A stretch of 64,000 bases of DNA from Spirilliplanes yamanashiensis (GTDB lineage Bacteria > Actinomycetota > Actinomycetes > Mycobacteriales > Micromonosporaceae): positions 62,001 to 126,000 of the forward strand of contig NZ_BOOY01000028.1 in assembly GCF_016863475.1 (NCBI RefSeq), read 5' to 3'. Both the position numbers and the translations under genes were made by a program. Of this stretch, positions 1 through 64,000 are shown in pieces (position 1 is the first letter of the stretch; each line of letters starts with the position of its first letter). The notes beneath the pieces were generated by a model. The model was not told the origin of the DNA. It did not search any database and saw only the letters and a list, made by a program, of their open reading frames with translations.

Positions 1-30
1 GGCGCCGGCAGAGGCGGAGGTGGACGCGCG

Positions 31-1833
31 GTGATCGGGGACGCCACGACGCGGGGCACCCCCCTGCGCCCCACCGATCCCCGCACCCTCGGCCCCTACA
101 CGCTGCTCGCCCGGCTCGGCTCCGGCGGGATGGGCGTCGTGTTCCTCGCCCGGGGCGCCGACGGGCTCGTCGCCATCAAGATGGTGCACGCCGAGCTGGC
201 CGGCGACGACGAGTTCCGCCGCCGGTTCCGCTCCGAGGTCGAGCGCGCCCGCTCCGTCCCGTCGTTCTGCACCGCCGAGCTGCTCGGCGCGGACCCCGAC
301 GCGCCGCGGCCCTACCTGGTCGTCGAGTACGTCGACGGGCCGTCCCTGACCGAGGTCGTCGCCGAGCGCGGCCCGCTCAGCCCGGCGAACCTGCACGCCG
401 TCGCGATCGGCGTCGCCACCGCCCTGACCGCCATCCACGACGCGGGCGTCATCCACCGCGACCTCAAGCCGCGCAACGTGCTGCTCGCCCCCGGCAGCCC
501 CAAGGTCATCGACTTCGGCATCGCCCGCGCGCTCGAGGCCACCAGCCAGCACACCCGCACCGACCAGATGGTCGGCACCGTCGCCTACATGGCGCCCGAG
601 CGGTTCTCCGCCCAGCCCGGCACCCCGCTCACCCCCGCCGCCGACGTCTTCGCGTGGGGCTGCGTCGTCGCGTACGCGGGCACCGGCCGCACCCCGTTCA
701 GCGGCGACTCGCCCGCCGCGACCGCCGCCCGCATCCTCACCCAGCCGCCCGACCTCGCCGGCCTCACCGGACCCCTGCGCGGCATGGTGGAGCTGGCGCT
801 GGCCACCGAACCCCGCGAGCGGCCCACCGCCCGCGACCTGCTCGACATGCTGCTCGGCGCCGGGCCCCAGCGCACCCCGCCGCTGGCCGAGGCGTTCGCC
901 GCCCAGCCCGCGCTGCGCACCGCCGCCGCCGAGGTGCAGGCGGCCACGTCCACGGGCGGCCACCCGATCCCGCGCCAGCGGGCGGCCGAGGGCGTCCCCG
1001 CCGCCGGCCCCGCCGGCCCCGCCGGTGCCACCGCGTACTTCCCGCCGGTCGCCGGGCCGCCCGAGCCGCCGCCGGGCCCGCCGCGCGGGCACCGCGGCGC
1101 CGCCCGCGCCGCCGGCCGCCGGCCCGGCCGCACCCGGCGCGTCGTCGTCGGCGCACTGGCCGCCTTCGGCGCCCTCGTGCTCGCCGGCCTCGCCGCCGCC
1201 GTCATCCACGACTACACCTCGACGACCCACGGGCCCGCGTACGTCGAGACGGTCTACACGCTGCCGCAGGGCACCCCGTTCATCGCCGACTCCCTGAGCA
1301 CCGGCGGGCAGTACCTCGACAGCGAGATCGAGGGCGAGACCGGCTCCCACTGCCGCATCGCCGACGGCGCCATGCGCGCCCAGCGCGTCACCCCCGGCGT
1401 CTACCAGTGCGAGGGCCCCGAGAAGCAGCTCGCCGGCGACCACACCGTCGCCGTCACCGCCACCGTCGAGCAGCCCGGCACCTGCGTCGCGTTCTGGCTG
1501 CACTGGTCCAGCCGCGGCAGCTACGTCGTCACCGCCTGCGCCGCCGGCGTCACCGTCACCGTCGAGCAGACCGACCGCGACAACTACACCCTCGGCGACC
1601 TCGTCTGGGACGCGCCGCTGCCCGTCGGCGAGCCCGTCCGGTTCGAGCTCGCCGTCGAGGGCGGCGTGCTGACCGTCGCCCACGACGGCGTGTACGCCGG
1701 CGACATCCCGCTGCCCGAGGCCGGCCTCGACCGCGGGCGCACCTTCTTCGGCATCGCCAGCGACCCCGCCGACGACACCCCGCCGTACGCCGCGTCCTTC
1801 TCCGACGTCGAGATCCAGACGCTCGGCGGGTGA
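31..1833 (+). CDS. Membrane serine/threonine protein kinase (first of three tandem paralogues)
   Basis: 600 aa transmembrane Ser/Thr kinase. The N-terminal kinase domain (about residues 22-279) has a glycine loop GSGGMGVV, the ATP-binding Lys50 in VAIK, catalytic Asp144 in HRDLKPRN and Asp161 of DFG, so it should be active. A Pro/Ala-rich linker follows, then one membrane segment (about 371-392) and an extracytoplasmic domain of about 205 residues with paired cysteines around SHC, YQC, GTC and TAC. No PASTA repeats are present, so it is not a PknB-type muropeptide sensor. The GTG start has a purine-rich ribosome site (GGCGGAGGTGG) just upstream. The next kinase starts 24 bp downstream under its own predicted promoter. 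Substrate and ligand are unknown. Confidence 0.93.
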   Translation: MIGDATTRGTPLRPTDPRTLGPYTLLARLGSGGMGVVFLARGADGLVAIKMVHAELAGDDEFRRRFRSEVERARSVPSFCTAELLGADPDAPRPYLVVEYVDGPSLTEVVAERGPLSPANLHAVAIGVATALTAIHDAGVIHRDLKPRNVLLAPGSPKVIDFGIARALEATSQHTRTDQMVGTVAYMAPERFSAQPGTPLTPAADVFAWGCVVAYAGTGRTPFSGDSPAATAARILTQPPDLAGLTGPLRGMVELALATEPRERPTARDLLDMLLGAGPQRTPPLAEAFAAQPALRTAAAEVQAATSTGGHPIPRQRAAEGVPAAGPAGPAGATAYFPPVAGPPEPPPGPPRGHRGAARAAGRRPGRTRRVVVGALAAFGALVLAGLAAAVIHDYTSTTHGPAYVETVYTLPQGTPFIADSLSTGGQYLDSEIEGETGSHCRIADGAMRAQRVTPGVYQCEGPEKQLAGDHTVAVTATVEQPGTCVAFWLHWSSRGSYVVTACAAGVTVTVEQTDRDNYTLGDLVWDAPLPVGEPVRFELAVEGGVLTVAHDGVYAGDIPLPEAGLDRGRTFFGIASDPADDTPPYAASFSDVEIQTLGG

Positions 1834-1844
1834 TCCGCGGCGGG

Positions 1845-1850
1845 TAGGGT
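1845..1850 (+). promoter_or_regulatory. Predicted leaderless -10 box TAGGGT
   Basis: TAGGGT ends 7 nt before the GTG at 1858, placing the transcription start on or next to the start codon. No Shine-Dalgarno sequence precedes this GTG. I see no clear -35 element. Confidence 0.5.
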
Positions 1851-1857
1851 TCGCGGG

Positions 1858-3882
1858 GTGAGCAGCCACGGGACCCGTGCGTCCGCGCTGCGGCCCACCG
1901 ACCCCGGCCGGCTCGGCGCGTACCGGCTCGTCGGCCGGCTCGGCCAGGGCGGCATGGGCACCGTCTACCTCGCCGAGTCCCCGCGCGGCGACCTGGTCGC
2001 CGTCAAGGCCGTCCGCGCCGACCTCGGCGCCGACGACGAGTTCCGCCGCCGGTTCCGCTCCGAGGTCGCCCGCGCCCGCCAGGTGCCGCCGTTCTGCACC
2101 GCCGAGGTCCTCGACGCCGACCCCGACCACGCCACCCCGTACCTGGTCGTCGAGTACGTCGACGGCCCGTCGCTGGCCGACGTGGTCGAGGGCGACGGGC
2201 CGCTGCGCTCGTCCCGGCTGCAGGGCGTGGCGATCGGCGTGGCCACCGCCCTGTCCGCCATCCACGGCGCCGGCGTCATCCACCGCGACCTCAAGCCGCG
2301 CAACGTGCTGCTCGCCCCCGGCAGCCCCAAGGTCATCGACTTCGGCATCGCCCGCGCGCTGGACGCCACCAGCCAGCACACCAGCACCGGCCAGATGGTC
2401 GGCACCGTCGCCTACATGGCCCCGGAACGCTTCGACACGGGCTCCGGCCCGGTCACCCCGGCCGCCGACATCTTCGCCTGGGGCGCCGTCGTCACGTACG
2501 CGGGCACCGGCCGCACCCCGTTCCAGGCCGACTCGCCCCCGGCCACCGCCGCCCGCATCCTCACCCAGCGCCCCGACCTGTCGGGCGTGCCGGAACCCCT
2601 GCGCGACGCCGTCGAGGTCGCCCTGGCGAAACGCCCGGAGGACCGGCCCACCGCCCGCGAACTGCTCGACCTGATGCTGGAGACGGGCGCCTCGGCGGCC
2701 CCGCTGCGCTTCGGCCAGCCCGCCTGGCCGGGCGCCACCCACCCGCCGGACACCACCGCGGTCCCACCGGGCCGCCACCCGGTTTCGGGCGCGCCGCCTG
2801 GTGTACCACCGGCTTCCGCGCCGCCCGGCGCGCCTGGCCCGGCCTTCGGGCCGGGACCGGGTCCCGGTTCCGGTCCGGGTTCGGGTTGGGGATCTGGTTC
2901 TTGGCAGGGTTCGGGGTCTGGTCCGGGTCCGGGTTCGGGGTCTGGTCCGGGCTCGGGTTCGGAGTTCGGGGCGGGCTCGGATTCGGGGTCCGGGCCGGGA
3001 TCGGGTTCCGGGTCCGGGCTGGGATTGGGCCGGGGATCCGCGCCCCGGCCTGGGCCGGAATGGGGGCCGGGTCCGGTCTCGGGGCCGGGAGCGGGTGCGC
3101 GGCCGGCCGGGCGGCGGTTGTCGCGCACGGCCGTCGCCGCGCTCGCCGGGCTGGCCGCCACCCTGCTGCTCGTCGGCGTGATCGTGACCGCGCCGGGCGT
3201 CGGGCGCCTGCTCGGCGGGCCCGCCGAGAGCGAGGTGCTGCCCCCGCCGGACAGCGGCGTCAACCCCGACTCCCCGGAGGTCCCGGACAGCCCGGCGACC
3301 GGCGCCGCCGACCTCGGGCTCACCCCGGTGGAGCCGGACGCGCCCGCCTACACCGACGGCGACGTCGTGCCCGCCCGGTTGCCGCTGCGTACCGCCGACG
3401 GCACCTGCCGCGACGGCGACGGCATCGAGGTCGTCCTGACCCATCCCGGCGACCTGCACTGCGGCGACAGTCGCCTGTCGTTCGCCCGCCGGCACCAGGT
3501 CACCGTCGACGCCACGCTGCTGTCGGCCGGCAGCTGCGCGTCGCTGTGGTTCCTCGCCGACGGCGACGGCGCGTACCGGCTCAGCGCCTGCCCCCGGCAC
3601 TACGAGGTGGCCTGGCACGACGACGCCGGGGCCACCACGCTGCGCACGTACCCTCTCGGCCGCCCGATCGCGCTGGACGCCGGGTTCCAGCTCGCCCTCG
3701 AGGTGCGCCGCACCGACGTGGTGTTCACCCGCGACGCCGAGGTCGTCGGCACCCTGCCGCTACGTGAGCGGCCCGCGGTGCAGGGCGGCCACCTGCGGCT
3801 GGGCGCGCACGGTGAACCGGCGGGCGGCCCCGCCCCGTACCGTGTGACGTTGCGCGGGATGACCGTCCGTTCGCTCGAGTAG
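1858..3882 (+). CDS. Membrane serine/threonine protein kinase (second of three)
   Basis: 674 aa paralogue of the preceding gene. The kinase domain keeps GQGGMGTV, Lys50 (VAVK), Asp144 (HRD) and Asp161 (DFG) at exactly the same residue numbers as kinase 1, so the catalytic part is collinear. The linker (about residues 290-420) is a long Ser/Gly/Pro low-complexity tract, quite unlike the linkers of the other two. One membrane helix (about 424-445) leads to an ectodomain with cysteines in the same places (GTC, LHC, GSC, SAC). The GTG start is chosen because a TAGGGT -10 box lies 7 nt upstream. Expected to phosphorylate cytoplasmic proteins in response to an external cue that cannot be named from sequence. 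Confidence 0.92.
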
Positions 3883-3924
3883 GGCGCCACCGGTCTCGAT
3901 TGCGTGCCATCCGGCGCGCTGCCC

Positions 3925-3954
3925 TTCAACGGGCTCGAGCGGGGCCGGTATGGT
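3925..3954 (+). promoter_or_regulatory. Possible promoter of the third kinase gene
   Basis: TTCAAC (3925-3930) and TATGGT (3949-3954) are spaced 18 bp apart in the 158 bp gap before the third kinase. This resembles a housekeeping promoter with a weak -35. It would give a leader of roughly 80 nt. Confidence 0.35.
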
Positions 3955-4040
3955 GCAGCACGGTCGCGTGATGGCGGCGGGGGAGGACGGTCGAGCGTGA
4001 GGCGCGCCGACCGCCGGCGACAGGGTGGGGTGACCGGGGT

Positions 4041-6320
4041 ATGTCCGACGACCGGACCGGCGACCGGACCGGTGACCGGGCGGGTGCGGCGGCGCCCCTG
4101 CGGTCCACCGACCCGGCGCGGCTCGGCGCGTACCGGCTGCTCGGCCGGCTCGGCGAGGGCGGCATGGGCACCGTGTTCCTCGCCAGCGGCCCCGGCGACG
4201 ACCTGGTCGCCGTCAAGATGGTCCGGGTCGACCTGGCCAGCGACGACGAGTTCCGCCGCCGGTTCCGGTCCGAGGTCAACCGGGTCAAGCAGGTGCCGCC
4301 GTTCTGCACCGCCGAGGTGCTCGACGCCGACCCCGACCACGAGCACCCGTACCTGGTGGTGGAGTACGTCGACGGCCCGTCGCTGGCCGACGTGGTGCAG
4401 AGCCGCGGCCGGCTCACCTCGTCGAACCTGCACGGCGTGGCGATCGGCGTCGCCACCGCGCTGACCGCCATCCACGGCGCCGGCGTCATCCACCGCGACC
4501 TGAAGCCGCGCAACGTGTTGCTCGCCCCCGGCAGCCCCAAGGTCATCGACTTCGGCATCGCCCGCGCGTTCGAGGCGACGAGCCAGCACACCCGCACCGA
4601 CCAGATGGTCGGCACGGTCGCCTACATGGCGCCGGAGCGGTTCGAGGGCGACGCCACCATCACCGCCGCCGCCGACATCTTCGCGTGGGGCGCGGTCGTC
4701 GCGTACGCGGGCACCGGGCGCACCCCGTTCCAGGCCGACTCGGCCCCGGCCACCGCGGTGCGCATCCTGACCCAGGAGCCGGACCTGACCGGCCTGACGG
4801 GTTCCCTGCGCGAGCTGGTCGCCGCGTCGCTGGCGAAGGACCCGCGGGACCGGCCGTCGGCCCGCGACCTGCTCGACCTGCTGCTCGCGGCGGGCCCGCA
4901 GCGCTCCGCCGCGGCGGCGGCCGCCCTGAAGCACCAGCCCGCCCTCGCCGATGCGGTGCACGAGGCGCAGGCCGCCACCGGCTACGCCCCCGAACGCGAC
5001 CTGACGGCCGCCGCCGCACCGGCCCCGCTCGTCGGCCACACCGACGCCCCCACCCACCCGGCCAGCCCGGCCGCCTCGGCCACGGAGATCCTCTCCGGCG
5101 GGCCGCGCGAGCACCCGACCGAGGTCATCCGGGCGCAGACCGCCGGTTCGGCGCCCGGTTCGGCGCCCGGTTCGGCGCCCGGCTTCGCCGCCCCGACCCA
5201 GGCCGCCGCCCACCTGGCCGGCGGCGCCGGGTACACCGTCCCGGCCCAGCAGGGCCCGGCCGCCTACGGCCCCCGCACCGGCGCCGACAACCTGGTGTCC
5301 GGCCCGCCGGCCGCGGGCTACCCGGGCCAGCCCGGCGCGGGTCACTTCGCACCCGGCGACCCGGGCGCGGGCTACCCGGGCCAGGGACAGACGGGCACCC
5401 GCCACCTCGGCGCCACCCATCCCGGCGCAGGCCACCCGGGCGCAGGCCACCCGGGCGCAGGCCACCCGGGCGCAGGCCACCCGGGCGCAGGTCACCCCGG
5501 CGGCGGGTATCCGACCGGTGGGTATCCCGGCGGCGGGTATCCCGGCGGGCCGCCCGGGTACGGGCCGCCGCCGCAGCAGGGGCCGCCCGCGCCGCCGCGC
5601 CGGCGGTGGGTCGGGCCCGTGCTGGCGCTGGTCACCGTGCTGCTGCTCAGCGGGCTCGGGGCCGCCGCGTGGGCCCGGTTCGGGGTGGACCGGCAGCAGA
5701 CCGGCGGCGGGACGCCCGTCACGCAGGGCAGCACCGCGCCGGCCGTCAAGCCGGTGCTGGAGGTCGAGGACGCCCTGCGGGCCCAGCGCCTGTGGGAGCC
5801 CGTGGAGGTGGAGACCGAGAAGGCGTCGTGCTACTTCGACGACGCGCTGGTCGCCGAGCGGGCGGAGTCGACCGGCACGCTGCGTTGCCGCGGGCCGCGC
5901 GACGACCTGCCCGCCGATCAGCGGGTGCAGGTGGACATCCGGCTGCTGACGGCGGGCAGCTGCGCGGCGTTCTGGCTGCGGTTCGCCGACAACCGCGGCT
6001 ACCAGGTGCGGGTGTGCGCGGACCGGGTCATGGTGGGCGCGCACGTCACCGCGCGGCCCAGCGTGTACCAGTCGATCCCGCTCGACGAGCCGCTGGAGAT
6101 CGGCGGCGACCCGGCCACGTTCACCGTGTCGGTCATCGGCGACACGATCGAGGTGGAGCGCGACGGCAGCCCGCTCGGCGGGCCCGTGCAGCTGCTCGAC
6201 GAGGGCATCGGCACCGGGCGCATCGTGCTGGGCATCTTCACCGAGGATCCCGGCCCGGGCCACAAGCCGCCGTACCGGGTGGCGTACACCGACGTGAAGA
6301 TCTGGTCGCTCGGCGGCTGA
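4041..6320 (+). CDS. Membrane serine/threonine protein kinase (third of three)
   Basis: 759 aa, third paralogue of the array. The kinase domain carries GEGGMGTV, Lys59 (VAVK), Asp153 (HRD) and the DFG motif. The linker (about 300-520) is the longest of the three and contains GSAP repeats, a tandem HPGAG array encoded by perfect 15 bp DNA repeats, and a GGYP-rich stretch. A membrane helix spans about 524-546, and the ectodomain again has four cysteines (SCY, RCR, SCA, VCA). The ATG at 4041 gives the shortest N-terminal extension before the conserved start of the kinase domain. The gene ends at a GC-rich hairpin shared with convergent tex. Kinase identity is certain; the signal sensed is not. 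Confidence 0.92.
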   Translation: MSDDRTGDRTGDRAGAAAPLRSTDPARLGAYRLLGRLGEGGMGTVFLASGPGDDLVAVKMVRVDLASDDEFRRRFRSEVNRVKQVPPFCTAEVLDADPDHEHPYLVVEYVDGPSLADVVQSRGRLTSSNLHGVAIGVATALTAIHGAGVIHRDLKPRNVLLAPGSPKVIDFGIARAFEATSQHTRTDQMVGTVAYMAPERFEGDATITAAADIFAWGAVVAYAGTGRTPFQADSAPATAVRILTQEPDLTGLTGSLRELVAASLAKDPRDRPSARDLLDLLLAAGPQRSAAAAAALKHQPALADAVHEAQAATGYAPERDLTAAAAPAPLVGHTDAPTHPASPAASATEILSGGPREHPTEVIRAQTAGSAPGSAPGSAPGFAAPTQAAAHLAGGAGYTVPAQQGPAAYGPRTGADNLVSGPPAAGYPGQPGAGHFAPGDPGAGYPGQGQTGTRHLGATHPGAGHPGAGHPGAGHPGAGHPGAGHPGGGYPTGGYPGGGYPGGPPGYGPPPQQGPPAPPRRRWVGPVLALVTVLLLSGLGAAAWARFGVDRQQTGGGTPVTQGSTAPAVKPVLEVEDALRAQRLWEPVEVETEKASCYFDDALVAERAESTGTLRCRGPRDDLPADQRVQVDIRLLTAGSCAAFWLRFADNRGYQVRVCADRVMVGAHVTARPSVYQSIPLDEPLEIGGDPATFTVSVIGDTIEVERDGSPLGGPVQLLDEGIGTGRIVLGIFTEDPGPGHKPPYRVAYTDVKIWSLGG
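5145..5180 (+). repeat. Three perfect 12 bp tandem repeats inside the third kinase
   Basis: GGTTCGGCGCCC is repeated three times in frame at 5145-5156, 5157-5168 and 5169-5180, encoding GSAP units in the cytoplasmic linker. A coding microsatellite that could vary in copy number between strains. Confidence 0.9.
5431..5490 (+). repeat. Four perfect 15 bp tandem repeats inside the third kinase
   Basis: GCCACCCGGGCGCAG occurs four times without mismatch (5431-5445, 5446-5460, 5461-5475, 5476-5490), with diverged copies on both sides. It encodes HPGAG pentapeptides in the juxtamembrane linker. Nucleotide identity rather than only amino-acid identity points to recent slippage or recombination. Confidence 0.92.
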
Positions 6321-6346
6321 CCGCCGCCGGCCGGGGCCGGCGGCGG
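6321..6346. terminator. Bidirectional terminator hairpin between kinase 3 and tex
   Basis: A perfect inverted repeat (11 bp stem, CGGG loop) starts right after the kinase stop codon and ends 9 bp before the tex stop codon on the other strand. No T-run follows, which is usual for high-GC actinobacteria. Confidence 0.6.
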
Positions 6347-6354
6347 CGCCGCGA

Positions 6355-8826
6355 TCACTTCTTGTCGGTCAGGCCCGCCCGGCGCAGCGCGTCGGCCATC
6401 GCACCGCCGACGAACCCGCCCTGCCCGCCGCCGGACGACCCGCCCGAGCCGCCCGAGCCGCCGCGGCCCTGACCGCCCCGGCCCTGGCCGCCGCGATCCT
6501 GGCCGCCGCCCTGACGGGGCTGACCGCCGTCGCGCCCGCCGCCCGGACGCGGACCGCCCTGGCGCGGCTGGCCCTGGCGCGGCTGGCCCTGCCGGGACCG
6601 CCCGTCGCCGCCGGCCGGACCGCCCGCGCCGCCGCCGGACGCGCGCCGGTCGCCGGCCGGGTCGGCGTCGAGGCGCATGGTCAGCGAGATGCGCTTGCGG
6701 GCCTCGTCGACCTCGACCACCCGCACCTTCACCACGTCGCCCGACTTCACGACGTCACGCGGGTCCTTGACGAACGTGTTCGACAGCGCCGACACGTGCA
6801 CCAGCCCGTCCTGGTGGACGCCGACGTCGACGAACGCGCCGAACGCCGCCACGTTGGTGACGACGCCCTCCAGCACCATGCCGGGCCGCAGGTCGGCGAT
6901 CTTCTCGACGCCCTCGGCGAACGTGGCCGTCTTGAAGGCCGGGCGCGGGTCGCGGCCGGGCTTCTCCAGCTCCTTGAGGATGTCGGTGACGGTGGGCAGG
7001 CCGACCGCGTCGTCGACGAAGTCCTGCGGGCGCAGGCCGCGCAGCAGCGGGCTGTTGCCGATGAGGCCGCGCAGGTCGCTGCCGGCGGCGGCGAGGATGC
7101 GCCGGACCACCGGGTACGACTCGGGGTGCACGCTGGACGCGTCGAGCGGGTCGTCGCCGCCGGCGATCTTGAGGAAGCCGGCGCACTGCTCGAACGCCTT
7201 CGGCCCGAGGCGGGGCACCTGCTTGAGCGCCGAGCGGTTGCGGAACGGGCCATTGGCGTCGCGGTGCAGCACGATGTTCTCGGCGAGCCCGGCGCCGATG
7301 CCGGAGACGCGGGTGAGCAGCGGCGCGGACGCGGTGTTCACGTCGACGCCGACGGCGTTCACGCAGTCCTCGACGACGGCGTCGAGCGAGCGCGACAGCT
7401 TGATCTCGGACAGGTCGTGCTGGTACTGGCCGACGCCGATGGACCGCGGGTCGATCTTGACCAGCTCGGCGAGCGGGTCCTGCAGGCGGCGGGCGATGGA
7501 CACGGCGCCGCGCAGCGACACGTCGAGGCCGGGCAGTTCCTGCGAGGCGTACGCCGACGCGCTGTAGACCGACGCGCCCGCCTCGCTGACGACCACCTTG
7601 GTCAGCGACAGCTCGGGGTGCTTCTGGATGAGCTCGGCGGCGAGCTTGTCGGTCTCCCGCGACGCGGTGCCGTTGCCGATGGCGACCAGGTCGACGGAGT
7701 GCGCGGCGGCGAGCCGGGCCAGCGTGGCGATGGACACGTCCCACTTGTGCTGCGGCACGTGCGGGTAGATCGTCTCGGTGGCGACGACCTTGCCGGTGGC
7801 GTCGACGACGGCCACCTTGACGCCGGTGCGGAAGCCCGGGTCGAGGCCCATCGTGGCGCGGCTGCCGGCGGGCGCGGCCAGCAGCAGGTCGCGCAGGTTG
7901 GCGGCGAACACGCGCACCGCCTCCTCCTCGGCGGCCTGCCACAGCCGCAGCCGCAGGTCGGCGCCCAGGTGCACGAGGATGCGGGTGCGCCACGCCCAGC
8001 GCACCGTGTCGCGCAGCCAGCGGTCGCCGGGGCGGCCGTGGTCGCTGATGCCGAAGCGGGCCGCGATGGGCGCCTCGTAGGTGCTGGGCGCCAGCTCGTC
8101 GGTGACCTCCTCCGGTTCGAGGACGACGTCGAGCGCCTCCTCCTTCTCGCCGCGGAAGATGGCCAGCACCCGGTGCGACGGCAGGGTGGTGAACGCCTCG
8201 GCGAAGTCGAAGTAGTCGGCGAACTTGGCGCCCTCGGTCTCCTTGCCGGGGCGCACCTTGCTGACCAGCCGGCCGCGGGTCCACATGCGCTCGCGCAGCG
8301 CGCCGATGAGGTCGGCGTCCTCGGCGAAGCGCTCGACGAGGATGGCCCGGGCGCCGTCGAGCGCGGCGGCCGCGTCGGCCACCGCCTCGGACACGTAGGA
8401 CGCGGCCTCGGCGCGCGGGTCGAGGCCCGGGTCGGCCAGCAGCGCGTCGGCGAGCGGCTCCAGGCCGGCCTCGCGGGCGATCTGCGCGCGGGTGCGCCGC
8501 TTCGGCTTGTAGGGCAGGTAGATGTCCTCGAGCCGCGCCTTGCTCTCGGCGGCCAGGATCTGCGCCTCCAGCGCGTCGTCCAGCTTGCCCTGCGAGCGGA
8601 TCGACTCGAGCACGGCGGCGCGCCGGTCCTCCAGCTCGCGCAGGTAGCCGAGCCGCTCCTCGAGGGTGCGCAGCTGCGCGTCGTCGAGGGTGCCCGTCAC
8701 CTCCTTGCGGTAGCGGGCGATGAACGGAACGGTGGCGCCGCCGTCGAGCAGTTCGACTGCCGCGGTGACCTGGCGTTCACGGACACCGAGCTCGTCGGCG
8801 ATGCGTTGGGAGATGGAGACCGTCAC
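6355..8826 (-). CDS. tex: Tex-family RNA-binding transcription accessory protein
   Basis: 823 aa cytoplasmic nucleic-acid-binding protein of the Tex family. Visible parts in order are the N-terminal helical Tex domain ([33 protein letters not shown]), the YqgF/RuvC-like domain ([17 protein letters not shown]), helix-hairpin-helix motifs ([16 protein letters not shown]) and a C-terminal S1 domain ([19 protein letters not shown]). After S1 there is an extra Arg/Gly/Gln-rich tail of about 110 residues that ends in a short ordered-looking segment ([14 protein letters not shown]). The GTG at 8826 is chosen because a CACAAT -10 box lies 7 nt upstream and homology begins there; the open frame extends far further only because of high GC. 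Convergent with the kinase array. Confidence 0.95.
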
Positions 8827-8833
8827 GGCGCCG

Positions 8834-8839
8834 ATTGTG
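8834..8839 (-). promoter_or_regulatory. Predicted leaderless -10 box CACAAT of tex
   Basis: On the minus strand CACAAT is followed by 7 nt and the GTG of tex. There is no ribosome-binding site. It matches the same spacing seen at other starts in this window. Confidence 0.45.
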
Positions 8840-8925
8840 CCCGGACCCTGCGACAGTTGTCGCGCCGCCATGCTGGCCCGGGGAGTAGCGTCACCCGGGG
8901 TGTCCTGTCGAGAACGGAGACGGTG

Positions 8926-9957
8926 GTGCGCGCGACGGTACTGCACGGCCCGAAGGACGTCCGCCTGGAAGATGTGCCCGACCCGCGGATCGAGGACCCG
9001 GCGGACGCCCTCGTCCGGGTGACGGCAGCCTGCGTCTGCGGCTCCGACCTGTGGCCGTACCGCGGGATCCGGCCCACGCCGCAGCCGCGGCGGTTGGGCC
9101 ACGAGTTCGTCGGCGTGGTCGAGGAGACCGGCGCCGCCGTGACCCGCGTCCGGCCCGGCGACTTCGTGATCGCGCCGTTCGCGATCAGCGACGGCACCTG
9201 CCCGCACTGCCGCAACGGCGTCACCACGTCGTGCGAGCGCGGGCAGTGGTGGGGCTCGGACACCGACGGCGCGCAGGGCGAGTTCGTGCGGGTCCCGCTG
9301 GCCGACGGCACCCTGGTCGCCACGCCCGGCGTGCCGGACGACGCGCAGGTGCCGGCGCTGCTGGCGCTGTCGGACGTGATGGGCACCGGCCACCACGCGG
9401 CCCGGGCGGCGCGGGTGCGCCCCGGCCGCACGGTGGCCGTCGTCGGCGACGGCGCGGTGGGCCTGTGCGCGGTGCTGGCCGCCCGGCGCCTGGGCGCGGA
9501 GCGGATCGTCGCGTTCTCCCGGCACCGCGACCGGCAGGCGGTGGCGCGGCGCTTCGGCGCGACCGACGTGGTGGAGCTGCGCGGCGACGAGGGCGCGGCG
9601 GCGGTCCGCGAGCTGCTCGGCGGGGTCGGCGCGGACACGGTGCTGGAGTGCGTCGGCACCCGCGAGTCGATGGCGCAGGCGCTGGCCACCGTGCGGCCCG
9701 GCGGCGCGGTCGGCTACGTCGGGGTGCCCGCGGGCGGCCCCGAGCTGCCGATCGACCGGCTGTTCGGCACGAACGTCACCGTGGGCGGCGGCGTCGCGCC
9801 GGTGCGGGCGTACCTGCCGGAGCTGCTCGACGACGTGCTGGACGGCACCCTCGACCCCTCCCCGGTGTTCGACCTCGAGCTGCCGCTGGCCGAGGTGGCC
9901 GAGGCGTACGCGGCGATGGACGAGCGCCGCACCATCAAGCCGCTGCTGCGGCCCTGA
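8926..9957 (+). CDS. Zinc-dependent medium-chain alcohol dehydrogenase family protein
   Basis: 343 aa MDR-family oxidoreductase. The GroES-like N-terminal domain has the catalytic zinc ligand in [12 protein letters not shown] and the [12 protein letters not shown] motif with its His/Glu. A cysteine group typical of the structural zinc lobe ([14 protein letters not shown]) follows. The Rossmann domain has [12 protein letters not shown] at about residues 165-180. Such enzymes oxidise alcohols or related substrates with NAD(P); the substrate cannot be told. Two adjacent GTG codons (8923, 8926) are possible starts; 8926 is better spaced from GGAGA at 8916-8920. Divergent from tex, sharing a gap of about 100 bp. 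Confidence 0.88.
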
Positions 9958-9958
9958 C

Positions 9959-9980
9959 GCCTCCTACCGGGGGAGGAGGC
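9959..9980 (+). terminator. Possible terminator hairpin after the dehydrogenase
   Basis: GCCTCCT (9959-9965) pairs with AGGAGGC (9974-9980), with two more GC pairs inside across a bulged A. It starts just after the stop codon. Confidence 0.45.
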
Positions 9981-10054
9981 GCCCTCCGACCGGCGGCCGC
10001 GACGGCGGCCGGCGGGCGGGCGCGCCGGGGCCCGCGCGCCGCGAGGCTGTCGTC

Positions 10055-10990
10055 ATGACACGTTGGAACCGTCCCCTGGTGGTCCTCTGCGCCGCGATGG
10101 CCGCGCTGACCGTCGTCTCGCTGGTCGGCGTGGTCGCCGACGACCGGGTGCTGACCGGCGCCCCGATCTGGCTCAAGGTGTTCAAGTTCTCCGTCTCGAT
10201 CGTCCTGTACAGCGCCACGATCGCCTGGATCCTGTCGGTGCTGCCGCGGCGCAGCCGGGCCGCCGAGCGCGCCGCCGTGGTGCTCGTCGGCGCGCTCACC
10301 GTCGAGATGATCATCATCACCGGCCAGGTGATCCGTGGCCGGACCAGCCATTTCAACAACGCCACCACGCTGGACGGCATCCTGTTCAACCTCATGGGCA
10401 CGGCGATCCTGGCGCTGTGGTTCGCCCAGCTGGTGATCACGATCGCGGTGGCCCGCCGCCCGCTCGCCGACCGCACCGCCGCCCTGGGCATCCGGCTGGG
10501 CCTGGCGGTGTCGCTGCTCGGCGCGGCGGCGGCCGTCCCGATGACCCTGCCGTTGCAGGCGCAGAGCGCGACCGTCACCGGCGCGCACAGCGTCGGCGTG
10601 CCCGACGGCGGCCCCGGCCTGCCGCTGGTCGGGTGGAGCACCACCGGCGGCGACCTGCGCGTCGGCCACTTCGTCGGCCTGCACGCCCTGCAGGCGCTGC
10701 CGCTGCTGGCGTGGCTGCTCATCGCGCTGGCCCGGCGGGGTTCGGCGCTGGGCGCCCGGCTGGACGAGACCACCCGGGTCCGGCTCGTCGGCATCGCCGG
10801 CGCCGCGTACGCCGCCCTGGTGGTGCTGCTGACCTGGCAGGCGCTGCGCGGGCAGCCGCTGCTGCGCCCGGACGCCCTGACCCTGGCCGCGTCCGGCATG
10901 CTGGTGGCGGCCACCGCCGCGGCCGCCGCCGGGGCGCTGCGCCGCCGCCCCGCCACCGTCGAGGTACCCGACCTGGAGCCGGCCCGATGA
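10055..10990 (+). CDS. Multi-pass membrane protein of unknown function
   Basis: 311 aa protein with about eight hydrophobic segments, beginning with a helix at residues 7-27 (VVLCAAMAALTVVSLVGVV). It contains polar motifs next to helices (WLKVFKFSVSIVLYS, GQVIRGRTSHFNN) that look conserved, but I recognise no catalytic signature. The 3' end overlaps the following ABA4-like gene by 4 bp (ATGA), so the two are very likely co-translated and may work together. Only a weak GAGG ribosome site precedes the ATG. I do not assign a function. Confidence 0.75.
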   Translation: MTRWNRPLVVLCAAMAALTVVSLVGVVADDRVLTGAPIWLKVFKFSVSIVLYSATIAWILSVLPRRSRAAERAAVVLVGALTVEMIIITGQVIRGRTSHFNNATTLDGILFNLMGTAILALWFAQLVITIAVARRPLADRTAALGIRLGLAVSLLGAAAAVPMTLPLQAQSATVTGAHSVGVPDGGPGLPLVGWSTTGGDLRVGHFVGLHALQALPLLAWLLIALARRGSALGARLDETTRVRLVGIAGAAYAALVVLLTWQALRGQPLLRPDALTLAASGMLVAATAAAAAGALRRRPATVEVPDLEPAR

Positions 10991-11433
10991 CCAGCGCGCT
11001 GTTCTCGCTCAGCTTCCTGCTCGCGGCCCCGTTCTGGGCCCTGATGATCGTGCTGCCGCACTGGTCGTGGACCCGGCGGATCGTCGCGTCGCCGTGGATC
11101 GTCGCACCGCCGGCGCTCGTCTACGCGGTGCTCGTCCTGCCGCACCTCGGCACGTTCCTGCCGGCGGTGTCGTCGCCCACGCTGCCCGGCGTGCAGGGCC
11201 TGCTCGGCACCGCCGGGGGCGCGGCGGCCGGCTGGGCGCACTTCATCGCGTTCGACCTGCTCGCCGGCCGGTGGATCTACCTGGACAGCCGGGAGCGGGC
11301 GATGCCGGCCCTGCTGACCGCGCCGGTGCTGCTGCTGACGATCCTGTTCGGCCCGCTCGGCCTGCTCGCCCACCTGGCGCTGCGCACCCGGTGGGCGCCC
11401 GCGGAGCCGCGCCCCGCGCTGCAGGACGCCTAG
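10987..11433 (+). CDS. ABA4-like (DUF4281) integral membrane protein
   Basis: 148 aa membrane protein with four predicted helices. The segment HFIAFDLLAGRWIYLDSRER is the hallmark of the ABA4-like family, named after the plant protein needed for neoxanthin formation; bacterial members have no settled function. The ATG overlaps the TGA of the upstream membrane gene (ATGA at 10987-10990). Its own TAG stop forms the first bases of a TAGGGT promoter box for the downstream histidine kinase. No carotenoid genes are visible nearby, so a pigment role is only a family-based suggestion. Confidence 0.82.
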   Translation: MTSALFSLSFLLAAPFWALMIVLPHWSWTRRIVASPWIVAPPALVYAVLVLPHLGTFLPAVSSPTLPGVQGLLGTAGGAAAGWAHFIAFDLLAGRWIYLDSRERAMPALLTAPVLLLTILFGPLGLLAHLALRTRWAPAEPRPALQDA

Positions 11434-11436
11434 GGT
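11431..11436 (+). promoter_or_regulatory. Predicted leaderless -10 box TAGGGT of the histidine kinase
   Basis: TAGGGT overlaps the stop codon of the ABA4-like gene and is followed by 7 nt and GTG at 11444. This decides between the two candidate GTG starts (11435 and 11444). Confidence 0.5.
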
Positions 11437-11443
11437 GGGCGGC

Positions 11444-12631
11444 GTGCGGTGGGTGGGGCGGCTGTTCGACGAGCGCGACACGCTCGCCCGGCTCATGCTG
11501 CTCAACCTCAGCGGCATCGGCTACCTGGTGCTGCGCCCGGTGGGGGAGCCCGCCCCGACCGGGCCGCAGTGGGCGCTCGCGCTGACCGGGTTCACGACGA
11601 TCCTGCTGCTGTACCGGCTGCCGTTCGTCAACGCGCTGTGGCAGACCGCCCTGCTCGGCGTGGCCATCGCGATCCTGGACGACCCGCTCATCAACCAGGT
11701 GGGGGCCAGCTGGTCGCTGCTCGAGCTGACCATGCGCACCCGCCGGCTCGCCCTCGTCTGGGTGGCGGCGGGCGCGCACGCCGCGGTGTTCCTGGCCGGC
11801 GAGACGGACGGCTGGCCCGCCTCGATCGCGGCGTCGGTGTTCAGCGCCGTCACCGTGATCGGGCTGCCGGTGCTGCTGGGCGTCGTGGTGCGCAACTCCC
11901 GGGAGCTGGCCCGGCAGGCCGAGCGGCGGGGCGAGGAGGACCGCCGCCGACGCGAGTACGAGGACCAGGCCGCCCGCGCCGCCGAGCGCGCCGCCATCGC
12001 CCGCGAGCTGCACGACGTCGTCGCGCACCATGTGGCGTCGATGGTGCTGCGCGTCGGCGTCGCCCGGCACGTGCTGGACGTGGCGGACCCGCGGGTCACC
12101 GAGGTGTTCGACGACGTGCACGGCACCGGCACCGTCGCCCTGGCCGATCTGCGCCGGCTGGTGGAGCTGCTGCGCGACCCCGCCGGGGTGCGCCCCGACG
12201 CCGCCGCCACCGCCGCCGTCGAGCCCGGCACCCTGCCGGAGGCGCTGCGGGCCGCCGTCGACGAGGCCCGGCGCACCGGCCTGGAGGTGACCGCCGCCGT
12301 CGACCCGGCCGTCGGCGGGCTGGACGCGGTGCGCGGCCTCGCCGTGCTCCGCCTGACGCAGGAGGCCCTCACGAACGTGGCGAAGCACGCCGGACCGTCC
12401 GCGCACGCCCGGCTCACCGTTACCGTCACCGGCGGCGACGTGCGCATCGAGGTCGCCGACGACGGCGACTCCGGCGGCGTGCCCGCCGTCGACCGCCCCG
12501 CCGGGGGCGGTCACGGCCTCACCGGCATGCGGGAGCGGGTCGAGGTCTTCGGCGGGTGGCTGGAGGCGGGCCGCAGCGGCGCCGGCTGGCGGGTCACCGC
12601 GGTGCTGCCCGACGCGGGGGAGGCCGCGTGA
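11444..12631 (+). CDS. NarL-type sensor histidine kinase
   Basis: 395 aa. The N-terminal third has several hydrophobic segments that make a membrane sensor without a large external loop. A HisKA_3 dimerisation domain follows with phospho-acceptor His190 in ARELHDVVAHH, then a HATPase_c domain (LRLTQEALTNVAKHAG, VADDGDSGG, GHGLTGMRERV). The last bases overlap the next gene by 4 bp (GTGA), so kinase and response regulator are produced together. The start is placed at 11444 rather than 11435 because of the -10 box 7 nt upstream. The stimulus is unknown; the adjacent membrane genes are possible targets or partners. Confidence 0.93.
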   Translation: MRWVGRLFDERDTLARLMLLNLSGIGYLVLRPVGEPAPTGPQWALALTGFTTILLLYRLPFVNALWQTALLGVAIAILDDPLINQVGASWSLLELTMRTRRLALVWVAAGAHAAVFLAGETDGWPASIAASVFSAVTVIGLPVLLGVVVRNSRELARQAERRGEEDRRRREYEDQAARAAERAAIARELHDVVAHHVASMVLRVGVARHVLDVADPRVTEVFDDVHGTGTVALADLRRLVELLRDPAGVRPDAAATAAVEPGTLPEALRAAVDEARRTGLEVTAAVDPAVGGLDAVRGLAVLRLTQEALTNVAKHAGPSAHARLTVTVTGGDVRIEVADDGDSGGVPAVDRPAGGGHGLTGMRERVEVFGGWLEAGRSGAGWRVTAVLPDAGEAA

Positions 12632-13254
12632 TCCGCGTGCTGCTGGCCGACGACCAGCACCTCATCCGGGCCGGGCTGAAGATGCTCTGCGAGGCGCAGC
12701 CCGACCTGGAGGTGGTGGGGGAGGCCGACAACGGCGGCGACGCCGTCCGGCTCGCCGAGCAGCTCGTGCCCGACGTGACCGTGATGGACCTGCGGATGCC
12801 CGGCGTCGACGGCATCACCGCCACCACCCGCATCGTGGCCGCCCGCCCGGCCGCCCGGGTGCTGGTCCTGACCACGTTCGGCGACGACGACCACCTGTAC
12901 CCGGCGCTCACCGCCGGGGCCTGCGGCTTCCTGCTCAAGGACGCCCCGCCGGGCGAGCTGCTCGACGGCATCCGCCGCGCCGCCGCCGGCGACAGCCCGT
13001 TCAGCCAGGCCGTGCTCCAGCGGCTCGTGCGCCGGGCGGTCAGCACCCGGGCGCCCGCCCCGCAGCCGCTGCCCGCCCTCACCGGCCGGGAGCGCGACGT
13101 GCTCGAACTGGTCGCCCAGGGCCTGAGCAACACGGAGATCGCGGAGCGGCTGCACATCGGCGTCACCACCGTGAAGACCCACATCACCAGCCTGATGACC
13201 AAGACCGACAGCCCCAACCGGGTACGCCTGGCCCTGCGCTGGACCGGCGGCTAG
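12628..13254 (+). CDS. NarL/LuxR-family response regulator
   Basis: 208 aa partner of the upstream kinase. The receiver domain has an acidic pair in LLADDQH, phospho-acceptor Asp54 in VMDLRMPG, and the conserved Lys in FLLKDAPP. The C-terminal LuxR helix-turn-helix (about 148-205) reads LTGRERDVLELVAQGLSNTE then TVKTHITSLM. The GTG overlaps the kinase stop. Its TAG stop shares the palindrome CTAG (13251-13254) with the stop codon of the convergent gene. Confidence 0.95.
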   Translation: MIRVLLADDQHLIRAGLKMLCEAQPDLEVVGEADNGGDAVRLAEQLVPDVTVMDLRMPGVDGITATTRIVAARPAARVLVLTTFGDDDHLYPALTAGACGFLLKDAPPGELLDGIRRAAAGDSPFSQAVLQRLVRRAVSTRAPAPQPLPALTGRERDVLELVAQGLSNTEIAERLHIGVTTVKTHITSLMTKTDSPNRVRLALRWTGG

Positions 13255-14207
13255 GTGCCGGCCGCCACCATGCCGCGCCGCACCGCCCACAGGGCCGCCT
13301 CCGTGCGCGACGTCGACTCCGTCTTGCGCAGCAGGTTCGACACGTGCACCGTCACCGTGCGCACCGAGATGCCCAGGCTGCGCGCCACCTGCTTGTTCGA
13401 CATGCCGGCCGCCAGGCAGCCCAGCACCTCCACCTCGCGGGCCGTCAGGTCGCCGTCACCGGCCATGTCGCCGGCCCCGCCCAGCGTCGCCGGGTCGCCG
13501 TCCGCGGTGGCCAGCAGCTCACCCAGCCGGTACGGGTTGCCGCCCGTGCGCTCCCACACGGCGCGGGCCACCCGCTCCGGCACCCCCACCGCCCGCAGCA
13601 CCTCGGCCACCTGCGCCTCGCTCAGCGCCGTCAGGTGCCGCCGCACCGCGCCCGCCCCCGCGAGCCGGGCCAGCGTGCGGGCTGCCAGCTCCGGCGCCAC
13701 CGCCGTCTCCACCGGCCGGCTCGTCACCACCAGCAGCGCCGGCAGCCGCGCGTCCGCCAGCTCGCCCACCAGGTTGAGGCTCGCCGGGTCCAGTGCGTGC
13801 AGGTCCTCCACCACCAGCACCGCCGGCCCGGCTCCGACCAGGTGGCGCACCACCGTCACCGCGATCCGCAGCAGCGCCTCCGGCGTGTACCGCTCCCGGG
13901 GGATGTGCGGCAACTGCGCCAGCCAGGCCAGCGCGTCGGCCGGCACGGCCAGCCCCGCCGTGCCCCGCCCGGCCAGCACCGCCGCCAGCCAGTCGTACGG
14001 CGCCGGGCTGTGCACCCGCGCCGCCCCCGCCAGCACCAGCGGCGGCCGCACCGAGTCGATCAACGCCCTGATCAACGCGCTCTTGCCGGTGCCCGCGGCC
14101 CCCGTGACCACAGCCGGGCGCCCGCCGCCGCCGGCGCGCACGGGCCCCCACGCGGCCCGCAGCTCGTCCAGCGCGGCCGCGCGGCCCACCAGCGGCATCG
14201 GCATCAC
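13251..14207 (-). CDS. Compact ATPase-LuxR transcriptional regulator
   Basis: 318 aa. The N-terminal half is an AAA/STAND-type ATPase (LVGRAAALDEL, Walker A GAAGTGKSALI, Walker B AVLVVEDLHALD, sensor-like LLVVTSRP). The C-terminus is a LuxR helix-turn-helix (LTAREVEVLGCLAAGMSNKQ, TVTVHVSNLLRK). Proteins of the LAL type have this order but are usually 800-1000 aa with a long TPR region; here that middle part is missing. The most upstream GTG (14207) is used because TATCGT lies 6 nt before it; ATGs at 14204 and 14198 are alternatives. Divergent from the PP2C gene. Confidence 0.86.
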   Translation of the reverse strand: MMPMPLVGRAAALDELRAAWGPVRAGGGGRPAVVTGAAGTGKSALIRALIDSVRPPLVLAGAARVHSPAPYDWLAAVLAGRGTAGLAVPADALAWLAQLPHIPRERYTPEALLRIAVTVVRHLVGAGPAVLVVEDLHALDPASLNLVGELADARLPALLVVTSRPVETAVAPELAARTLARLAGAGAVRRHLTALSEAQVAEVLRAVGVPERVARAVWERTGGNPYRLGELLATADGDPATLGGAGDMAGDGDLTAREVEVLGCLAAGMSNKQVARSLGISVRTVTVHVSNLLRKTESTSRTEAALWAVRRGMVAAGT

Positions 14208-14213
14208 GGGTTC

Positions 14214-14219
14214 ACGATA
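14214..14219 (-). promoter_or_regulatory. Predicted leaderless -10 box TATCGT
   Basis: On the minus strand TATCGT is followed by GAACCC and the GTG of the ATPase-LuxR regulator (6 nt spacing). No Shine-Dalgarno is present. Confidence 0.45.
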
Positions 14220-14269
14220 CGTAGTAGGTACTAGAGACAGCTCGTGCGGTCAGTTGGCAAGGTAGACAC

Positions 14270-14989
14270 ATGGGGTTCGTACTGCACGCGGTCGTGGCAT
14301 CCGACAAGGGTCTGGTTCGCGACAACAACGAGGACGCGGTCCACGCCGGCCGCCGCCTGCTCGTGGTCGCCGACGGCATGGGCGGCCTGCCCGCGGGCGA
14401 GGAGGCCAGCGCCATCCTCGTCCGGGCGCTCGCCCCGGTCGACGACGCCCCCGCCGACGGCGAACCCCTGCACCGGCTCGTCGAGGCGCTCACCGAGGCG
14501 AACGCCCGCATCCAGGAGTCCGTCGCCGAGGCCGAGGAGCGCACCGGCATGGGCACCACCGTCACGGCCGTCCTGCTCGACGGCGACCGCCTCGCGGTGC
14601 TCAACGTCGGCGACTCGCGCACCTACCGGCTGCGCGACGGCGAGCTGATGCAGCTCACCCGCGACGACACCTACGTGCAGGCCCTCGTCGACCAGGGCGT
14701 CCTCACCCCGGAGGACGCCCGCCGCCACCCGCAGCGCGCCCTGGTCACCGCCGCGGTCCAGGGCGGCGACCTGCGCCCGGCCGGCCGCGTGGTCACCCCG
14801 GAGCCCGGCGACCGCTACCTGCTGTGCAGCGACGGGCTGTCCGACTACGTGGCGGACGAGGTCATCGCCACCACGCTGCGCAGCTACACCGACCGCGAGA
14901 CCTGCGCCGCCGAACTGGTCAAGCGCACCCTGGAAGCCGGCGCCCCGGACAACGTGACGGTGATCGTCGCCGACCTCGACGAGGAGTGA
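14270..14989 (+). CDS. PP2C-family Ser/Thr protein phosphatase
   Basis: 239 aa soluble phosphatase with the full PP2C set: RDNNEDAV, ADGMGG, GTTVTAVL, NVGDSRTYRL, SDGLSDYV and DNVTVIVADL, giving the acidic residues that bind two metal ions. It would remove phosphate from Ser/Thr-phosphoproteins, possibly substrates of kinases such as the three at the start of the window, but that link is only inferred. It has no membrane segment, unlike PstP. The ATG has a weak AAGG site upstream. The TGA overlaps the next gene's GTG by 4 bp. Confidence 0.92.
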   Translation: MGFVLHAVVASDKGLVRDNNEDAVHAGRRLLVVADGMGGLPAGEEASAILVRALAPVDDAPADGEPLHRLVEALTEANARIQESVAEAEERTGMGTTVTAVLLDGDRLAVLNVGDSRTYRLRDGELMQLTRDDTYVQALVDQGVLTPEDARRHPQRALVTAAVQGGDLRPAGRVVTPEPGDRYLLCSDGLSDYVADEVIATTLRSYTDRETCAAELVKRTLEAGAPDNVTVIVADLDEE

Positions 14990-15663
14990 CCGCCCGGCCG
15001 GCCGCGATCCGCGCGGTCTTCTTCGACGTCGGCGGGACGATCCTCGACGAGACGGGGGAGTTCGCGGGCTGGGCCGACTGGCTCGGCGTGCCGCGGCACA
15101 CGTTCTCGGCGGTGTTCGGCGCCGTGATCGCCCGCGGCCTGCCGTACGACGAGGTGTTCCGGGTCTTCCGGCCCGGCTTCGACCTCGCGGCCGAGCGGGA
15201 GCGCCGGGCGGCCGCCGGAGATCCGGAGACGTTCGGCGAGCGGGACCTCTACCCCGACGCGCGCGCGTGCCTGGCCGCCCTGAAGGGGCAGGGCCTGCTG
15301 GTCGGCCTGGCCGGCAACCAGCCGGCGCACGCCGAGGCGGCCCTGCGCGCCCTGGGCCTCGGCGTGGACGTGATCGGCACGTCGCACGGGTGGGGCGTGG
15401 AGAAGCCGGCCCCCGCGTTCTTCGACCGGGTCGTCCGGGAGGGCGGCGGCGACGCGGCGTCGATCCTGTACGTCGGCGACCGGCCCGACAACGACGCGGC
15501 ACCGGCCCTGGCCGCCGGGATGCCGGCGTGCCTGATCCGGCGCGGGCCGTGGGGCCACATCCTCGACGCCCCGGACGTGGCCGCGCGGTGCCTGTTCCGC
15601 ATCGGCGCGCTGGACGAGCTGCCGGACCTTGTGGCGCGGCACAACGCGGCGCACCCGCATTGA
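14986..15663 (+). CDS. HAD-superfamily hydrolase
   Basis: 225 aa. HAD motif I is FFDVGGTILDE; the usual nucleophile Asp is present, but the second Asp of DxD is replaced by Gly, as in some other HAD subgroups. Motif II is in GLAGNQP, the motif III lysine is in GVEKPAPAFF and motif IV is in YVGDRPDNDA. Likely a phosphatase or other phosphoryl-transfer enzyme of unknown substrate. The GTG overlaps the phosphatase stop (GTGA), so it is translationally coupled. A hairpin follows the stop. Confidence 0.85.
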   Translation: MTARPAAIRAVFFDVGGTILDETGEFAGWADWLGVPRHTFSAVFGAVIARGLPYDEVFRVFRPGFDLAAERERRAAAGDPETFGERDLYPDARACLAALKGQGLLVGLAGNQPAHAEAALRALGLGVDVIGTSHGWGVEKPAPAFFDRVVREGGGDAASILYVGDRPDNDAAPALAAGMPACLIRRGPWGHILDAPDVAARCLFRIGALDELPDLVARHNAAHPH

Positions 15664-15666
15664 GCC

Positions 15667-15698
15667 GACGGGCCCGCCGGAGTGCCGGCGAGCCCGTC
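15667..15698. terminator. Terminator hairpin between the HAD gene and glgB
   Basis: GACGGGC (15667-15673) pairs with GCCCGTC (15692-15698) and CGCCGG (15675-15680) with CCGGCG (15685-15690), one mismatch between them and an AGTG loop. It sits between two convergent genes and can serve both. Confidence 0.7.
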
Positions 15699-15719
15699 GA
15701 AAGGTGAGGCGGTGGTGGG

Positions 15720-17867
<2,148 letters not shown>

Positions 17868-17886
17868 GAGAGTGCTCCCAGGTGGG

Positions 17887-19199
17887 TCAGCCGACGAGCC
17901 GGGCGACGGACTGCAGGGGGAGCCGCAGCCAGGTCGGCCGGTGCCGGGCCTCGTACGCGGCCTCGTAGACCGCCTTGTCCAGTTCGTACGCCGCCAGCAG
18001 GTCGGCCTGCTCGCGCGGGTCGTTGCCCGTGACCGCGGCGTAGCCGTCGCAGAACGCGGACCGGTTGCGGTCTGCCCAGGCGCGGGCGCGGGCGGCCAGG
18101 TGCTCGTCGTCGACGTCGTCGGCGACCAGCAGCTGGTACGCGGCGTACTCGTACGAGCGCAGCATCCCCGCGACGTCGCGCAGCGGCGAGTCGGGGCGGC
18201 GGCGCTCCTCGAGGGGCTGGCCGGGCTCCCCCTCGAAGTCGATGACCAGCCAGGTGTACGGGGTGCGCAGCACCTGGCCGAGGTGCAGGTCGCCGTGGAT
18301 GCGCTGGACCGTGACGGGCGCGCCGTCGAGCGCCCGGAACCGGGCCTCGACCTCGGGCACGTAGTCGGCCAGCTCGGGCACCGCCTCCGCCGCGCCGCGC
18401 AGCCGGCGCACGATCGCGTCGACGGGCAGCGCCACGCTGGAGGTGCCCAGCTCGGTGGCCAGGGCGGTGTGCACGGCGGCGACGGCCTCGCCGAGCCGGT
18501 ACGACTCGTCGGCGAAGTCGCCGCCGGCGTCCTCCGGGCGCATCTCGGTCTCGGCAAACAGGTCGCGGGCGCTGGCGGTGGCCATCGCCCAGCCCTCGGC
18601 CGAGTTGGCCGCGTACTCGGTGACCATGCCCAGCGCGGCGAGGTCGTCGCCGTCGCCGGTCTCGATGGCGCCGAGCAGGCGGGCGACGTGGGTGCTGCCG
18701 GCCCGGCCGAGCGCCCGGTTCAGCTCGATGTCGGGGTTGACCCCGGTGGAGACCCGGCGGAACACCTTGAGGATGGCCTGCTCCTCGAAGATGACGCTGG
18801 TGTTGGACTGCTCGGCGTCGCCGACCCGGGCGTGGCACTCGACCGGCAGCTCGACGCCGGGCTCGCGCTCGAAGCGCAGCGGGCCCACGTTCTCGCCCCG
18901 GTCGATCAGGGTGAGCAGGTAGCGGGCCGCCTCGGAGTCGTACAGCGCGTCGTAGCCGGTGCGGTCGCCGTCGGAACCGATGGTGGCGACCGCGCTGTAC
19001 TCCACGTTGGACGGGCCGTTGTCCCAGGCCACGAGCACCTGGTAGCGCTCGGTGCCGCCGTCGGCGTAGCGGGCGTCGAGCAGCACGTGGTCGAGGTCGT
19101 CGCGCAGGGCGGTCACGGCGGCCGGTTCGACCGCCTCCAGGGTCCGGTTGCGCCCCGCGTACCACCGCTGGTGCGGCAGCCAGTCGGCGAACGGCAGGT

Positions 19200-19203
<4 letters not shown>
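17887..19203 (-). CDS. mak: Maltokinase
   Basis: 438 aa ATP-dependent maltokinase that makes maltose-1-phosphate, the donor for GlgE. The start [17 protein letters not shown] is typical of the family. The choline-kinase-like fold shows [11 protein letters not shown] (catalytic Asp) and [12 protein letters not shown] (metal-binding Asp). The ATG overlaps the treS stop by 4 bp (19200-19203), so it is coupled to trehalose synthase; in some bacteria the two are fused. In the GlgE pathway it takes maltose made by TreS. Confidence 0.95.
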
Positions 19204-20978
<1,775 letters not shown>

Positions 20979-21027
20979 CAGGCCCCACCTACCCGCTCGC
21001 GCATGGTCAGTAACAGGTGACCGGGAC

Positions 21028-22995
21028 CTACCCCCGGCGGCGCACGGAGAACACGTGCGCCGGTTCGACGTACGGGTCGATGCGGACGGCGTTGTGCTGT
21101 CCCCAGTCGTACGTCGCCCCGGTGAGCTCGTCGCGGACCTCGAACCGTTCGTGCCAGTCGAGCCCGAGGGCCGGCATGTCGAGGGTCGTGTTGCCCCACT
21201 GCACGTTGGCCGAGTCGAACGAGCAGATCACCAGGATCGTGTTGTCACCCTCCGGGTCGCGCTTCGAGAAGCACAGCAGGGAGGGGTTGTCGATGTCGTG
21301 GAACCGCAGGTTGCGCAGCCAGTGCAGCGCGGGGTTCTCCTTGCGGATCCGGTTGAGGCGGCCGATGTACGGCGCCAGCGAGCGGCCGGCGGCCTGGGCG
21401 GCGGCGAAGTCCCGCGGCTTCAGCTCGTACTTCTCGTTGTCGATGTACTCCTCGGCGCCCGGCCGTGCGACGTGCTCGAACAGCTCGAAGCCCGCGTACA
21501 TGCCCCAGGAGGGGGTGAGCATGCTCGCCAGCACCGCGCGGATCTTGAACATCGGCGGCCCGCCGTGCTGCAGCGACTCGTGCAGGATGTCCGGGGTGTT
21601 GGGCCAGAAGTTCGGCCGCATCCAGTCGATCGAGCCGAGCAGCTGCTCGCAGTACTCGCGCATCTCCGCGGCCGTCGTGCGCCAGGTGAAGTACGTGTAG
21701 GACTGCGTGAAGCCGATCTTGCCGAGCCCGTTCATCATGGCGGGACGGGTGAACGCCTCGGCCAGGAACAGCACGTCGGGGTCGACGGCCTTGACCTTCG
21801 CGATCAGCCACTGCCAGAAGTTCAGCGTCTTGGTGTGGGGGTTGTCGACGCGGAAGATCCGGATGCCCTGCTCGACCCAGTGCAGCGTGACCCGCAGGAC
21901 CTCCTCGCGCAGGCCCACCGGGTCGTTGTCGAAGTTGAGCGGGTAGATGTCCTGGTACTTCTTCGGCGGGTTCTCCGCGTACATGATCGAGCCGTCGGCG
22001 CGGGTGGTGAACCACTCCGGGTGGGCGGTGACCCACGGGTGGTCCGGCGCGCACTGCAGCGCCAGGTCGAGCGCCACCTCGAGGCCGTGCTCGCGGGCGG
22101 CGGCGACGAAGCCGCGGAAGTCCTCGAGCGAGCCCAGCTCGGGGTGGATCGCGTCGTGGCCGCCCTCGGCGGAGCCGATCGCCCACGGCGAGCCGACGTC
22201 GGTCGGGCCGGCGACCAGGGTGTTGTTGCGGCCCTTGCGGTTGACCTTGCCGATGGGGTGGATCGGCGGCAGGTAGAGCACGTCGAAGCCCATCTCGGCG
22301 ACGCGCGGCAGCGACTCGCGGGCGGTCACGAAGGTGCCGTGCCGCTTCGGGGAGCCGTCGGGGTGGATCTCGGCGCCCTCGGAGCGCGGGAAGAACTCGT
22401 ACCACGCGCTGAACAGGGCGCGCTTGCGGTCGACCCACAGCGCGTACGAGCGGGTGGTGGTGACCAGCTGGCGGACCGGGTACTGCCAGAGCAGCTCCTC
22501 CAGGTCCAGCGCCGGGGCGATGCGCTCGAACAGCGGCCGCTCGCCGTCGCGCAGCAGGGCGGCGGCGACGCGCACCGGCTCCTGGTGCTGGTCCGGCACG
22601 ATCTTGGCCGCGAGGTCGAGGATGTCCGCGCCCTCGGCGAGGTCGTTGGCGAGGTCCTCGACGCCCTGCCCGGCGCCGACCTTCTTGACCACGGCGTCGC
22701 GCCAGGTCAGGTAGGGGTCGTCGAACGCCTCCACGGTGAACGTCCACCGGCCGACGGCGTCGGGCTGGATGAACCCGTGCCACTGGTCGAGGCCCGGCTC
22801 GCCGGGGGTCAGCCGGGTGAACGGCCGCGCCTGCCCGTCGGGGCCCTGCCATACCACGTTGACGCCCAGGGCGTTGTGGCCTTCCCGGTAGGACACCGCC
22901 GACACGGGCACCAACTCGCCCACGACGGCCTTGGCGGGGTAGCGGCCACACGCCACCGAGGGCGTGACGTCTTCGATGGGGAACCGTCCCGTCAT
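21028..22995 (-). CDS. glgE: Alpha-1,4-glucan:maltose-1-phosphate maltosyltransferase
   Basis: 655 aa GH13_3 enzyme that transfers maltosyl units from alpha-maltose-1-phosphate to growing glucan. The N-terminal beta domain ([17 protein letters not shown]) and the barrel with YFFPRSEGA-like and [17 protein letters not shown] segments are characteristic. The nucleophile is near Asp384 in [15 protein letters not shown] and the acid/base Glu is in [10 protein letters not shown]. The start is set at ATG 22995 ([10 protein letters not shown]) because a TACGGT -10 box sits 7 nt upstream; an in-frame ATG at 23040 would add 15 residues but has no ribosome site. First gene of the alpha-glucan operon. 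Confidence 0.96.
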
Positions 22996-23002
22996 GATCC
23001 CC

Positions 23003-23008
23003 ACCGTA
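23003..23008 (-). promoter_or_regulatory. Predicted leaderless -10 box TACGGT of glgE
   Basis: On the minus strand TACGGT is followed by GGGGATC and ATG (7 nt). This would be the promoter of the whole glgE-treS-mak-glgB operon. Confidence 0.45.
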
Positions 23009-23062
23009 GTCAGGGTCGCCGGAGTCGGCTCGGTGACCATGGAACTTTTTGCCGCCGTTTTT

Positions 23063-23096
23063 TCCGTCCTCTCCGAATTGGAGTGACCCGGACGGA
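23063..23096. other. Stem-loop in the glgE upstream region
   Basis: TCCGTCC (23063-23069) pairs with GGACGGA (23090-23096), and inside it CTCC (23071-23074) pairs with GGAG (23080-23083). It lies in the 266 bp gap between the spermidine-synthase-like gene and glgE, beside an unusual T-tract (23056-23063). It could end the upstream transcript or be a protein site. The rest of the gap shows no gene. Confidence 0.35.
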
Positions 23097-23261
23097 TCGC
23101 CCCTGATCAACGGGGGTGCGGGGCCGTGACCGCCGTCGATCCCCACCGGCGTCCCGGCGTGTCACGCGGCGCTCGCGCAGGCCGCGCGGCGTGTCGCGCT
23201 CCGCCGGTGACCCGCGCCCGGGCGTGTCGCGGGTTGATCATGGCCGTCGCCGCCCTGACCG

Positions 23262-24005
23262 TTAGCGCCCATCCGCCGGCGGCCGGGCCCCCGCCGCGAA
23301 GGTGACGAGCGCCTCGCCGGCCAGCACCCGCTCGGCGGCGCGGCCCACCCGCCCCGGCAGCGGCGCCGCCGACGCCGCCAGCACCACGTTGCCGGCCCGG
23401 CGCCCGCGCAGCACCGCGGCCGGCCCCAGCGCGGCGACGTGCGGGAACGCCGAGCGCGCCGCCGCGACCTGGGTCCGCGCGTACGCCAGCGGCGGCACGT
23501 CGGTCACGTTCGCCACCAGCAGCCCGGCGGGGCGCAGTGCCCGGGCCGCGTCGGCGTAGAAGCCGCCCGTGGCGACCGAGTCCGGGGCGCGGGCGGCGGC
23601 GAAGACGTCGGCGACCACCACGTCGTGGCCGCGCTCGCCCGCCAGGGCCGCCCGGGCGTCGCCGGTGACGACCTCGACCGACGCCGGCCACGGCAGGTGC
23701 CGGGCCACCAGGTCCACCACGCGGGGGTCCAGCTCGACCACCCGCTGCGCGGAGCCGGGCCGGGTCGCCGCGACGTAGCGCGGCAGCGTCAGCGCCCCGC
23801 CGCCGAGGTGCAGCACCCGCAGCGGCGCGCCCGCCGGTCCGGCCGCGTCCAGCACCGCCGCGATCACCCGCACGTACGCGAACGCCAGGTGCCGAGGGTC
23901 GCCCGCGACGACGTACGACTGCTCGACGCCGCCCGCGTACAGCGTCCAGCCGCCGGGCCGCCGGGCGTCCGGCACGAGCTCGACCGGCACGCCGCCGCCC
24001 GTCAT
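23262..24005 (-). CDS. Spermidine-synthase-like methyltransferase-fold protein
   Basis: 247 aa. The fold is that of the spermidine synthase/methyltransferase superfamily: a nucleotide-binding loop VLHLGGGALTLPRYV, an acidic strand end RVVELDPRVVDLV, GDARAAL, then VVVADVFAAARAPDSV and FYADAARALRPAGLLVANV. True spermidine synthases have a D-[TS]-[STA]-D-P motif; here the matching position reads ADVF, so aminopropyl transfer is doubtful. Its ATG overlaps the stop of the MarR gene by 4 bp, so it is made with that repressor. Exact substrate unknown. Confidence 0.78.
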   Translation of the reverse strand: MTGGGVPVELVPDARRPGGWTLYAGGVEQSYVVAGDPRHLAFAYVRVIAAVLDAAGPAGAPLRVLHLGGGALTLPRYVAATRPGSAQRVVELDPRVVDLVARHLPWPASVEVVTGDARAALAGERGHDVVVADVFAAARAPDSVATGGFYADAARALRPAGLLVANVTDVPPLAYARTQVAAARSAFPHVAALGPAAVLRGRRAGNVVLAASAAPLPGRVGRAAERVLAGEALVTFAAGARPPADGR

Positions 24006-24484
24006 TGCTCCAGGTCGCCGCGGTACGCCTCGACGGTGTGCGCCATCGCGTCGACGAACCGCAGCACGACGGCCAGCTCGGCCTCGTCGAAGCCGGCCAT
24101 GATGTGGTCGGTGCGCTCGCCCAGCGGCCGGAAGAACGCCGCCGCCAGGGCCATCGCGGGCTCGGCGTAGCGCAGCTCGACGCGGCGGCGGTCGGTGCGC
24201 GAGCGGTCCCGGGTGAGGTGCCCGGCGCGTTCCAGCCGGTCGACGACCGCCGTGGTGGCCGCCGACGACAGGCGCAGCCGGGCGGCCAGGGCGCCGGCGG
24301 TGAGCGGGGCGCCGCCCGCCTCGGCGTCCATGACGGCGATCAGCGCGGCCATGTCGGTGGGGTGCAGGCCGTGGCGCCGGGCGAAGGCGTGCGCGACGTG
24401 CTCGCTCTGCACGACGTACCAGCGCATGCGTTCGATGATCTCGCGCTGCAGCTTTCGGCGCGGTGTGTCCCGGGGCGCGTACAC
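24002..24484 (-). CDS. MarR-family transcriptional regulator
   Basis: 160 aa winged-helix repressor. The DNA-binding part reads LTAGALAARLRLSSAATTAV, VDRLERAGHLTR and the DRRRVELR wing; helices on both sides form the dimer. It is divergent from an MMPL exporter with a palindrome between them, the usual set-up for a repressor of an efflux pump that is released by a ligand. The start is set at GTG 24484, since TAGAGT lies 7 nt upstream; a GTG at 24493 with a GAAGGA site is the alternative. Co-translated with the spermidine-synthase-like gene. Confidence 0.92.
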   Translation of the reverse strand: MYAPRDTPRRKLQREIIERMRWYVVQSEHVAHAFARRHGLHPTDMAALIAVMDAEAGGAPLTAGALAARLRLSSAATTAVVDRLERAGHLTRDRSRTDRRRVELRYAEPAMALAAAFFRPLGERTDHIMAGFDEAELAVVLRFVDAMAHTVEAYRGDLEQ

Positions 24485-24491
24485 GGCTTGC

Positions 24492-24497
24492 ACTCTA
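24492..24497 (-). promoter_or_regulatory. Predicted leaderless -10 box TAGAGT of the marR-type gene
   Basis: On the minus strand TAGAGT is followed by GCAAGCC and GTG (7 nt). The palindrome at 24515-24531 would cover the matching -35 region. Confidence 0.45.
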
Positions 24498-24514
24498 GTC
24501 CTTCATCGGCAAAA

Positions 24515-24531
24515 CTCTCGATAGTCGAAAG
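24515..24531. promoter_or_regulatory. Candidate MarR operator palindrome
   Basis: CTCTCGATAGTCGAAAG is an imperfect 17 bp palindrome centred on 24523; 12 of 16 arm positions pair. It lies in the 71 bp region between the divergent marR-type and MMPL genes, upstream of both, in a locally AT-rich patch. Position and shape suit a MarR dimer site controlling both genes. Confidence 0.55.
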
Positions 24532-24555
24532 TCTCGGTCATCGAAGGGATTTGCC

Positions 24556-26601
24556 GTGGACGTGCTGGCGCGGTGGGTGAGTGGCCGGATCTCGGCCTGG
24601 ATCGTGCTGGCGGTCGCCGTCGTCACGAGCGTCCTGGTCGTCGGCATCGGCGGCAGCGCGGACACCGTGCAGGACGAGGCGGGCGGCCTGCCCCGCACCG
24701 CCGACTCCGCCCAGGTCGCCGAGCTGCGCAAGCAGCTGCCGAGCGGCCGGGAGAACCCCGCCCTGGTCGTCTACCGCCGCGACGGCGGCCTGACCCCCGC
24801 CGACCGGGCCGCCATCGACGCCGACCGCACCGCGTTCGCGGCCACCGCCGCCGGCGAGGTGAGCCCGGTCATCCCGTCCGAGGACGGCACCACCGCCCTG
24901 GTCACCGTGCCGCTGCCGGTCGACGCCGCCGGCGCCGACCCGGTCGACGCGGTGGCCGCCCTGCGCGCCCAGACCCGCGACGGACTGCCCGCGGGCCTCG
25001 TCGCGCAGGTCACCGGCGGGGCCGCGTTCGGCGCCGACATCGCCTCCTCGTTCGAGGGCGCCAACGTCTCGCTGCTGCTGGTCACCGTCATCGTTGTCGC
25101 GGTGCTGCTCATCGTCACCTACCGCAGCCCCGTGCTGTGGCTCGTCCCGCTCGCCGTCGTGGGCACCGCCGACGTCGTCGCCAACTCGGTCATCGCGCTG
25201 CTGTCGCGCTACGCCGGGCTCGACGTCGGCCCGTCCACCATCGGCATCGCCGACGTGCTCGTCTTCGGCGCCGGCACCAACTACGCGCTGCTGCTCATCG
25301 CCCGCTACCGCGAGGAGCTGCACCGGCACGCCGACCGCCGCGAGGCGCTGCGCGCCGCCTGGCGGGGCGCGTCGCCCGCCGTCGCCGCCAGCGCCGCCAC
25401 CGTCGTGCTGAGCCTGCTCATGCTCGGCTTCGCCGACCTGCAGGGCACCCGCGCCATCGGCTACGCCAGCGCCGCCGGCATCGGCATCGCCGCGCTGTTC
25501 GGCCTGCTCGTGCTGCCCGCCGCGCTCGTCGTCTGCGGCCGGGGCCTGTTCTGGCCGTTCGTCCCCCGCTACAGCGAGGCCGGCGACGCCGGACGCGCCC
25601 GCGGCGCCTGGTACCGGGTCGGCCGCTTCGTCGCCGGCCGCCCCCGCACCGTCGCCGCCGCGGCCGTCGCCCTGCTCGCCCTGCTGGCCGTCGGGCTGAC
25701 CGGCACCCAGCTCGGGCTCAGCCGCGCCGAGTCGTTCCGGGTGCAGGCCGAGTCCATCGACGGGCTGGAGACCCTCGGCCGGGCGTTCCCGGCCGGCGCC
25801 GCCGACCCGGTCGTCGTCATCAGCACCGCCGGCGCCGCCGACGCCGTGCGCGCCGCCGCCGAGGGCACCCCCGGCGTGGCCGCCGCCCGGCCCGGCTCGC
25901 GCGGCGGCGACCGGGCCGAGACCGTCGTGACGCTGGAGGCGTCGCCCGACACCCCGGAGAGCTACTCCGCCGTGCGCGCCCTGCGCGAGCGGGTCGCCGC
26001 GGTGCCCGGCGGCGAGGCCCTCGTCGGCGGCGAGGTCGCCACCAACCTCGACACCCGCGACGCCGCCGCCCGCGACCTGCGCGTGGTCGTGCCGCTCGTG
26101 CTGGCCGTGGTGGTGCTGGTCCTGCTGGTCCTGCTGCGCTCGGTCGTGGCGGCGATCGCGCTGGTGCTCACCGTCGTCGGCACCTACTTCGCGGCGCTCG
26201 GCGCCGGCGTGCTCGCCTTCGACGTGTTCGGCTTCGCCGGGCTCGACGTGCAGGTGCCGCTGCTCGCGTTCATCTTCCTGGTCGCGCTCGGCGTCGACTA
26301 CAACATCTTCCTGGCCACCCGGGCCCGGGAGGAGACACCCGAGCGGGGCACCCGCGAGGGCATGGTGGTCGCGCTCGCCGCGACCGGCGGGGTCATCACC
26401 AGCGCCGGCATCCTGCTCGCCGCCGTGTTCGCGGTGCTCGGCGTGCTGCCGCTGATCACCCTCACCGAGATCGGCGTCATCGTCGGCCTCGGCGTGCTGC
26501 TCGACACCCTCGTCGTGCGGACCCTGCTCGTGCCGGCCATCGCCACCCTGCTCGGCCGGCGGTTCTGGTGGCCCAGCAGACTGGACGCCGACCGCGCCTG
26601 A
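24556..26601 (+). CDS. MMPL/RND-family transporter
   Basis: 681 aa inner-membrane exporter of the MMPL type. The protein has two similar halves, each with a helix, an external domain of about 130-150 residues and a bundle of helices; RND-type charged motifs are seen at GADYN-like positions (VFGAGTNYALLLIARYREE in the first half, ALGVDYNIFLATRAREE in the second). It uses the proton gradient to export lipids or drugs; substrate unknown. The GTG start has AAGGG 7 nt upstream. Divergent from its probable MarR repressor and followed by a PPOX-type gene 29 bp later. Confidence 0.93.
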   Translation: MDVLARWVSGRISAWIVLAVAVVTSVLVVGIGGSADTVQDEAGGLPRTADSAQVAELRKQLPSGRENPALVVYRRDGGLTPADRAAIDADRTAFAATAAGEVSPVIPSEDGTTALVTVPLPVDAAGADPVDAVAALRAQTRDGLPAGLVAQVTGGAAFGADIASSFEGANVSLLLVTVIVVAVLLIVTYRSPVLWLVPLAVVGTADVVANSVIALLSRYAGLDVGPSTIGIADVLVFGAGTNYALLLIARYREELHRHADRREALRAAWRGASPAVAASAATVVLSLLMLGFADLQGTRAIGYASAAGIGIAALFGLLVLPAALVVCGRGLFWPFVPRYSEAGDAGRARGAWYRVGRFVAGRPRTVAAAAVALLALLAVGLTGTQLGLSRAESFRVQAESIDGLETLGRAFPAGAADPVVVISTAGAADAVRAAAEGTPGVAAARPGSRGGDRAETVVTLEASPDTPESYSAVRALRERVAAVPGGEALVGGEVATNLDTRDAAARDLRVVVPLVLAVVVLVLLVLLRSVVAAIALVLTVVGTYFAALGAGVLAFDVFGFAGLDVQVPLLAFIFLVALGVDYNIFLATRAREETPERGTREGMVVALAATGGVITSAGILLAAVFAVLGVLPLITLTEIGVIVGLGVLLDTLVVRTLLVPAIATLLGRRFWWPSRLDADRA

Positions 26602-26630
26602 GCCTGAGCCTGAGCCACCAGGAGGCACCG

Positions 26631-27092
26631 TTGGCCCGCAGCATCGCCACCAACTCCCGCGTCGACCGGGCCGGACTGCGCGAGTTCCTCGCCGTCCGGC
26701 ACCGGGCCGTGCTCATCACCGCCCGCGCCGACGGCACCCCGCAGTCGTCGCCGGTGACCTGCGGCCTCGACGCCGAGGGCCGCGTCGTCGTCTCGACCTA
26801 CCCGGAGCGGGCGAAGGTCGCCAACGTGCGGCGCACCCCGCAGGTGGCGCTGTGCGTGCTGTCCGACGACTTCGACGGCCCGTGGGTGCACCTCGACGGC
26901 ACCGCCGAGGTGCTCGACCTGCCCGACGCGCTGGAGCCGCTCGTCGAGTACTACCGCAGCATCTCCGGCGAGCACCCCGACTGGGACGAGTACCGCGCGG
27001 CGATGACCCGGCAGGGCAAGTGCCTGATCCGGGTCACGCTGACCGGCTGGGGACCGGTCGCCACCGGCGGCTTCCCGGCCCGGCTGGCCTGA
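26631..27092 (+). CDS. PPOX-class (probable F420-dependent) pyridoxamine-oxidase-fold protein
   Basis: 153 aa split-barrel flavin/deazaflavin-binding protein. Features are FLAVRHRAVLITARADGTPQ, SSPVTCGLD, VVVSTYPERAKVANVRRTPQ and VHLDGTAEVLDLP, as in mycobacterial F420-dependent PPOX proteins. It probably carries out a reductive step on an unknown substrate. The start is an unusual TTG at 26631, chosen because a strong GGAGG (26621-26625) lies 5 nt upstream. Likely co-transcribed with the MMPL gene. Its stop lies inside a long palindrome shared with the convergent glucokinase gene. Confidence 0.88.
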   Translation: MARSIATNSRVDRAGLREFLAVRHRAVLITARADGTPQSSPVTCGLDAEGRVVVSTYPERAKVANVRRTPQVALCVLSDDFDGPWVHLDGTAEVLDLPDALEPLVEYYRSISGEHPDWDEYRAAMTRQGKCLIRVTLTGWGPVATGGFPARLA

Positions 27093-27108
27093 CGGCCGTC
27101 AGGCCAGC
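27083..27108. terminator. 26 bp perfect palindrome spanning two convergent stop codons
   Basis: The sequence from 27083 to 27108 is perfectly self-complementary (arms beginning GCTGGCCTGACGG). It contains the TGA of the PPOX-type gene (27090-27092) and, on the other strand, the TGA of ppgK (27099-27101). It would fold on either transcript, so it can act as a two-way terminator. Confidence 0.65.
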
Positions 27109-27836
27109 GCGGCGGCCGCGGCCGCCGCGCCGATGATGCCGGCCTCGTTGCGCAGCACCGCCGGCACGATCGGCGTGCGGATGTCGACGTGCGGCAGCCA
27201 CTTCTCCGCCTTCTTGCTGACCCCGCCGCCCACGATGATCAACCCGGGCTGCAGCAGCAGCTCGACGTGGCGCAGGTAGCGCTGCACCCGCCCGGCCCAC
27301 TCGTCCCAGGCCAGGTCCTCGACCTCGCGCGCGCGGTCGGACGCCTTCAGCTCGGCGTCGAAGCCGTCCAGCTCCAGGTGGCCGAACTCGGTGTTCGGCA
27401 CCAGCCGGCCGTCGAGGAACAGCGCGCTGCCGATGCCGGTGCCGAACGTCAGCATCAGCGTCGTGCCGGTGCGCCCGCGCCCCGCGCCGAACGTCATCTC
27501 GGCCACGCCCGCCGCGTCGGCGTCGTTGAGCACCACCGCCGGCCGGCCGATCGCGTCCGCGAACAGCTGGGCCGCCGGGGCGCCCACCCACGACTTGTCC
27601 ATGTTCGCCGCGGTGCGCACCACGCCGTCGATGACGACGCCCGGGAACGTCACGCCGACCCGGTCCGGCGCCTCGAACTGCGCCACCACCTCGACGACGG
27701 CCTTCACGACGCTCGTCACGTCCGACGGCTGCGGGGTCGGCACCCGGTGCCGCTCGGCGGTCAGCTCGCCCAGCGCGGGATCGACCGGCGCGCCCTTGAC
27801 GCCCGAGCCGCCGATGTCGATGCCGAGGACCACCAT
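27099..27836 (-). CDS. ppgK: Polyphosphate glucokinase (ROK family)
   Basis: 245 aa ROK-family kinase. It has the phosphate-binding start LGIDIGGSGVKGA, VTFPGVV, ADAAGVAEMTFGAGRGR, GTGIGSALFLDGRLVPNTEF and the GHLELDG segment typical of actinobacterial polyphosphate glucokinase, which uses polyphosphate or ATP to make glucose-6-phosphate. The ATG at 27836 is used because GGAGGGAG lies 9 nt upstream; a GTG at 27863 in the same frame has no site. It may feed glucose units into the sugar metabolism encoded nearby. Confidence 0.92.
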   Translation of the reverse strand: MVVLGIDIGGSGVKGAPVDPALGELTAERHRVPTPQPSDVTSVVKAVVEVVAQFEAPDRVGVTFPGVVIDGVVRTAANMDKSWVGAPAAQLFADAIGRPAVVLNDADAAGVAEMTFGAGRGRTGTTLMLTFGTGIGSALFLDGRLVPNTEFGHLELDGFDAELKASDRAREVEDLAWDEWAGRVQRYLRHVELLLQPGLIIVGGGVSKKAEKWLPHVDIRTPIVPAVLRNEAGIIGAAAAAAALA

Positions 27837-28024
27837 GCGCCTGACTCCCTCCGAATGCGTCACGCCACGGTCGTCATACCCGCGGCGCCCGGATCCGTAT
27901 CGTGCCGCACCCCGGCCCCGGGAACTTCTTCAGGTCCGGCGCGGCGCGACCGATCAGAGCGTCATCGGCGGTGTCGCCGCGGATCCCCCCGTCCGCGCGG
28001 CCCCCGGAGCGAGGAGACGACCAC

Positions 28025-29845
28025 ATGCGCACCAGGACCACCCCGGTGGCGGCGCGGCGGACCGCCGTGCTCGCCGCCGTCGTGCTGGCCGCCGCGTGCC
28101 TCCCCGCTACCGCCGCCACCGCCGCGCCCGCCCCCGCTCATGAGGTAGCCGCCGCGCCGGCCGCCGCCGGGCGGCCCGTCATCGTGCGGGTGGCCGGCGC
28201 CGCCGCGCTCGCCCGCGCCGAGGCCGCCGTCGCCGCCGCCGGGGGCACCGTCACCGGCCGGCTCGGCGTCATCGGCGGGCTCGCCGCCACCGTGCCCGCC
28301 CCGGCCGTCACCGCGCTGGCCGCCGTGCCCGGCGTGCTGGCCGTCACGCCCGACGCCACCGTCCGGCCGTCCGCCGGCTCCTGGACCGACACCGGCCGGA
28401 ACCTGCTGGCCGACATCGCCGCCACCGCCGGGCTCGACCGGCGCGGCACCGCCGACGACCGGCTGCTCGACGGCCGCCGGCTGACCGGCGCGGGCGTCGG
28501 CGTCGCGATCATCGACTCCGGCGTCGCGCCGGTGCAGGGCCTCGCCGGGCCCGGCAAGGTGATCCACGGCCCCGACCTGTCGTTCGAGTCGCAGGCGGCC
28601 AACCTGCGCAACCTCGACACCTACGGGCACGGCACCCACCTGGCCGGCATCATCGCCGGGCAGGATCCGGACACCGTCAAGGGGGCCCGCCGCTTCGACG
28701 GCGTCGCGCCCGGCGCCCACCTGATCAGCCTCAAGGTGGCGGCCGCCGACGGCGCCGTCGACGTCTCGCAGGTCATCGCCGCCGTCGACTGGGTGGTCAC
28801 GCACCGCCGCGACGCCGGGCTCAACATCCGGGTGCTCAACCTGTCGTTCGGCACCGACTCCACCCAGAGCGCCGTGCTCGACCCGCTGTCGTTCGCGGTC
28901 GAGTCCGCCTGGCGCCACGGCATCGTGGTCGTCGCCGCCGTCGGCAACGAGGGCCCCTCCGCGGCCCGGGTCACCATGCCCGCGGCCAACCCGTTCGTCA
29001 TCGCCGTGGGCGCGTCCGACCCGGGCGGCACCCCGGCGGCCAGGGACGACACGGTCGCGTCGTTCTCCAGCCGCGGCACCCTCACCCGGCACGCCGACGT
29101 GCTCGCCGGCGGCCGGTCCGTCGTGTCGCTGCGCAGCCCCGGCTCGTACCTCGACAGCAGCTACCCCGAGGCGCGCATCTCCGACGGCGCCACCGACCGG
29201 TTCTTCCGCGGCAGCGGCACCTCCCAGGCCGCCGCCGTGGTCTCCGGCGCCGCCGCGCTGCTGCTGCAGCAGCGGCCCGAGCTGACCCCGGACCAGGTCA
29301 AGAAGCTGCTGCGGGACACCGCCGCGCCGATCCGCGGCGCCGACCCGCGGTCAGGCGGCGCCGGCCAGATCGACGTGCTGGCCGCCGTGAGGGCCGCCGC
29401 CCCGCTGCTGTCCGCGCAGGCCGCGCTGCCGTCCACCGGCGCCGGCCGGCTGGAGCTGTCGCGCGGCTCCGCGCATGTCGCCGACGCGGCCACCGGCGCC
29501 GTGCTGACCGGCGAGCAGGACATCTTCGGCGCGCCCTGGCGCCCGTCCGAGTGGACCGACGCGTCCCGGGACGGCCGCGCCTGGTCCGGCGGCACCTGGA
29601 ACGGCACCGCGTGGACGGGCAGCACCTGGACCGGCGGGGGCGGGCTGCAGGCGCGCACCTGGTCGGCCCGCACCTGGTCCGCCCGCACCTGGTCCGGCTC
29701 GACGTGGAACGCCCGCACCTGGAGCTCGGCCGTGTGGACCGGCGACGGCTGGTCGGCCCGCACCTGGTCGGCGCGGACCTGGTCCGCCCGCACCTGGAGC
29801 GGCCGCACGTGGAGCTCCGCGCAGTGGCCGGGGCCGTGGCAGTGA
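28025..29845 (+). CDS. Secreted S8 (subtilisin-like) serine protease with Trp-rich repeat tail
   Basis: 606 aa exported protease. The signal peptide covers about residues 1-36 (RRT then a hydrophobic run ending ATAA). A propeptide-like inhibitor domain follows (VIVRVAGAAALARAE, LAAVPGVLAVTPDATV). The catalytic triad is Asp164 (IIDSGVAP), His202 (YGHGTHLAG) and Ser400 (GSGTSQAA), so it should be active. From about residue 516 the tail consists of pentapeptides ending in Trp, such as SARTW and SGSTW, with 17 Trp in about 90 residues. GAGGAG lies upstream of the ATG. The stop overlaps the next gene's GTG. Confidence 0.95.
   Translation: MRTRTTPVAARRTAVLAAVVLAAACLPATAATAAPAPAHEVAAAPAAAGRPVIVRVAGAAALARAEAAVAAAGGTVTGRLGVIGGLAATVPAPAVTALAAVPGVLAVTPDATVRPSAGSWTDTGRNLLADIAATAGLDRRGTADDRLLDGRRLTGAGVGVAIIDSGVAPVQGLAGPGKVIHGPDLSFESQAANLRNLDTYGHGTHLAGIIAGQDPDTVKGARRFDGVAPGAHLISLKVAAADGAVDVSQVIAAVDWVVTHRRDAGLNIRVLNLSFGTDSTQSAVLDPLSFAVESAWRHGIVVVAAVGNEGPSAARVTMPAANPFVIAVGASDPGGTPAARDDTVASFSSRGTLTRHADVLAGGRSVVSLRSPGSYLDSSYPEARISDGATDRFFRGSGTSQAAAVVSGAAALLLQQRPELTPDQVKKLLRDTAAPIRGADPRSGGAGQIDVLAAVRAAAPLLSAQAALPSTGAGRLELSRGSAHVADAATGAVLTGEQDIFGAPWRPSEWTDASRDGRAWSGGTWNGTAWTGSTWTGGGGLQARTWSARTWSARTWSGSTWNARTWSSAVWTGDGWSARTWSARTWSARTWSGRTWSSAQWPGPWQ
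29570..29842 (+). repeat. Coding 15 bp repeats of the subtilase tail
   Basis: A degenerate 15 bp unit of the form cgcacctggtcggcc recurs along this stretch, best preserved at 29655-29700 and 29755-29805. It encodes pentapeptides with Trp at every fifth place. Regular five-residue spacing suggests a solenoid-like or surface-binding domain. Confidence 0.85.
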
Positions 29846-32421
29846 CCCCCGCGCCGGCCGATCCGGCGCAGACGCAGCAGGACCCGGCGCAGCGGCCGGC
29901 CGGCCCGCCCGCCGCCCCGCCCGCGCGGGACGGCTGGTGGGCGCAGCCCGAGCGCCGGGTCGCCGCCCTGGCCGTCGGCCTCGGCGCCGCCGCCGTGGCG
30001 CTGGGCCTCCTGCTCGCCCGCGACGGGGTCACGCTGCCGCAGGGCGCGCGCGGCCTGGTCTGGCTGGGCACCCTCACCGTGCTGTTCGCCGCGTTCGAGG
30101 GCTTCGTCGTGCACATGCGGGTGCGCCGCGGCGCGCACGCGTTCAGCCTCACCGAGATCCCGATGGTGCTCGGCCTGCTGTCGCTCAACCCGCTGCTGGT
30201 CGTGCTGGCCCGGGTCGCCGGCGGCGGCGCCGGGCTGCTCGTGCTGCGCCGCCAGCGCGGCCTCAAGCTGGTGTTCAACGTCGCGCTCGTCGCCGCCCAG
30301 TCCGTCGTCGCCGCCTGGGTGTTCCACCGGCTCGGCGGCGACCTCGCGGGCGTCTCCGGGCTCGGCGTGCGCCAGCTCGTGGCGGTGTACTCGGCGATGA
30401 TCCTCGCCGACGTCGTCGCCGCCGTGGCCGTCACCGCGGTGATCGCGCTGCACGACGACCCGGGGGAGTGGCGGCGGCTGCCGTCCGCCCTGCGCGGCAC
30501 CGTCGTCGCCGCCGGCCTCACCACGATCGGCGTGGTCGGCGCCGAGGCCGCCTCGCAGAGCCCCTGGTCGGTGTCGCTGCTGGTGGTCCTGTGCGTGGTC
30601 CTGCTGCTGGTGTACCGGGCGCTGGTCCGGCAGGGCAACGACCGCGCCGAGGTCGGCGAGCTGTACGCCTTCACCACCGCCCTCGACGGCGCGGCCGAGC
30701 TGGACGAGGTGCTGCCCGTCGTCCTGGACCGGGTCCGCGACCAGCTGCGCGCCGACGTGGCCGAGATCGTGCTGACCGGCCCCGACGGCCCGCCCCGGGT
30801 GGCCCGGATGAGCGGGCCCGGCGTGGTCACCGACGCCGAGGTGCCCCCGTTCGCCTGGTACCTGCCCGCGCTGCGCGGCGAGCCCGTGCGCACCGGCAAC
30901 GTCGAGGGGACGGTGGCCGGCGCGGAGCCCGTCGACGGCGCCGCCGTGCCGCTGCCGCTGGGCGAGGCCACCGGCGCGCTGGTGGTGCGCGGCAGCCTGC
31001 CGGACAGCGGCGGCTTCACCGACGACCGGCTCGGCCTGCTGCGGGCCATGGCCAACCACGCGGGCGTGGCGCTGGGCAAGGCGCAGCTGCTGGACCGGCT
31101 GCGCCGGGAGGCGGCCGAGAAGGAGCACCTGGCGCTGCACGACACCCTGTCCGGGCTGCCGAACCGGCGGCACTTCCTGCGCCTGGTCGACGACGCCCTG
31201 GCCGGCGGCGGGGGCTCGGGCGCGGTGCTGCTGCTGGACGTGGACCGCTTCAAGGAGGTCAACGACGCGCTCGGCCACGACATCGGCGACGCCCTGCTGA
31301 CCGAGGTGGCGCAGCGGCTGCGCGCGCATGTCGAGGGCATCGGCGTGGCGGCGCGGCTGGGCGGCGACGAGTTCGCCGTGTGGCTGCCCACCGACGGCAC
31401 GATCGAGGCGGGCCTGGCGCGCGGCGCCGAGCTCAGCGAGAAGCTCGAGCAGACCATGCCGATCGGCCCGCTGACCATCGACCTGCGGGCGAGCGTCGGC
31501 GTGGCGGTGGCCCCGCTGCACGGCACCGACGCGCACACCCTCGTCCGGCACGCCGACGTGGCCATGTACGCGGCCAAGGAGACCCGGGCGGGGCTGCGCG
31601 CGTACGACGAGACCGCGGACGTCAACACCCCGCAGCGGCTGGCCCGCATCGCCGACCTGCGCGCCGCGATCGACCGCCGGGACCTGATGGTGGCGTTCCA
31701 GCCGAAGGTGGACCCGGCCACCGGCGCGGTCGTCGGCGCGGAGGCGCTCGCCCGCTGGCACCACCCGGCCGACGGCATGGTCCCGCCGGACGAGTTCATC
31801 CCGCTGGCCGAGCACTCCGGCCTGATCCGGCCGCTGACCCTGCACATGCTGGAGGTGGCGCTGCGCAGCCGGGCCGCCTGGGCGCGCACCGGGCACGACC
31901 TGCACGTGGCGGTGAACCTGTCGCCGAACGGGCTGCTCGACGTGACGCTGCCGGAGGTGGTGGAGCGGCTGCTGGCGCAGACGGGCAGCGCCCCGGCCAG
32001 CCTCACCCTGGAGATCACCGAGAGCAGCATCATGGCCGACCCGTCGGGCAGCCTCGCCACGCTGGAGCGGCTGCACGCGCTCGGGGTGAAGCTGTCGATC
32101 GACGACTTCGGCACCGGCTACTCGTCGCTGGGCCGGCTGCGCCGGCTGCCGATCCACGAGGTGAAGATCGACCGGTCGTTCGTGCAGCGGCTGACGCACG
32201 ACCACCGGGACCGGGCCGTGGTGCGCTCCGCGGTGCAGCTGGGGCACGCCCTCGGGCTGGAGGTCGTGGCGGAGGGCGTGGAGGACGCCGGCGCGCTGGA
32301 GCTGCTCGCCCGCGAGGGCTGCGACCTGGTGCAGGGCTATTTCGTGTCGCGGCCGCTGGCCCCGGACGCGTTTACCGAGTGGCTGACGGGGCAGCCGGTG
32401 CACGAGCGCCGTCCCGCCTGA
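29842..32421 (+). CDS. Membrane GGDEF-EAL cyclic-di-GMP protein with GAF domain
   Basis: 859 aa. After a disordered Pro/Ala-rich start come about seven membrane helices (residues 35-260), a GAF domain (about 265-420), a GGDEF domain with intact RLGGDEF at 507-511, and an EAL domain with EAL at 634-636, ITESSIM, DDFGTGYSSLG, KIDRSFV and EGVE. Both active sites look complete, so it could make and break cyclic-di-GMP. The GTG at 29842 overlaps the protease stop (GTGA); in-frame GTGs at 29824 and 29836 are alternatives. Coupling to a secreted protease gene is unusual. Confidence 0.93.
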   Translation: MTPAPADPAQTQQDPAQRPAGPPAAPPARDGWWAQPERRVAALAVGLGAAAVALGLLLARDGVTLPQGARGLVWLGTLTVLFAAFEGFVVHMRVRRGAHAFSLTEIPMVLGLLSLNPLLVVLARVAGGGAGLLVLRRQRGLKLVFNVALVAAQSVVAAWVFHRLGGDLAGVSGLGVRQLVAVYSAMILADVVAAVAVTAVIALHDDPGEWRRLPSALRGTVVAAGLTTIGVVGAEAASQSPWSVSLLVVLCVVLLLVYRALVRQGNDRAEVGELYAFTTALDGAAELDEVLPVVLDRVRDQLRADVAEIVLTGPDGPPRVARMSGPGVVTDAEVPPFAWYLPALRGEPVRTGNVEGTVAGAEPVDGAAVPLPLGEATGALVVRGSLPDSGGFTDDRLGLLRAMANHAGVALGKAQLLDRLRREAAEKEHLALHDTLSGLPNRRHFLRLVDDALAGGGGSGAVLLLDVDRFKEVNDALGHDIGDALLTEVAQRLRAHVEGIGVAARLGGDEFAVWLPTDGTIEAGLARGAELSEKLEQTMPIGPLTIDLRASVGVAVAPLHGTDAHTLVRHADVAMYAAKETRAGLRAYDETADVNTPQRLARIADLRAAIDRRDLMVAFQPKVDPATGAVVGAEALARWHHPADGMVPPDEFIPLAEHSGLIRPLTLHMLEVALRSRAAWARTGHDLHVAVNLSPNGLLDVTLPEVVERLLAQTGSAPASLTLEITESSIMADPSGSLATLERLHALGVKLSIDDFGTGYSSLGRLRRLPIHEVKIDRSFVQRLTHDHRDRAVVRSAVQLGHALGLEVVAEGVEDAGALELLAREGCDLVQGYFVSRPLAPDAFTEWLTGQPVHERRPA

Positions 32422-32450
32422 GCCGACGGTGCCGTCACCCTGCGCCACTC

Positions 32451-32510
32451 ATACTTTCGGCTAGTATTTGGTCGTCCACTGGGCTAGTGTCGTTGTACTG
32501 AACGGACGAC
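32451..32510 (+). promoter_or_regulatory. Candidate promoter/operator region of the sigma-factor gene
   Basis: In the 255 bp gap before the sigma gene two similar boxes occur 23 bp apart: CTAGTATTTGG (32461) and CTAGTGTCG (32484), each containing a TAnnnT hexamer (TAGTAT, TAGTGT). ATACT/AGTAT (32451-32455, 32463-32467) and GTCGTCC/GGACGAC (32471-32477, 32504-32510) are inverted repeats. This is the most AT-rich part of the neighbourhood. It may hold two overlapping promoters. The remaining leader to 32676 shows nothing I can name. Confidence 0.45.
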
Positions 32511-32676
32511 AACTGCGCGGTCCGGCCGGGTCGACAACCGGCGGCGGGCCCCGCACACAGAGCGACATCTCCAGCCCGTCGAGGGCGGTCGGAGCGCCGG
32601 GGAGACCCGCCGCCGGAGACCGGACCCGGCGGGCCACCGGCGGACCACCGGCGGACGAGGTGCAGGGAGGACCACC

Positions 32677-33483
32677 ATGACCGCGACCACGACGGACCAG
32701 CGCACGGACGACACGCTCTCCACGGCCGCACCGGCCGACACCGCGGCCGAGCTGCTCGCCGCGATGGCGGCGACGCCCGCCGGTCACCCCCGCCGCCCCG
32801 CCCTGCGGGCCCGCGCCATCGAGGCCTGGCTCCCGCTGGCCCGGCACCTCGCGCACCGCTACTCCGGCCGCGGCGAGCCCACCGACGACCTGGTGCAGAC
32901 CGCCACCGTCGGGCTCATCAAGGCCGTCGACAAGTTCGACCCCGAGCGCGGCGTCGACTTCGCGGGCTACGCGATCCCCACGATCATCGGCGAGATCAAG
33001 CGGCACTTCCGCGACCGCACCTGGTCGGTGCGCGTCCCGCGCCGCCTGCAGGAGCTGCGCCTGGCCATCACCGAGGCCAACGCCACCCTGACCCACACCC
33101 TCGGCCGCTCGCCGACGGTCCCGGACATCGCCGTGCACCTCGGCATCACCGAGGAGGAGGTGCTGGAGGGCCTGGAGGGCGCCCGCGCCTACAACGCGAC
33201 GTCGCTGTCCACCCCGGTCGGCGCCGAGGGCTCCACGGAGCTGGGCGACACGCTCGGCGGCGAGGATACCGAGTTCGAGCTGGCCGAGCTGCGCGTGGCC
33301 CTCGGCCCGGCGCTGGCCACCCTCGACGAGCGCGAGCAGCGCATCCTCACCCTGCGGTTCTACGGCAACCTGACCCAGTCGCAGATCGCCGACCAGATCG
33401 GCATCTCGCAGATGCACGTGTCGCGTCTGCTCGCCAAGGCGCTCGGCAAGCTGCGCGGCCAGCTGAGCCTCGACGGCATCTGA
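32677..33483 (+). CDS. SigB/SigF-family RNA polymerase sigma factor
   Basis: 268 aa alternative sigma-70 factor. Region 2 is clear (LARHLAHRYSGRGEPTDDLV, GLIKAVDKFDPERGVDFAGY, AIPTIIGEIKRHFRD), region 3 follows (VPRRLQELRLAITEAN, HLGITEEEVLEGL), and region 4 has LRFYGNLTQSQIADQIGISQ with MHVSRLLAKAL. Length and sequence fit the SigB/SigF group, usually held by an anti-sigma factor and freed by partner switching. No anti-sigma gene is next to it. GGGAGG precedes the ATG. It lies 57 bp from a convergent general-stress protein gene. Confidence 0.95.
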   Translation: MTATTTDQRTDDTLSTAAPADTAAELLAAMAATPAGHPRRPALRARAIEAWLPLARHLAHRYSGRGEPTDDLVQTATVGLIKAVDKFDPERGVDFAGYAIPTIIGEIKRHFRDRTWSVRVPRRLQELRLAITEANATLTHTLGRSPTVPDIAVHLGITEEEVLEGLEGARAYNATSLSTPVGAEGSTELGDTLGGEDTEFELAELRVALGPALATLDEREQRILTLRFYGNLTQSQIADQIGISQMHVSRLLAKALGKLRGQLSLDGI

Positions 33484-33495
33484 TCCACCGCACGA

Positions 33496-33524
33496 CGGAG
33501 GGCCCCCGGTTCGGGGGCCCTCCG
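33496..33524. terminator. Strong bidirectional terminator after the sigma-factor gene
   Basis: A perfect 13 bp stem (33496-33508 with 33512-33524) closes a GTT loop. It lies between the convergent sigma-factor and general-stress genes. Confidence 0.85.
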
Positions 33525-33540
33525 CATGTCCGGGGTCCGG

Positions 33541-34095
33541 TCAGACCGCGCCGCTGGCCCGCCAGTTCAGCTGCACCAGCAGCTGCCGCGCCTGGTCGGC
33601 GAACTCCGGGTCGGCCAGCACCACGTACTGCCCGGCCTGCAGGGAGCTGCGCGACGTGAAGTCGCGCCGGCCGCCGGTCATGGCGTGCGCGATCGCGCCG
33701 AACACCGCGCCCCAGAGCGCGCCGATGAGCACGGCCGCGAGCAGCACGGTCCACCAGGCGGACACGCTGAAGATGGCGAACAGCAGGCCGATGAGCAGGC
33801 CGAACCAGGCGCCGCTGGCCGCGCCGGCGGCGGCCGCCCGGCCCACGGTCAGCCGGCCCAGCACGTTCTCGACCAGCCGCAGGTCGGTGCCCACGATGGC
33901 GGTGCGCTCGACCGGGAACTTGTTGTCGGACAGCAGGTCGACGGCCTGCTGGGCCGCCGGGTAGTTGTCGAAGGTGCCCACCGGCACCCCGCCCGCGAGG
34001 CCGGGGGCGGCCGCGGCGGGCGGTGCGGTGGCGCCGCCCGGGCCCGGCGGGATGCCCGGGCCGGCGGCGGTGGAGGGGTCGGACGACGTGGTCAC
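33541..34095 (-). CDS. General stress protein (YflT-like) with glycine-zipper membrane segments
   Basis: 184 aa. A disordered Ala/Pro/Gly-rich start leads into GTFDNYPAAQQAVDLLSDNK and RTAIVGTDLRLVENVLGRLT, the domain seen in general stress proteins of the 17M/YflT type. Two glycine-rich hydrophobic segments follow (AASGAWFGLLIGLLF, LLAAVLIGALWGAVFGAIA), and the end (LQAGQYVVLADPEFADQARQ) is soluble. Function is unknown but family members are often stress-sigma targets, which suits its place beside the sigma gene. The GTG start has AGAGGA 7 nt upstream. Confidence 0.85.
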   Translation of the reverse strand: MTTSSDPSTAAGPGIPPGPGGATAPPAAAAPGLAGGVPVGTFDNYPAAQQAVDLLSDNKFPVERTAIVGTDLRLVENVLGRLTVGRAAAAGAASGAWFGLLIGLLFAIFSVSAWWTVLLAAVLIGALWGAVFGAIAHAMTGGRRDFTSRSSLQAGQYVVLADPEFADQARQLLVQLNWRASGAV

Positions 34096-34150
34096 GGCGG
34101 TGTCCTCTCGCAGAGATGTCTGCCGATGACATATCCCGCCGGGGCCCGGA

Positions 34151-35044
34151 TCAATCGTTGCGGTGACGGACCTCGCCCTCGGCGACCAGCCACACCCAGA
34201 TCAGGAAGGCGCCGGCCGTGCACCCGGCGATGCCCGCCGCGCCGGCGATGAACGCCGCCAGCTCCGACACCAGCCCCGGGATGAACCGCTCCGAGACGAC
34301 CACCGCGCCGAGCCCGATGGCCCCGATCGCCCCGGCCACCGCGGCGCCCAGCGCCAGCGGCAGCGTGGCCAGGCGCGACGCGGCCCGGGGTGGCGCCTCG
34401 GCCCGCCGGCGCAGCCGCACCACTGTGACGGCCAGCGCTCCCCAGCCGAGGGTGACCAGCAGCGCCGCCACCGTGTCGCTGGGGCGGTGCCAGGCCGCCC
34501 ACACCGTCGCGATCGCGATGACCGCCACGTAGAGGGAGCCGGCCAGCGCCAGGAAGGCGCGGGTCGCGTACGGCAGCACGAGCACCAGCGCGAACGCCAC
34601 CGACACCGCGGCGGTCGTGTGCCCGCTGGGCAGCGAGTTGGGGGCCGGGTCGCCCAGCGGCGGCCGGGTCAGCTCGCGCTTGAGGAACTGCGTCGTCAGG
34701 TTGCTGCCCAGCACGAGCACGCCGGCGGCCACGGCCAGGTCGACGCGGCGGCGCAGCAGCCCGACCGCCGCCGCCACCACCGCCACGGCGGCGATGCTGA
34801 GCAGCGACGTGCCGTCCAGGGTGCTGTTCAGCACGGAGACGACCCGCTGGTGCTCGACCTCGGCGCCGCGCATGGCGGCCTCGTCGACCACCTGGCCCAG
34901 CCGGGTGCGCACGAACACGGCGTACACCGCCACCGCGCCGGCGGCGGCGAGCAGCGCGATCACCGGCGGGGCGCCGAGCCACCAGCCACTGGTGGCGCCG
35001 GCGGTCCGGCCGGCCGGCGGGCGGCGGCTCGCCACGGCGGTCAT
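34151..35044 (-). CDS. PAP2-family membrane phosphatase
   Basis: 297 aa membrane protein with about seven helices. PAP2 motifs are LKRELTRPP (first motif, shortened), SLPSGHTTAAV (second) and WHRPSDTVAA (third, with His and Asp), the signature of lipid phosphatases acting on phosphatidic acid or polyprenyl pyrophosphates. About 80 extra hydrophobic residues follow the usual PAP2 core. The ATG at 35044 has AGAGGA upstream; an earlier in-frame GTG (35086) lacks a site. Divergent from the glucosaminidase gene. Confidence 0.88.
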   Translation of the reverse strand: MTAVASRRPPAGRTAGATSGWWLGAPPVIALLAAAGAVAVYAVFVRTRLGQVVDEAAMRGAEVEHQRVVSVLNSTLDGTSLLSIAAVAVVAAAVGLLRRRVDLAVAAGVLVLGSNLTTQFLKRELTRPPLGDPAPNSLPSGHTTAAVSVAFALVLVLPYATRAFLALAGSLYVAVIAIATVWAAWHRPSDTVAALLVTLGWGALAVTVVRLRRRAEAPPRAASRLATLPLALGAAVAGAIGAIGLGAVVVSERFIPGLVSELAAFIAGAAGIAGCTAGAFLIWVWLVAEGEVRHRND

Positions 35045-35222
35045 CAAGCCGTCCTCTCGGGGGGAGTGTCGGGGGGCTCTCACCATTCCCCGGCGGGCGC
35101 GGGCTCAAGCGCGGCCCAGCGCCGCATCATAGTGCCCTTGCGCACCCCGGCCCCCAGCCGTCACCGCCGTGCGCGCGACGCACCCGAACCGCACCCGGGT
35201 TCTCCCTCCGCGCCCCGGCCCG

Positions 35223-35266
35223 CCCTCCGACCGGGAGGGGGACGGCGGCGCTGCCGATGCGCCGCC
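35223..35266 (+). promoter_or_regulatory. Two hairpins in the leader of the glucosaminidase gene
   Basis: CCCTCC (35223-35228) pairs with GGAGGG (35234-35239), and GGCGGCGC (35244-35251) pairs perfectly with GCGCCGCC (35259-35266). The second ends just before the AAAGGGGG ribosome site of the ATG at 35288. They might control translation, but no known riboswitch pattern is recognised. The rest of the 243 bp gap is featureless. Confidence 0.35.
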
Positions 35267-35287
35267 GGGGAAAGGGGGCACCTCACC

Positions 35288-36376
35288 ATGTGGCGCCAAC
35301 TGCTCACCGGCACCCTCGCCGCGGCCGCCCTGGCCGCCGGCGTCGTCGCCGTCCCGGCCGCGGCCCAGGCCGCCGCCGTCACCGGCACCGTGCGCGTGGC
35401 GGGCGGCACCCTGAAGGTGCGCAGCACCCCGGCCACCACCGGCGCCGTCGTCGGCTCCCTGCGCAACGGCGCCCGGGTCACGCTCAGCTGCTGGGTGTAC
35501 GGCGCCACGGTGCGCGGCACCGTGCGCACCACCAACGTGTGGGACCGGCTCGCCAACGGCCGGTACGTCTCGCACGCCTACGTCTCCAGCCGCGGCTTCC
35601 CGAAGTGCGCCACCGCCGTGTCGTCCGGCCCCGTCGCGGGCCGCATCCGCAGCGCCGACGGCTCGGTCAACGTGCGCGCCGGCGGCAGCCGCGCCACCGC
35701 GGTCACCGGTCGGCTCGCCGGCGGCACGGCCGTGTCGATCGTCTGCGCCGCCGCGGGCGAGCGGGTCAGCGGGACGGTGCGCACCACCGACCAGTGGGAC
35801 CGGCTGAGCGTCGGCGGCTGGGTCTCGCACGCCTACGTCGAGTCCGGCGCCGTGCCGGTCTGCCCCGGCTCGCGGACGCCGTCGAGCGCGCCCAACCTGA
35901 CCACGGCGCAGTTCATCGCGGCCGCGGTGCCCGGCGCCCAGCAGGGCTGGCGCGAGTTCGGGGTGCCGCCGTCGGTGACGATCGCGCAGGCCATCCTCGA
36001 GTCCGGGTGGGGCCGCAGCGGCCTGGCCGCCAACGACCGCAACTACTTCGGCATCAAGTGCTTCGACGGGCGCAAGGGCGCGATCGCCGCCGGCTGCCGC
36101 ACGTACAACACCACGGAGTGCACGAAGGCCGGCAAGTGCTTCGCCACCTCGGCCACGTTCCGCACCTACCGCACGGCCGCCGACTCGTTCCGCGACCACG
36201 GCAGCTTCCTGCGCGCCAACCAGCGCTACCGCCCGGCGTTCGCGTACACCCGCAACGCCAACGCCTTCCTCGTGGAGATCAAGCGGGCGGGCTATGCGAC
36301 CGACCCGGACTACGTCGCGAAGACGGCCGCCCTCATGCGAACGTACGACCTGTACCGGTACGACACCTGGCGATGA
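35288..36376 (+). CDS. Secreted glucosaminidase-type cell-wall hydrolase with two SH3 domains
   Basis: 362 aa exported protein. Signal peptide at about 1-29 (LAAAALAAGVVAVPAAAQA). Two SH3-like repeats (about 30-105 and 115-190) both read TVRTTxxWDRL followed by G-x-YVSHAYV or G-x-WVSHAYV, and each holds a cysteine pair. The C-terminal glucosaminidase domain (about 205-355) has the likely catalytic Glu238 in QAILESGWGRSG and then YFGIKCFDG and FRTYRTAADSFRDHG. It would cut glycan strands of peptidoglycan during growth or division. AAAGGGGG precedes the ATG. The family assignment is sound, the biological role inferred. Confidence 0.92.
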   Translation: MWRQLLTGTLAAAALAAGVVAVPAAAQAAAVTGTVRVAGGTLKVRSTPATTGAVVGSLRNGARVTLSCWVYGATVRGTVRTTNVWDRLANGRYVSHAYVSSRGFPKCATAVSSGPVAGRIRSADGSVNVRAGGSRATAVTGRLAGGTAVSIVCAAAGERVSGTVRTTDQWDRLSVGGWVSHAYVESGAVPVCPGSRTPSSAPNLTTAQFIAAAVPGAQQGWREFGVPPSVTIAQAILESGWGRSGLAANDRNYFGIKCFDGRKGAIAAGCRTYNTTECTKAGKCFATSATFRTYRTAADSFRDHGSFLRANQRYRPAFAYTRNANAFLVEIKRAGYATDPDYVAKTAALMRTYDLYRYDTWR

Positions 36377-36383
36377 GAATGCG

Positions 36384-36389
36384 TAATAT
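36384..36389 (+). promoter_or_regulatory. Predicted -10 box TAATAT of the CHASE histidine kinase
   Basis: TAATAT is an excellent -10 hexamer and lies 10 nt before the GTG at 36400, so any leader would be only a few nucleotides. No ribosome site is seen. Confidence 0.5.
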
Positions 36390-36399
36390 CCTCTGATCG

Positions 36400-38607
36400 G
36401 TGGGGAGAAGCGCGGATCGCGGCGGGGGCTGGCTGGGGCCGGTCCTCGCCGTCGTCGTGCTGGCGACCGGCCTCGGGGCCACCTGGTACGGCGCCGCCGG
36501 CCTGCGCGCCGACGACGCCACCAACGCGCGCCGGGTGATGGACCAGCGCACCGCCGTCGCCCGGGCCTCGGTCATCGCCGAGACCGGCCGCTACCTCGAC
36601 CTGCTCCAGACGGTCGCGGCCGGCCTGGGCGCCGGGCCGGACATCAGCGCGAGCGGTTTCCAGGCCGCCACCGCGCCGCTGGCCACGTCCCGGCTCACCG
36701 GCGCCACCGGCGTCGCGCTGGTCGTGCCGGCCGACACCGCCGAGGTCGCCGCCGTCGAGGCCGCCTGGCGCGCCCGCGGCGCCGCCGGCCTGCGGCTCTC
36801 GCCCCGGCCCGGGACCACCCGGCACCTGTTCCCCGTGCTGTCCCGGCCGCTCAACGCCACCGTGCCCGCCACCCCGGGCGCCGACCTCGCCGCCTCCGTC
36901 GAGGCCTCGGCCGCGCTGGCGGAGGGCCGGCGCACCGGCGCCCCCGCGGTCAGCGACGCGTACGTGCTGCTGCGCGACCGGGCCCTGCCGCCGAGCCGCC
37001 AGCAGCTGTCGTTCGTGTTCGCCGCCCCCGTGTACGCCCCGGGCGACGGCGGCGCGTTCCGCGGCTGGGTCGTGCTCGGGCTGCGCGGCCAGGACTTCCT
37101 CGGCGGGGTGCTGGGCGACGCCAGCCAGGGCCTGCTCGCCGGCACCCTGCGCGCCACCGACAGCGCGGGCCGCGCGGTCACCGTCGCCGCCTATCAGGCG
37201 CTGGGCCGGCGCGACCTGCGCCGGCAGGCCACCTTCCCCGTCGGTGACCAGCACTGGACGCTGGTCACCGAGGCGGACTCGGCGCGGCTGCCGGGCGCCC
37301 GCACCCTGCTGCCGCTGACCGTGGAGGTGGGCGGCGCGGCGGCCACGGTGCTGCTGGCGGGCCTGATGTACGTGCTGGCCACCGGCCGGGCCCGGGCGCA
37401 GGCGCGGGTGCGCACCGCCACGGCCGAGCTGCGCCAGGCCGAGGCGGAGGCCCGCCGTCAGGCCGGCCTGCTCTCGGCGATCATGGCCAGCCTCGGCGAC
37501 GGCGTCGGGGTGATCGACGAGCAGGGCCGCTACCTGCTGCACAACCCGGCGGCCCGGGCGCTGCTGGGCACCGACGCCGACGTGGACGGGCCGGACAACT
37601 GGCAGCGCCACTACGGGCTGTTCCTGCCCGACGGCACCACCCCGTTCCCCGAGGAGCGGATGCCGCTGGTGCGCGGCCTGCGCGGCGAGTCGTCGGACGG
37701 CGTCGAGATGATCGTGCGCAACGCCGGGCGCCCGGAGGGCATCCTGCTCAGCGTCGACGGCCGCCCGCTGGACGCCAGCGCCGGCCAGCGCGGGGCGGTC
37801 GCCGTGTTCCGCGACATCACGGCGCTGCGCCGCTACGAGAACGACCTGGCGGTGTTCGCCGGGGTGGTGGCGCACGACCTCAAGGCGCCGCTGTCGGTCG
37901 TGCGCGCGCACTGCGAGCTGGCCATCGACCAGCTCGCCGAGGCCCCGCCGTCCGACGACGTGACGCAGGCGCACACCGCGCTGCGCCGCATCCTGGGCGC
38001 CGCCGACCGGATGGCCGCCCTCATCGACACGCTGCTGGCGTACACGACGGCGCGCGACGCGCCGCTGAGCCTGACCGTCGTGCCGCTGGGGCCGCTGGTC
38101 GCGGACGTGGTCCGGGAGCGCACCGAGCACCTGCGCCGCGGCACCGACCCGTCGCCGGCCATCTACGTCGGGGCGCTGCCCGCCGTGACGGGCGACCCGG
38201 CGATGCTGCGGCACGTCGTGGACAACCTGATCGGCAACGCGCTCAAGTACGTGCGACCCGGCCAGGACCCGCGGGTCGACGTGACGGCGCTGCCGGCCGA
38301 GGGCGACCGGGTGCGGTTCACGGTGGCCGACCGCGGCATCGGCATCCCCGACGACGACAAGCCGCGGATCTTCGAGACGTTCCACCGCGCGCACGCCGGC
38401 AAGGGGTACGCGGGCACGGGCCTCGGCCTGGCGATCTGCCGCCGGATCGTGGAGCGGCACGGCGGCACGGTGACGGTGGAGGACAACCCGGGCGGCGGCA
38501 CCCGGTTCGTCGTCAGCCTGCCCGCCGCGGCGGCGGACGCGGCCGGCGACGGCGAGCCGGCGGCGGCGCCGCTGCCGCTGCCCGCGCCGGAGCACGCCCG
38601 CGCCTAG
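36400..38607 (+). CDS. Sensor histidine kinase with CHASE and PAS domains
   Basis: 735 aa membrane kinase. A first helix (about 7-27) is followed by an external CHASE-type domain (about 45-270, RYLDLLQTVAAGLG), a second helix (about 305-330), a PAS domain (about 355-460, SLGDGVGVIDEQGRYLLHN), HisKA with His492 in VVAHDLKAPLSVV, and HATPase_c (NLIGNALKYVRPG, DRGIGIPDDDK, GTGLGLAICRRIVERHGG). CHASE domains bind small external ligands, not predictable here. No response regulator follows on the same strand; a single-domain receiver is encoded convergently 8 bp away and may be its partner. Confidence 0.93.
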   Translation: MGRSADRGGGWLGPVLAVVVLATGLGATWYGAAGLRADDATNARRVMDQRTAVARASVIAETGRYLDLLQTVAAGLGAGPDISASGFQAATAPLATSRLTGATGVALVVPADTAEVAAVEAAWRARGAAGLRLSPRPGTTRHLFPVLSRPLNATVPATPGADLAASVEASAALAEGRRTGAPAVSDAYVLLRDRALPPSRQQLSFVFAAPVYAPGDGGAFRGWVVLGLRGQDFLGGVLGDASQGLLAGTLRATDSAGRAVTVAAYQALGRRDLRRQATFPVGDQHWTLVTEADSARLPGARTLLPLTVEVGGAAATVLLAGLMYVLATGRARAQARVRTATAELRQAEAEARRQAGLLSAIMASLGDGVGVIDEQGRYLLHNPAARALLGTDADVDGPDNWQRHYGLFLPDGTTPFPEERMPLVRGLRGESSDGVEMIVRNAGRPEGILLSVDGRPLDASAGQRGAVAVFRDITALRRYENDLAVFAGVVAHDLKAPLSVVRAHCELAIDQLAEAPPSDDVTQAHTALRRILGAADRMAALIDTLLAYTTARDAPLSLTVVPLGPLVADVVRERTEHLRRGTDPSPAIYVGALPAVTGDPAMLRHVVDNLIGNALKYVRPGQDPRVDVTALPAEGDRVRFTVADRGIGIPDDDKPRIFETFHRAHAGKGYAGTGLGLAICRRIVERHGGTVTVEDNPGGGTRFVVSLPAAAADAAGDGEPAAAPLPLPAPEHARA

Positions 38608-38615
38608 CGACCGGC

Positions 38616-38981
38616 CTACCGACCGGCTGCCGCCAGCACCTCGGCCACGCAGCTGAGCAGCTCGGCCGGCAGGAAGGGCTTGAGCAGCGTGGCGTTGGCG
38701 CCGGCGGCCTCGGCCCGGCCGTCGCCCGGCAGCAGCGAGCCGCTGGCCATGATGACGGGGATGTGCCGCAGGCTCTCGTCGGCGCGGATGGCCCGGCACA
38801 GGTCGAGGCCGTTCATGCCGGGCATGTCGACGTCGGTGACCACGACGTCGGGCCGCAGGCGGCGGACGGCCTCCCAGGCGGCGTCGCCGTCGGGGGCGGC
38901 GACCACCTCGTGCCCGGCGCGCTGCAGCGCACGGGTCAGGACGAATCTGATGTCCTCATGGTCTTCGGCCACGACGATCAC
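38616..38981 (-). CDS. Single-domain response regulator (CheY-like receiver)
   Basis: 121 aa receiver domain with no output domain. The acidic pocket is in VVAEDHEDIR, the phospho-acceptor is the Asp in VVVTDVDMPGMNG, and the conserved Thr/Ser and Lys positions are in IMASGS and LLKPF. Such proteins pass phosphate on or work by protein contact. The GTG start has GAGGGAG upstream. Convergent with the CHASE/PAS kinase, a likely partner. Confidence 0.92.
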   Translation of the reverse strand: MIVVAEDHEDIRFVLTRALQRAGHEVVAAPDGDAAWEAVRRLRPDVVVTDVDMPGMNGLDLCRAIRADESLRHIPVIMASGSLLPGDGRAEAAGANATLLKPFLPAELLSCVAEVLAAAGR

Positions 38982-39108
38982 GGGCGATCTCCCTCACTGT
39001 CGTGGGGGAAACGCCCGTTTTGTCTGAGGGACACGGCCGGGGTGTGCCAATCGGTGTGACCGGGTCGGCGCCGGGTAAAGGTGCGGCGCGACGACGGAGA
39101 GGCAGACC

Positions 39109-39876
39109 ATGATCGACGACGCGGTGAAGCTCGACACCGGCACCAGCATCCCCCTGCTCGGCTTCGGCACCTGGCAGCTGCGCGGCGACGAGGCGTACCG
39201 CGCCGTGCGCGCCGCCCTCGACGCCGGCTACCGGCATATCGACACCGCCACCATGTACGGCAACGAGGCCGAGGTGGGCCGCGCCCTGCGCGACAGCGGC
39301 GTGCCGCGCTCCGACGTGTTCGTCACCACCAAGCTGCCCGCCGAGCGCCGCGGCCGGGAGGCCGCCACGCTCGAGGCGAGCCTGCGCGCCCTCGGCGTCG
39401 ACGCGGTCGACCTGTGGCTGATCCACTGGCCGCCCGGCGGCGCCGGCGTCGACGTGTGGCGCGAGTTCCTCGCCGCCCAGGACGCCGGCCGGGCGCACGC
39501 CGTCGGCGTCAGCAACTACAGCCTCGGCCAGCTCGACGAGCTCACCGCCGCCACCGGCCGCACCCCCGCGGTCAACCAGATCCGCTGGGGCCCGAGCCTG
39601 TACGACGCCGCCGTCGACGCCGGGCACCGGGAGCGCGGTGTCGTGCTGGAGGGCTACAGCCCGTTCAAGACCACCGACCTCGGCCACCCGGTGCTGGCCC
39701 GGATCGCCGCCGCGCACGGCGCCGAGCCGGCCCAGGTCGTGCTGCGCTGGCACGTGCAGCACGGCACCGTCGTCATCCCCAAGTCGGCCCGGCCCGAGCG
39801 GATCCGGGCCAACGCCGACATCGGCGGGTTCACGCTCACCGACGACGAGGTGGCGGCGATCGACGGCCTGCGCTGA
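39109..39876 (+). CDS. Aldo/keto reductase
   Basis: 255 aa NADPH-dependent oxidoreductase of the AKR superfamily. The catalytic tetrad is visible: Asp and Tyr in IDTATMYGNEAEVGRAL, Lys in FVTTKLPAE and His in LWLIHWPPG. The cofactor-binding end reads HGTVVIPKSARPERIRANA. Size and motifs fit the 2,5-diketo-gluconate-reductase-like group, whose substrates are small carbonyl compounds. GGAGAGG lies upstream of the ATG. Confidence 0.94.
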   Translation: MIDDAVKLDTGTSIPLLGFGTWQLRGDEAYRAVRAALDAGYRHIDTATMYGNEAEVGRALRDSGVPRSDVFVTTKLPAERRGREAATLEASLRALGVDAVDLWLIHWPPGGAGVDVWREFLAAQDAGRAHAVGVSNYSLGQLDELTAATGRTPAVNQIRWGPSLYDAAVDAGHRERGVVLEGYSPFKTTDLGHPVLARIAAAHGAEPAQVVLRWHVQHGTVVIPKSARPERIRANADIGGFTLTDDEVAAIDGLR

Positions 39877-39907
39877 AATCGGGCGGCGGGCCGATCGGCG
39901 ACCGCAC

Positions 39908-39913
39908 TATCCT
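39908..39913 (+). promoter_or_regulatory. Predicted -10 box TATCCT of hrpA
   Basis: TATCCT ends 9 nt before the ATG at 39923, giving a leader of about 2 nt or none. No ribosome site is present. Confidence 0.4.
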
Positions 39914-39922
39914 TGCCGGGAC

Positions 39923-42900
39923 ATGTCGACACCGGACCTCCACCAGCGCGTCGCCGAGCTGCCCGCCGCCGATCAGCGCCGGCTCCGCAAACGCCTCGAC
40001 GGCACCCGCCGCATCCGCGACGCCGCGCACCGGCAGACGGTGGTCGACCGGATCACCGCCGACGTGGCCGCCGCCGAGCAGCGCCTGGCGAACCGGGCCG
40101 CGGCCCGGCCCGCCGTCACGTACCCGGAGCAGTTGCCGGTCAGCCGGCGTCGGGAGGACATCCTGGCCGCGATCCGTGACCACCAGGTCGTCGTGGTGGC
40201 GGGGGAGACCGGCTCCGGCAAGACCACCCAGCTGCCGAAGATGTGCCTGGAGCTGGGGCGCGGGGTGCGCGGCACGATCGGGCACACCCAGCCGCGGCGC
40301 ATCGCCGCGCGCACGGTCGCCGAGCGCATCGCCGAGGAGCTGGGCGTGCCGCTCGGCGCGGCCGTCGGCTACAAGGTGCGGTTCACCGACCAGGCGAGCG
40401 ACGACACGCTGGTCAAGGTGATGACCGACGGCATCCTGCTGGCCGAGCTGCAGACCGACCGGATGCTGTCGAAGTACGACACGATCATCATCGACGAGGC
40501 CCACGAGCGCAGCCTCAACATCGACTTCATCCTCGGCTACCTCAAGCAGCTGCTGCCGCGGCGCCCCGACCTCAAGGTCGTCATCACGTCGGCGACGATC
40601 GACCCGCAGCGCTTCGCCGACCACTTCGGCGGCGCGCCGATCGTCGAGGTGTCCGGCCGCACCTACCCCGTCGAGGTGCGCTACCGCCCGCTCGTCGAAG
40701 TCGACGACGACGAGGGCACCGAGGAGCCGCGCGACCAGATCGAGGCCATCTGCGAGGCCGTCGACGAGCTCGCCGGCGAGGCGCCGGGCGACGTGCTGGT
40801 CTTCCTGTCCGGCGAGCGGGAGATCCGCGACACCGCCGACGCGCTGGCCAAGCGCAACCTGCGCAACACCGAGATCCTGCCGCTGTACGCCCGGCTGTCC
40901 GCCGCCGAGCAGCACCGGGTGTTCCAGCCGCACACCGGCCGCCGGGTCGTGCTGGCCACCAACGTCGCCGAGACGTCGCTGACCGTGCCCGGCATCCGCT
41001 ACGTGGTCGACCCCGGCACCGCCCGGATCAGCCGGTACAGCAACCGGCTCAAGGTGCAGCGGCTGCCCATCGAGCCGGTCAGCCAGGCGTCGGCCAACCA
41101 GCGCAAGGGCCGCTGCGGGCGGACCAGCGACGGCATCTGCATCCGGCTGTACTCCGAGGAGGACTTCGCGTCCCGGCCGGAGTTCACCGACCCGGAGATC
41201 CTGCGCACCAACCTGGCCAGCGTCATCCTGCAGATGTCCTCGCTGGGGCTGGGCGACCTGGCGGCGTTCCCGTTCGTCGACCCGCCGGACCGGCGCACCG
41301 TCGCCGACGGCGTCAAGCTGCTGGAGGAGCTGGGCGCGTTCGACCGCGACGGCCGGCTCACCGCGCTCGGCCGCAAGCTCGCCCAGCTGCCCGTCGACCC
41401 GCGGCTGGCCCGCATGGTCATCGAGGCGGACGCCGGCGGCGTGGTGCCCGAGGTGCTGGTGGTGGCGGCCGCACTGTCCATCCAGGACCCGCGCGAGCGC
41501 CCCGCCGAGAAGCAGCAGGCCGCGGACGAGAAGCACGCCCGGTTCACCGACCGCACCAGCGACTTCCTCACCCTGATCAACCTGTGGAAGTACCTGCGCG
41601 AGCAGCAGGAGGAGCGCTCCAGCAGCGCGTTCCGGCGCATGTGCAAGGCGGAGTTCCTCAACTACCTGCGGGTGCGCGAGTGGCAGGACGTGCACGCCCA
41701 GCTGCGCCAGGTCGCCCGCACGCTGGGCATCGAGAGCAAGGCGCGCGAGCTGCCGGCCGAGACCGACGGCGACCGGCTGCACGCGGCGCTGCTGTCGGGC
41801 CTGCTGTCGCACATGGGCATGAAGGAGGGCGACCGCAACGAGTACCTCGGCGCCCGCGGCGCGAAGTTCGCGATCTTCCCGGGCTCGGCGCTGGCCAAGA
41901 AGCCGCCGCGCTGGGTGATGGCCGCCGAGCTGGTCGAGACGAGCCGGCTCTGGGGGCGGGTCGCCGCGTCCGTCGAGCCCGAGTGGGCCGAGCGGCTCGC
42001 CGGGCACCTGGTCAAGCGCTCGTACAGCGAGCCGCACTGGGAGAAGAAACAGGGCGCGGTCGTCGCCTACGAGAAGGTGTCGCTGTACGGGCTGCCGATC
42101 GTCGCCAAGCGCAAGGTCAACTTCGGCCGGATCGACCCGGTGGCCAGCCGCGACCTGTTCATCCGGCACGCCCTGGTCGAGGGCGACTGGCAGACCCACC
42201 ACGCGTTCTTCGCCGCCAACCGGGCGCTGCTCGGCGAGGTCGAGGAGCTGGAGCACCGGGCCCGCCGCCGCGACATCCTGGTCGACGACGAGACCCTGTA
42301 CGCGTTCTACGACCAGCGCATCCCCGCCGACGTGGTGTCCGGCCGGCACTTCGACTCGTGGTGGAAGAAGGCCCGGCACGCCGACCCGGAGCTGCTGACG
42401 TTCTCGCTCGACCTGCTGGTGAACGAGGGCAAGGGCGGCCTCGACCCGGTCGACTACCCGGACACGTGGCGCCTCGACGGCCTGGAGCTGCCGCTGAGCT
42501 ACCAGTTCGAGCCGGGCGACGCCGCGGACGGCGTCACGGTCGAGGTGCCGGTGGCGCTGCTCAACCGGCTCGACCCGGCCGCCCTGTCGTGGCAGGTGCC
42601 GGGCCTGCGCCGCGACGTGGTCATCGCGCTGATCCGCGGCCTGCCCAAGGCGATCCGCACCCATTTCGTGCCGGTGCCCGACCACGCCGACGCCGTGCTG
42701 CCGCAGCTGCGCCCGGACGGCTCCCTGCTCGACGCGCTCACGGACACGCTGCGCCGGCTCACCGGCGTGATCGTCCCGCGCGAGGCCTGGCAGCCCGGCG
42801 CGCTGCCCGAGCACCTGCGCATCAACGTGCGGGTGGTCGGCGAGGACGGGGCCACGCTCGGCGAGGGCCGCGACGTGGCCGCGCTGCGGGCGAAGCTGGC

Positions 42901-43816
42901 CCCGGCGGTGCGGCAGACGATCTCGAAGGCGGCCGCCTCGGTCGAGCGGCGCGGCCTCACCGCCTGGGGCGACGAGATCGGCACGCTGCCGCGGCGGGTC
43001 GCGCAGGACCGGGGCGGGTTCACCGTGCACGTGTTCCCGGCGCTGGCCGACGAGGGCGACACCGTGGCGGTGCGCGTGGTGGAGACCGAGGCGGAGCAGC
43101 GCGTCGCCATGCGGGCCGGCACCCGCCGGCTGCTGCTGCTCGGCCTGCCCAGCCCGGCGAAGTACCTGACCGGGCGGCTGGACAACCGGGCCAAGCTGGC
43201 GCTGAGCCGCAACCCGCACCGCAGCGTCGCCGACCTGCTCGACGACTGCGCGGGCGCGGCCGTCGACCAGCTCGTGGACGCCGCCGGCGGCCCGGCCTGG
43301 GACGCGGCGGGCTTCGCCGCGCTGCGCGAGCGGGTCCGCGCCGAGCTGGTGCCGACGGTGGAGGCCGTCGTCCAGCACGTGCGCGCGGTGCTCGGCACGG
43401 CCTACGACGTGGAGCGGCGCGTCGCCGGCACCGCCGACCCGCGGCTGCTCACCCAGCTGACCGACATCCGGGCGCAACTCGCCCGGATGATCTACCGCGG
43501 CTTCGTCACCGAGACCGGCTGGCGGCAGCTGCCGCACCTGCCGCGCTACCTGCAGGCCGTGGCGCACCGGCTCGACCGGCTGCCGGGCAACCTCACCCGC
43601 GACACCCAGCTCACCCGCACCGTGCAGGAGATCCAGGCGGAGTACGACGAGCTGCGCGCCGAGCTGCCCCGCGGCGGCCCGGCCGACGAGGGGCTGACCG
43701 AGATCCGCTGGATGATCGAGGAGCTGCGCGTGAGCTACTTCGCGCAAGGACTCGGCACGGCGTATTCGGTGTCGCCGAAGCGCATCTACAAGGCCATGGA
43801 CGAGCTGCCGGTTTAA
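39923..43816 (+). CDS. hrpA: ATP-dependent RNA helicase HrpA (DEAH box)
   Basis: 1297 aa, matching the usual length of HrpA. After a basic N-terminus come Walker A with Lys100 (GETGSGKTTQLPK), TQPRRIAARTVAERIAEEL, DEAH at about 191-194, motif III SATID, motif V NVAETSLTVPGIRYVVD and motif VI QRKGRCGR. The HA2 and OB-fold regions follow, and a long C-terminal DUF3418 region extends to KRIYKAMDELPV. HrpA unwinds RNA and in other bacteria acts on stalled ribosomes and mRNA. The start is set at the ATG behind the -10 box. Confidence 0.95.
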   Translation: MSTPDLHQRVAELPAADQRRLRKRLDGTRRIRDAAHRQTVVDRITADVAAAEQRLANRAAARPAVTYPEQLPVSRRREDILAAIRDHQVVVVAGETGSGKTTQLPKMCLELGRGVRGTIGHTQPRRIAARTVAERIAEELGVPLGAAVGYKVRFTDQASDDTLVKVMTDGILLAELQTDRMLSKYDTIIIDEAHERSLNIDFILGYLKQLLPRRPDLKVVITSATIDPQRFADHFGGAPIVEVSGRTYPVEVRYRPLVEVDDDEGTEEPRDQIEAICEAVDELAGEAPGDVLVFLSGEREIRDTADALAKRNLRNTEILPLYARLSAAEQHRVFQPHTGRRVVLATNVAETSLTVPGIRYVVDPGTARISRYSNRLKVQRLPIEPVSQASANQRKGRCGRTSDGICIRLYSEEDFASRPEFTDPEILRTNLASVILQMSSLGLGDLAAFPFVDPPDRRTVADGVKLLEELGAFDRDGRLTALGRKLAQLPVDPRLARMVIEADAGGVVPEVLVVAAALSIQDPRERPAEKQQAADEKHARFTDRTSDFLTLINLWKYLREQQEERSSSAFRRMCKAEFLNYLRVREWQDVHAQLRQVARTLGIESKARELPAETDGDRLHAALLSGLLSHMGMKEGDRNEYLGARGAKFAIFPGSALAKKPPRWVMAAELVETSRLWGRVAASVEPEWAERLAGHLVKRSYSEPHWEKKQGAVVAYEKVSLYGLPIVAKRKVNFGRIDPVASRDLFIRHALVEGDWQTHHAFFAANRALLGEVEELEHRARRRDILVDDETLYAFYDQRIPADVVSGRHFDSWWKKARHADPELLTFSLDLLVNEGKGGLDPVDYPDTWRLDGLELPLSYQFEPGDAADGVTVEVPVALLNRLDPAALSWQVPGLRRDVVIALIRGLPKAIRTHFVPVPDHADAVLPQLRPDGSLLDALTDTLRRLTGVIVPREAWQPGALPEHLRINVRVVGEDGATLGEGRDVAALRAKLAPAVRQTISKAAASVERRGLTAWGDEIGTLPRRVAQDRGGFTVHVFPALADEGDTVAVRVVETEAEQRVAMRAGTRRLLLLGLPSPAKYLTGRLDNRAKLALSRNPHRSVADLLDDCAGAAVDQLVDAAGGPAWDAAGFAALRERVRAELVPTVEAVVQHVRAVLGTAYDVERRVAGTADPRLLTQLTDIRAQLARMIYRGFVTETGWRQLPHLPRYLQAVAHRLDRLPGNLTRDTQLTRTVQEIQAEYDELRAELPRGGPADEGLTEIRWMIEELRVSYFAQGLGTAYSVSPKRIYKAMDELPV

Positions 43817-43909
43817 GCCCACTAGCCACAAAGCGCACCCCATCGGACTGATCCGGCCATCCGGACTTCCCGATCATGCGACCGTGGGCCGGTAGGAGGT
43901 GTGACACCG

Positions 43910-46231
43910 GTGGTGCGGTGGTGGCTGTGGTACCTGCTCACGGCGGTCGCCGTCGTCGCCGGTGGCCCCGCGCTGCCCCCGTCCGCCGCCACGGCGCTCT
44001 ACACCCTCGTCGGCCTGAGCGTCGTCGCGGCCATCGTGACCGGCATCCGGCGGCACCGCCCGGTGCGGCCCGCCGCCTGGTGGACCCTGCTCGCCGGCCT
44101 GAGCTGCGCCGCCGTCGCAAACCTGGGCTGGGCGGCCCTGCAGCTGCTGGGCGTGGTGGTGCCGCCGTTCTCGGTGCTCGACGTCCTCTACTACGCGATG
44201 TACCCGCTGATCGCGGCGGCGCTGGCCGTGCTGCCGGTGCACGGCCGCTACGGCAGCCCGCTGGCGGGCATGACCGAGGCGGGCATCATCACCTGCACCG
44301 CGGCGGTGCTGTGGTGGACGATGCTGGTGGACCCGCTGGTCATCGACCCCGGGCGGCTGCCCGCCGACCCCGACTTCCTCGCCTACCCGCTGCTGGACCT
44401 GCTGCTCGGCGCGATGGCCGTGCGGCTGGCGCTGGTCAGCGGCGCCCGCGCGGTGTCGTTCGTGCTGGTCCTGCTGTCGGCGGCCGCCCTGCTCACCGCG
44501 GACACGGTCTACTTCATGCACGCGGCGACCACCGGCTCGGTGGACAACCCGCCGCTGAGCACGGCCGGCTGGCTGCTGGCCAACGCGCTGCTCGGGGCGG
44601 CGGCGCTGCACCCGTCCATGGCGCGGGTGGCGCCCGACGGCACCGCCGGGGCGCAGACCGAGCGCATCGTGGCGCTGCCGCTGTACGTGGTCATGGTGGT
44701 GCTCACCCCGGTGGTCGCCGGCATCATGCTGGTGCACGAGATCCGGGCCGGCGGCATCGACGAGTGGGACGTGCTGGTGCCGCTGGCCGCCACCACGCTG
44801 ACCGCCGTGCTGCTCGTGCAGCGCCTGCGCCAGCTGCACCGGGTCGCCCAGCGCCGCGCCGCCGACCTGGACGCGCGCGGCGGCGAGCTGGAGGCCGCCC
44901 TGCACAGCCAGGGCGAGCTGCAGCGCGAGCTGCGGCACCGGGCCTCGCACGACCCGCTGACCGGCCTGCCGAACCGGCTGCTCTGGCACGAGCGGGTGGC
45001 CGCCGCGCTGGCCGGCCGCGCCGACGGCGCGCTGTTCGTCGTCGACCTGGACGGCTTCAAGGACGTCAACGACCGCTTCGGCCACGCCATGGGCGACGAC
45101 CTGCTGCTCGCCGTCGCCGCCCGGCTGCGCGGCCTGATGGGCGGCACCGGCCTGCTGGCCCGCCCCGGCGGCGACGAGTTCGCCGTGCTGGTCGAGCAGG
45201 GCGGGCCCGAGGCCGCCATCCGGTGCGCTCAGCACATCCTGCGGGCGATGCGCCGCCCGGTCGAGGTGCAGGGCCACGAGCTGTTCGCCACGGTCAGCAT
45301 CGGCCTGCGGGTGCTCGACCCCGAGCTGACCGCCCTGGACATGCTGCGCGACGCCGACCTGGCGCTGCACGGCGCCAAGGCGGCCGGCAAGGACCAGCTG
45401 GTGCTGTACGACCGCCGGCTGCGCGAGGAGCGGCTGCAGCGCACCCGCACCGTGGAGCGGCTGCGCGGCGCCCTGGCCGACTCCGAGCTGCTGCTGCACT
45501 ACCAGCCGCTGGTCCGGCTGGCCGACGAGCGGTTCGTGGCCGTCGAGGCGCTGATCCGGTGGCAGCCGCCGGGGGAGCGGCTGGTGCCGCCGGACGCGTT
45601 CATCCCGGCCGCCGAGGACAGCGGCCTCATCGTGGGCATCGGGGCGTGGGTGCTGCGCCAGGCCTGCGCGGACGCGGCGCCGTGGCACCAGCGGCACGGC
45701 ACCCTGCTGTCGGTGAACGTCTCGCCGCGGCAGCTGCGCGAGCCGGACTTCGCGGCGATGGTCCGCGACGCGCTGGCCGCCTCCGGGCTGCCGCCGCAGG
45801 CGCTGATCCTGGAGATCACCGAGAACGTGCTGGTCGACGCGGGCGCGCCGACGGAGCTGGCGCTCGGGCACCTGAACGCGCTGCGGCTGGCCGGCGTGCG
45901 GGTCGCCGTGGACGACTTCGGCACCGGCTACTCGTCGCTGGCGTACCTGCGCGACCTGCCCATCGACCACGTGAAGATCGACCGCTCGTTCATGCCGGAC
46001 CGGGCCACCGGCGACCCGCGGCTGCCGCTCGTCAAGGCCGTCATCGACCTGGCGAACGGGCTGGAGCTGGGCACGATCGCGGAGGGCGTGGAGACGGCCG
46101 AGCAGGCGGTGCTGCTGCGCGGGCTGGGCTGCGAGCGGGCCCAGGGCTGGCACTACGCGCGGCCCGCCCCGGCCGCCGAGGTGGCCCGGCTGCTGGCCGC
46201 CGGCCGGCGTGCGCCGGTCGCCACAGCGTGA
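43910..46231 (+). CDS. Membrane GGDEF-EAL cyclic-di-GMP protein
   Basis: 773 aa. About eight to nine membrane helices (residues 1-310) are followed by GGDEF (RPGGDEF, motif near 420-424) and EAL (EAL near 546-548, ITENVLV, DDFGTGYSSLAYL, HVKIDRSFM, EGVE). Both catalytic sets appear intact, so synthesis and breakdown of cyclic-di-GMP are both possible. Three in-frame GTGs (43901, 43910, 43913) follow AGGAGG at 43894-43899; 43901 is too close, so 43910 is preferred. The membrane part resembles an integral sensor, signal unknown. Confidence 0.92.
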   Translation: MVRWWLWYLLTAVAVVAGGPALPPSAATALYTLVGLSVVAAIVTGIRRHRPVRPAAWWTLLAGLSCAAVANLGWAALQLLGVVVPPFSVLDVLYYAMYPLIAAALAVLPVHGRYGSPLAGMTEAGIITCTAAVLWWTMLVDPLVIDPGRLPADPDFLAYPLLDLLLGAMAVRLALVSGARAVSFVLVLLSAAALLTADTVYFMHAATTGSVDNPPLSTAGWLLANALLGAAALHPSMARVAPDGTAGAQTERIVALPLYVVMVVLTPVVAGIMLVHEIRAGGIDEWDVLVPLAATTLTAVLLVQRLRQLHRVAQRRAADLDARGGELEAALHSQGELQRELRHRASHDPLTGLPNRLLWHERVAAALAGRADGALFVVDLDGFKDVNDRFGHAMGDDLLLAVAARLRGLMGGTGLLARPGGDEFAVLVEQGGPEAAIRCAQHILRAMRRPVEVQGHELFATVSIGLRVLDPELTALDMLRDADLALHGAKAAGKDQLVLYDRRLREERLQRTRTVERLRGALADSELLLHYQPLVRLADERFVAVEALIRWQPPGERLVPPDAFIPAAEDSGLIVGIGAWVLRQACADAAPWHQRHGTLLSVNVSPRQLREPDFAAMVRDALAASGLPPQALILEITENVLVDAGAPTELALGHLNALRLAGVRVAVDDFGTGYSSLAYLRDLPIDHVKIDRSFMPDRATGDPRLPLVKAVIDLANGLELGTIAEGVETAEQAVLLRGLGCERAQGWHYARPAPAAEVARLLAAGRRAPVATA

Positions 46232-46323
46232 CCGGCAGACCCGTCCGTACCAGGCCCGGAGCACCCCGGTAGGCGTACGGGTGCCGTTCGGTCACCACGG
46301 CACCACGCCCTGTCCGGACTGCC

Positions 46324-46329
46324 TAACGT
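46324..46329 (+). promoter_or_regulatory. Predicted leaderless -10 box TAACGT
   Basis: TAACGT is followed by TCCCCGC and the ATG at 46337 (7 nt). No Shine-Dalgarno sequence. Confidence 0.5.
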
Positions 46330-46336
46330 TCCCCGC

Positions 46337-46750
46337 ATGACGAACGACTTCCTCGCCGCCGACGCCGCCGCCGACACCGCCGCCGACACCGCCGCCGCCC
46401 TCGCCGCGGAGCTGGCCGCCGACCCGGCCCGCGCCTTCCTCGACGACCTGATGGCGCGCGTCGGCGTGGACGGGCTGTCGGCCGCGCTGGCGCACCCGGG
46501 CCTGCTGGCCCAGGTCGACCAGCACGCGGCCGCGGTGCGCGAGTCGCTGCGCGCGGCGGGCCGGGCCGCCGACGCCGCGGGCCTGGCCGCGTACGGCCGG
46601 TCGATCGTCGCGGCGGCGGAGCGGATGGGCCGCCCGGTGCCGGCGGCGGGCGCCGCGTACGCGTCGACGCCGGCCTGGCTGGCCGCGGAGTGGCACCTGC
46701 TGCGCCTGGTCGCCGTCTGCCTGATCGCGGAGTCCGCCGGTCTGCTCTGA
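46337..46750 (+). CDS. Small Ala-rich cytoplasmic protein of unknown function
   Basis: 137 aa, with no signal peptide or membrane helix. The N-terminal 30 residues repeat A/D/T-rich units (AADAAADTAADTAAALAAEL). The middle (LAHPGLLAQVDQHAAAVRES, AYGRSIVAAAERMG) resembles a small actinobacterial family often labelled DUF6401, but I am only moderately sure of that. A -10 box 7 nt before the ATG supports the start. Function unknown. Confidence 0.7.
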   Translation: MTNDFLAADAAADTAADTAAALAAELAADPARAFLDDLMARVGVDGLSAALAHPGLLAQVDQHAAAVRESLRAAGRAADAAGLAAYGRSIVAAAERMGRPVPAAGAAYASTPAWLAAEWHLLRLVAVCLIAESAGLL

Positions 46751-46828
46751 AAAGTAACCGTTCTGTCAGTAATCAGATTTTAGGTGCGAAACGCCCGTGC
46801 CGCGCTTTGCACAAAGTTCGGACATACG

Positions 46829-46834
46829 TAGCTT
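46829..46834 (+). promoter_or_regulatory. Predicted leaderless -10 box TAGCTT
   Basis: TAGCTT is followed by TTGGTC and ATG at 46841 (6 nt). The 90 bp before this gene is markedly AT-rich compared with its surroundings, as expected for a promoter. Confidence 0.5.
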
Positions 46835-46840
46835 TTGGTC

Positions 46841-47596
46841 ATGAAGTTCCGTCGAACGATCGTCGCGCTGGCGCTGCTGGCCATCCCCGCCGTGCCGACC
46901 CTGGCACTGGCCGCCCCCGCGGCCGCCCCCGCCACCGGCCCCGTCCGCGTGGCCGCGTACACCTTCAACGGTGGCGTGACCGCCTCCGGCCTCATCGCCT
47001 CGAACTCCACCCGCGGCACCGTGCTGCGCGTGCGCGCCGTCAACGGCGCCCGCATCACCGTCCCCACGTACCCGGGCACCACCGTCGACCGCTACGTGCG
47101 CTTCCCCGCCAAGTGCTCGGCCACCATGACGCGCTGCCCGCGCCTGCTGCTCGAGGGCACCGACGACCCCGACCTGGACCCGGGCACCCGGCCGTTCCGG
47201 TGGGGCGCGAAGGTGATCGCCACGCCGAACCACGTCGGCCTGTCGTCGAACGTCATGCAGAAGGGCGTCGCCACCACCGACAGCCAGTGGAAGATGCAGA
47301 TCGGCGGCCAGAAGCACCGCGCCCAGTGCGTCGTCGTCGGCGTCGGCTCCACCCGCGCGTACGTCGCCAAGAGCGACATCGGCGTGGCCGACGGCCGGTG
47401 GCACAACCTGGTGTGCCTGCGCACCGCCACCAGCCTCACCGTCTACGTCGACGGCTCTGCCCGCGGCCGGGTCGCCCTGCCGGCCAACCTGAGCATCGCC
47501 AACAACCTGCCGCTGCGCGTCGGCGGCGCCAACTTCGGCGCCACCAGTGACAGCTTCAACGGCTGGGTCGACAACGTGTACGCCGACCGCCTCTGA
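46841..47596 (+). CDS. Secreted LamG/concanavalin-like domain protein
   Basis: 251 aa exported protein. The signal peptide is at about 1-26 (MKFRRTIVALALLAIPAVP then ALAAPA). The rest forms one jelly-roll of the LamG type: VAAYTFNGG at the start, VGLSSNVMQKG, WKMQIGG, WHNLVCLRTATSLTVYVDGS and FNGWVDNVYADRL at the end. Four cysteines could make two disulfides. No enzyme domain is attached, so it may bind glycans or other surface ligands. The ATG at 46841 is preferred to a TTG two codons upstream. A strong terminator follows. Confidence 0.88.
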   Translation: MKFRRTIVALALLAIPAVPTLALAAPAAAPATGPVRVAAYTFNGGVTASGLIASNSTRGTVLRVRAVNGARITVPTYPGTTVDRYVRFPAKCSATMTRCPRLLLEGTDDPDLDPGTRPFRWGAKVIATPNHVGLSSNVMQKGVATTDSQWKMQIGGQKHRAQCVVVGVGSTRAYVAKSDIGVADGRWHNLVCLRTATSLTVYVDGSARGRVALPANLSIANNLPLRVGGANFGATSDSFNGWVDNVYADRL

Positions 47597-47614
47597 ACCG
47601 ACCGACCACACGCA

Positions 47615-47647
47615 GCAGGGCCCGGGGACCACGTCCCCGGGCCCTGC
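47615..47647. terminator. Strong terminator after the LamG-like gene
   Basis: A perfect 15 bp stem (47615-47629 with 47633-47647) closes a CAC loop. It lies 18 bp after the LamG-like stop and 8 bp before the stop of the convergent small gene, so it can serve both. Confidence 0.88.
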
Positions 47648-47655
47648 CCCGTTTC

Positions 47656-47859
47656 CTAGCTGCGCCGGAAGGCGTACTGGCGGCGGCCCGCCGCCGCGGT
47701 GGTGCGGACCTTGCCGCCGCCGCGGCCGCCGTGGCGCGGAACCGCGCCCCCCGCGCCGCGGCCGTCGGCCGGCTTGCCGCCGGCGGCGCCGCCGGCCAGT
47801 TCGAGCAGCTTCAGCTCGTCGGGGTCGAGGTGGACCTGGAAATCGGGTCGTGCACGCAT
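47656..47859 (-). CDS. 67-aa basic peptide with RiPP-leader-like N-terminus
   Basis: The N-terminus (FQVHLDPDELKLLELAGG) looks like the leader of a ribosomally made, modified peptide: an acidic amphipathic helix with LxPxELxLL spacing that ends in a double glycine. The remaining part is rich in Gly, Arg, Lys and Ala and ends GRRQYAFRRS; it has no Cys. GGGAGG lies 5 nt before the ATG, and the gene ends at a strong terminator, so it is very likely expressed. No modifying enzyme or transporter is next to it, so a RiPP role is a guess; a small nucleic-acid-binding protein is the main alternative. Confidence 0.65.
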   Translation of the reverse strand: MRARPDFQVHLDPDELKLLELAGGAAGGKPADGRGAGGAVPRHGGRGGGKVRTTAAAGRRQYAFRRS

Positions 47860-48066
47860 GGGGACCTCCCGGAAAAGGGTTCGGGCGCACCACGGCGGCC
47901 CGCGCGGCGGCGGCGCGGTGCGGTGACGGATGTGCCTCCGGCGCCGGGCTGGGAGCGGGCGCGGGGCGGGACGGGGTGCGGGCGGCGCGCGGTGCGGGCC
48001 GCCACGGACGCGTCAGGAGATCATGCGCGAGACGCTAGTCGCGGGCCGTGCGGGCCCGCAACGCAT

Positions 48067-49113
48067 TTACCCGGCGGCGTCGACCGCGGCGATGCCGGCC
48101 TGCAGGATCGCGCTCGCCCGCGGGTAGTGCCGCAGCTGCGCCCGGTACGCCTCCAGGCCCACGGACAGCGCCGCCGGGGGCACCCCGCGCGCCGTCAGCA
48201 CCGCCGCCGTCCACCCGATGAAGTCGGTGAACACGTCCGGGTCGTCCACGTACAGCGCCGCGGCCAGGAAGTCGGCGATGTGGCCGTAGTCCTCCAGCGT
48301 GGCGTCGCGCTGCCGCTCGTCGTAGGCCAGCGCCTCCGGGTACGCCGCCGCCAGCCGGCCCAGCGCCACGGCCAGGAACTCGCCCCGGCCGCGCACCACC
48401 TCGGTGTACTCGTCGTCGCCCAGGAACGGGCGGCTGTGCGGGTCGCCCGAGGCGGCCGGCGGCCAGTCGTGCTCCAGCCGGTCGGCAGCCTCCTCGGCGG
48501 TGGCCGCCCAGGCGTCCGCGCCGAGCAGCAGGGCGTGCCGGCCGTGCCGGCCGAACCCGGCGCCGCCCGCGATCACCGGCACGCCGACGGCCTGGCAGGC
48601 CGTGATGGCGGCGTGCGCGCGGGGCAGCCGGGTGGGCAGCGTGCAGCTCAGCGCCACCACGTCCGAGCCGGTCTGGTGCAGGTGGGTGATCAGGTGCGGC
48701 CCGGGCACGTTGGCGCCCAGGAAGTCGACCTGCCAGCCGCGCAGCCGCAGCACCTCGGCCAGGATGCGCACCGGCAGCGCATGCCACTCGCCGTCGGTGC
48801 AGGCCACCGTGAGCCGGCCGCGGCCGGGTCGCCGGTTGGTGCGGGCGGCCACGGCGGCGACGACCCGTTCGCTGATGGCGGTGGCGGCGTGCTCGCGGGC
48901 CACCGACCAGGCGTTGGCGGCCCACAGTTCGCCCACCTTGGCCTGGGTGGGCGCGATGAGGTCGAGCAGGATCCGCTCCGGCGGCACCCCGGCGCCGAGC
49001 AGCCCGAGCGCCAGCTCGACGGCGCCGTACTCGTCGCCGTCGCCCAGCAGGCCCAGGTACTCGTCCGAGAGCCCCGGGCGGTCGAGGCCCGGGCCGATCG
49101 TGTCGACGCTCAT
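48067..49113 (-). CDS. CarH-like B12-binding sensor without a DNA-binding domain
   Basis: 348 aa. The N-terminal four-helix cap (about 10-95) holds W64-x9-E74-H75 (segment LWAANAWSVAREHA), the motif that in CarH photoreceptors packs over adenosylcobalamin. The Rossmann B12 domain (about 98-220) has E109-W-H111, where His111 suits the lower cobalt ligand, then RLRGWQVDFLGANVP, SCTLPTRLPRA and IAGGAGFG. CarH has an N-terminal MerR domain; here it is absent, and a C-terminal helical domain of about 120 residues (DYGHIADFLAAALYVDDPDV) is added. Start and stop overlap (TGATG) with the upstream SpoIIE phosphatase gene, which is the likely partner. Confidence 0.88.
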   Translation of the reverse strand: MSVDTIGPGLDRPGLSDEYLGLLGDGDEYGAVELALGLLGAGVPPERILLDLIAPTQAKVGELWAANAWSVAREHAATAISERVVAAVAARTNRRPGRGRLTVACTDGEWHALPVRILAEVLRLRGWQVDFLGANVPGPHLITHLHQTGSDVVALSCTLPTRLPRAHAAITACQAVGVPVIAGGAGFGRHGRHALLLGADAWAATAEEAADRLEHDWPPAASGDPHSRPFLGDDEYTEVVRGRGEFLAVALGRLAAAYPEALAYDERQRDATLEDYGHIADFLAAALYVDDPDVFTDFIGWTAAVLTARGVPPAALSVGLEAYRAQLRHYPRASAILQAGIAAVDAAG

Positions 49114-50867
49114 CAGCGGTGGCGGTTCCTCCCCGGGAGGCGGCGGGCGTCCACATGATAGTGCGAGCGGCCCGTCTGGTGCCCGGCGACGCCGGGCTGG
49201 CCGTCGAGGTCGGCCGCCAGCGTCAGCGGGGTCCGGGTGGGCGCGCGCACCGCCAGCATGGCGATGTCGTCGTGGGTGCCGCCGTGCACCCAGTCCGAGA
49301 CGAGCTGGCGGATGCGCTCGACGACCGCGTCGGCCGGCATGCCCCGGCAGCTGGCCAGCGCGGCGTGCAGGCGCTTCTCGCCGTACAGCTCGTGGCCGGC
49401 GCCGCCGCGCGCCTCGGTCAGGCCGTCGCTGAACAGCAGGCACAGCTCGCCCGGGCCCAGCTCGATCGTGGCCGGCTGCACGACCGTGCGCGGCACCGCG
49501 CCGATCAGGGTGCCGCGGGTGGGCACCTCCTCGACGGAGCCGTCGGCGCGCAGCACCAGCGGCGCCGGGTGCCCGCCGGAGGCCAGCGTCATGCGCAGCC
49601 GCCCGGACTCGATCCGGCAGACCGTGCCGACGACCAGCGTGACGAAGCGGTGCGGGCGCCGGCCCGGCTGCAGCAGCGCCTGGTTGAGCACGTCCAGCAT
49701 GGCGTCGGGGCGGCTCTCGACCAGGCGCAGCGCGCGGATGGTCTGGCGCACCTTGCCGGTCAGCACGGCCGCCTGGGCGCCCTTGCCGCACACGTCGCCC
49801 AGCACCACGACGGTCTCGCCGGACGGGCCGGCCGGCGGGAACACGTCGTAGAAGTCGCCGCCGACGCGGACCGCGTCCTGCGCGGGCTGGTACGCCCCGG
49901 CCAGCTCGATGCCGTCGGTCGGGGGCAGCTCCGGCGGCAGCAGGTCGGCCTGCAGGATCGCGGTGGTGTCGACCTGGTCGCGGTACAGCCCGGCCGCGGA
50001 CACGGCGGCGCCGGCCCGGGCGGCGAAGATGCGGGTGAGCAGCTCGTCGTCCTCGCCGAACGCGGCGCCCGGCCCGCGCTTGGCCAGCACCAGCGCGCCG
50101 GCCGGCACCGCGTTGCCCGGCAGCGGGGTGACCAGCAGCGCGCCGACGTCACCGAAGCCGTCGGGCAGCAGCCAGGCCGGCGCCTGCGACGGGTCGAGCC
50201 AGCGGCTGGGGATCGGCGGGAAGCCCGCCAGCGCCTCGACCAGGCCGGGCACCTGCGCGATCTCGTGCTCGCGCATCGTGAACGGCTCCGGCGCCCCGCC
50301 CGCGACCAGGCGGAAGCACTCGATCTTGCGGCCGCGCGGCGGCAGCACCACGACGGCGGCGTCCGCGAGGTGCGCCACGGCCAGCTCGGCGGTGATGCGG
50401 GTGGACCGGGCCTCGTTCAGGGTGGCGCTCAGCCGGCGGCCCGCCTCGTCGAGGAAGGCGGTCCGGGAGCGCTCGGCCTCCAGCGCGGCGACCCGGGCGG
50501 CGGTCTCGGTGTCGTCGCGCAGGTACCACACGTAGTGCTCGTCGCCGAGCGAGCGGCGGCGGCCGTGCAGGCGGCGCCCCTCGTGCTCGGTGTCGAAGGC
50601 CTCGCCGCCGGCCAGGCCGGCGTCGGACAGCGCGGGGACGCCGAGGCCCGCGATCGTGAGCCCGCCGGAGGTGCGCTGCGCGGCCGGGCCGAGCAGCGTG
50701 CGGGCCGCCGCGTTGGCCAGCAGCACCTCGTCGGTGTCCGCCGCGCACAGCAGCATGGCCTCCGGGGAGGCGTCGAGGGTGGCGTGCAGAAGGGCCTGGG
50801 GAAGCGGGGCCGCCAGGACGGTCGCCGTGCTGCCGTCCGTGCGGTCGGTGCGCACGCGCGGGGCCAA
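49113..50867 (-). CDS. PAS-GAF-SpoIIE (RsbU-like) protein phosphatase
   Basis: 584 aa cytoplasmic PP2C-type phosphatase. A PAS domain (about 28-130, LDASPEAMLLCAADTDE) and a GAF domain (about 150-320, LTRIFAARAGAAVSAAGLY near its end) precede the SpoIIE catalytic domain (about 340-560: VGGDFYDVFPP, VVLGDVCGKGAQAA, LLFSDGLTEARGG, GGTHDDIAMLAV), with the metal-binding acidic residues in place. Such enzymes dephosphorylate anti-anti-sigma proteins and so release stress sigma factors. The start is a TTG at 50867 behind GGAGGG with long spacing; GTG 50855 is an alternative. Translationally coupled to the B12 sensor gene. Confidence 0.9.
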   Translation of the reverse strand: MAPRVRTDRTDGSTATVLAAPLPQALLHATLDASPEAMLLCAADTDEVLLANAAARTLLGPAAQRTSGGLTIAGLGVPALSDAGLAGGEAFDTEHEGRRLHGRRRSLGDEHYVWYLRDDTETAARVAALEAERSRTAFLDEAGRRLSATLNEARSTRITAELAVAHLADAAVVVLPPRGRKIECFRLVAGGAPEPFTMREHEIAQVPGLVEALAGFPPIPSRWLDPSQAPAWLLPDGFGDVGALLVTPLPGNAVPAGALVLAKRGPGAAFGEDDELLTRIFAARAGAAVSAAGLYRDQVDTTAILQADLLPPELPPTDGIELAGAYQPAQDAVRVGGDFYDVFPPAGPSGETVVVLGDVCGKGAQAAVLTGKVRQTIRALRLVESRPDAMLDVLNQALLQPGRRPHRFVTLVVGTVCRIESGRLRMTLASGGHPAPLVLRADGSVEEVPTRGTLIGAVPRTVVQPATIELGPGELCLLFSDGLTEARGGAGHELYGEKRLHAALASCRGMPADAVVERIRQLVSDWVHGGTHDDIAMLAVRAPTRTPLTLAADLDGQPGVAGHQTGRSHYHVDARRLPGRNRHR

Positions 50868-51029
50868 CGGGGTTCACATCCCTCCGGGAGCGTTCCGGTC
50901 TCGGGTTCCGGGCCGCATCCCTACTGTTGCGTCCGACCAGCCTACGCTGCCGGGCCGCCGGCGGCGCCTCCGCGCGCCCGCCGAACGGCCCGTCCTGCGT
51001 CGGTTCGCCCTGCTCGCGGGCGCGAACGG

Positions 51030-51818
51030 TCAGCCGGCGACGTCGAGATCCACCACGATCGGCGCGTGGTCCGACGGGCCCTTGCCCTTCCTGGCCTCCC
51101 GGTCGACGTACGCGTCGCGCACCGCGCCCGCCAGCGGAGCCGTCGCGTACACCAGGTCGATGCGCATGCCCTTGTTCTGGTGGAACATCCCGGCGCGGTA
51201 ATCCCAATAGGTGAACGGGTGGTCGCCCTTGAGGGCGCGGGCGGGCACATCGGTGAGGCCCAGCGCCCGCAGGTCCGCCAGCGCGGCCCGCTCCGGCGCC
51301 GTCACGTGCGTGGACCCGGCGAACACGGCGCGGTCCCACACGTCGGCGTCGGTGGGGGCCACGTTGAAGTCGCCGGCCACCACGAGCGGCCCGGCGGCCA
51401 CCTCCGGGGCCAGGGCGTCGCGCAGCGCCGCCAGCCAGCGCAGCTTGTACGCGTAGTGCGGGTCGTCCGGGGTGCGGCCGTTGGGCACGTACACCGACCA
51501 GAAGCGCACGCCGCCGCAGGTCGCGCCGATCGCGCGGGCCTCGGCGTCGTCCGGGCCGGGGAAGCCGGGCTCGCCGGGGAAGCCGAGCCGCACGTCGGCC
51601 AGGCCGACCCGGGACAGCAGCGCGACGCCGTTCCACCGGCCGTCGCCGTGCACGGCCGTCTCGTAGCCCAGCTCCGCGACCTCCGCGGCGGGGAAGCCGG
51701 CCGCGGCGACCTTGGTCTCCTGCAGGCACAGCACGTCGGGGCGCACGGCGCCGAGCCAGTCCAGCAGGCGCGGCAGCCGGGCCTTGACCGAGTTGACGTT
51801 CCAGGTGGCGAGGCGCAT
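51030..51818 (-). CDS. xth: Exodeoxyribonuclease III (AP endonuclease family)
   Basis: 262 aa member of the exonuclease III family for base-excision repair. Motifs are LATWNVNSVKARL, LCLQETKV, YVPNGR, VVAGDFNVAP, FTYWDYRAGMFHQNKGMRID and PSDHAPIVVDL, giving the metal-binding Glu and catalytic Asp/His. It cuts DNA at abasic sites and removes 3' blocks. Start at ATG 51818. The 162 bp between this gene and the upstream-strand neighbour hold no gene I can see. Confidence 0.96.
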   Translation of the reverse strand: MRLATWNVNSVKARLPRLLDWLGAVRPDVLCLQETKVAAAGFPAAEVAELGYETAVHGDGRWNGVALLSRVGLADVRLGFPGEPGFPGPDDAEARAIGATCGGVRFWSVYVPNGRTPDDPHYAYKLRWLAALRDALAPEVAAGPLVVAGDFNVAPTDADVWDRAVFAGSTHVTAPERAALADLRALGLTDVPARALKGDHPFTYWDYRAGMFHQNKGMRIDLVYATAPLAGAVRDAYVDREARKGKGPSDHAPIVVDLDVAG

Positions 51819-51847
51819 GCCCGCCAGAGTGCCCTACCGGCCGGGCG

Positions 51848-51979
51848 TCAGCCCGCGGAGGGGCGGCGTGCCGGGCGGGCGGTCTCGCGGGTGGCCAGCG
51901 CGAGCGCCCCGAGCAGCCCGCCGGACAGGACGAGCAGCACCAGCGCGAGCCAGAGCATCGTGTCGCCGTCGAACGGCAT
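51848..51979 (-). CDS. 43-aa single-span membrane peptide
   Basis: A short frame starting MPFDGDTMLWLALVLLVLSG encodes one membrane helix (about residues 8-28) followed by a basic tail (TRETARPARRPSAG). GGGGAGG lies 4-5 nt before the ATG, which argues that it is a real gene. It lies 29 bp upstream of exonuclease III on the same strand. Function unknown. Confidence 0.6.
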   Translation of the reverse strand: MPFDGDTMLWLALVLLVLSGGLLGALALATRETARPARRPSAG

Positions 51980-52093
51980 GGTCGCCTCCCCGGGGGTGTC
52001 GCCGTCACGGCGCGGTCGTGCCCTGTCTATCGGCCGCGGGGGCCCGATGAGAAGGATCCTGCCGCACCGCGGCCGTGCGGGGAAGGGTGCGAT

Positions 52094-54409
52094 TCAGTTA
52101 CCGGCGGTGAGCGGCCGGCGCGCCGCGGCGGCGTCCGGCACGCCCGGGATGGCGCCCCAGCGGGTGGCGAACTGGGCGGCCGTCACGGCCTTGCCCCACA
52201 GCCAGCCCTGCCCGAGCGGCACGCCGAGCGAGGCGAGGGCGTCGCGCTGTTCCACGGTCTCCACGCCCTCAGCCACGGTGCTCAGGCCGAGCGCCGTGCT
52301 CATCGCGACCACGGCCCGGACGATCTCCGAGTCGGAGTGGTCGGTGCCGAGGCCCGACACGAACGAGCGGTCGATCTTCACCCCGGTGACCGGGAACCGG
52401 CGCAGGTAGCCCAGCGCGGAGAAGCCCGTGCCGAAGTCGTCCACCGCGAGCCGCACGCCGAGCGCCCGCAGCTCGAACAGCACCTGGTCGGTCTGCGTCG
52501 AGGCGTCCACCATCACCGACTCGGTGATCTCCAGGGTGACGACGCCTGCGGGCAGGCCCAGGCCGGTCAGCTCGGCGCCCACCGCGGCGGGCAGGCCGCC
52601 GTCGCGCAGCTGCCGCGGCGACACGTTGATCGACATCCAGAAGTCGTCGGACACCGTGTGCTCGGCGCGCCACTGCGCGAGCTGCCGCAGCGACTCCTGA
52701 CGCACCCAGGTGCCCAGCGCGTCGATCAGCCCGGCCTCCTCGGCGATCGGGATGAACACGCCGGGCGGGATCGGCCCGCGGCGCGGGTGGTCCCACCGCA
52801 CCAGCGCCTCCGCCCCGACCGGCCGCCCGTCGGCGATGGCCACGATCGGCTGGTACGCCACGTGCAGCTCGCCGCGGGTCAGGGCCGTGCGCAGCGCGCC
52901 CTCCAGCTCCACCCGGTCGCGGGCCTGCTCGTGCATCGAGGTGTCGAACATCGTCGACCGGCCCGGGCCCTCGGTCTTCGACCGGAACAGGGCGGTGTCG
53001 GCGTCGCGCATCAGCGCCTCGGCGGTGGCCGTGCCGTCGGCGTCCGGCGTGGCGGCGGCGCTCGCGATGCCGACCGACGCGCTGACCACCACGTCGGTGC
53101 CCTGCACCGCCAGCGGCTCGGCCATGGCGGCCAGGATCCGCTCGGCGGTGCGCGCCGCGTGGGCGGCGTCGCCGATCTCCGCCACCACGAACTCGTCGCC
53201 GCCGATGCGGGCCACCGGGGTGCCCGGCGGCACCAGGCCGGTCAGGCGCCGGCCCACGTCGATGACGAGCTGGTCGCCGGCGTCGTGGCCGTACGACTCG
53301 TTGACGAACTTGAAGCCGTCCAGGTCCAGCGCGTACACCCAGACCCGCGCCGGGGAGTCCCGCGGGGCGGCGGCCAGCAGCGCGCCGATCTCGCGGGCCA
53401 TCTGGCGGCGGTTCGGCAGGCCGGTCAGCGGGTCGTGGCGCGCCTGGTGCTCGGCGTGCCGCTGGGCGGCGGCCTCCGCCTGCACGGCCGACACGGCGCG
53501 GGCGATCAGCAGCAGCGCGATCAGCATGCCGCCCACCGCGATGATCAGGCGGTCGGCGGCGGAGCGGCCGCCGGCCAGCAGGTCCAGCACGAACGGGACC
53601 GCCGTCACCGGCACCAGCAGGGTCAGCCGCTGCCACGACCACGCCTGCGGCGGCGGCCGGGTCGCCCGGTCCAGCTCCGCCACCGACGGGTGCAGGGCGG
53701 CCAGGCCCAGCAGCCCGTACGTGACCAGGTACGGCGCGTCCAGCAGCGGGGAGCCGTAGATCTCGCCGCGGGTCGAGATGACCCCGTAGGCCAGGTCGCC
53801 GACGAGCAGCGACACCACGCCCAGGGTCAGGAAGATCTGGCTGGGCCGCCACACCGTGGTGGTGAACGCCATGTTCACGAACACCAGCACCAGCGCGACG
53901 TCGAAGAAGGGGTAGAGGCCCGACAGCACCGACGCCAGGACCGACCGGCTCTCCACGGACGCCGCCGGCACCGACAGCAGCAGCGCGCACGCCAGGCCCG
54001 CGCCGATGCACACGATGAACGCGTCCAGCACCGCCTGCCGCTCCAGGCCGCCGCGGGCGCGCAGCAGCAGCACCACGCCGGGCAGCAGCACGAAGTAGCC
54101 GGGCAGCACCAGCATGTCGGCGATGAACTGCTGCCACCCCGACAGCTCCGACACGAACGGCCGCACCACAACGCCCAGCAGGAACAGCGACGCCGCCGTC
54201 GTCATCAGCCGCCAGGCGGCGCGGGCGCGCACCCGGTGCATCCGGGGACCCGCGACCATCGCGGCCACCGATCCGGCCCCGATGACGGCGAAACAGGCCA
54301 TGCTGACGGCGAGGGAGACGTCGGCCACGTACAGCACCGTGGCGGCGGCCGCCGCGGCCGCGAAGGCCCGCCACTGCCACCGGCCGGTCGTCGACGGTCC
54401 TGTGCGCAC
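52094..54409 (-). CDS. Membrane GGDEF-EAL cyclic-di-GMP protein
   Basis: 771 aa. About nine membrane helices (residues 10-300) are followed by GGDEF (RIGGDEF, near 403-407) and EAL (near 534-536, ITESVMV, DDFGTGFSALGYL, VKIDRSFV, EGVE), all apparently intact. The GTG at 54409 is chosen because GGAGGG lies 8 nt upstream; the frame stays open to 54523, but that part looks like promoter sequence. The layout is close to the protein at 43910-46231, which suggests paralogy. Signal unknown. Confidence 0.92.
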   Translation of the reverse strand: MRTGPSTTGRWQWRAFAAAAAAATVLYVADVSLAVSMACFAVIGAGSVAAMVAGPRMHRVRARAAWRLMTTAASLFLLGVVVRPFVSELSGWQQFIADMLVLPGYFVLLPGVVLLLRARGGLERQAVLDAFIVCIGAGLACALLLSVPAASVESRSVLASVLSGLYPFFDVALVLVFVNMAFTTTVWRPSQIFLTLGVVSLLVGDLAYGVISTRGEIYGSPLLDAPYLVTYGLLGLAALHPSVAELDRATRPPPQAWSWQRLTLLVPVTAVPFVLDLLAGGRSAADRLIIAVGGMLIALLLIARAVSAVQAEAAAQRHAEHQARHDPLTGLPNRRQMAREIGALLAAAPRDSPARVWVYALDLDGFKFVNESYGHDAGDQLVIDVGRRLTGLVPPGTPVARIGGDEFVVAEIGDAAHAARTAERILAAMAEPLAVQGTDVVVSASVGIASAAATPDADGTATAEALMRDADTALFRSKTEGPGRSTMFDTSMHEQARDRVELEGALRTALTRGELHVAYQPIVAIADGRPVGAEALVRWDHPRRGPIPPGVFIPIAEEAGLIDALGTWVRQESLRQLAQWRAEHTVSDDFWMSINVSPRQLRDGGLPAAVGAELTGLGLPAGVVTLEITESVMVDASTQTDQVLFELRALGVRLAVDDFGTGFSALGYLRRFPVTGVKIDRSFVSGLGTDHSDSEIVRAVVAMSTALGLSTVAEGVETVEQRDALASLGVPLGQGWLWGKAVTAAQFATRWGAIPGVPDAAAARRPLTAGN

Positions 54410-54550
54410 CGCCACCGCCCTCCGCAAGCACCGGCGGACAACTGAAGGATCAGGCCACCGTACAAGTCCGACGCCGGTCCCATCGGCACACGAACGGGCA
54501 CCCTGAGCGCTCCGAAGGAACAACCGTGCCGAGACGTTCAGCCGCCCCCA

Positions 54551-55339
54551 TCAGGGCGTATGTCCGTGCACCACGACGACCGGGCCCGGCGCGTGCCGCA
54601 CCACGTGCTGCGCGACCGGGCCGAACAGCCGGCTCGCCGTGCCGCGCGCCCCGATGACCAGCCGGCTGGCGCCGGCCGCCGCGCGCACCAGTTCGGCCCC
54701 GGGCTCGCCGGTGATCACCTCCGGCGTGTGGTCCTTGGCGGCGTCGTCCAGCGCGGCGGTCAGCTCCGCCGCCAGCGCCGCCGGCTCCGCGCCGGCCCGG
54801 GTCACGTGCAGCACCCGCAGCGGCACCGACGCGCGCGCCGCGCACGCGGCCGCGTGCCGGGCCACCTCCGCCGCGGCGGGGGAGGCGTCCACCCCGGCCA
54901 CCACCGGCCCGCCGGGCGCGCCGCCGGCGCGGGCCACGAGCACCGGCCGCCACGACCGAGCCACCACCTGCAGCAGCACCGAGTCCAGCGGCACCGGGCT
55001 CGACGGGGCCTCCAGGTCGTCGCCGACCACCACCAGCCCGGCCGACCGGCTGTGCTGCACCAGCACCCGGGCGGGCGCCCCGTCGACGAGCACGCCGCGC
55101 ACCGGGGTCCGCGGCGCCAGCCGCACCGCCGTGGCCACCGCGCGGTCCAGCAGCGCGGCCGCCTCGTCGCGCAGCTGCTGATACGGGCGCTCCGCGTCGT
55201 GCGGCGACCAGGCGAACGCGTGCACCACCCGCAGCTCGGCCCCGCGGGCCGCCGCCTCACCCGCCGCCGTGCGCACGGCGTGCAGCGCGGCCGCGGTGCC
55301 GTCCACGCCGACCACGACCGGGCCGTCCTCGGGATGCAT
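54551..55339 (-). CDS. Tandem universal stress protein
   Basis: 262 aa with two UspA domains (about 8-140 and 145-260). The first begins VVVGVDGTAAALHAV, the second VVAGVDASPAAAEVA. The nucleotide-binding loop G-x2-G-x9-G[ST] is altered in both: the second reads GARG, nine residues, then AQ. The protein may therefore bind ATP poorly. Such proteins are made in hypoxia, starvation or stationary phase. GGAGGCGGA lies upstream of the ATG. Divergent from citrate synthase. Confidence 0.9.
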   Translation of the reverse strand: MHPEDGPVVVGVDGTAAALHAVRTAAGEAAARGAELRVVHAFAWSPHDAERPYQQLRDEAAALLDRAVATAVRLAPRTPVRGVLVDGAPARVLVQHSRSAGLVVVGDDLEAPSSPVPLDSVLLQVVARSWRPVLVARAGGAPGGPVVAGVDASPAAAEVARHAAACAARASVPLRVLHVTRAGAEPAALAAELTAALDDAAKDHTPEVITGEPGAELVRAAAGASRLVIGARGTASRLFGPVAQHVVRHAPGPVVVVHGHTP

Positions 55340-55414
55340 GGGTGTCCGCCTCCTCCGGGTGTCGCCGGGTGTCTGTGTTCATCATGGTCGATGGGGCGGA
55401 TGGGCGCTGCGTCA

Positions 55415-55478
55415 AGATTGAGGGCGGGTGATCAATGCCTCAGGGGGTGGACAGGCCGTGGACCGCCTAGATTGAGGG
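55415..55478 (+). promoter_or_regulatory. Direct repeats in the usp/gltA divergent promoter region
   Basis: AGATTGAGGG occurs at 55415-55424 and again at 55469-55478, 54 bp apart. Each copy overlaps a -10-like hexamer (CAAGAT, TAGATT), and TACGGT lies at 55480-55485 nearer gltA. This could be two sites for one regulator or duplicated promoters. Confidence 0.4.
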
Positions 55479-55533
55479 TTTACGGTGAAGTAGAGGTTCG
55501 CGGGGACATCTGCCGGTGAAGTGAGGGAAATAC

Positions 55534-56817
<1,284 letters not shown>

Positions 56818-56831
56818 CCCGCGCTGCGCGT

Positions 56832-56860
56832 ACGGCCGTCCCCGGCGCGGGGGCGGCCGT
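56832..56860. terminator. Terminator hairpin between gltA and the glycosyltransferase gene
   Basis: ACGGCCG (56832-56838) pairs with CGGCCGT (56854-56860), continuing through one T-G pair and CCCC/GGGG to a GGCGC loop. It lies between convergent genes. Confidence 0.75.
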
Positions 56861-56864
56861 TCGC

Positions 56865-58115
56865 TCATTCCCGGTTGCGGATCCAGTCCGCGACGCGGGC
56901 CGTGCCGTCCTCGGTGGCCAGCCGGCGCGAGACGCCGCGGGCGCAGCGGGCGTAGTCGTCGCGGCGGGCCTCCGTGATGGCCGCCGCGAGGGTGTCGGCG
57001 GTGAGCCGGCGCAGCGGCAGCGGGGGCGGGGCGGCGCCGAGGGCGTGCAGCCGGGCCGCCCAGAACGGCTGGTCGGCCAGCACGGGCACGGCGACGGCGG
57101 GCACCCCGGCGCGCAGGCCCGCGGCCGTGGTGCCGGCGCCGGCGTGGTGCACGACGGCGGCCACCCGCGGGAACAGCCAGTCGTGCGGCACCTCGCCGAT
57201 CGACAGCACCCGGTCGTCGCCGCCGACGTCGAGGCCGGACCACCCGGCCTGCACGACGGCGCGCACACCGGCCCGCTCGACGGCCGCGCGCACGGTGCCG
57301 GCGAGCCGCTCGCCCTGGCCGGTGGCCATGCTGCCGAAGCCGACGAACACCGGCGGCGGGCCGGCGGTGAGGAACGCGGCCAGCTCGGGCGGCGGAGTCC
57401 AGCCGGGGCGCGGCGCGGGCCACCAGTAGCCGACGACCTCCAGCTGCGGGCGCCAGTCGCGCGGGCGCGGCACGACGGCGGTGCTGAAGCCGTGGAACGT
57501 GGGGAAGCGGCCGCCGTCCTGGCGGGCCCGGAGCCGGCGCAGACCCTGCCGGGGCAGGCCGAGCGAGCGCCGCAGGTCCATCACCGGCCCCCGGTACAGC
57601 CCCTGGCTGACGGTCAGCGCGGCGGCGGTCAGCGCCCGGTTGCCCGGGGCGCCGACGGACCGGCCGCCCAGCAGCACCGACCCGAACGCGCCGGTCGGGG
57701 CGATGGGCTGCAGGAACGCCCCCGCCCACGGCACCCCGGCCGCCTCGGCGACCTGGTAGCCGAGCGGGGCGACCATCGTGGACAGCAGCATCGCCTGCGG
57801 CCGGGTGGCCTCGGCGGCGGCCGCGATGCCGTCGCCCAGCTCGGCGATCAGCGGGTGCGCGATGCGCAGCAGCTGCGCCAGGGCGCGCGGGCCGGTGCCG
57901 GAGCGCTCGCCGTCCTGGCCGTGCGCCTGGGGCAGGACGGCGCGCAGGTCGCCGGGCAGCGGGTGGAACGCCGTCCCGGCAGCCCGCACCGCGTCGGCGA
58001 ACGGCGCGTGGGTGGCGAGGGTGACCTCGTGGCCGTCGCCGCACAGGCGGGCGGCGAGGCCGGTGTAGGGCGCGACGTCGCCCATCGACCCGGACGTGAC
58101 GATGAGGACGCGCAC
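56865..58115 (-). CDS. GT1-family (UGT/GtfB-like) glycosyltransferase
   Basis: 416 aa soluble glycosyltransferase with the GT-B fold. The start VRVLIVTSGSMGDVAPYTGL binds the acceptor; the C-terminal half has PVFVGFGSMATG and the donor site VHHAGAGTTAAGLRAGVPAV then PVLADQPFWAARL. This family transfers sugars to small molecules such as natural products or sterols. The GTG at 58115 lies only 6 nt after the SRPBCC stop, whose TAG is part of AGGAGG, so it is translationally coupled. No biosynthetic cluster is nearby; a detoxifying or tailoring role is possible. Confidence 0.9.
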   Translation of the reverse strand: MRVLIVTSGSMGDVAPYTGLAARLCGDGHEVTLATHAPFADAVRAAGTAFHPLPGDLRAVLPQAHGQDGERSGTGPRALAQLLRIAHPLIAELGDGIAAAAEATRPQAMLLSTMVAPLGYQVAEAAGVPWAGAFLQPIAPTGAFGSVLLGGRSVGAPGNRALTAAALTVSQGLYRGPVMDLRRSLGLPRQGLRRLRARQDGGRFPTFHGFSTAVVPRPRDWRPQLEVVGYWWPAPRPGWTPPPELAAFLTAGPPPVFVGFGSMATGQGERLAGTVRAAVERAGVRAVVQAGWSGLDVGGDDRVLSIGEVPHDWLFPRVAAVVHHAGAGTTAAGLRAGVPAVAVPVLADQPFWAARLHALGAAPPPLPLRRLTADTLAAAITEARRDDYARCARGVSRRLATEDGTARVADWIRNRE

Positions 58116-58120
58116 GCCTC

Positions 58121-58618
58121 CTAGTGTGCCGTGCCGAGGATCTCCGCGTACCGGTCGTGCAGCTCCTGCCACCCGTGGCGCAGCGCCTCCGCGCCCGCGA
58201 CCGGCTCGGGGTCCGCCCCGGCGAGCAGCGCGTCGGCGGCGTCCAGGCACAGGTGCCAGCCGGCCGCGTTCATCGGCAGCTGCCCGGGCTCGGTGACGGT
58301 GTCGCGCAGGGTGAGCCGGGTGCCGCCGCCCGGGGTGGGTTCCAGCTCCCAGCGCAGCACGTTGTCGCCCCAGGTGTGCTCCAGCAGCGACGGCGCCCGC
58401 GCCGTCACCACGGTCACCGTCAGCGGGGGCGACGGCTCGTCGTCCACCATGGTCAGCGTGGCCGGGCCGGCGGCGCCGAGGTCGCGGTCGGCGGTGTACG
58501 GGGCCCAGCGGGCCAGCAGCTCGGGGCGCACCAGGGCGGCCCACACCCGTTCGGGGCTGTGCCGCAGCTCGCGCACGAACACCAGGGTCAGGCCGTCTGC
58601 GTGGACGTCACCGGTCAT
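58121..58618 (-). CDS. SRPBCC (AHSA1-type) ligand-binding domain protein
   Basis: 165 aa helix-grip-fold protein. LTLVFVRELRHSPERVWAAL and LARWAPYT are typical of the AHSA1/SRPBCC group, as is LEPTPGGGTRLTLRDTV. The fold binds hydrophobic ligands. The ATG overlaps the ArsR stop by 4 bp, and the glycosyltransferase follows at once, forming a three-gene operon. ArsR plus SRPBCC pairs are common in actinobacteria; function unknown. Confidence 0.88.
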   Translation of the reverse strand: MTGDVHADGLTLVFVRELRHSPERVWAALVRPELLARWAPYTADRDLGAAGPATLTMVDDEPSPPLTVTVVTARAPSLLEHTWGDNVLRWELEPTPGGGTRLTLRDTVTEPGQLPMNAAGWHLCLDAADALLAGADPEPVAGAEALRHGWQELHDRYAEILGTAH

Positions 58619-58926
58619 CGTTCCTCCTCGTCGAGCAGGGTCTCCAGGGCGTCGAGGTGCCGCTCCCACAGCGCCCGGTACGGCGCCAGCCAGGCGTCCA
58701 GGTCGCGCAGCGGTCCCGGCTCGATGCGGTAGACGCGCTGCTGGGCGGCCGGGCGCGCCGTGACGAACCCGGCCTCGCGCAGCACCCGCAGGTGCTTGGA
58801 GACGGCGGGCTGGCTGACGGCGAGGGCGGCGGCGAGGTCGCCGACCGTGCGGTCGCCGCGGCGCAGGGCGTCGAGGATCCGCCGCCGGGTGGGCTCGGCG
58901 AGGACGGCGAAGGTGTCGGCAGGCAC
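58615..58926 (-). CDS. ArsR-family transcriptional repressor
   Basis: 103 aa winged-helix regulator. FAVLAEPTRRRILDALRRGD, VGDLAAALAVSQPAVSKHLR and VLREAGFVTARPAAQQRVYR are classical. It has no Cys metal site, so it is of the non-metal ArsR/SRPBCC-linked type. The GTG at 58926 is chosen because CATAGT lies 6 nt upstream. A palindrome sits between the promoter hexamers, pointing to self-repression of the three-gene operon. Confidence 0.93.
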   Translation of the reverse strand: MPADTFAVLAEPTRRRILDALRRGDRTVGDLAAALAVSQPAVSKHLRVLREAGFVTARPAAQQRVYRIEPGPLRDLDAWLAPYRALWERHLDALETLLDEEER

Positions 58927-58932
58927 CCAGCG

Positions 58933-58962
58933 ACTATGCCTCACCAGGCATATACGCGTCAA
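58933..58962 (-). promoter_or_regulatory. Promoter and operator of the arsR operon
   Basis: On the minus strand TTGACG (58962-58957) and CATAGT (58938-58933) are 18 bp apart and the GTG starts 6 nt later. Between and over them lies TATGCCTCACCAGGCATA (58935-58952), with perfect 7 bp arms and a 4 bp spacer. A further half-site AGGCAT is at 58962-58967. A repressor bound here would block the polymerase. Confidence 0.7.
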
Positions 58963-59102
58963 GGCATGTACGGAACGAGACCAACCGATCCGGCCGGCTG
59001 CGGCCGCCGCCACCGCCGTCGAGGCGACCCGGCCGGGCGCCGCGCCGGTGGTGGTCGCGCTGCCCTGACGGGTCCCCGGCGTTTCGGCGGCGGCCCGGCA
59101 GG

Positions 59103-59108
59103 CAAGAT
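59103..59108 (+). promoter_or_regulatory. Predicted leaderless -10 box CAAGAT of the gluconokinase gene
   Basis: CAAGAT is followed by TGCACGG and GTG at 59116 (7 nt). No ribosome site. Confidence 0.4.
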
Positions 59109-59115
59109 TGCACGG

Positions 59116-60618
59116 GTGGACGTCGTGATCGCGCTCGATACCGGAACCACCTCGACCAAGGCGGTCGCCGCCGGGCCGGACGGGCGGGTGCGGGCGCACG
59201 CCGACGCCGGCTACCCGCTGCAGGTGCCGGGCCCGGGCCGGGCGGAGCTCGACCCCGTTGCCATCGTCGACGCGGTGCGCTCGGCGCTGGCCGACGTGCT
59301 CACCAAGCTGCCCGACGGCGACCGGGTCGTCGCGCTCAGCCTGAGCGCCGCGATGCACGGCGTCGTGCCGCTCGACGCCGACGGGCGGCCGTGCGGGCCG
59401 CTGGTGACCTGGGCCGACGACCGCGCCGCGGAGACCGTCGGGCGGCTGCACGAGGTGGCCGCCGGCCTGCACCGGCGCACCGGCACGCCCGTGCATCCGA
59501 TGTCGCCGCTGGCGAAGCTGGCCTGGTGGCGGGAGAACGACCCCGAGCTGCTGGCCCGCGCGCACCGCTGGGGCGGGGTGAAAGACCTGCAGATCGCGGC
59601 CGTCTGCGGGCCCGGGCTGCCGATCGACCTGTCCAGCGCCGCCACCACCGGCCTGTACGACATCATGTCCCGCCGCTGGGACGACGAGGCCCTCGCCGTC
59701 ACCGGGGTGCGCCACGACCAGCTGCCCGAGGTGGTGTCCACCACGCACCGGCTCAAGCCGCTGCCCGACCTGGGCGTCGGCGACGTGCCGGTCATCATCG
59801 GGGCCGCCGACGGCCCGCTGGCCAACCTCGGGCTCGGCGCCGTCGCGCCCGGCGTCGCGGCCGTGTCGCTCGGCACCAGCGGCGCCCTGCGGGTCATGAC
59901 GGACCGGCCCGCCGTCGACGACGACCTGCGGCTGTTCTGCTACCCGCTCACCGACGACCACTGGGTGCTCGGCGGCGCGGTCAACAACGCCGGCTCGGTG
60001 CTGCGCTGGGCCCGCGACGCGTTCGAGGCGTCCGAGCAGGAGCTCATCGAGGAGGCCGCCGCGGAACCCGTCGGCGCCGAAGGGCTGCTGTGCCTGCCGT
60101 ACCTGCTGGGCGAGCGCGCCCCGTGGTGGCGGGCCGGGCTGCGCGGGGCGTACCTGGGGCTGCGCCGCGACCACAATCGCGGCCACCTCGTCCGGGCCGC
60201 CGTCGAGGGCGTGTGCCAGCAGCTCGCGCTCGTCCGCGACGCCGTGCGGGCCGCCGGGGTCGAGGTGCGGGAGATCCGGGCCACCGGCGGGGCGGTCGCG
60301 TCGCCGTTCTGGGTCGAGACGCTCGCCGCCGCGCTCGACCAGCCGGTGCGCACCGCCGCGTCGCCGGAGGGCACCGGCGTCGGCGCCTGCCTGCTCGCGT
60401 TCCACGCCCTCGGCGTGCTGCCCGACCTGGACGCCACCGCCGACCTGGTCGCCCTGAACGAGCCGGTCGGGCCGGACCCGGCGGCCGCCGCCCGGTACGC
60501 GCGGATGCGCCCGCTGGTCGAGCGGGCCACCCTGGCCATCGCCGACGTGCTCGCCGAGCTGGACGACATCTCCGACACCCGGGCGCCCGGCGCGGAGCGG
60601 ACCGCCGCGAAGGAGTAG
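59116..60618 (+). CDS. FGGY-family carbohydrate kinase, probably gluconokinase
   Basis: 500 aa sugar kinase. The N-terminal ATP-binding start is IALDTGTTSTKAVAAGPDG, followed by LSAAMHGVVPLD and TWADDRA. The C-terminal half has GAADGPLANLGLGAVAPGVA and SLGTSGALRVM, which fit gluconokinases better than xylulokinases or glycerol kinases; the active-site Asp is in GAADG. It would phosphorylate gluconate to 6-phosphogluconate. No gluconate transporter is adjacent. Start at GTG 59116. Confidence 0.86.
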   Translation: MDVVIALDTGTTSTKAVAAGPDGRVRAHADAGYPLQVPGPGRAELDPVAIVDAVRSALADVLTKLPDGDRVVALSLSAAMHGVVPLDADGRPCGPLVTWADDRAAETVGRLHEVAAGLHRRTGTPVHPMSPLAKLAWWRENDPELLARAHRWGGVKDLQIAAVCGPGLPIDLSSAATTGLYDIMSRRWDDEALAVTGVRHDQLPEVVSTTHRLKPLPDLGVGDVPVIIGAADGPLANLGLGAVAPGVAAVSLGTSGALRVMTDRPAVDDDLRLFCYPLTDDHWVLGGAVNNAGSVLRWARDAFEASEQELIEEAAAEPVGAEGLLCLPYLLGERAPWWRAGLRGAYLGLRRDHNRGHLVRAAVEGVCQQLALVRDAVRAAGVEVREIRATGGAVASPFWVETLAAALDQPVRTAASPEGTGVGACLLAFHALGVLPDLDATADLVALNEPVGPDPAAAARYARMRPLVERATLAIADVLAELDDISDTRAPGAERTAAKE

Positions 60619-60634
60619 GGCGGGTCGCGTCACG

Positions 60635-60640
60635 TTGACG
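60635..60640 (+). promoter_or_regulatory. Possible -35 element TTGACG of the cobalamin operon
   Basis: TTGACG is a good -35 hexamer. A weak -10 (GAGGGT, 60659-60664) lies 18 bp downstream, which would start transcription near 60671, at the closing helix of the riboswitch. Confidence 0.35.
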
Positions 60641-60658
60641 CCGTCACGCCGGGTGGGG

Positions 60659-60772
60659 GAGGGTGGTCGGCGAGCGGTCGCGGAGGAACCCGGTGAAAGT
60701 CCGGGACGGTCCCGCCACTGTGACCGGGCGCGCGCCCGGGAGCCAGGAACTCCGGCCGCTCGCAGCACCCTC
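60659..60772 (+). promoter_or_regulatory. Cobalamin riboswitch
   Basis: The conserved core is plain: GGAACCCGGTGAAAGTCC, then CGGTCCCGCCACTGTGA, then the B12 box AGCCAGGAACTCCGG. Closing helices can be drawn: CGAGCGG (60671-60677) with CCGCTCG (60756-60762), CGGAG (60681-60685) with CTCCG (60750-60754), and GAGGGTG (60659-60665) with CACCCTC (60766-60772). It lies 57 bp before the chelatase gene and should switch off the operon when adenosylcobalamin is plentiful. A weaker hairpin at 60781-60800 may be the expression platform. Confidence 0.95.
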
Positions 60773-60828
60773 ACTTCGGACGCGGGCGTGGACACCCGCG
60801 GAAGGGATCCGCGCATGCCGTCGCGCCG

Positions 60829-62865
60829 ATGCGGGCGATGACCCCGTACCCGTTCGCCGCCGTCGTCGGCCTCGACGACCTCCGCCTGGCCCTGCTGCTC
60901 ACCGCCGTGTCGCCCGCCGTGGGCGGGGTGCTGGTGCGCGGCGAGAAGGGCACCGCCAAGTCCACCGTGGTCCGCGCGCTCGCGGCGCTGCTGCCGGGCG
61001 TCGACGTGGTCGCCGGGTGCCGGTTCGCCTGCGACCCCGCCGCCCCGGACGCCGCCTGCCCGGACGGCCCGCACGCCGCGCCCGTCGCCGCCACCCGGCC
61101 CGCCCGCCTGGTCGAGCTGCCGGTCGGCGCCACCGAGGACCGGGTCGTCGGCACGCTGGACATCCGGCGCGCCCTCGCCGACGGCGTCACGGCGTACGAG
61201 CCGGGCCTGCTCGCCGCCGCCCACCGCGGGGTGCTCTACGTCGACGAGGTCAACCTGTTGCCCGACCACCTCGTGGACCTGCTGCTGGACGCCGCCGCGA
61301 TGGGCCGCGCCCACGTCGAGCGCGACGGCCTCAGCGTCCAGCACGCCGCCCGGTTCCTGCTGGTCGGCACGATGAACCCGGAGGAGGGCGAGCCGCGCCC
61401 GCAGCTGGTCGACCGGTTCGGCCTGGTGGTGACCGTGCGCGCGCCGCGCGAGCCCGGCGCCCGGGCCGAGGTGGTGCGCCGCCGGCTGGCGTACGACGCC
61501 GACCCGGCCGGGTTCGCCGCGCGCTGGGCCGGCGCGGACGACGCGCTGGCCGTGCGCATCGCCGACGCCCGGCGCCGGCTGCCCGGCGTGCTGCTGCCCG
61601 ACGCCCAGCTCGACCGGATCGCGCGCATCTGCGTCGAGTACGGCGTGGACGGGATGCGCGCCGACATCGTGGTGGCCCGGGCCGCGGTCGCGCTGGCCGC
61701 CTGGCACGGCCACGACACTGTCACCGCCGACGACATCCGCGACGCCGCCCGGCTCGCCCTGCCGCACCGGCGGCGCCGCGACCCGCTCGACCCGCCCGGC
61801 ACCGACGAGCAGAAGCTTGACGACCTGCTGGAACGCGACGCCGCCGACCACCCCGACGAGCCGCCGCCCGGCGACTCCGACGGCGACGAGGACCCGCAGC
61901 CGCCCCCGCCCGGCGGCGGCGGCCCGAATCCGGACGACCCCGGCCCGGATGACGGCGGCCCCGACGGCGGTCCCGGCGGCGGTCCCGGCGGCGGCGCGCC
62001 TGCACCAACCGACGGCGCAGCGACGCCGGACGGCGACCCGGCCGGTGACCCCGGCGGCGACCCGGGCGACGCCGACCGCCCCGACCCGCGGCCCGCCCCG
62101 CAGCCCGTCGGCGCGCCCGCCGCCGCCGGACCCGCCTACCGCCCCCGCGCCCTGCGCCTGGCCGCCCGCGGCGACGGCGGCCACGCCGGCCGCCGCTCGC
62201 CCGCCTACGCCCGCCGGGGCCGGATCGTCCGGTCCCGGGCCCCGCGCGGCGACCGGCTCACCGGCGCGGTGCACCTGCCCGCCACCCTGCGCGCGGCGGC
62301 CCAGCGCGGCGCCCGCCGGGCGACCGTGGCGGACCTGCGCGAGGCCGTCCACGTCGGCCGGGAGGCGAACCTGGTGCTGTTCGTCGTCGACGCCTCCGGC
62401 TCGATGGCGGCCCGGCGCCGGATGACCGTCGTCAAGACGGCCGTGCTGTCGCTGCTGCGCGACGCGTACCAGCGGCGCGACCGGGTCGGCATGATCACCT
62501 TCCGGGGCCGGACGGCCGAGGCGGTGCTGCCGCCCACGTCCAGCCACGAGGTGGGCGTCGCCCGGCTCGCCGACCTGCGCACCGGCGGGCGTACCCCGCT
62601 GGCCGCCGGCCTGCGCACCGCGGCCGCGACCCTCGCCACCGAGCGCCGCCGCGACCCGCGGCGGCGGGCCCTGCTCGTGGTCGTCACCGACGGGCGCGCC
62701 ACCAGCGGCCCGGATCCGGTGACCGTGGCCGGCGCCCTCGCCGGGGTGGCCGCCGTCGTCGTGGACTGCGAGTCGGGGCCGGTCCGGCTCGGGCTGGCCG
62801 GGCGGCTCGCCGCCGCGCTGTCGGCCGACTGCATCCCGCTGGAGCACCTGGAGAGGGCCGCCTGA
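60829..62865 (+). CDS. Cobalto-/magnesium-chelatase ATPase fused to VWA domain
   Basis: 678 aa fusion of chelatase I-type and D-type subunits. The AAA+ half has Walker A with Lys44 (RGEKGTAKST), GTLDIRRAL, Walker B GVLYVDEVNLLPDH and LLVGTMNPEEG. A Pro/Gly/Asp-rich linker (about 340-430) leads to a VWA domain with a MIDAS starting at Asp521 (VVDASGSMAARRR) and TDGRATSG. Under a cobalamin riboswitch and before cobO and cobB, it is most likely the motor of cobalt insertion together with a CobN-type subunit not in this window. ATG 60829 and 60838 are both possible starts. Confidence 0.92.
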   Translation: MRAMTPYPFAAVVGLDDLRLALLLTAVSPAVGGVLVRGEKGTAKSTVVRALAALLPGVDVVAGCRFACDPAAPDAACPDGPHAAPVAATRPARLVELPVGATEDRVVGTLDIRRALADGVTAYEPGLLAAAHRGVLYVDEVNLLPDHLVDLLLDAAAMGRAHVERDGLSVQHAARFLLVGTMNPEEGEPRPQLVDRFGLVVTVRAPREPGARAEVVRRRLAYDADPAGFAARWAGADDALAVRIADARRRLPGVLLPDAQLDRIARICVEYGVDGMRADIVVARAAVALAAWHGHDTVTADDIRDAARLALPHRRRRDPLDPPGTDEQKLDDLLERDAADHPDEPPPGDSDGDEDPQPPPPGGGGPNPDDPGPDDGGPDGGPGGGPGGGAPAPTDGAATPDGDPAGDPGGDPGDADRPDPRPAPQPVGAPAAAGPAYRPRALRLAARGDGGHAGRRSPAYARRGRIVRSRAPRGDRLTGAVHLPATLRAAAQRGARRATVADLREAVHVGREANLVLFVVDASGSMAARRRMTVVKTAVLSLLRDAYQRRDRVGMITFRGRTAEAVLPPTSSHEVGVARLADLRTGGRTPLAAGLRTAAATLATERRRDPRRRALLVVVTDGRATSGPDPVTVAGALAGVAAVVVDCESGPVRLGLAGRLAAALSADCIPLEHLERAA

Positions 62866-63449
62866 TGCCGCAGGGGAAGGTCGAGGTCGTCCCGGACGAC
62901 GGGCTGACGACCCGCCAGCGCCGCCGCCAGGCCGTGCTGGCCGTGCACACCGGGCACGGCAAGGGCAAGTCGACGGCCGCGTTCGGGATGGCGCTGCGCG
63001 CGTGGAGCCAGGGCTGGCCGATCGGCGTGTTCCAGTTCGTGAAGAGCCAGAAGTGGCGGGTCGGCGAGGAGGCCGCCATGCGGCAGCTCGGCAACGTCAC
63101 CTGGCACAAGATGGGCGAGGGCTGGTCGTGGATCCAGCGCGCCGGCACCGAGCGCGACCACGCCGCCGAGGCCGCCGAGGGCTGGGCGCAGATCAAGCGG
63201 GACCTGGCCGCCGAGACGTACCGCTTCTACGTGCTGGACGAGTTCACGTACCCGATGAAGTGGGGGTGGGTCGACGTCGCCGACGTGGTGGCGACCCTGC
63301 GGGAGCGCCCCGGCACCCAGCACGTGGTGGTCACCGGCCGGGACGCGCACCCGGACCTGCTGGCCGCCGCCGACCTGGTCACCGAGATGACGAAGGTCAA
63401 GCACCCGATGGACGCGGGCCGCAAGGGCCAGGCGGGCATCGAGTGGTGA
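62865..63449 (+). CDS. cobO: Cob(I)yrinic acid a,c-diamide adenosyltransferase
   Basis: 194 aa CobA/CobO/BtuR-type enzyme that adds the adenosyl group from ATP to the corrinoid cobalt. P-loop HTGHGKGKSTAAFGMALRA, then FQFVKSQKWRVGEE, FYVLDEFTYPMKWGWVDV and VVTGRDAHPDLLAAADLVTE. The length fits CobO. Its ATG shares one base with the chelatase stop (TGATG), and its stop overlaps the next gene by 4 bp. Confidence 0.96.
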   Translation: MPQGKVEVVPDDGLTTRQRRRQAVLAVHTGHGKGKSTAAFGMALRAWSQGWPIGVFQFVKSQKWRVGEEAAMRQLGNVTWHKMGEGWSWIQRAGTERDHAAEAAEGWAQIKRDLAAETYRFYVLDEFTYPMKWGWVDVADVVATLRERPGTQHVVVTGRDAHPDLLAAADLVTEMTKVKHPMDAGRKGQAGIEW

Positions 63450-64000
63450 TCCCGCGCGTCGTCGTGGCGGCGCCCGCGTCCGGCCACGGCAAGACCACCG
63501 TCGCGACGGGGCTGCTGGCCGCGTTCGCCGCCCGGGGCACCCGGGTCGCCCCGTTCAAGGTCGGCCCCGACTACATCGACCCCGGCTACCACGCCTTGGC
63601 CGCCGGCCGGCCGGGCCGCAACCTCGACCCGGTCATGGTCGGCGAGGACACCGTGGCGCCGCTGTTCGCCCACGGCGCCGCCGGCGCGGACCTGGCCGTC
63701 GTCGAGGGCGTCATGGGCCTGTACGACGGGCGGGTCGGCGGCGGCGACACCGGCTCTACCGCGCACGTCGCCCGGCTGCTGGACGCCCCGATCGTGCTGG
63801 TCGTGGACGCCGCCGCGCAGGGCCGCTCGGTGGCCGCCCTGGTGCACGGCTTCCGCAGCTTCGGCGACGCCCGCATCGCCGGGGTCATCCTGAACCGGGT
63901 CGGCTCCGACCGGCACGAGTCGCTGCTGCGCGACGCGTGCGAGGAGGTCGGCACGCCCGTGTTCGGGGCGCTGCGCCGCGCCGACGCGGTCGCCGCCCCG
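63446..64000 (+). CDS. cobB: Cobyrinate a,c-diamide synthase (3' truncated by window end)
   Basis: The first 185 residues are present; the gene runs off the window without a stop. The P-loop-like start RVVVAAPASGHGKTTVATGL and FKVGPDYIDPGYH, EGVMGLYDG, GSTAHVARLL and VVDAAAQGRS mark CobB/CbiA, which amidates the a and c side chains of cobyrinic acid using glutamine. Family members are about 450 aa, so the glutamine amidotransferase half is missing here. The GTG overlaps the cobO stop (GTGA). Confidence 0.94.
   Translation, partial: MIPRVVVAAPASGHGKTTVATGLLAAFAARGTRVAPFKVGPDYIDPGYHALAAGRPGRNLDPVMVGEDTVAPLFAHGAAGADLAVVEGVMGLYDGRVGGGDTGSTAHVARLLDAPIVLVVDAAAQGRSVAALVHGFRSFGDARIAGVILNRVGSDRHESLLRDACEEVGTPVFGALRRADAVAAP

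Follow-up and report, generated by a model that had tools for sequence, protein, structure and literature searches.

Within the 64-kb stretch of Spirilliplanes yamanashiensis DNA that was analyzed (the window), two adjacent genes on the reverse strand encode a protein phosphatase with N-terminal sensor domains and, directly behind it, a vitamin B12-binding protein (Table 1). The TGA of the phosphatase gene and the ATG of the gene for the B12 protein share a single base at 49113 (TGATG; 'ccgcTGATGagc'), as had been read in the original prediction.

Table 1. Coordinates of the gene pair and of its domains and motifs in the window.
Feature	Positions	Strand	Remarks
Photocobilin gene, 348 aa	48067..49113	-	Stop included; N-terminal four-helix + Rossmann AdoCbl-binding module, C-terminal bilin-binding globin
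AdoCbl-binding module, residues 17-212	48478..49065	-	Pfam B12-binding_2 5e-13, B12-binding 7e-17
C-terminal globin-like (photoglobin) domain, residues 234-347	48073..48414	-	SasPcob alignment, model, Foldseek
W64-A65-x8-E74-H75, adenosyl-group pocket and dimer contact	48889..48924	-	Translation; conservation
E109-W110-H111, lower cobalt ligand motif E/DxH	48781..48789	-	Aligned to SasPcob His108
PAS-GAF-SpoIIE (PPM) phosphatase gene, 584 aa	49113..50867	-	Pfam SpoIIE 2.3e-43
PAS-like domain, residues 24-118	50514..50798	-	PAS_8 2e-4 (sub-threshold), 9/30 relatives, fold model
Signalling helix linking PAS to GAF, residues 120-147	50427..50510	-	AF2 model, high pLDDT
GAF-like domain, residues 152-270	50058..50414	-	18/30 relatives, fold model
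Long linker helix (37 residues), 272-308, candidate coiled-coil linker into phosphatase domain	49944..50054	-	AF2 model
PPM phosphatase domain, residues 320-541	49245..49910	-	Metal-binding Asp intact

Searches with phmmer recovered, as the best solved relatives of the B12 protein, the two structures of SasPcob from Saccharothrix syringae (PDB 8J2X, e-value 3.9e-96, and 8J2W, 4.1e-96), followed by AbPcob (8J2Y, 7.5e-48), with CarH (5C8D) far behind at 3.6e-6. The protein and SasPcob are 53% identical across 324 residues, and a Foldseek search with the AF2 model of the protein (pLDDT 92) again returned 8J2W as the best, full-length match (E 4.5e-26, TM 0.87/0.91, 333 columns). Translation confirmed W64, A65, E74, H75 and H111 as originally claimed, and the alignment set W64, E74, H75, H111, H140, D275 and W301 opposite W61, E71, H72, H108, H137, D270 and W296 of SasPcob, with all seven of the checked residues kept. 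The first three of these form the adenosyl pocket of SasPcob, H108 is its lower cobalt ligand, and H137, D270 and W296 belong to its biliverdin site (PMC10979010). The features described for photocobilins are thus present in the form of the W-x9-EH motif (written W-(10)x-EH in PMC10979010) with the E/DxH cobalt ligand motif, a four-helix bundle and Rossmann B12 module fused to a C-terminal globin-like domain, and the biliverdin pocket residues (D275, W301 and H140). Sequence and model together identify the B12 protein as a photocobilin of the standalone type, a member of the published sensor family that uses vitamin B12 together with a bile pigment. Given the identity to SasPcob, the fold match and the kept chromophore residues, its all-helical C-terminal domain, which had at first been taken for a new one, is the globin of the photocobilins, already described as a photoglobin or biliverdin-binding globin; the sensor family itself is likewise not new. 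Membership in the CarH/LitR family was considered and rejected: the Pfam scan gave no MerR or HTH match, in keeping with the predicted absence of a MerR domain, the NCBIfam CarH model scored 40 bits against a cut-off of 400, and the residue for a bis-His state is missing (Ala65).

W64, E74, H75, H111, H140 and W301 are invariant in 111 of 111 close relatives, all of which keep the Wx9EH motif, and D275 is kept in 110 of them. Across 131 aligned sequences the W, E and H of this motif and the cobalt-ligand His are found without exception. The position following W64, to which the original prediction had drawn attention as a possible source of different light-state chemistry, is occupied by Ala in 109 of the 111 close relatives, by Gln in two and never by His, so that the Ala is no local oddity. 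SasPcob, with Gln at this position, adopts a water/hydroxide-ligated light state as opposed to the bis-His state of CarH (PMC10979010). Given that no His follows the Trp either here (A65) or in the close relatives (Ala or Gln), a CarH-like bis-His light state is, as far as the sequence indicates, not expected. The conserved residues suggest that the protein would bind AdoCbl and probably biliverdin, and since the photocobilin family also binds biliverdin, it should be sensitive to both green and red light. The genome encodes a heme oxygenase, the source of biliverdin (5e-53), and a CobO adenosyltransferase (5e-60), the latter within the window at about 62931-63446.

The PAS-GAF-SpoIIE architecture proposed for the upstream protein was upheld by the Pfam SpoIIE match, the sub-threshold PAS_8 match, the domains of its relatives and the fold model. 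Among 30 relatives, a GAF domain is seen in 18 and PAS_8 in nine, and the metal-binding D338, D358, D481 and D533/D534 of the PPM domain are conserved in all 30. The top Foldseek matches of this domain were RsbU/RsbW of Rv1364c, RssB, SiaA and SpoIIE, including that of B. subtilis. By analogy with the linkers of RsbU and RsbP (PMC12143880), helix 272-308 of the model is a candidate coiled-coil linker.

In a survey of 355 Micromonosporaceae genomes a photocobilin was detected at an E-value of 1e-30 or better in 222. At the loci of this family that were first examined, a phosphatase homologue is the immediate upstream neighbor, in the same orientation, in 49 of 49 cases, nearly always with an overlap of the ATGA/GTGA or TGATG type, confirming that the adjacency is conserved across the family. 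A set of named loci was obtained from a scan of contigs, with one genome per species, that yielded 540 relatives; it consists of the best 80 of the 540, drawn from Actinoplanes and its relatives, Catenuloplanes, Micromonospora, Streptosporangium and its relatives, Streptomyces, Mycobacterium and Allokutzneria. It shares some genomes with the 49 family loci, and the two counts are not additive; one locus consisting of a 100-base placeholder (L031) was left out of all counts. At 80/80 of these best loci the phosphatase gene immediately precedes that of the photocobilin in the same orientation, and its stop overlaps the photocobilin start in 66 (by four bases in 54 and by one base in 12). Given that the S. 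yamanashiensis genome contains 13 SpoIIE-like stretches, chance adjacency would be rare, and it cannot explain a linkage seen at every named locus. Another 23 loci, which include second copies at 36-50% identity, have the phosphatase upstream in 23/23, and no other always-present output gene was found among them. In a phylum-wide sample the phosphatase is present at all loci of more than 50% identity (eight and the window's own) and at three distant ones (L068, L069 and L074); it was not found within the 1.5 kb flanks of the other 13 distant loci, whose genomes are placed no closer than in the same phylum. Some of these 13 adjoin genes for GGDEF or EAL proteins.

Presence and divergence of the two genes also go together. 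Among 68 genomes of an Actinoplanes-like genus, 62 have both genes and five without a photocobilin match are also without the phosphatase; in the remaining one (G017) the sole photocobilin is divergent, and so is the phosphatase encoded upstream of it. The distance matrices of photocobilins and phosphatases correlate with an r of 0.92 for 109 pairs, against at most 0.15 after shuffling, a correlation that shared ancestry also predicts. Paralogous pairs diverge together, as seen for L040/L160 (44% and 43%).

A STAS gene lies directly downstream of the photocobilin gene at 32 of the 80 named loci, the calls having been confirmed on examples by Pfam STAS/STAS_2. This third gene is seen in Streptomyces (5/5), Mycobacterium and Mycolicibacterium (7/7), Streptosporangium (6/6) and Micromonospora (8/8), as well as in Catenuloplanes and some others, and at two Streptomyces loci (L126 and L145) its start overlaps the photocobilin stop too. 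At all eight Micromonospora loci, an extra, divergent STAS gene is also found on the upstream side of the phosphatase gene. A linked STAS gene was found at none of 40 Actinoplanes-group loci and none lies within the 64-kb window; elsewhere in the S. yamanashiensis genome there are 16 STAS matches, none of them an obvious partner. The established substrates of SpoIIE/RsbU phosphatases are STAS anti-anti-sigma factors (PMC11418112), and a STAS protein would be the type of substrate to expect in S. yamanashiensis.

A light-gated partner-switch module is, in our view, what the two genes are likely to encode: the photocobilin would contact the phosphatase, and a STAS protein would act downstream. 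The central proposal of the original prediction, a light or B12 sensor acting through SpoIIE on partner switching, is strengthened by the linkage, the co-loss and the STAS neighbors, but the sensor at its head is the published, bilin-binding photocobilin. SasPcob and AbPcob have been shown to act in trans on a separate diguanylate cyclase, whose activity they change through protein contact and depending on light (PMC10979010). For PPM phosphatases whose N-termini are of the PAS, GAF or RsbU type, the proposed route of switching leads through coiled-coil linkers and dimerization, and switching by a partner protein has been shown for RsbU and predicted for RsbP (PMC12143880). Casting the photocobilin as the partner protein of the phosphatase would be the simplest union of these two modes of action, and it is by this analogy that we infer both their contact and the control of the phosphatase by light.

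In the dark, the photocobilin with AdoCbl, and probably biliverdin, would form a head-to-tail dimer. Green light absorbed via B12, or red light relayed from biliverdin, would break the Co-C bond, upon which the dimer would rearrange or dissociate. The photocobilin may touch the co-translated phosphatase, most likely at the sensor region formed by PAS and GAF and at the coiled-coil linker, and this contact would alter dimerization of the phosphatase, as thought for RsbQ/RsbP and RsbT/RsbU. The phosphatase would then dephosphorylate a STAS anti-anti-sigma factor (encoded adjacently in many relatives and presumably elsewhere in the genome in S. yamanashiensis), which would sequester an anti-sigma kinase and so free a sigma factor. 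Whether light activates or inhibits the phosphatase is a guess, in which we lean slightly to activation by analogy with AbDPcob. It should be noted that a phosphatase with PAS and GAF sensors of its own could answer mainly to other signals. Moreover, the conserved nearby GGDEF-EAL gene of the Actinoplanes group and the c-di-GMP neighbors found elsewhere could point to a second or different output.

With somewhat less confidence than for the module itself, we favor the view that the PAS-GAF-SpoIIE phosphatase encoded by the overlapping gene is the single, dedicated output of standalone photocobilins in actinobacteria, often with its STAS substrate encoded by a third gene. If true, this would amount to a B12/bilin-gated partner switch, with sigma-factor control by green-to-red light in Streptomyces, mycobacteria and Micromonosporaceae.

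Bacteria of the Actinoplanes type are non-photosynthetic soil organisms, and this lends some appeal to an account in which the photocobilin mainly informs the phosphatase of cofactor status (AdoCbl, biliverdin/heme turnover or redox), with its photochemistry as a by-product. Moreover, the cyclase activity of AbDPcob differs between the apo and AdoCbl-bound forms even in the dark (PMC10979010). However, the light switch of CarH and SasPcob is made by the adenosyl-stacking Trp together with the EH motif, and these very residues are invariant in 131/131 sequences; the biliverdin pocket, useful mainly for sensing red light, is also kept (D275 in 110/111, W301 in 111/111), leaving such a cofactor-status role unlikely.

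A still smaller chance is given to the proposal that the real output of the photocobilin is c-di-GMP turnover by the GGDEF-EAL enzymes whose genes flank the pair in the window (43901-46231, +, and 52094-54523, -). The right-hand gene is conserved upstream at 39 of 40 Actinoplanes-group loci, photocobilins of other classes are in some cases found beside GGDEF or EAL proteins, and AbDPcob is itself a light-activated diguanylate cyclase (PMC10979010). We downgraded this control because the link is confined to the Actinoplanes group, with 0/40 named loci outside it, and is no stronger than that to the xth gene in between, a pattern that plain synteny would produce, whereas the SpoIIE link is found at 80/80 loci across several families and in most cases comes with overlapping codons.

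Comparably slim is the chance that photocobilin and phosphatase are merely co-expressed and act separately, without direct contact. Membership in an operon is by itself no proof of interaction, and the phosphatase family does have its own PAS and GAF sensors; yet the overlapping order is kept across families, the pairs are lost together, paralogous pairs diverge together, and the 23 further loci yielded no always-present alternative output gene. The reading of the B12 protein as the corrinoid subunit of a methyltransferase system rather than a sensor was rejected with next to no probability left to it, as its weak NCBIfam matches to the MtgC, MtbC and MetH corrinoid proteins reach about 20-25 bits against cut-offs of 310 or more, the best-matching protein is a photocobilin, with the match taking in the globin domain, the recurrent neighbors are phosphatase and STAS genes, and sequence and fold both contradict it.

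The output had been regarded in the original prediction as of a type not known for this sensor, but Zhang et al. 2024 (PMC10979010) had already reported SpoIIE, STAS and PP2C partners predicted by STRING for SasPcob and proposed a role in the stress response. The same paper includes a gene-neighborhood network analysis and calls the function of standalone photocobilins 'less clear'. Our literature search found the photocobilin-SpoIIE link in this paper only and found no experimental test of a photocobilin-SpoIIE/STAS partnership; the photoglobin paper PMC8717448, which may mention SpoIIE, lay outside the search. To this the present analysis adds a gene pair that is coupled, lost together and found family-wide, with a third gene for a STAS protein in many cases, a conserved operon that turns a STRING guess for one species into a specific, testable target for standalone photocobilins. 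If the light-gated module is real, it would bring a vitamin B12/bilin light input to partner switching of the general-stress type in soil actinobacteria and mycobacteria, and would constitute a natural light-switched protein phosphatase.

Among known systems, SasPcob (PDB 8J2W/8J2X; PMC10979010) resembles the protein described here in length, domain order, and the adenosyl-pocket, cobalt-ligand and biliverdin-contact residues; it comes from another genus and has Gln rather than Ala after the Trp, and its chromophore binding has been shown physically, whereas the present protein is known from sequence and model. AbDPcob (PDB 8J2Y) likewise has a photocobilin module governing an enzyme activated by light, but there the enzyme is fused and acts in c-di-GMP synthesis, whereas here a separate phosphatase would be the partner. 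The reduced biliverdin affinity of AbDPcob is attributed to a His replacing Asp270, and this Asp is kept here as D275. With CarH/LitR, as represented by Thermus thermophilus CarH (PDB 5C8D), the protein shares the AdoCbl-binding fold, the Wx9EH motif and the lower-ligand His, but unlike them it lacks the MerR DNA-binding domain and the His after the Trp, and has an extra globin domain. The closest parallels on the output side are RsbP/RsbQ and RsbU/RsbT of Bacillus subtilis (PMC12143880), in which a partner protein switches a PPM phosphatase that has a sensor domain and targets a STAS protein, and similar switching would operate here. RsbP also has a PAS domain, to which the present phosphatase adds a GAF domain. 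The RsbP/RsbQ-type encoding of the partner together with the phosphatase is conserved at 80/80 named loci, and the photocobilin would take the place that the alpha/beta hydrolase RsbQ or RsbT has in those systems.

Upstream of the photocobilin-phosphatase pair are genes for a GGDEF-EAL protein and an xth-like exonuclease, an arrangement conserved at 39 of the 40 Actinoplanes-group loci; no GGDEF-EAL gene was found at the upstream position outside this group among the named loci, which represent the best 80 of 540 relatives. Given that this gene order is kept within the Actinoplanes group, there is a small probability that the pair has a link to c-di-GMP there. At two loci of the group (L156 and L158, genomes G015 and G068) the photocobilin gene aligned in two pieces, with the phosphatase gene adjoining, which could reflect frameshift errors in sequencing, an insertion or gene decay.

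Genes around the pair and candidate genes for chromophore supply
Feature	Location	Strand	Position
GGDEF-EAL protein gene	window 52094-54523	-	upstream of pair, same strand
xth-like exonuclease gene	window 51030-51818	-	upstream of pair, same strand
Second GGDEF-EAL protein gene	window 43901-46231	+	opposite side of pair from first
CobO-type ATP:corrinoid adenosyltransferase gene	window about 62931-63446	+	
Heme oxygenase gene, then convergent STAS anti-anti-sigma gene	L187:7507-8480 (G000 contig 3)		

Adenosylcobalamin is produced by the CobO-type ATP:corrinoid adenosyltransferase, and a gene for this enzyme is separated from the photocobilin gene by about 14 kb. The adjacency of heme oxygenase and STAS genes elsewhere in the window genome (locus L187) may be due to chance, as this genome contains 16 STAS matches. 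In Micromonospora loci, such as L133, one STAS gene is found 3' of the photocobilin gene and a second, divergent one upstream of the phosphatase gene, which suggests, from gene content, that the phosphatase has two STAS substrates.

Elsewhere in the phylum, EAL or GGDEF proteins adjoin some of the photocobilins (L063, L072 and L073). Such neighbors raise the possibility that photocobilin output varies between lineages, being c-di-GMP in those with such neighbors and the SpoIIE phosphatase in the class to which the window's photocobilin belongs.
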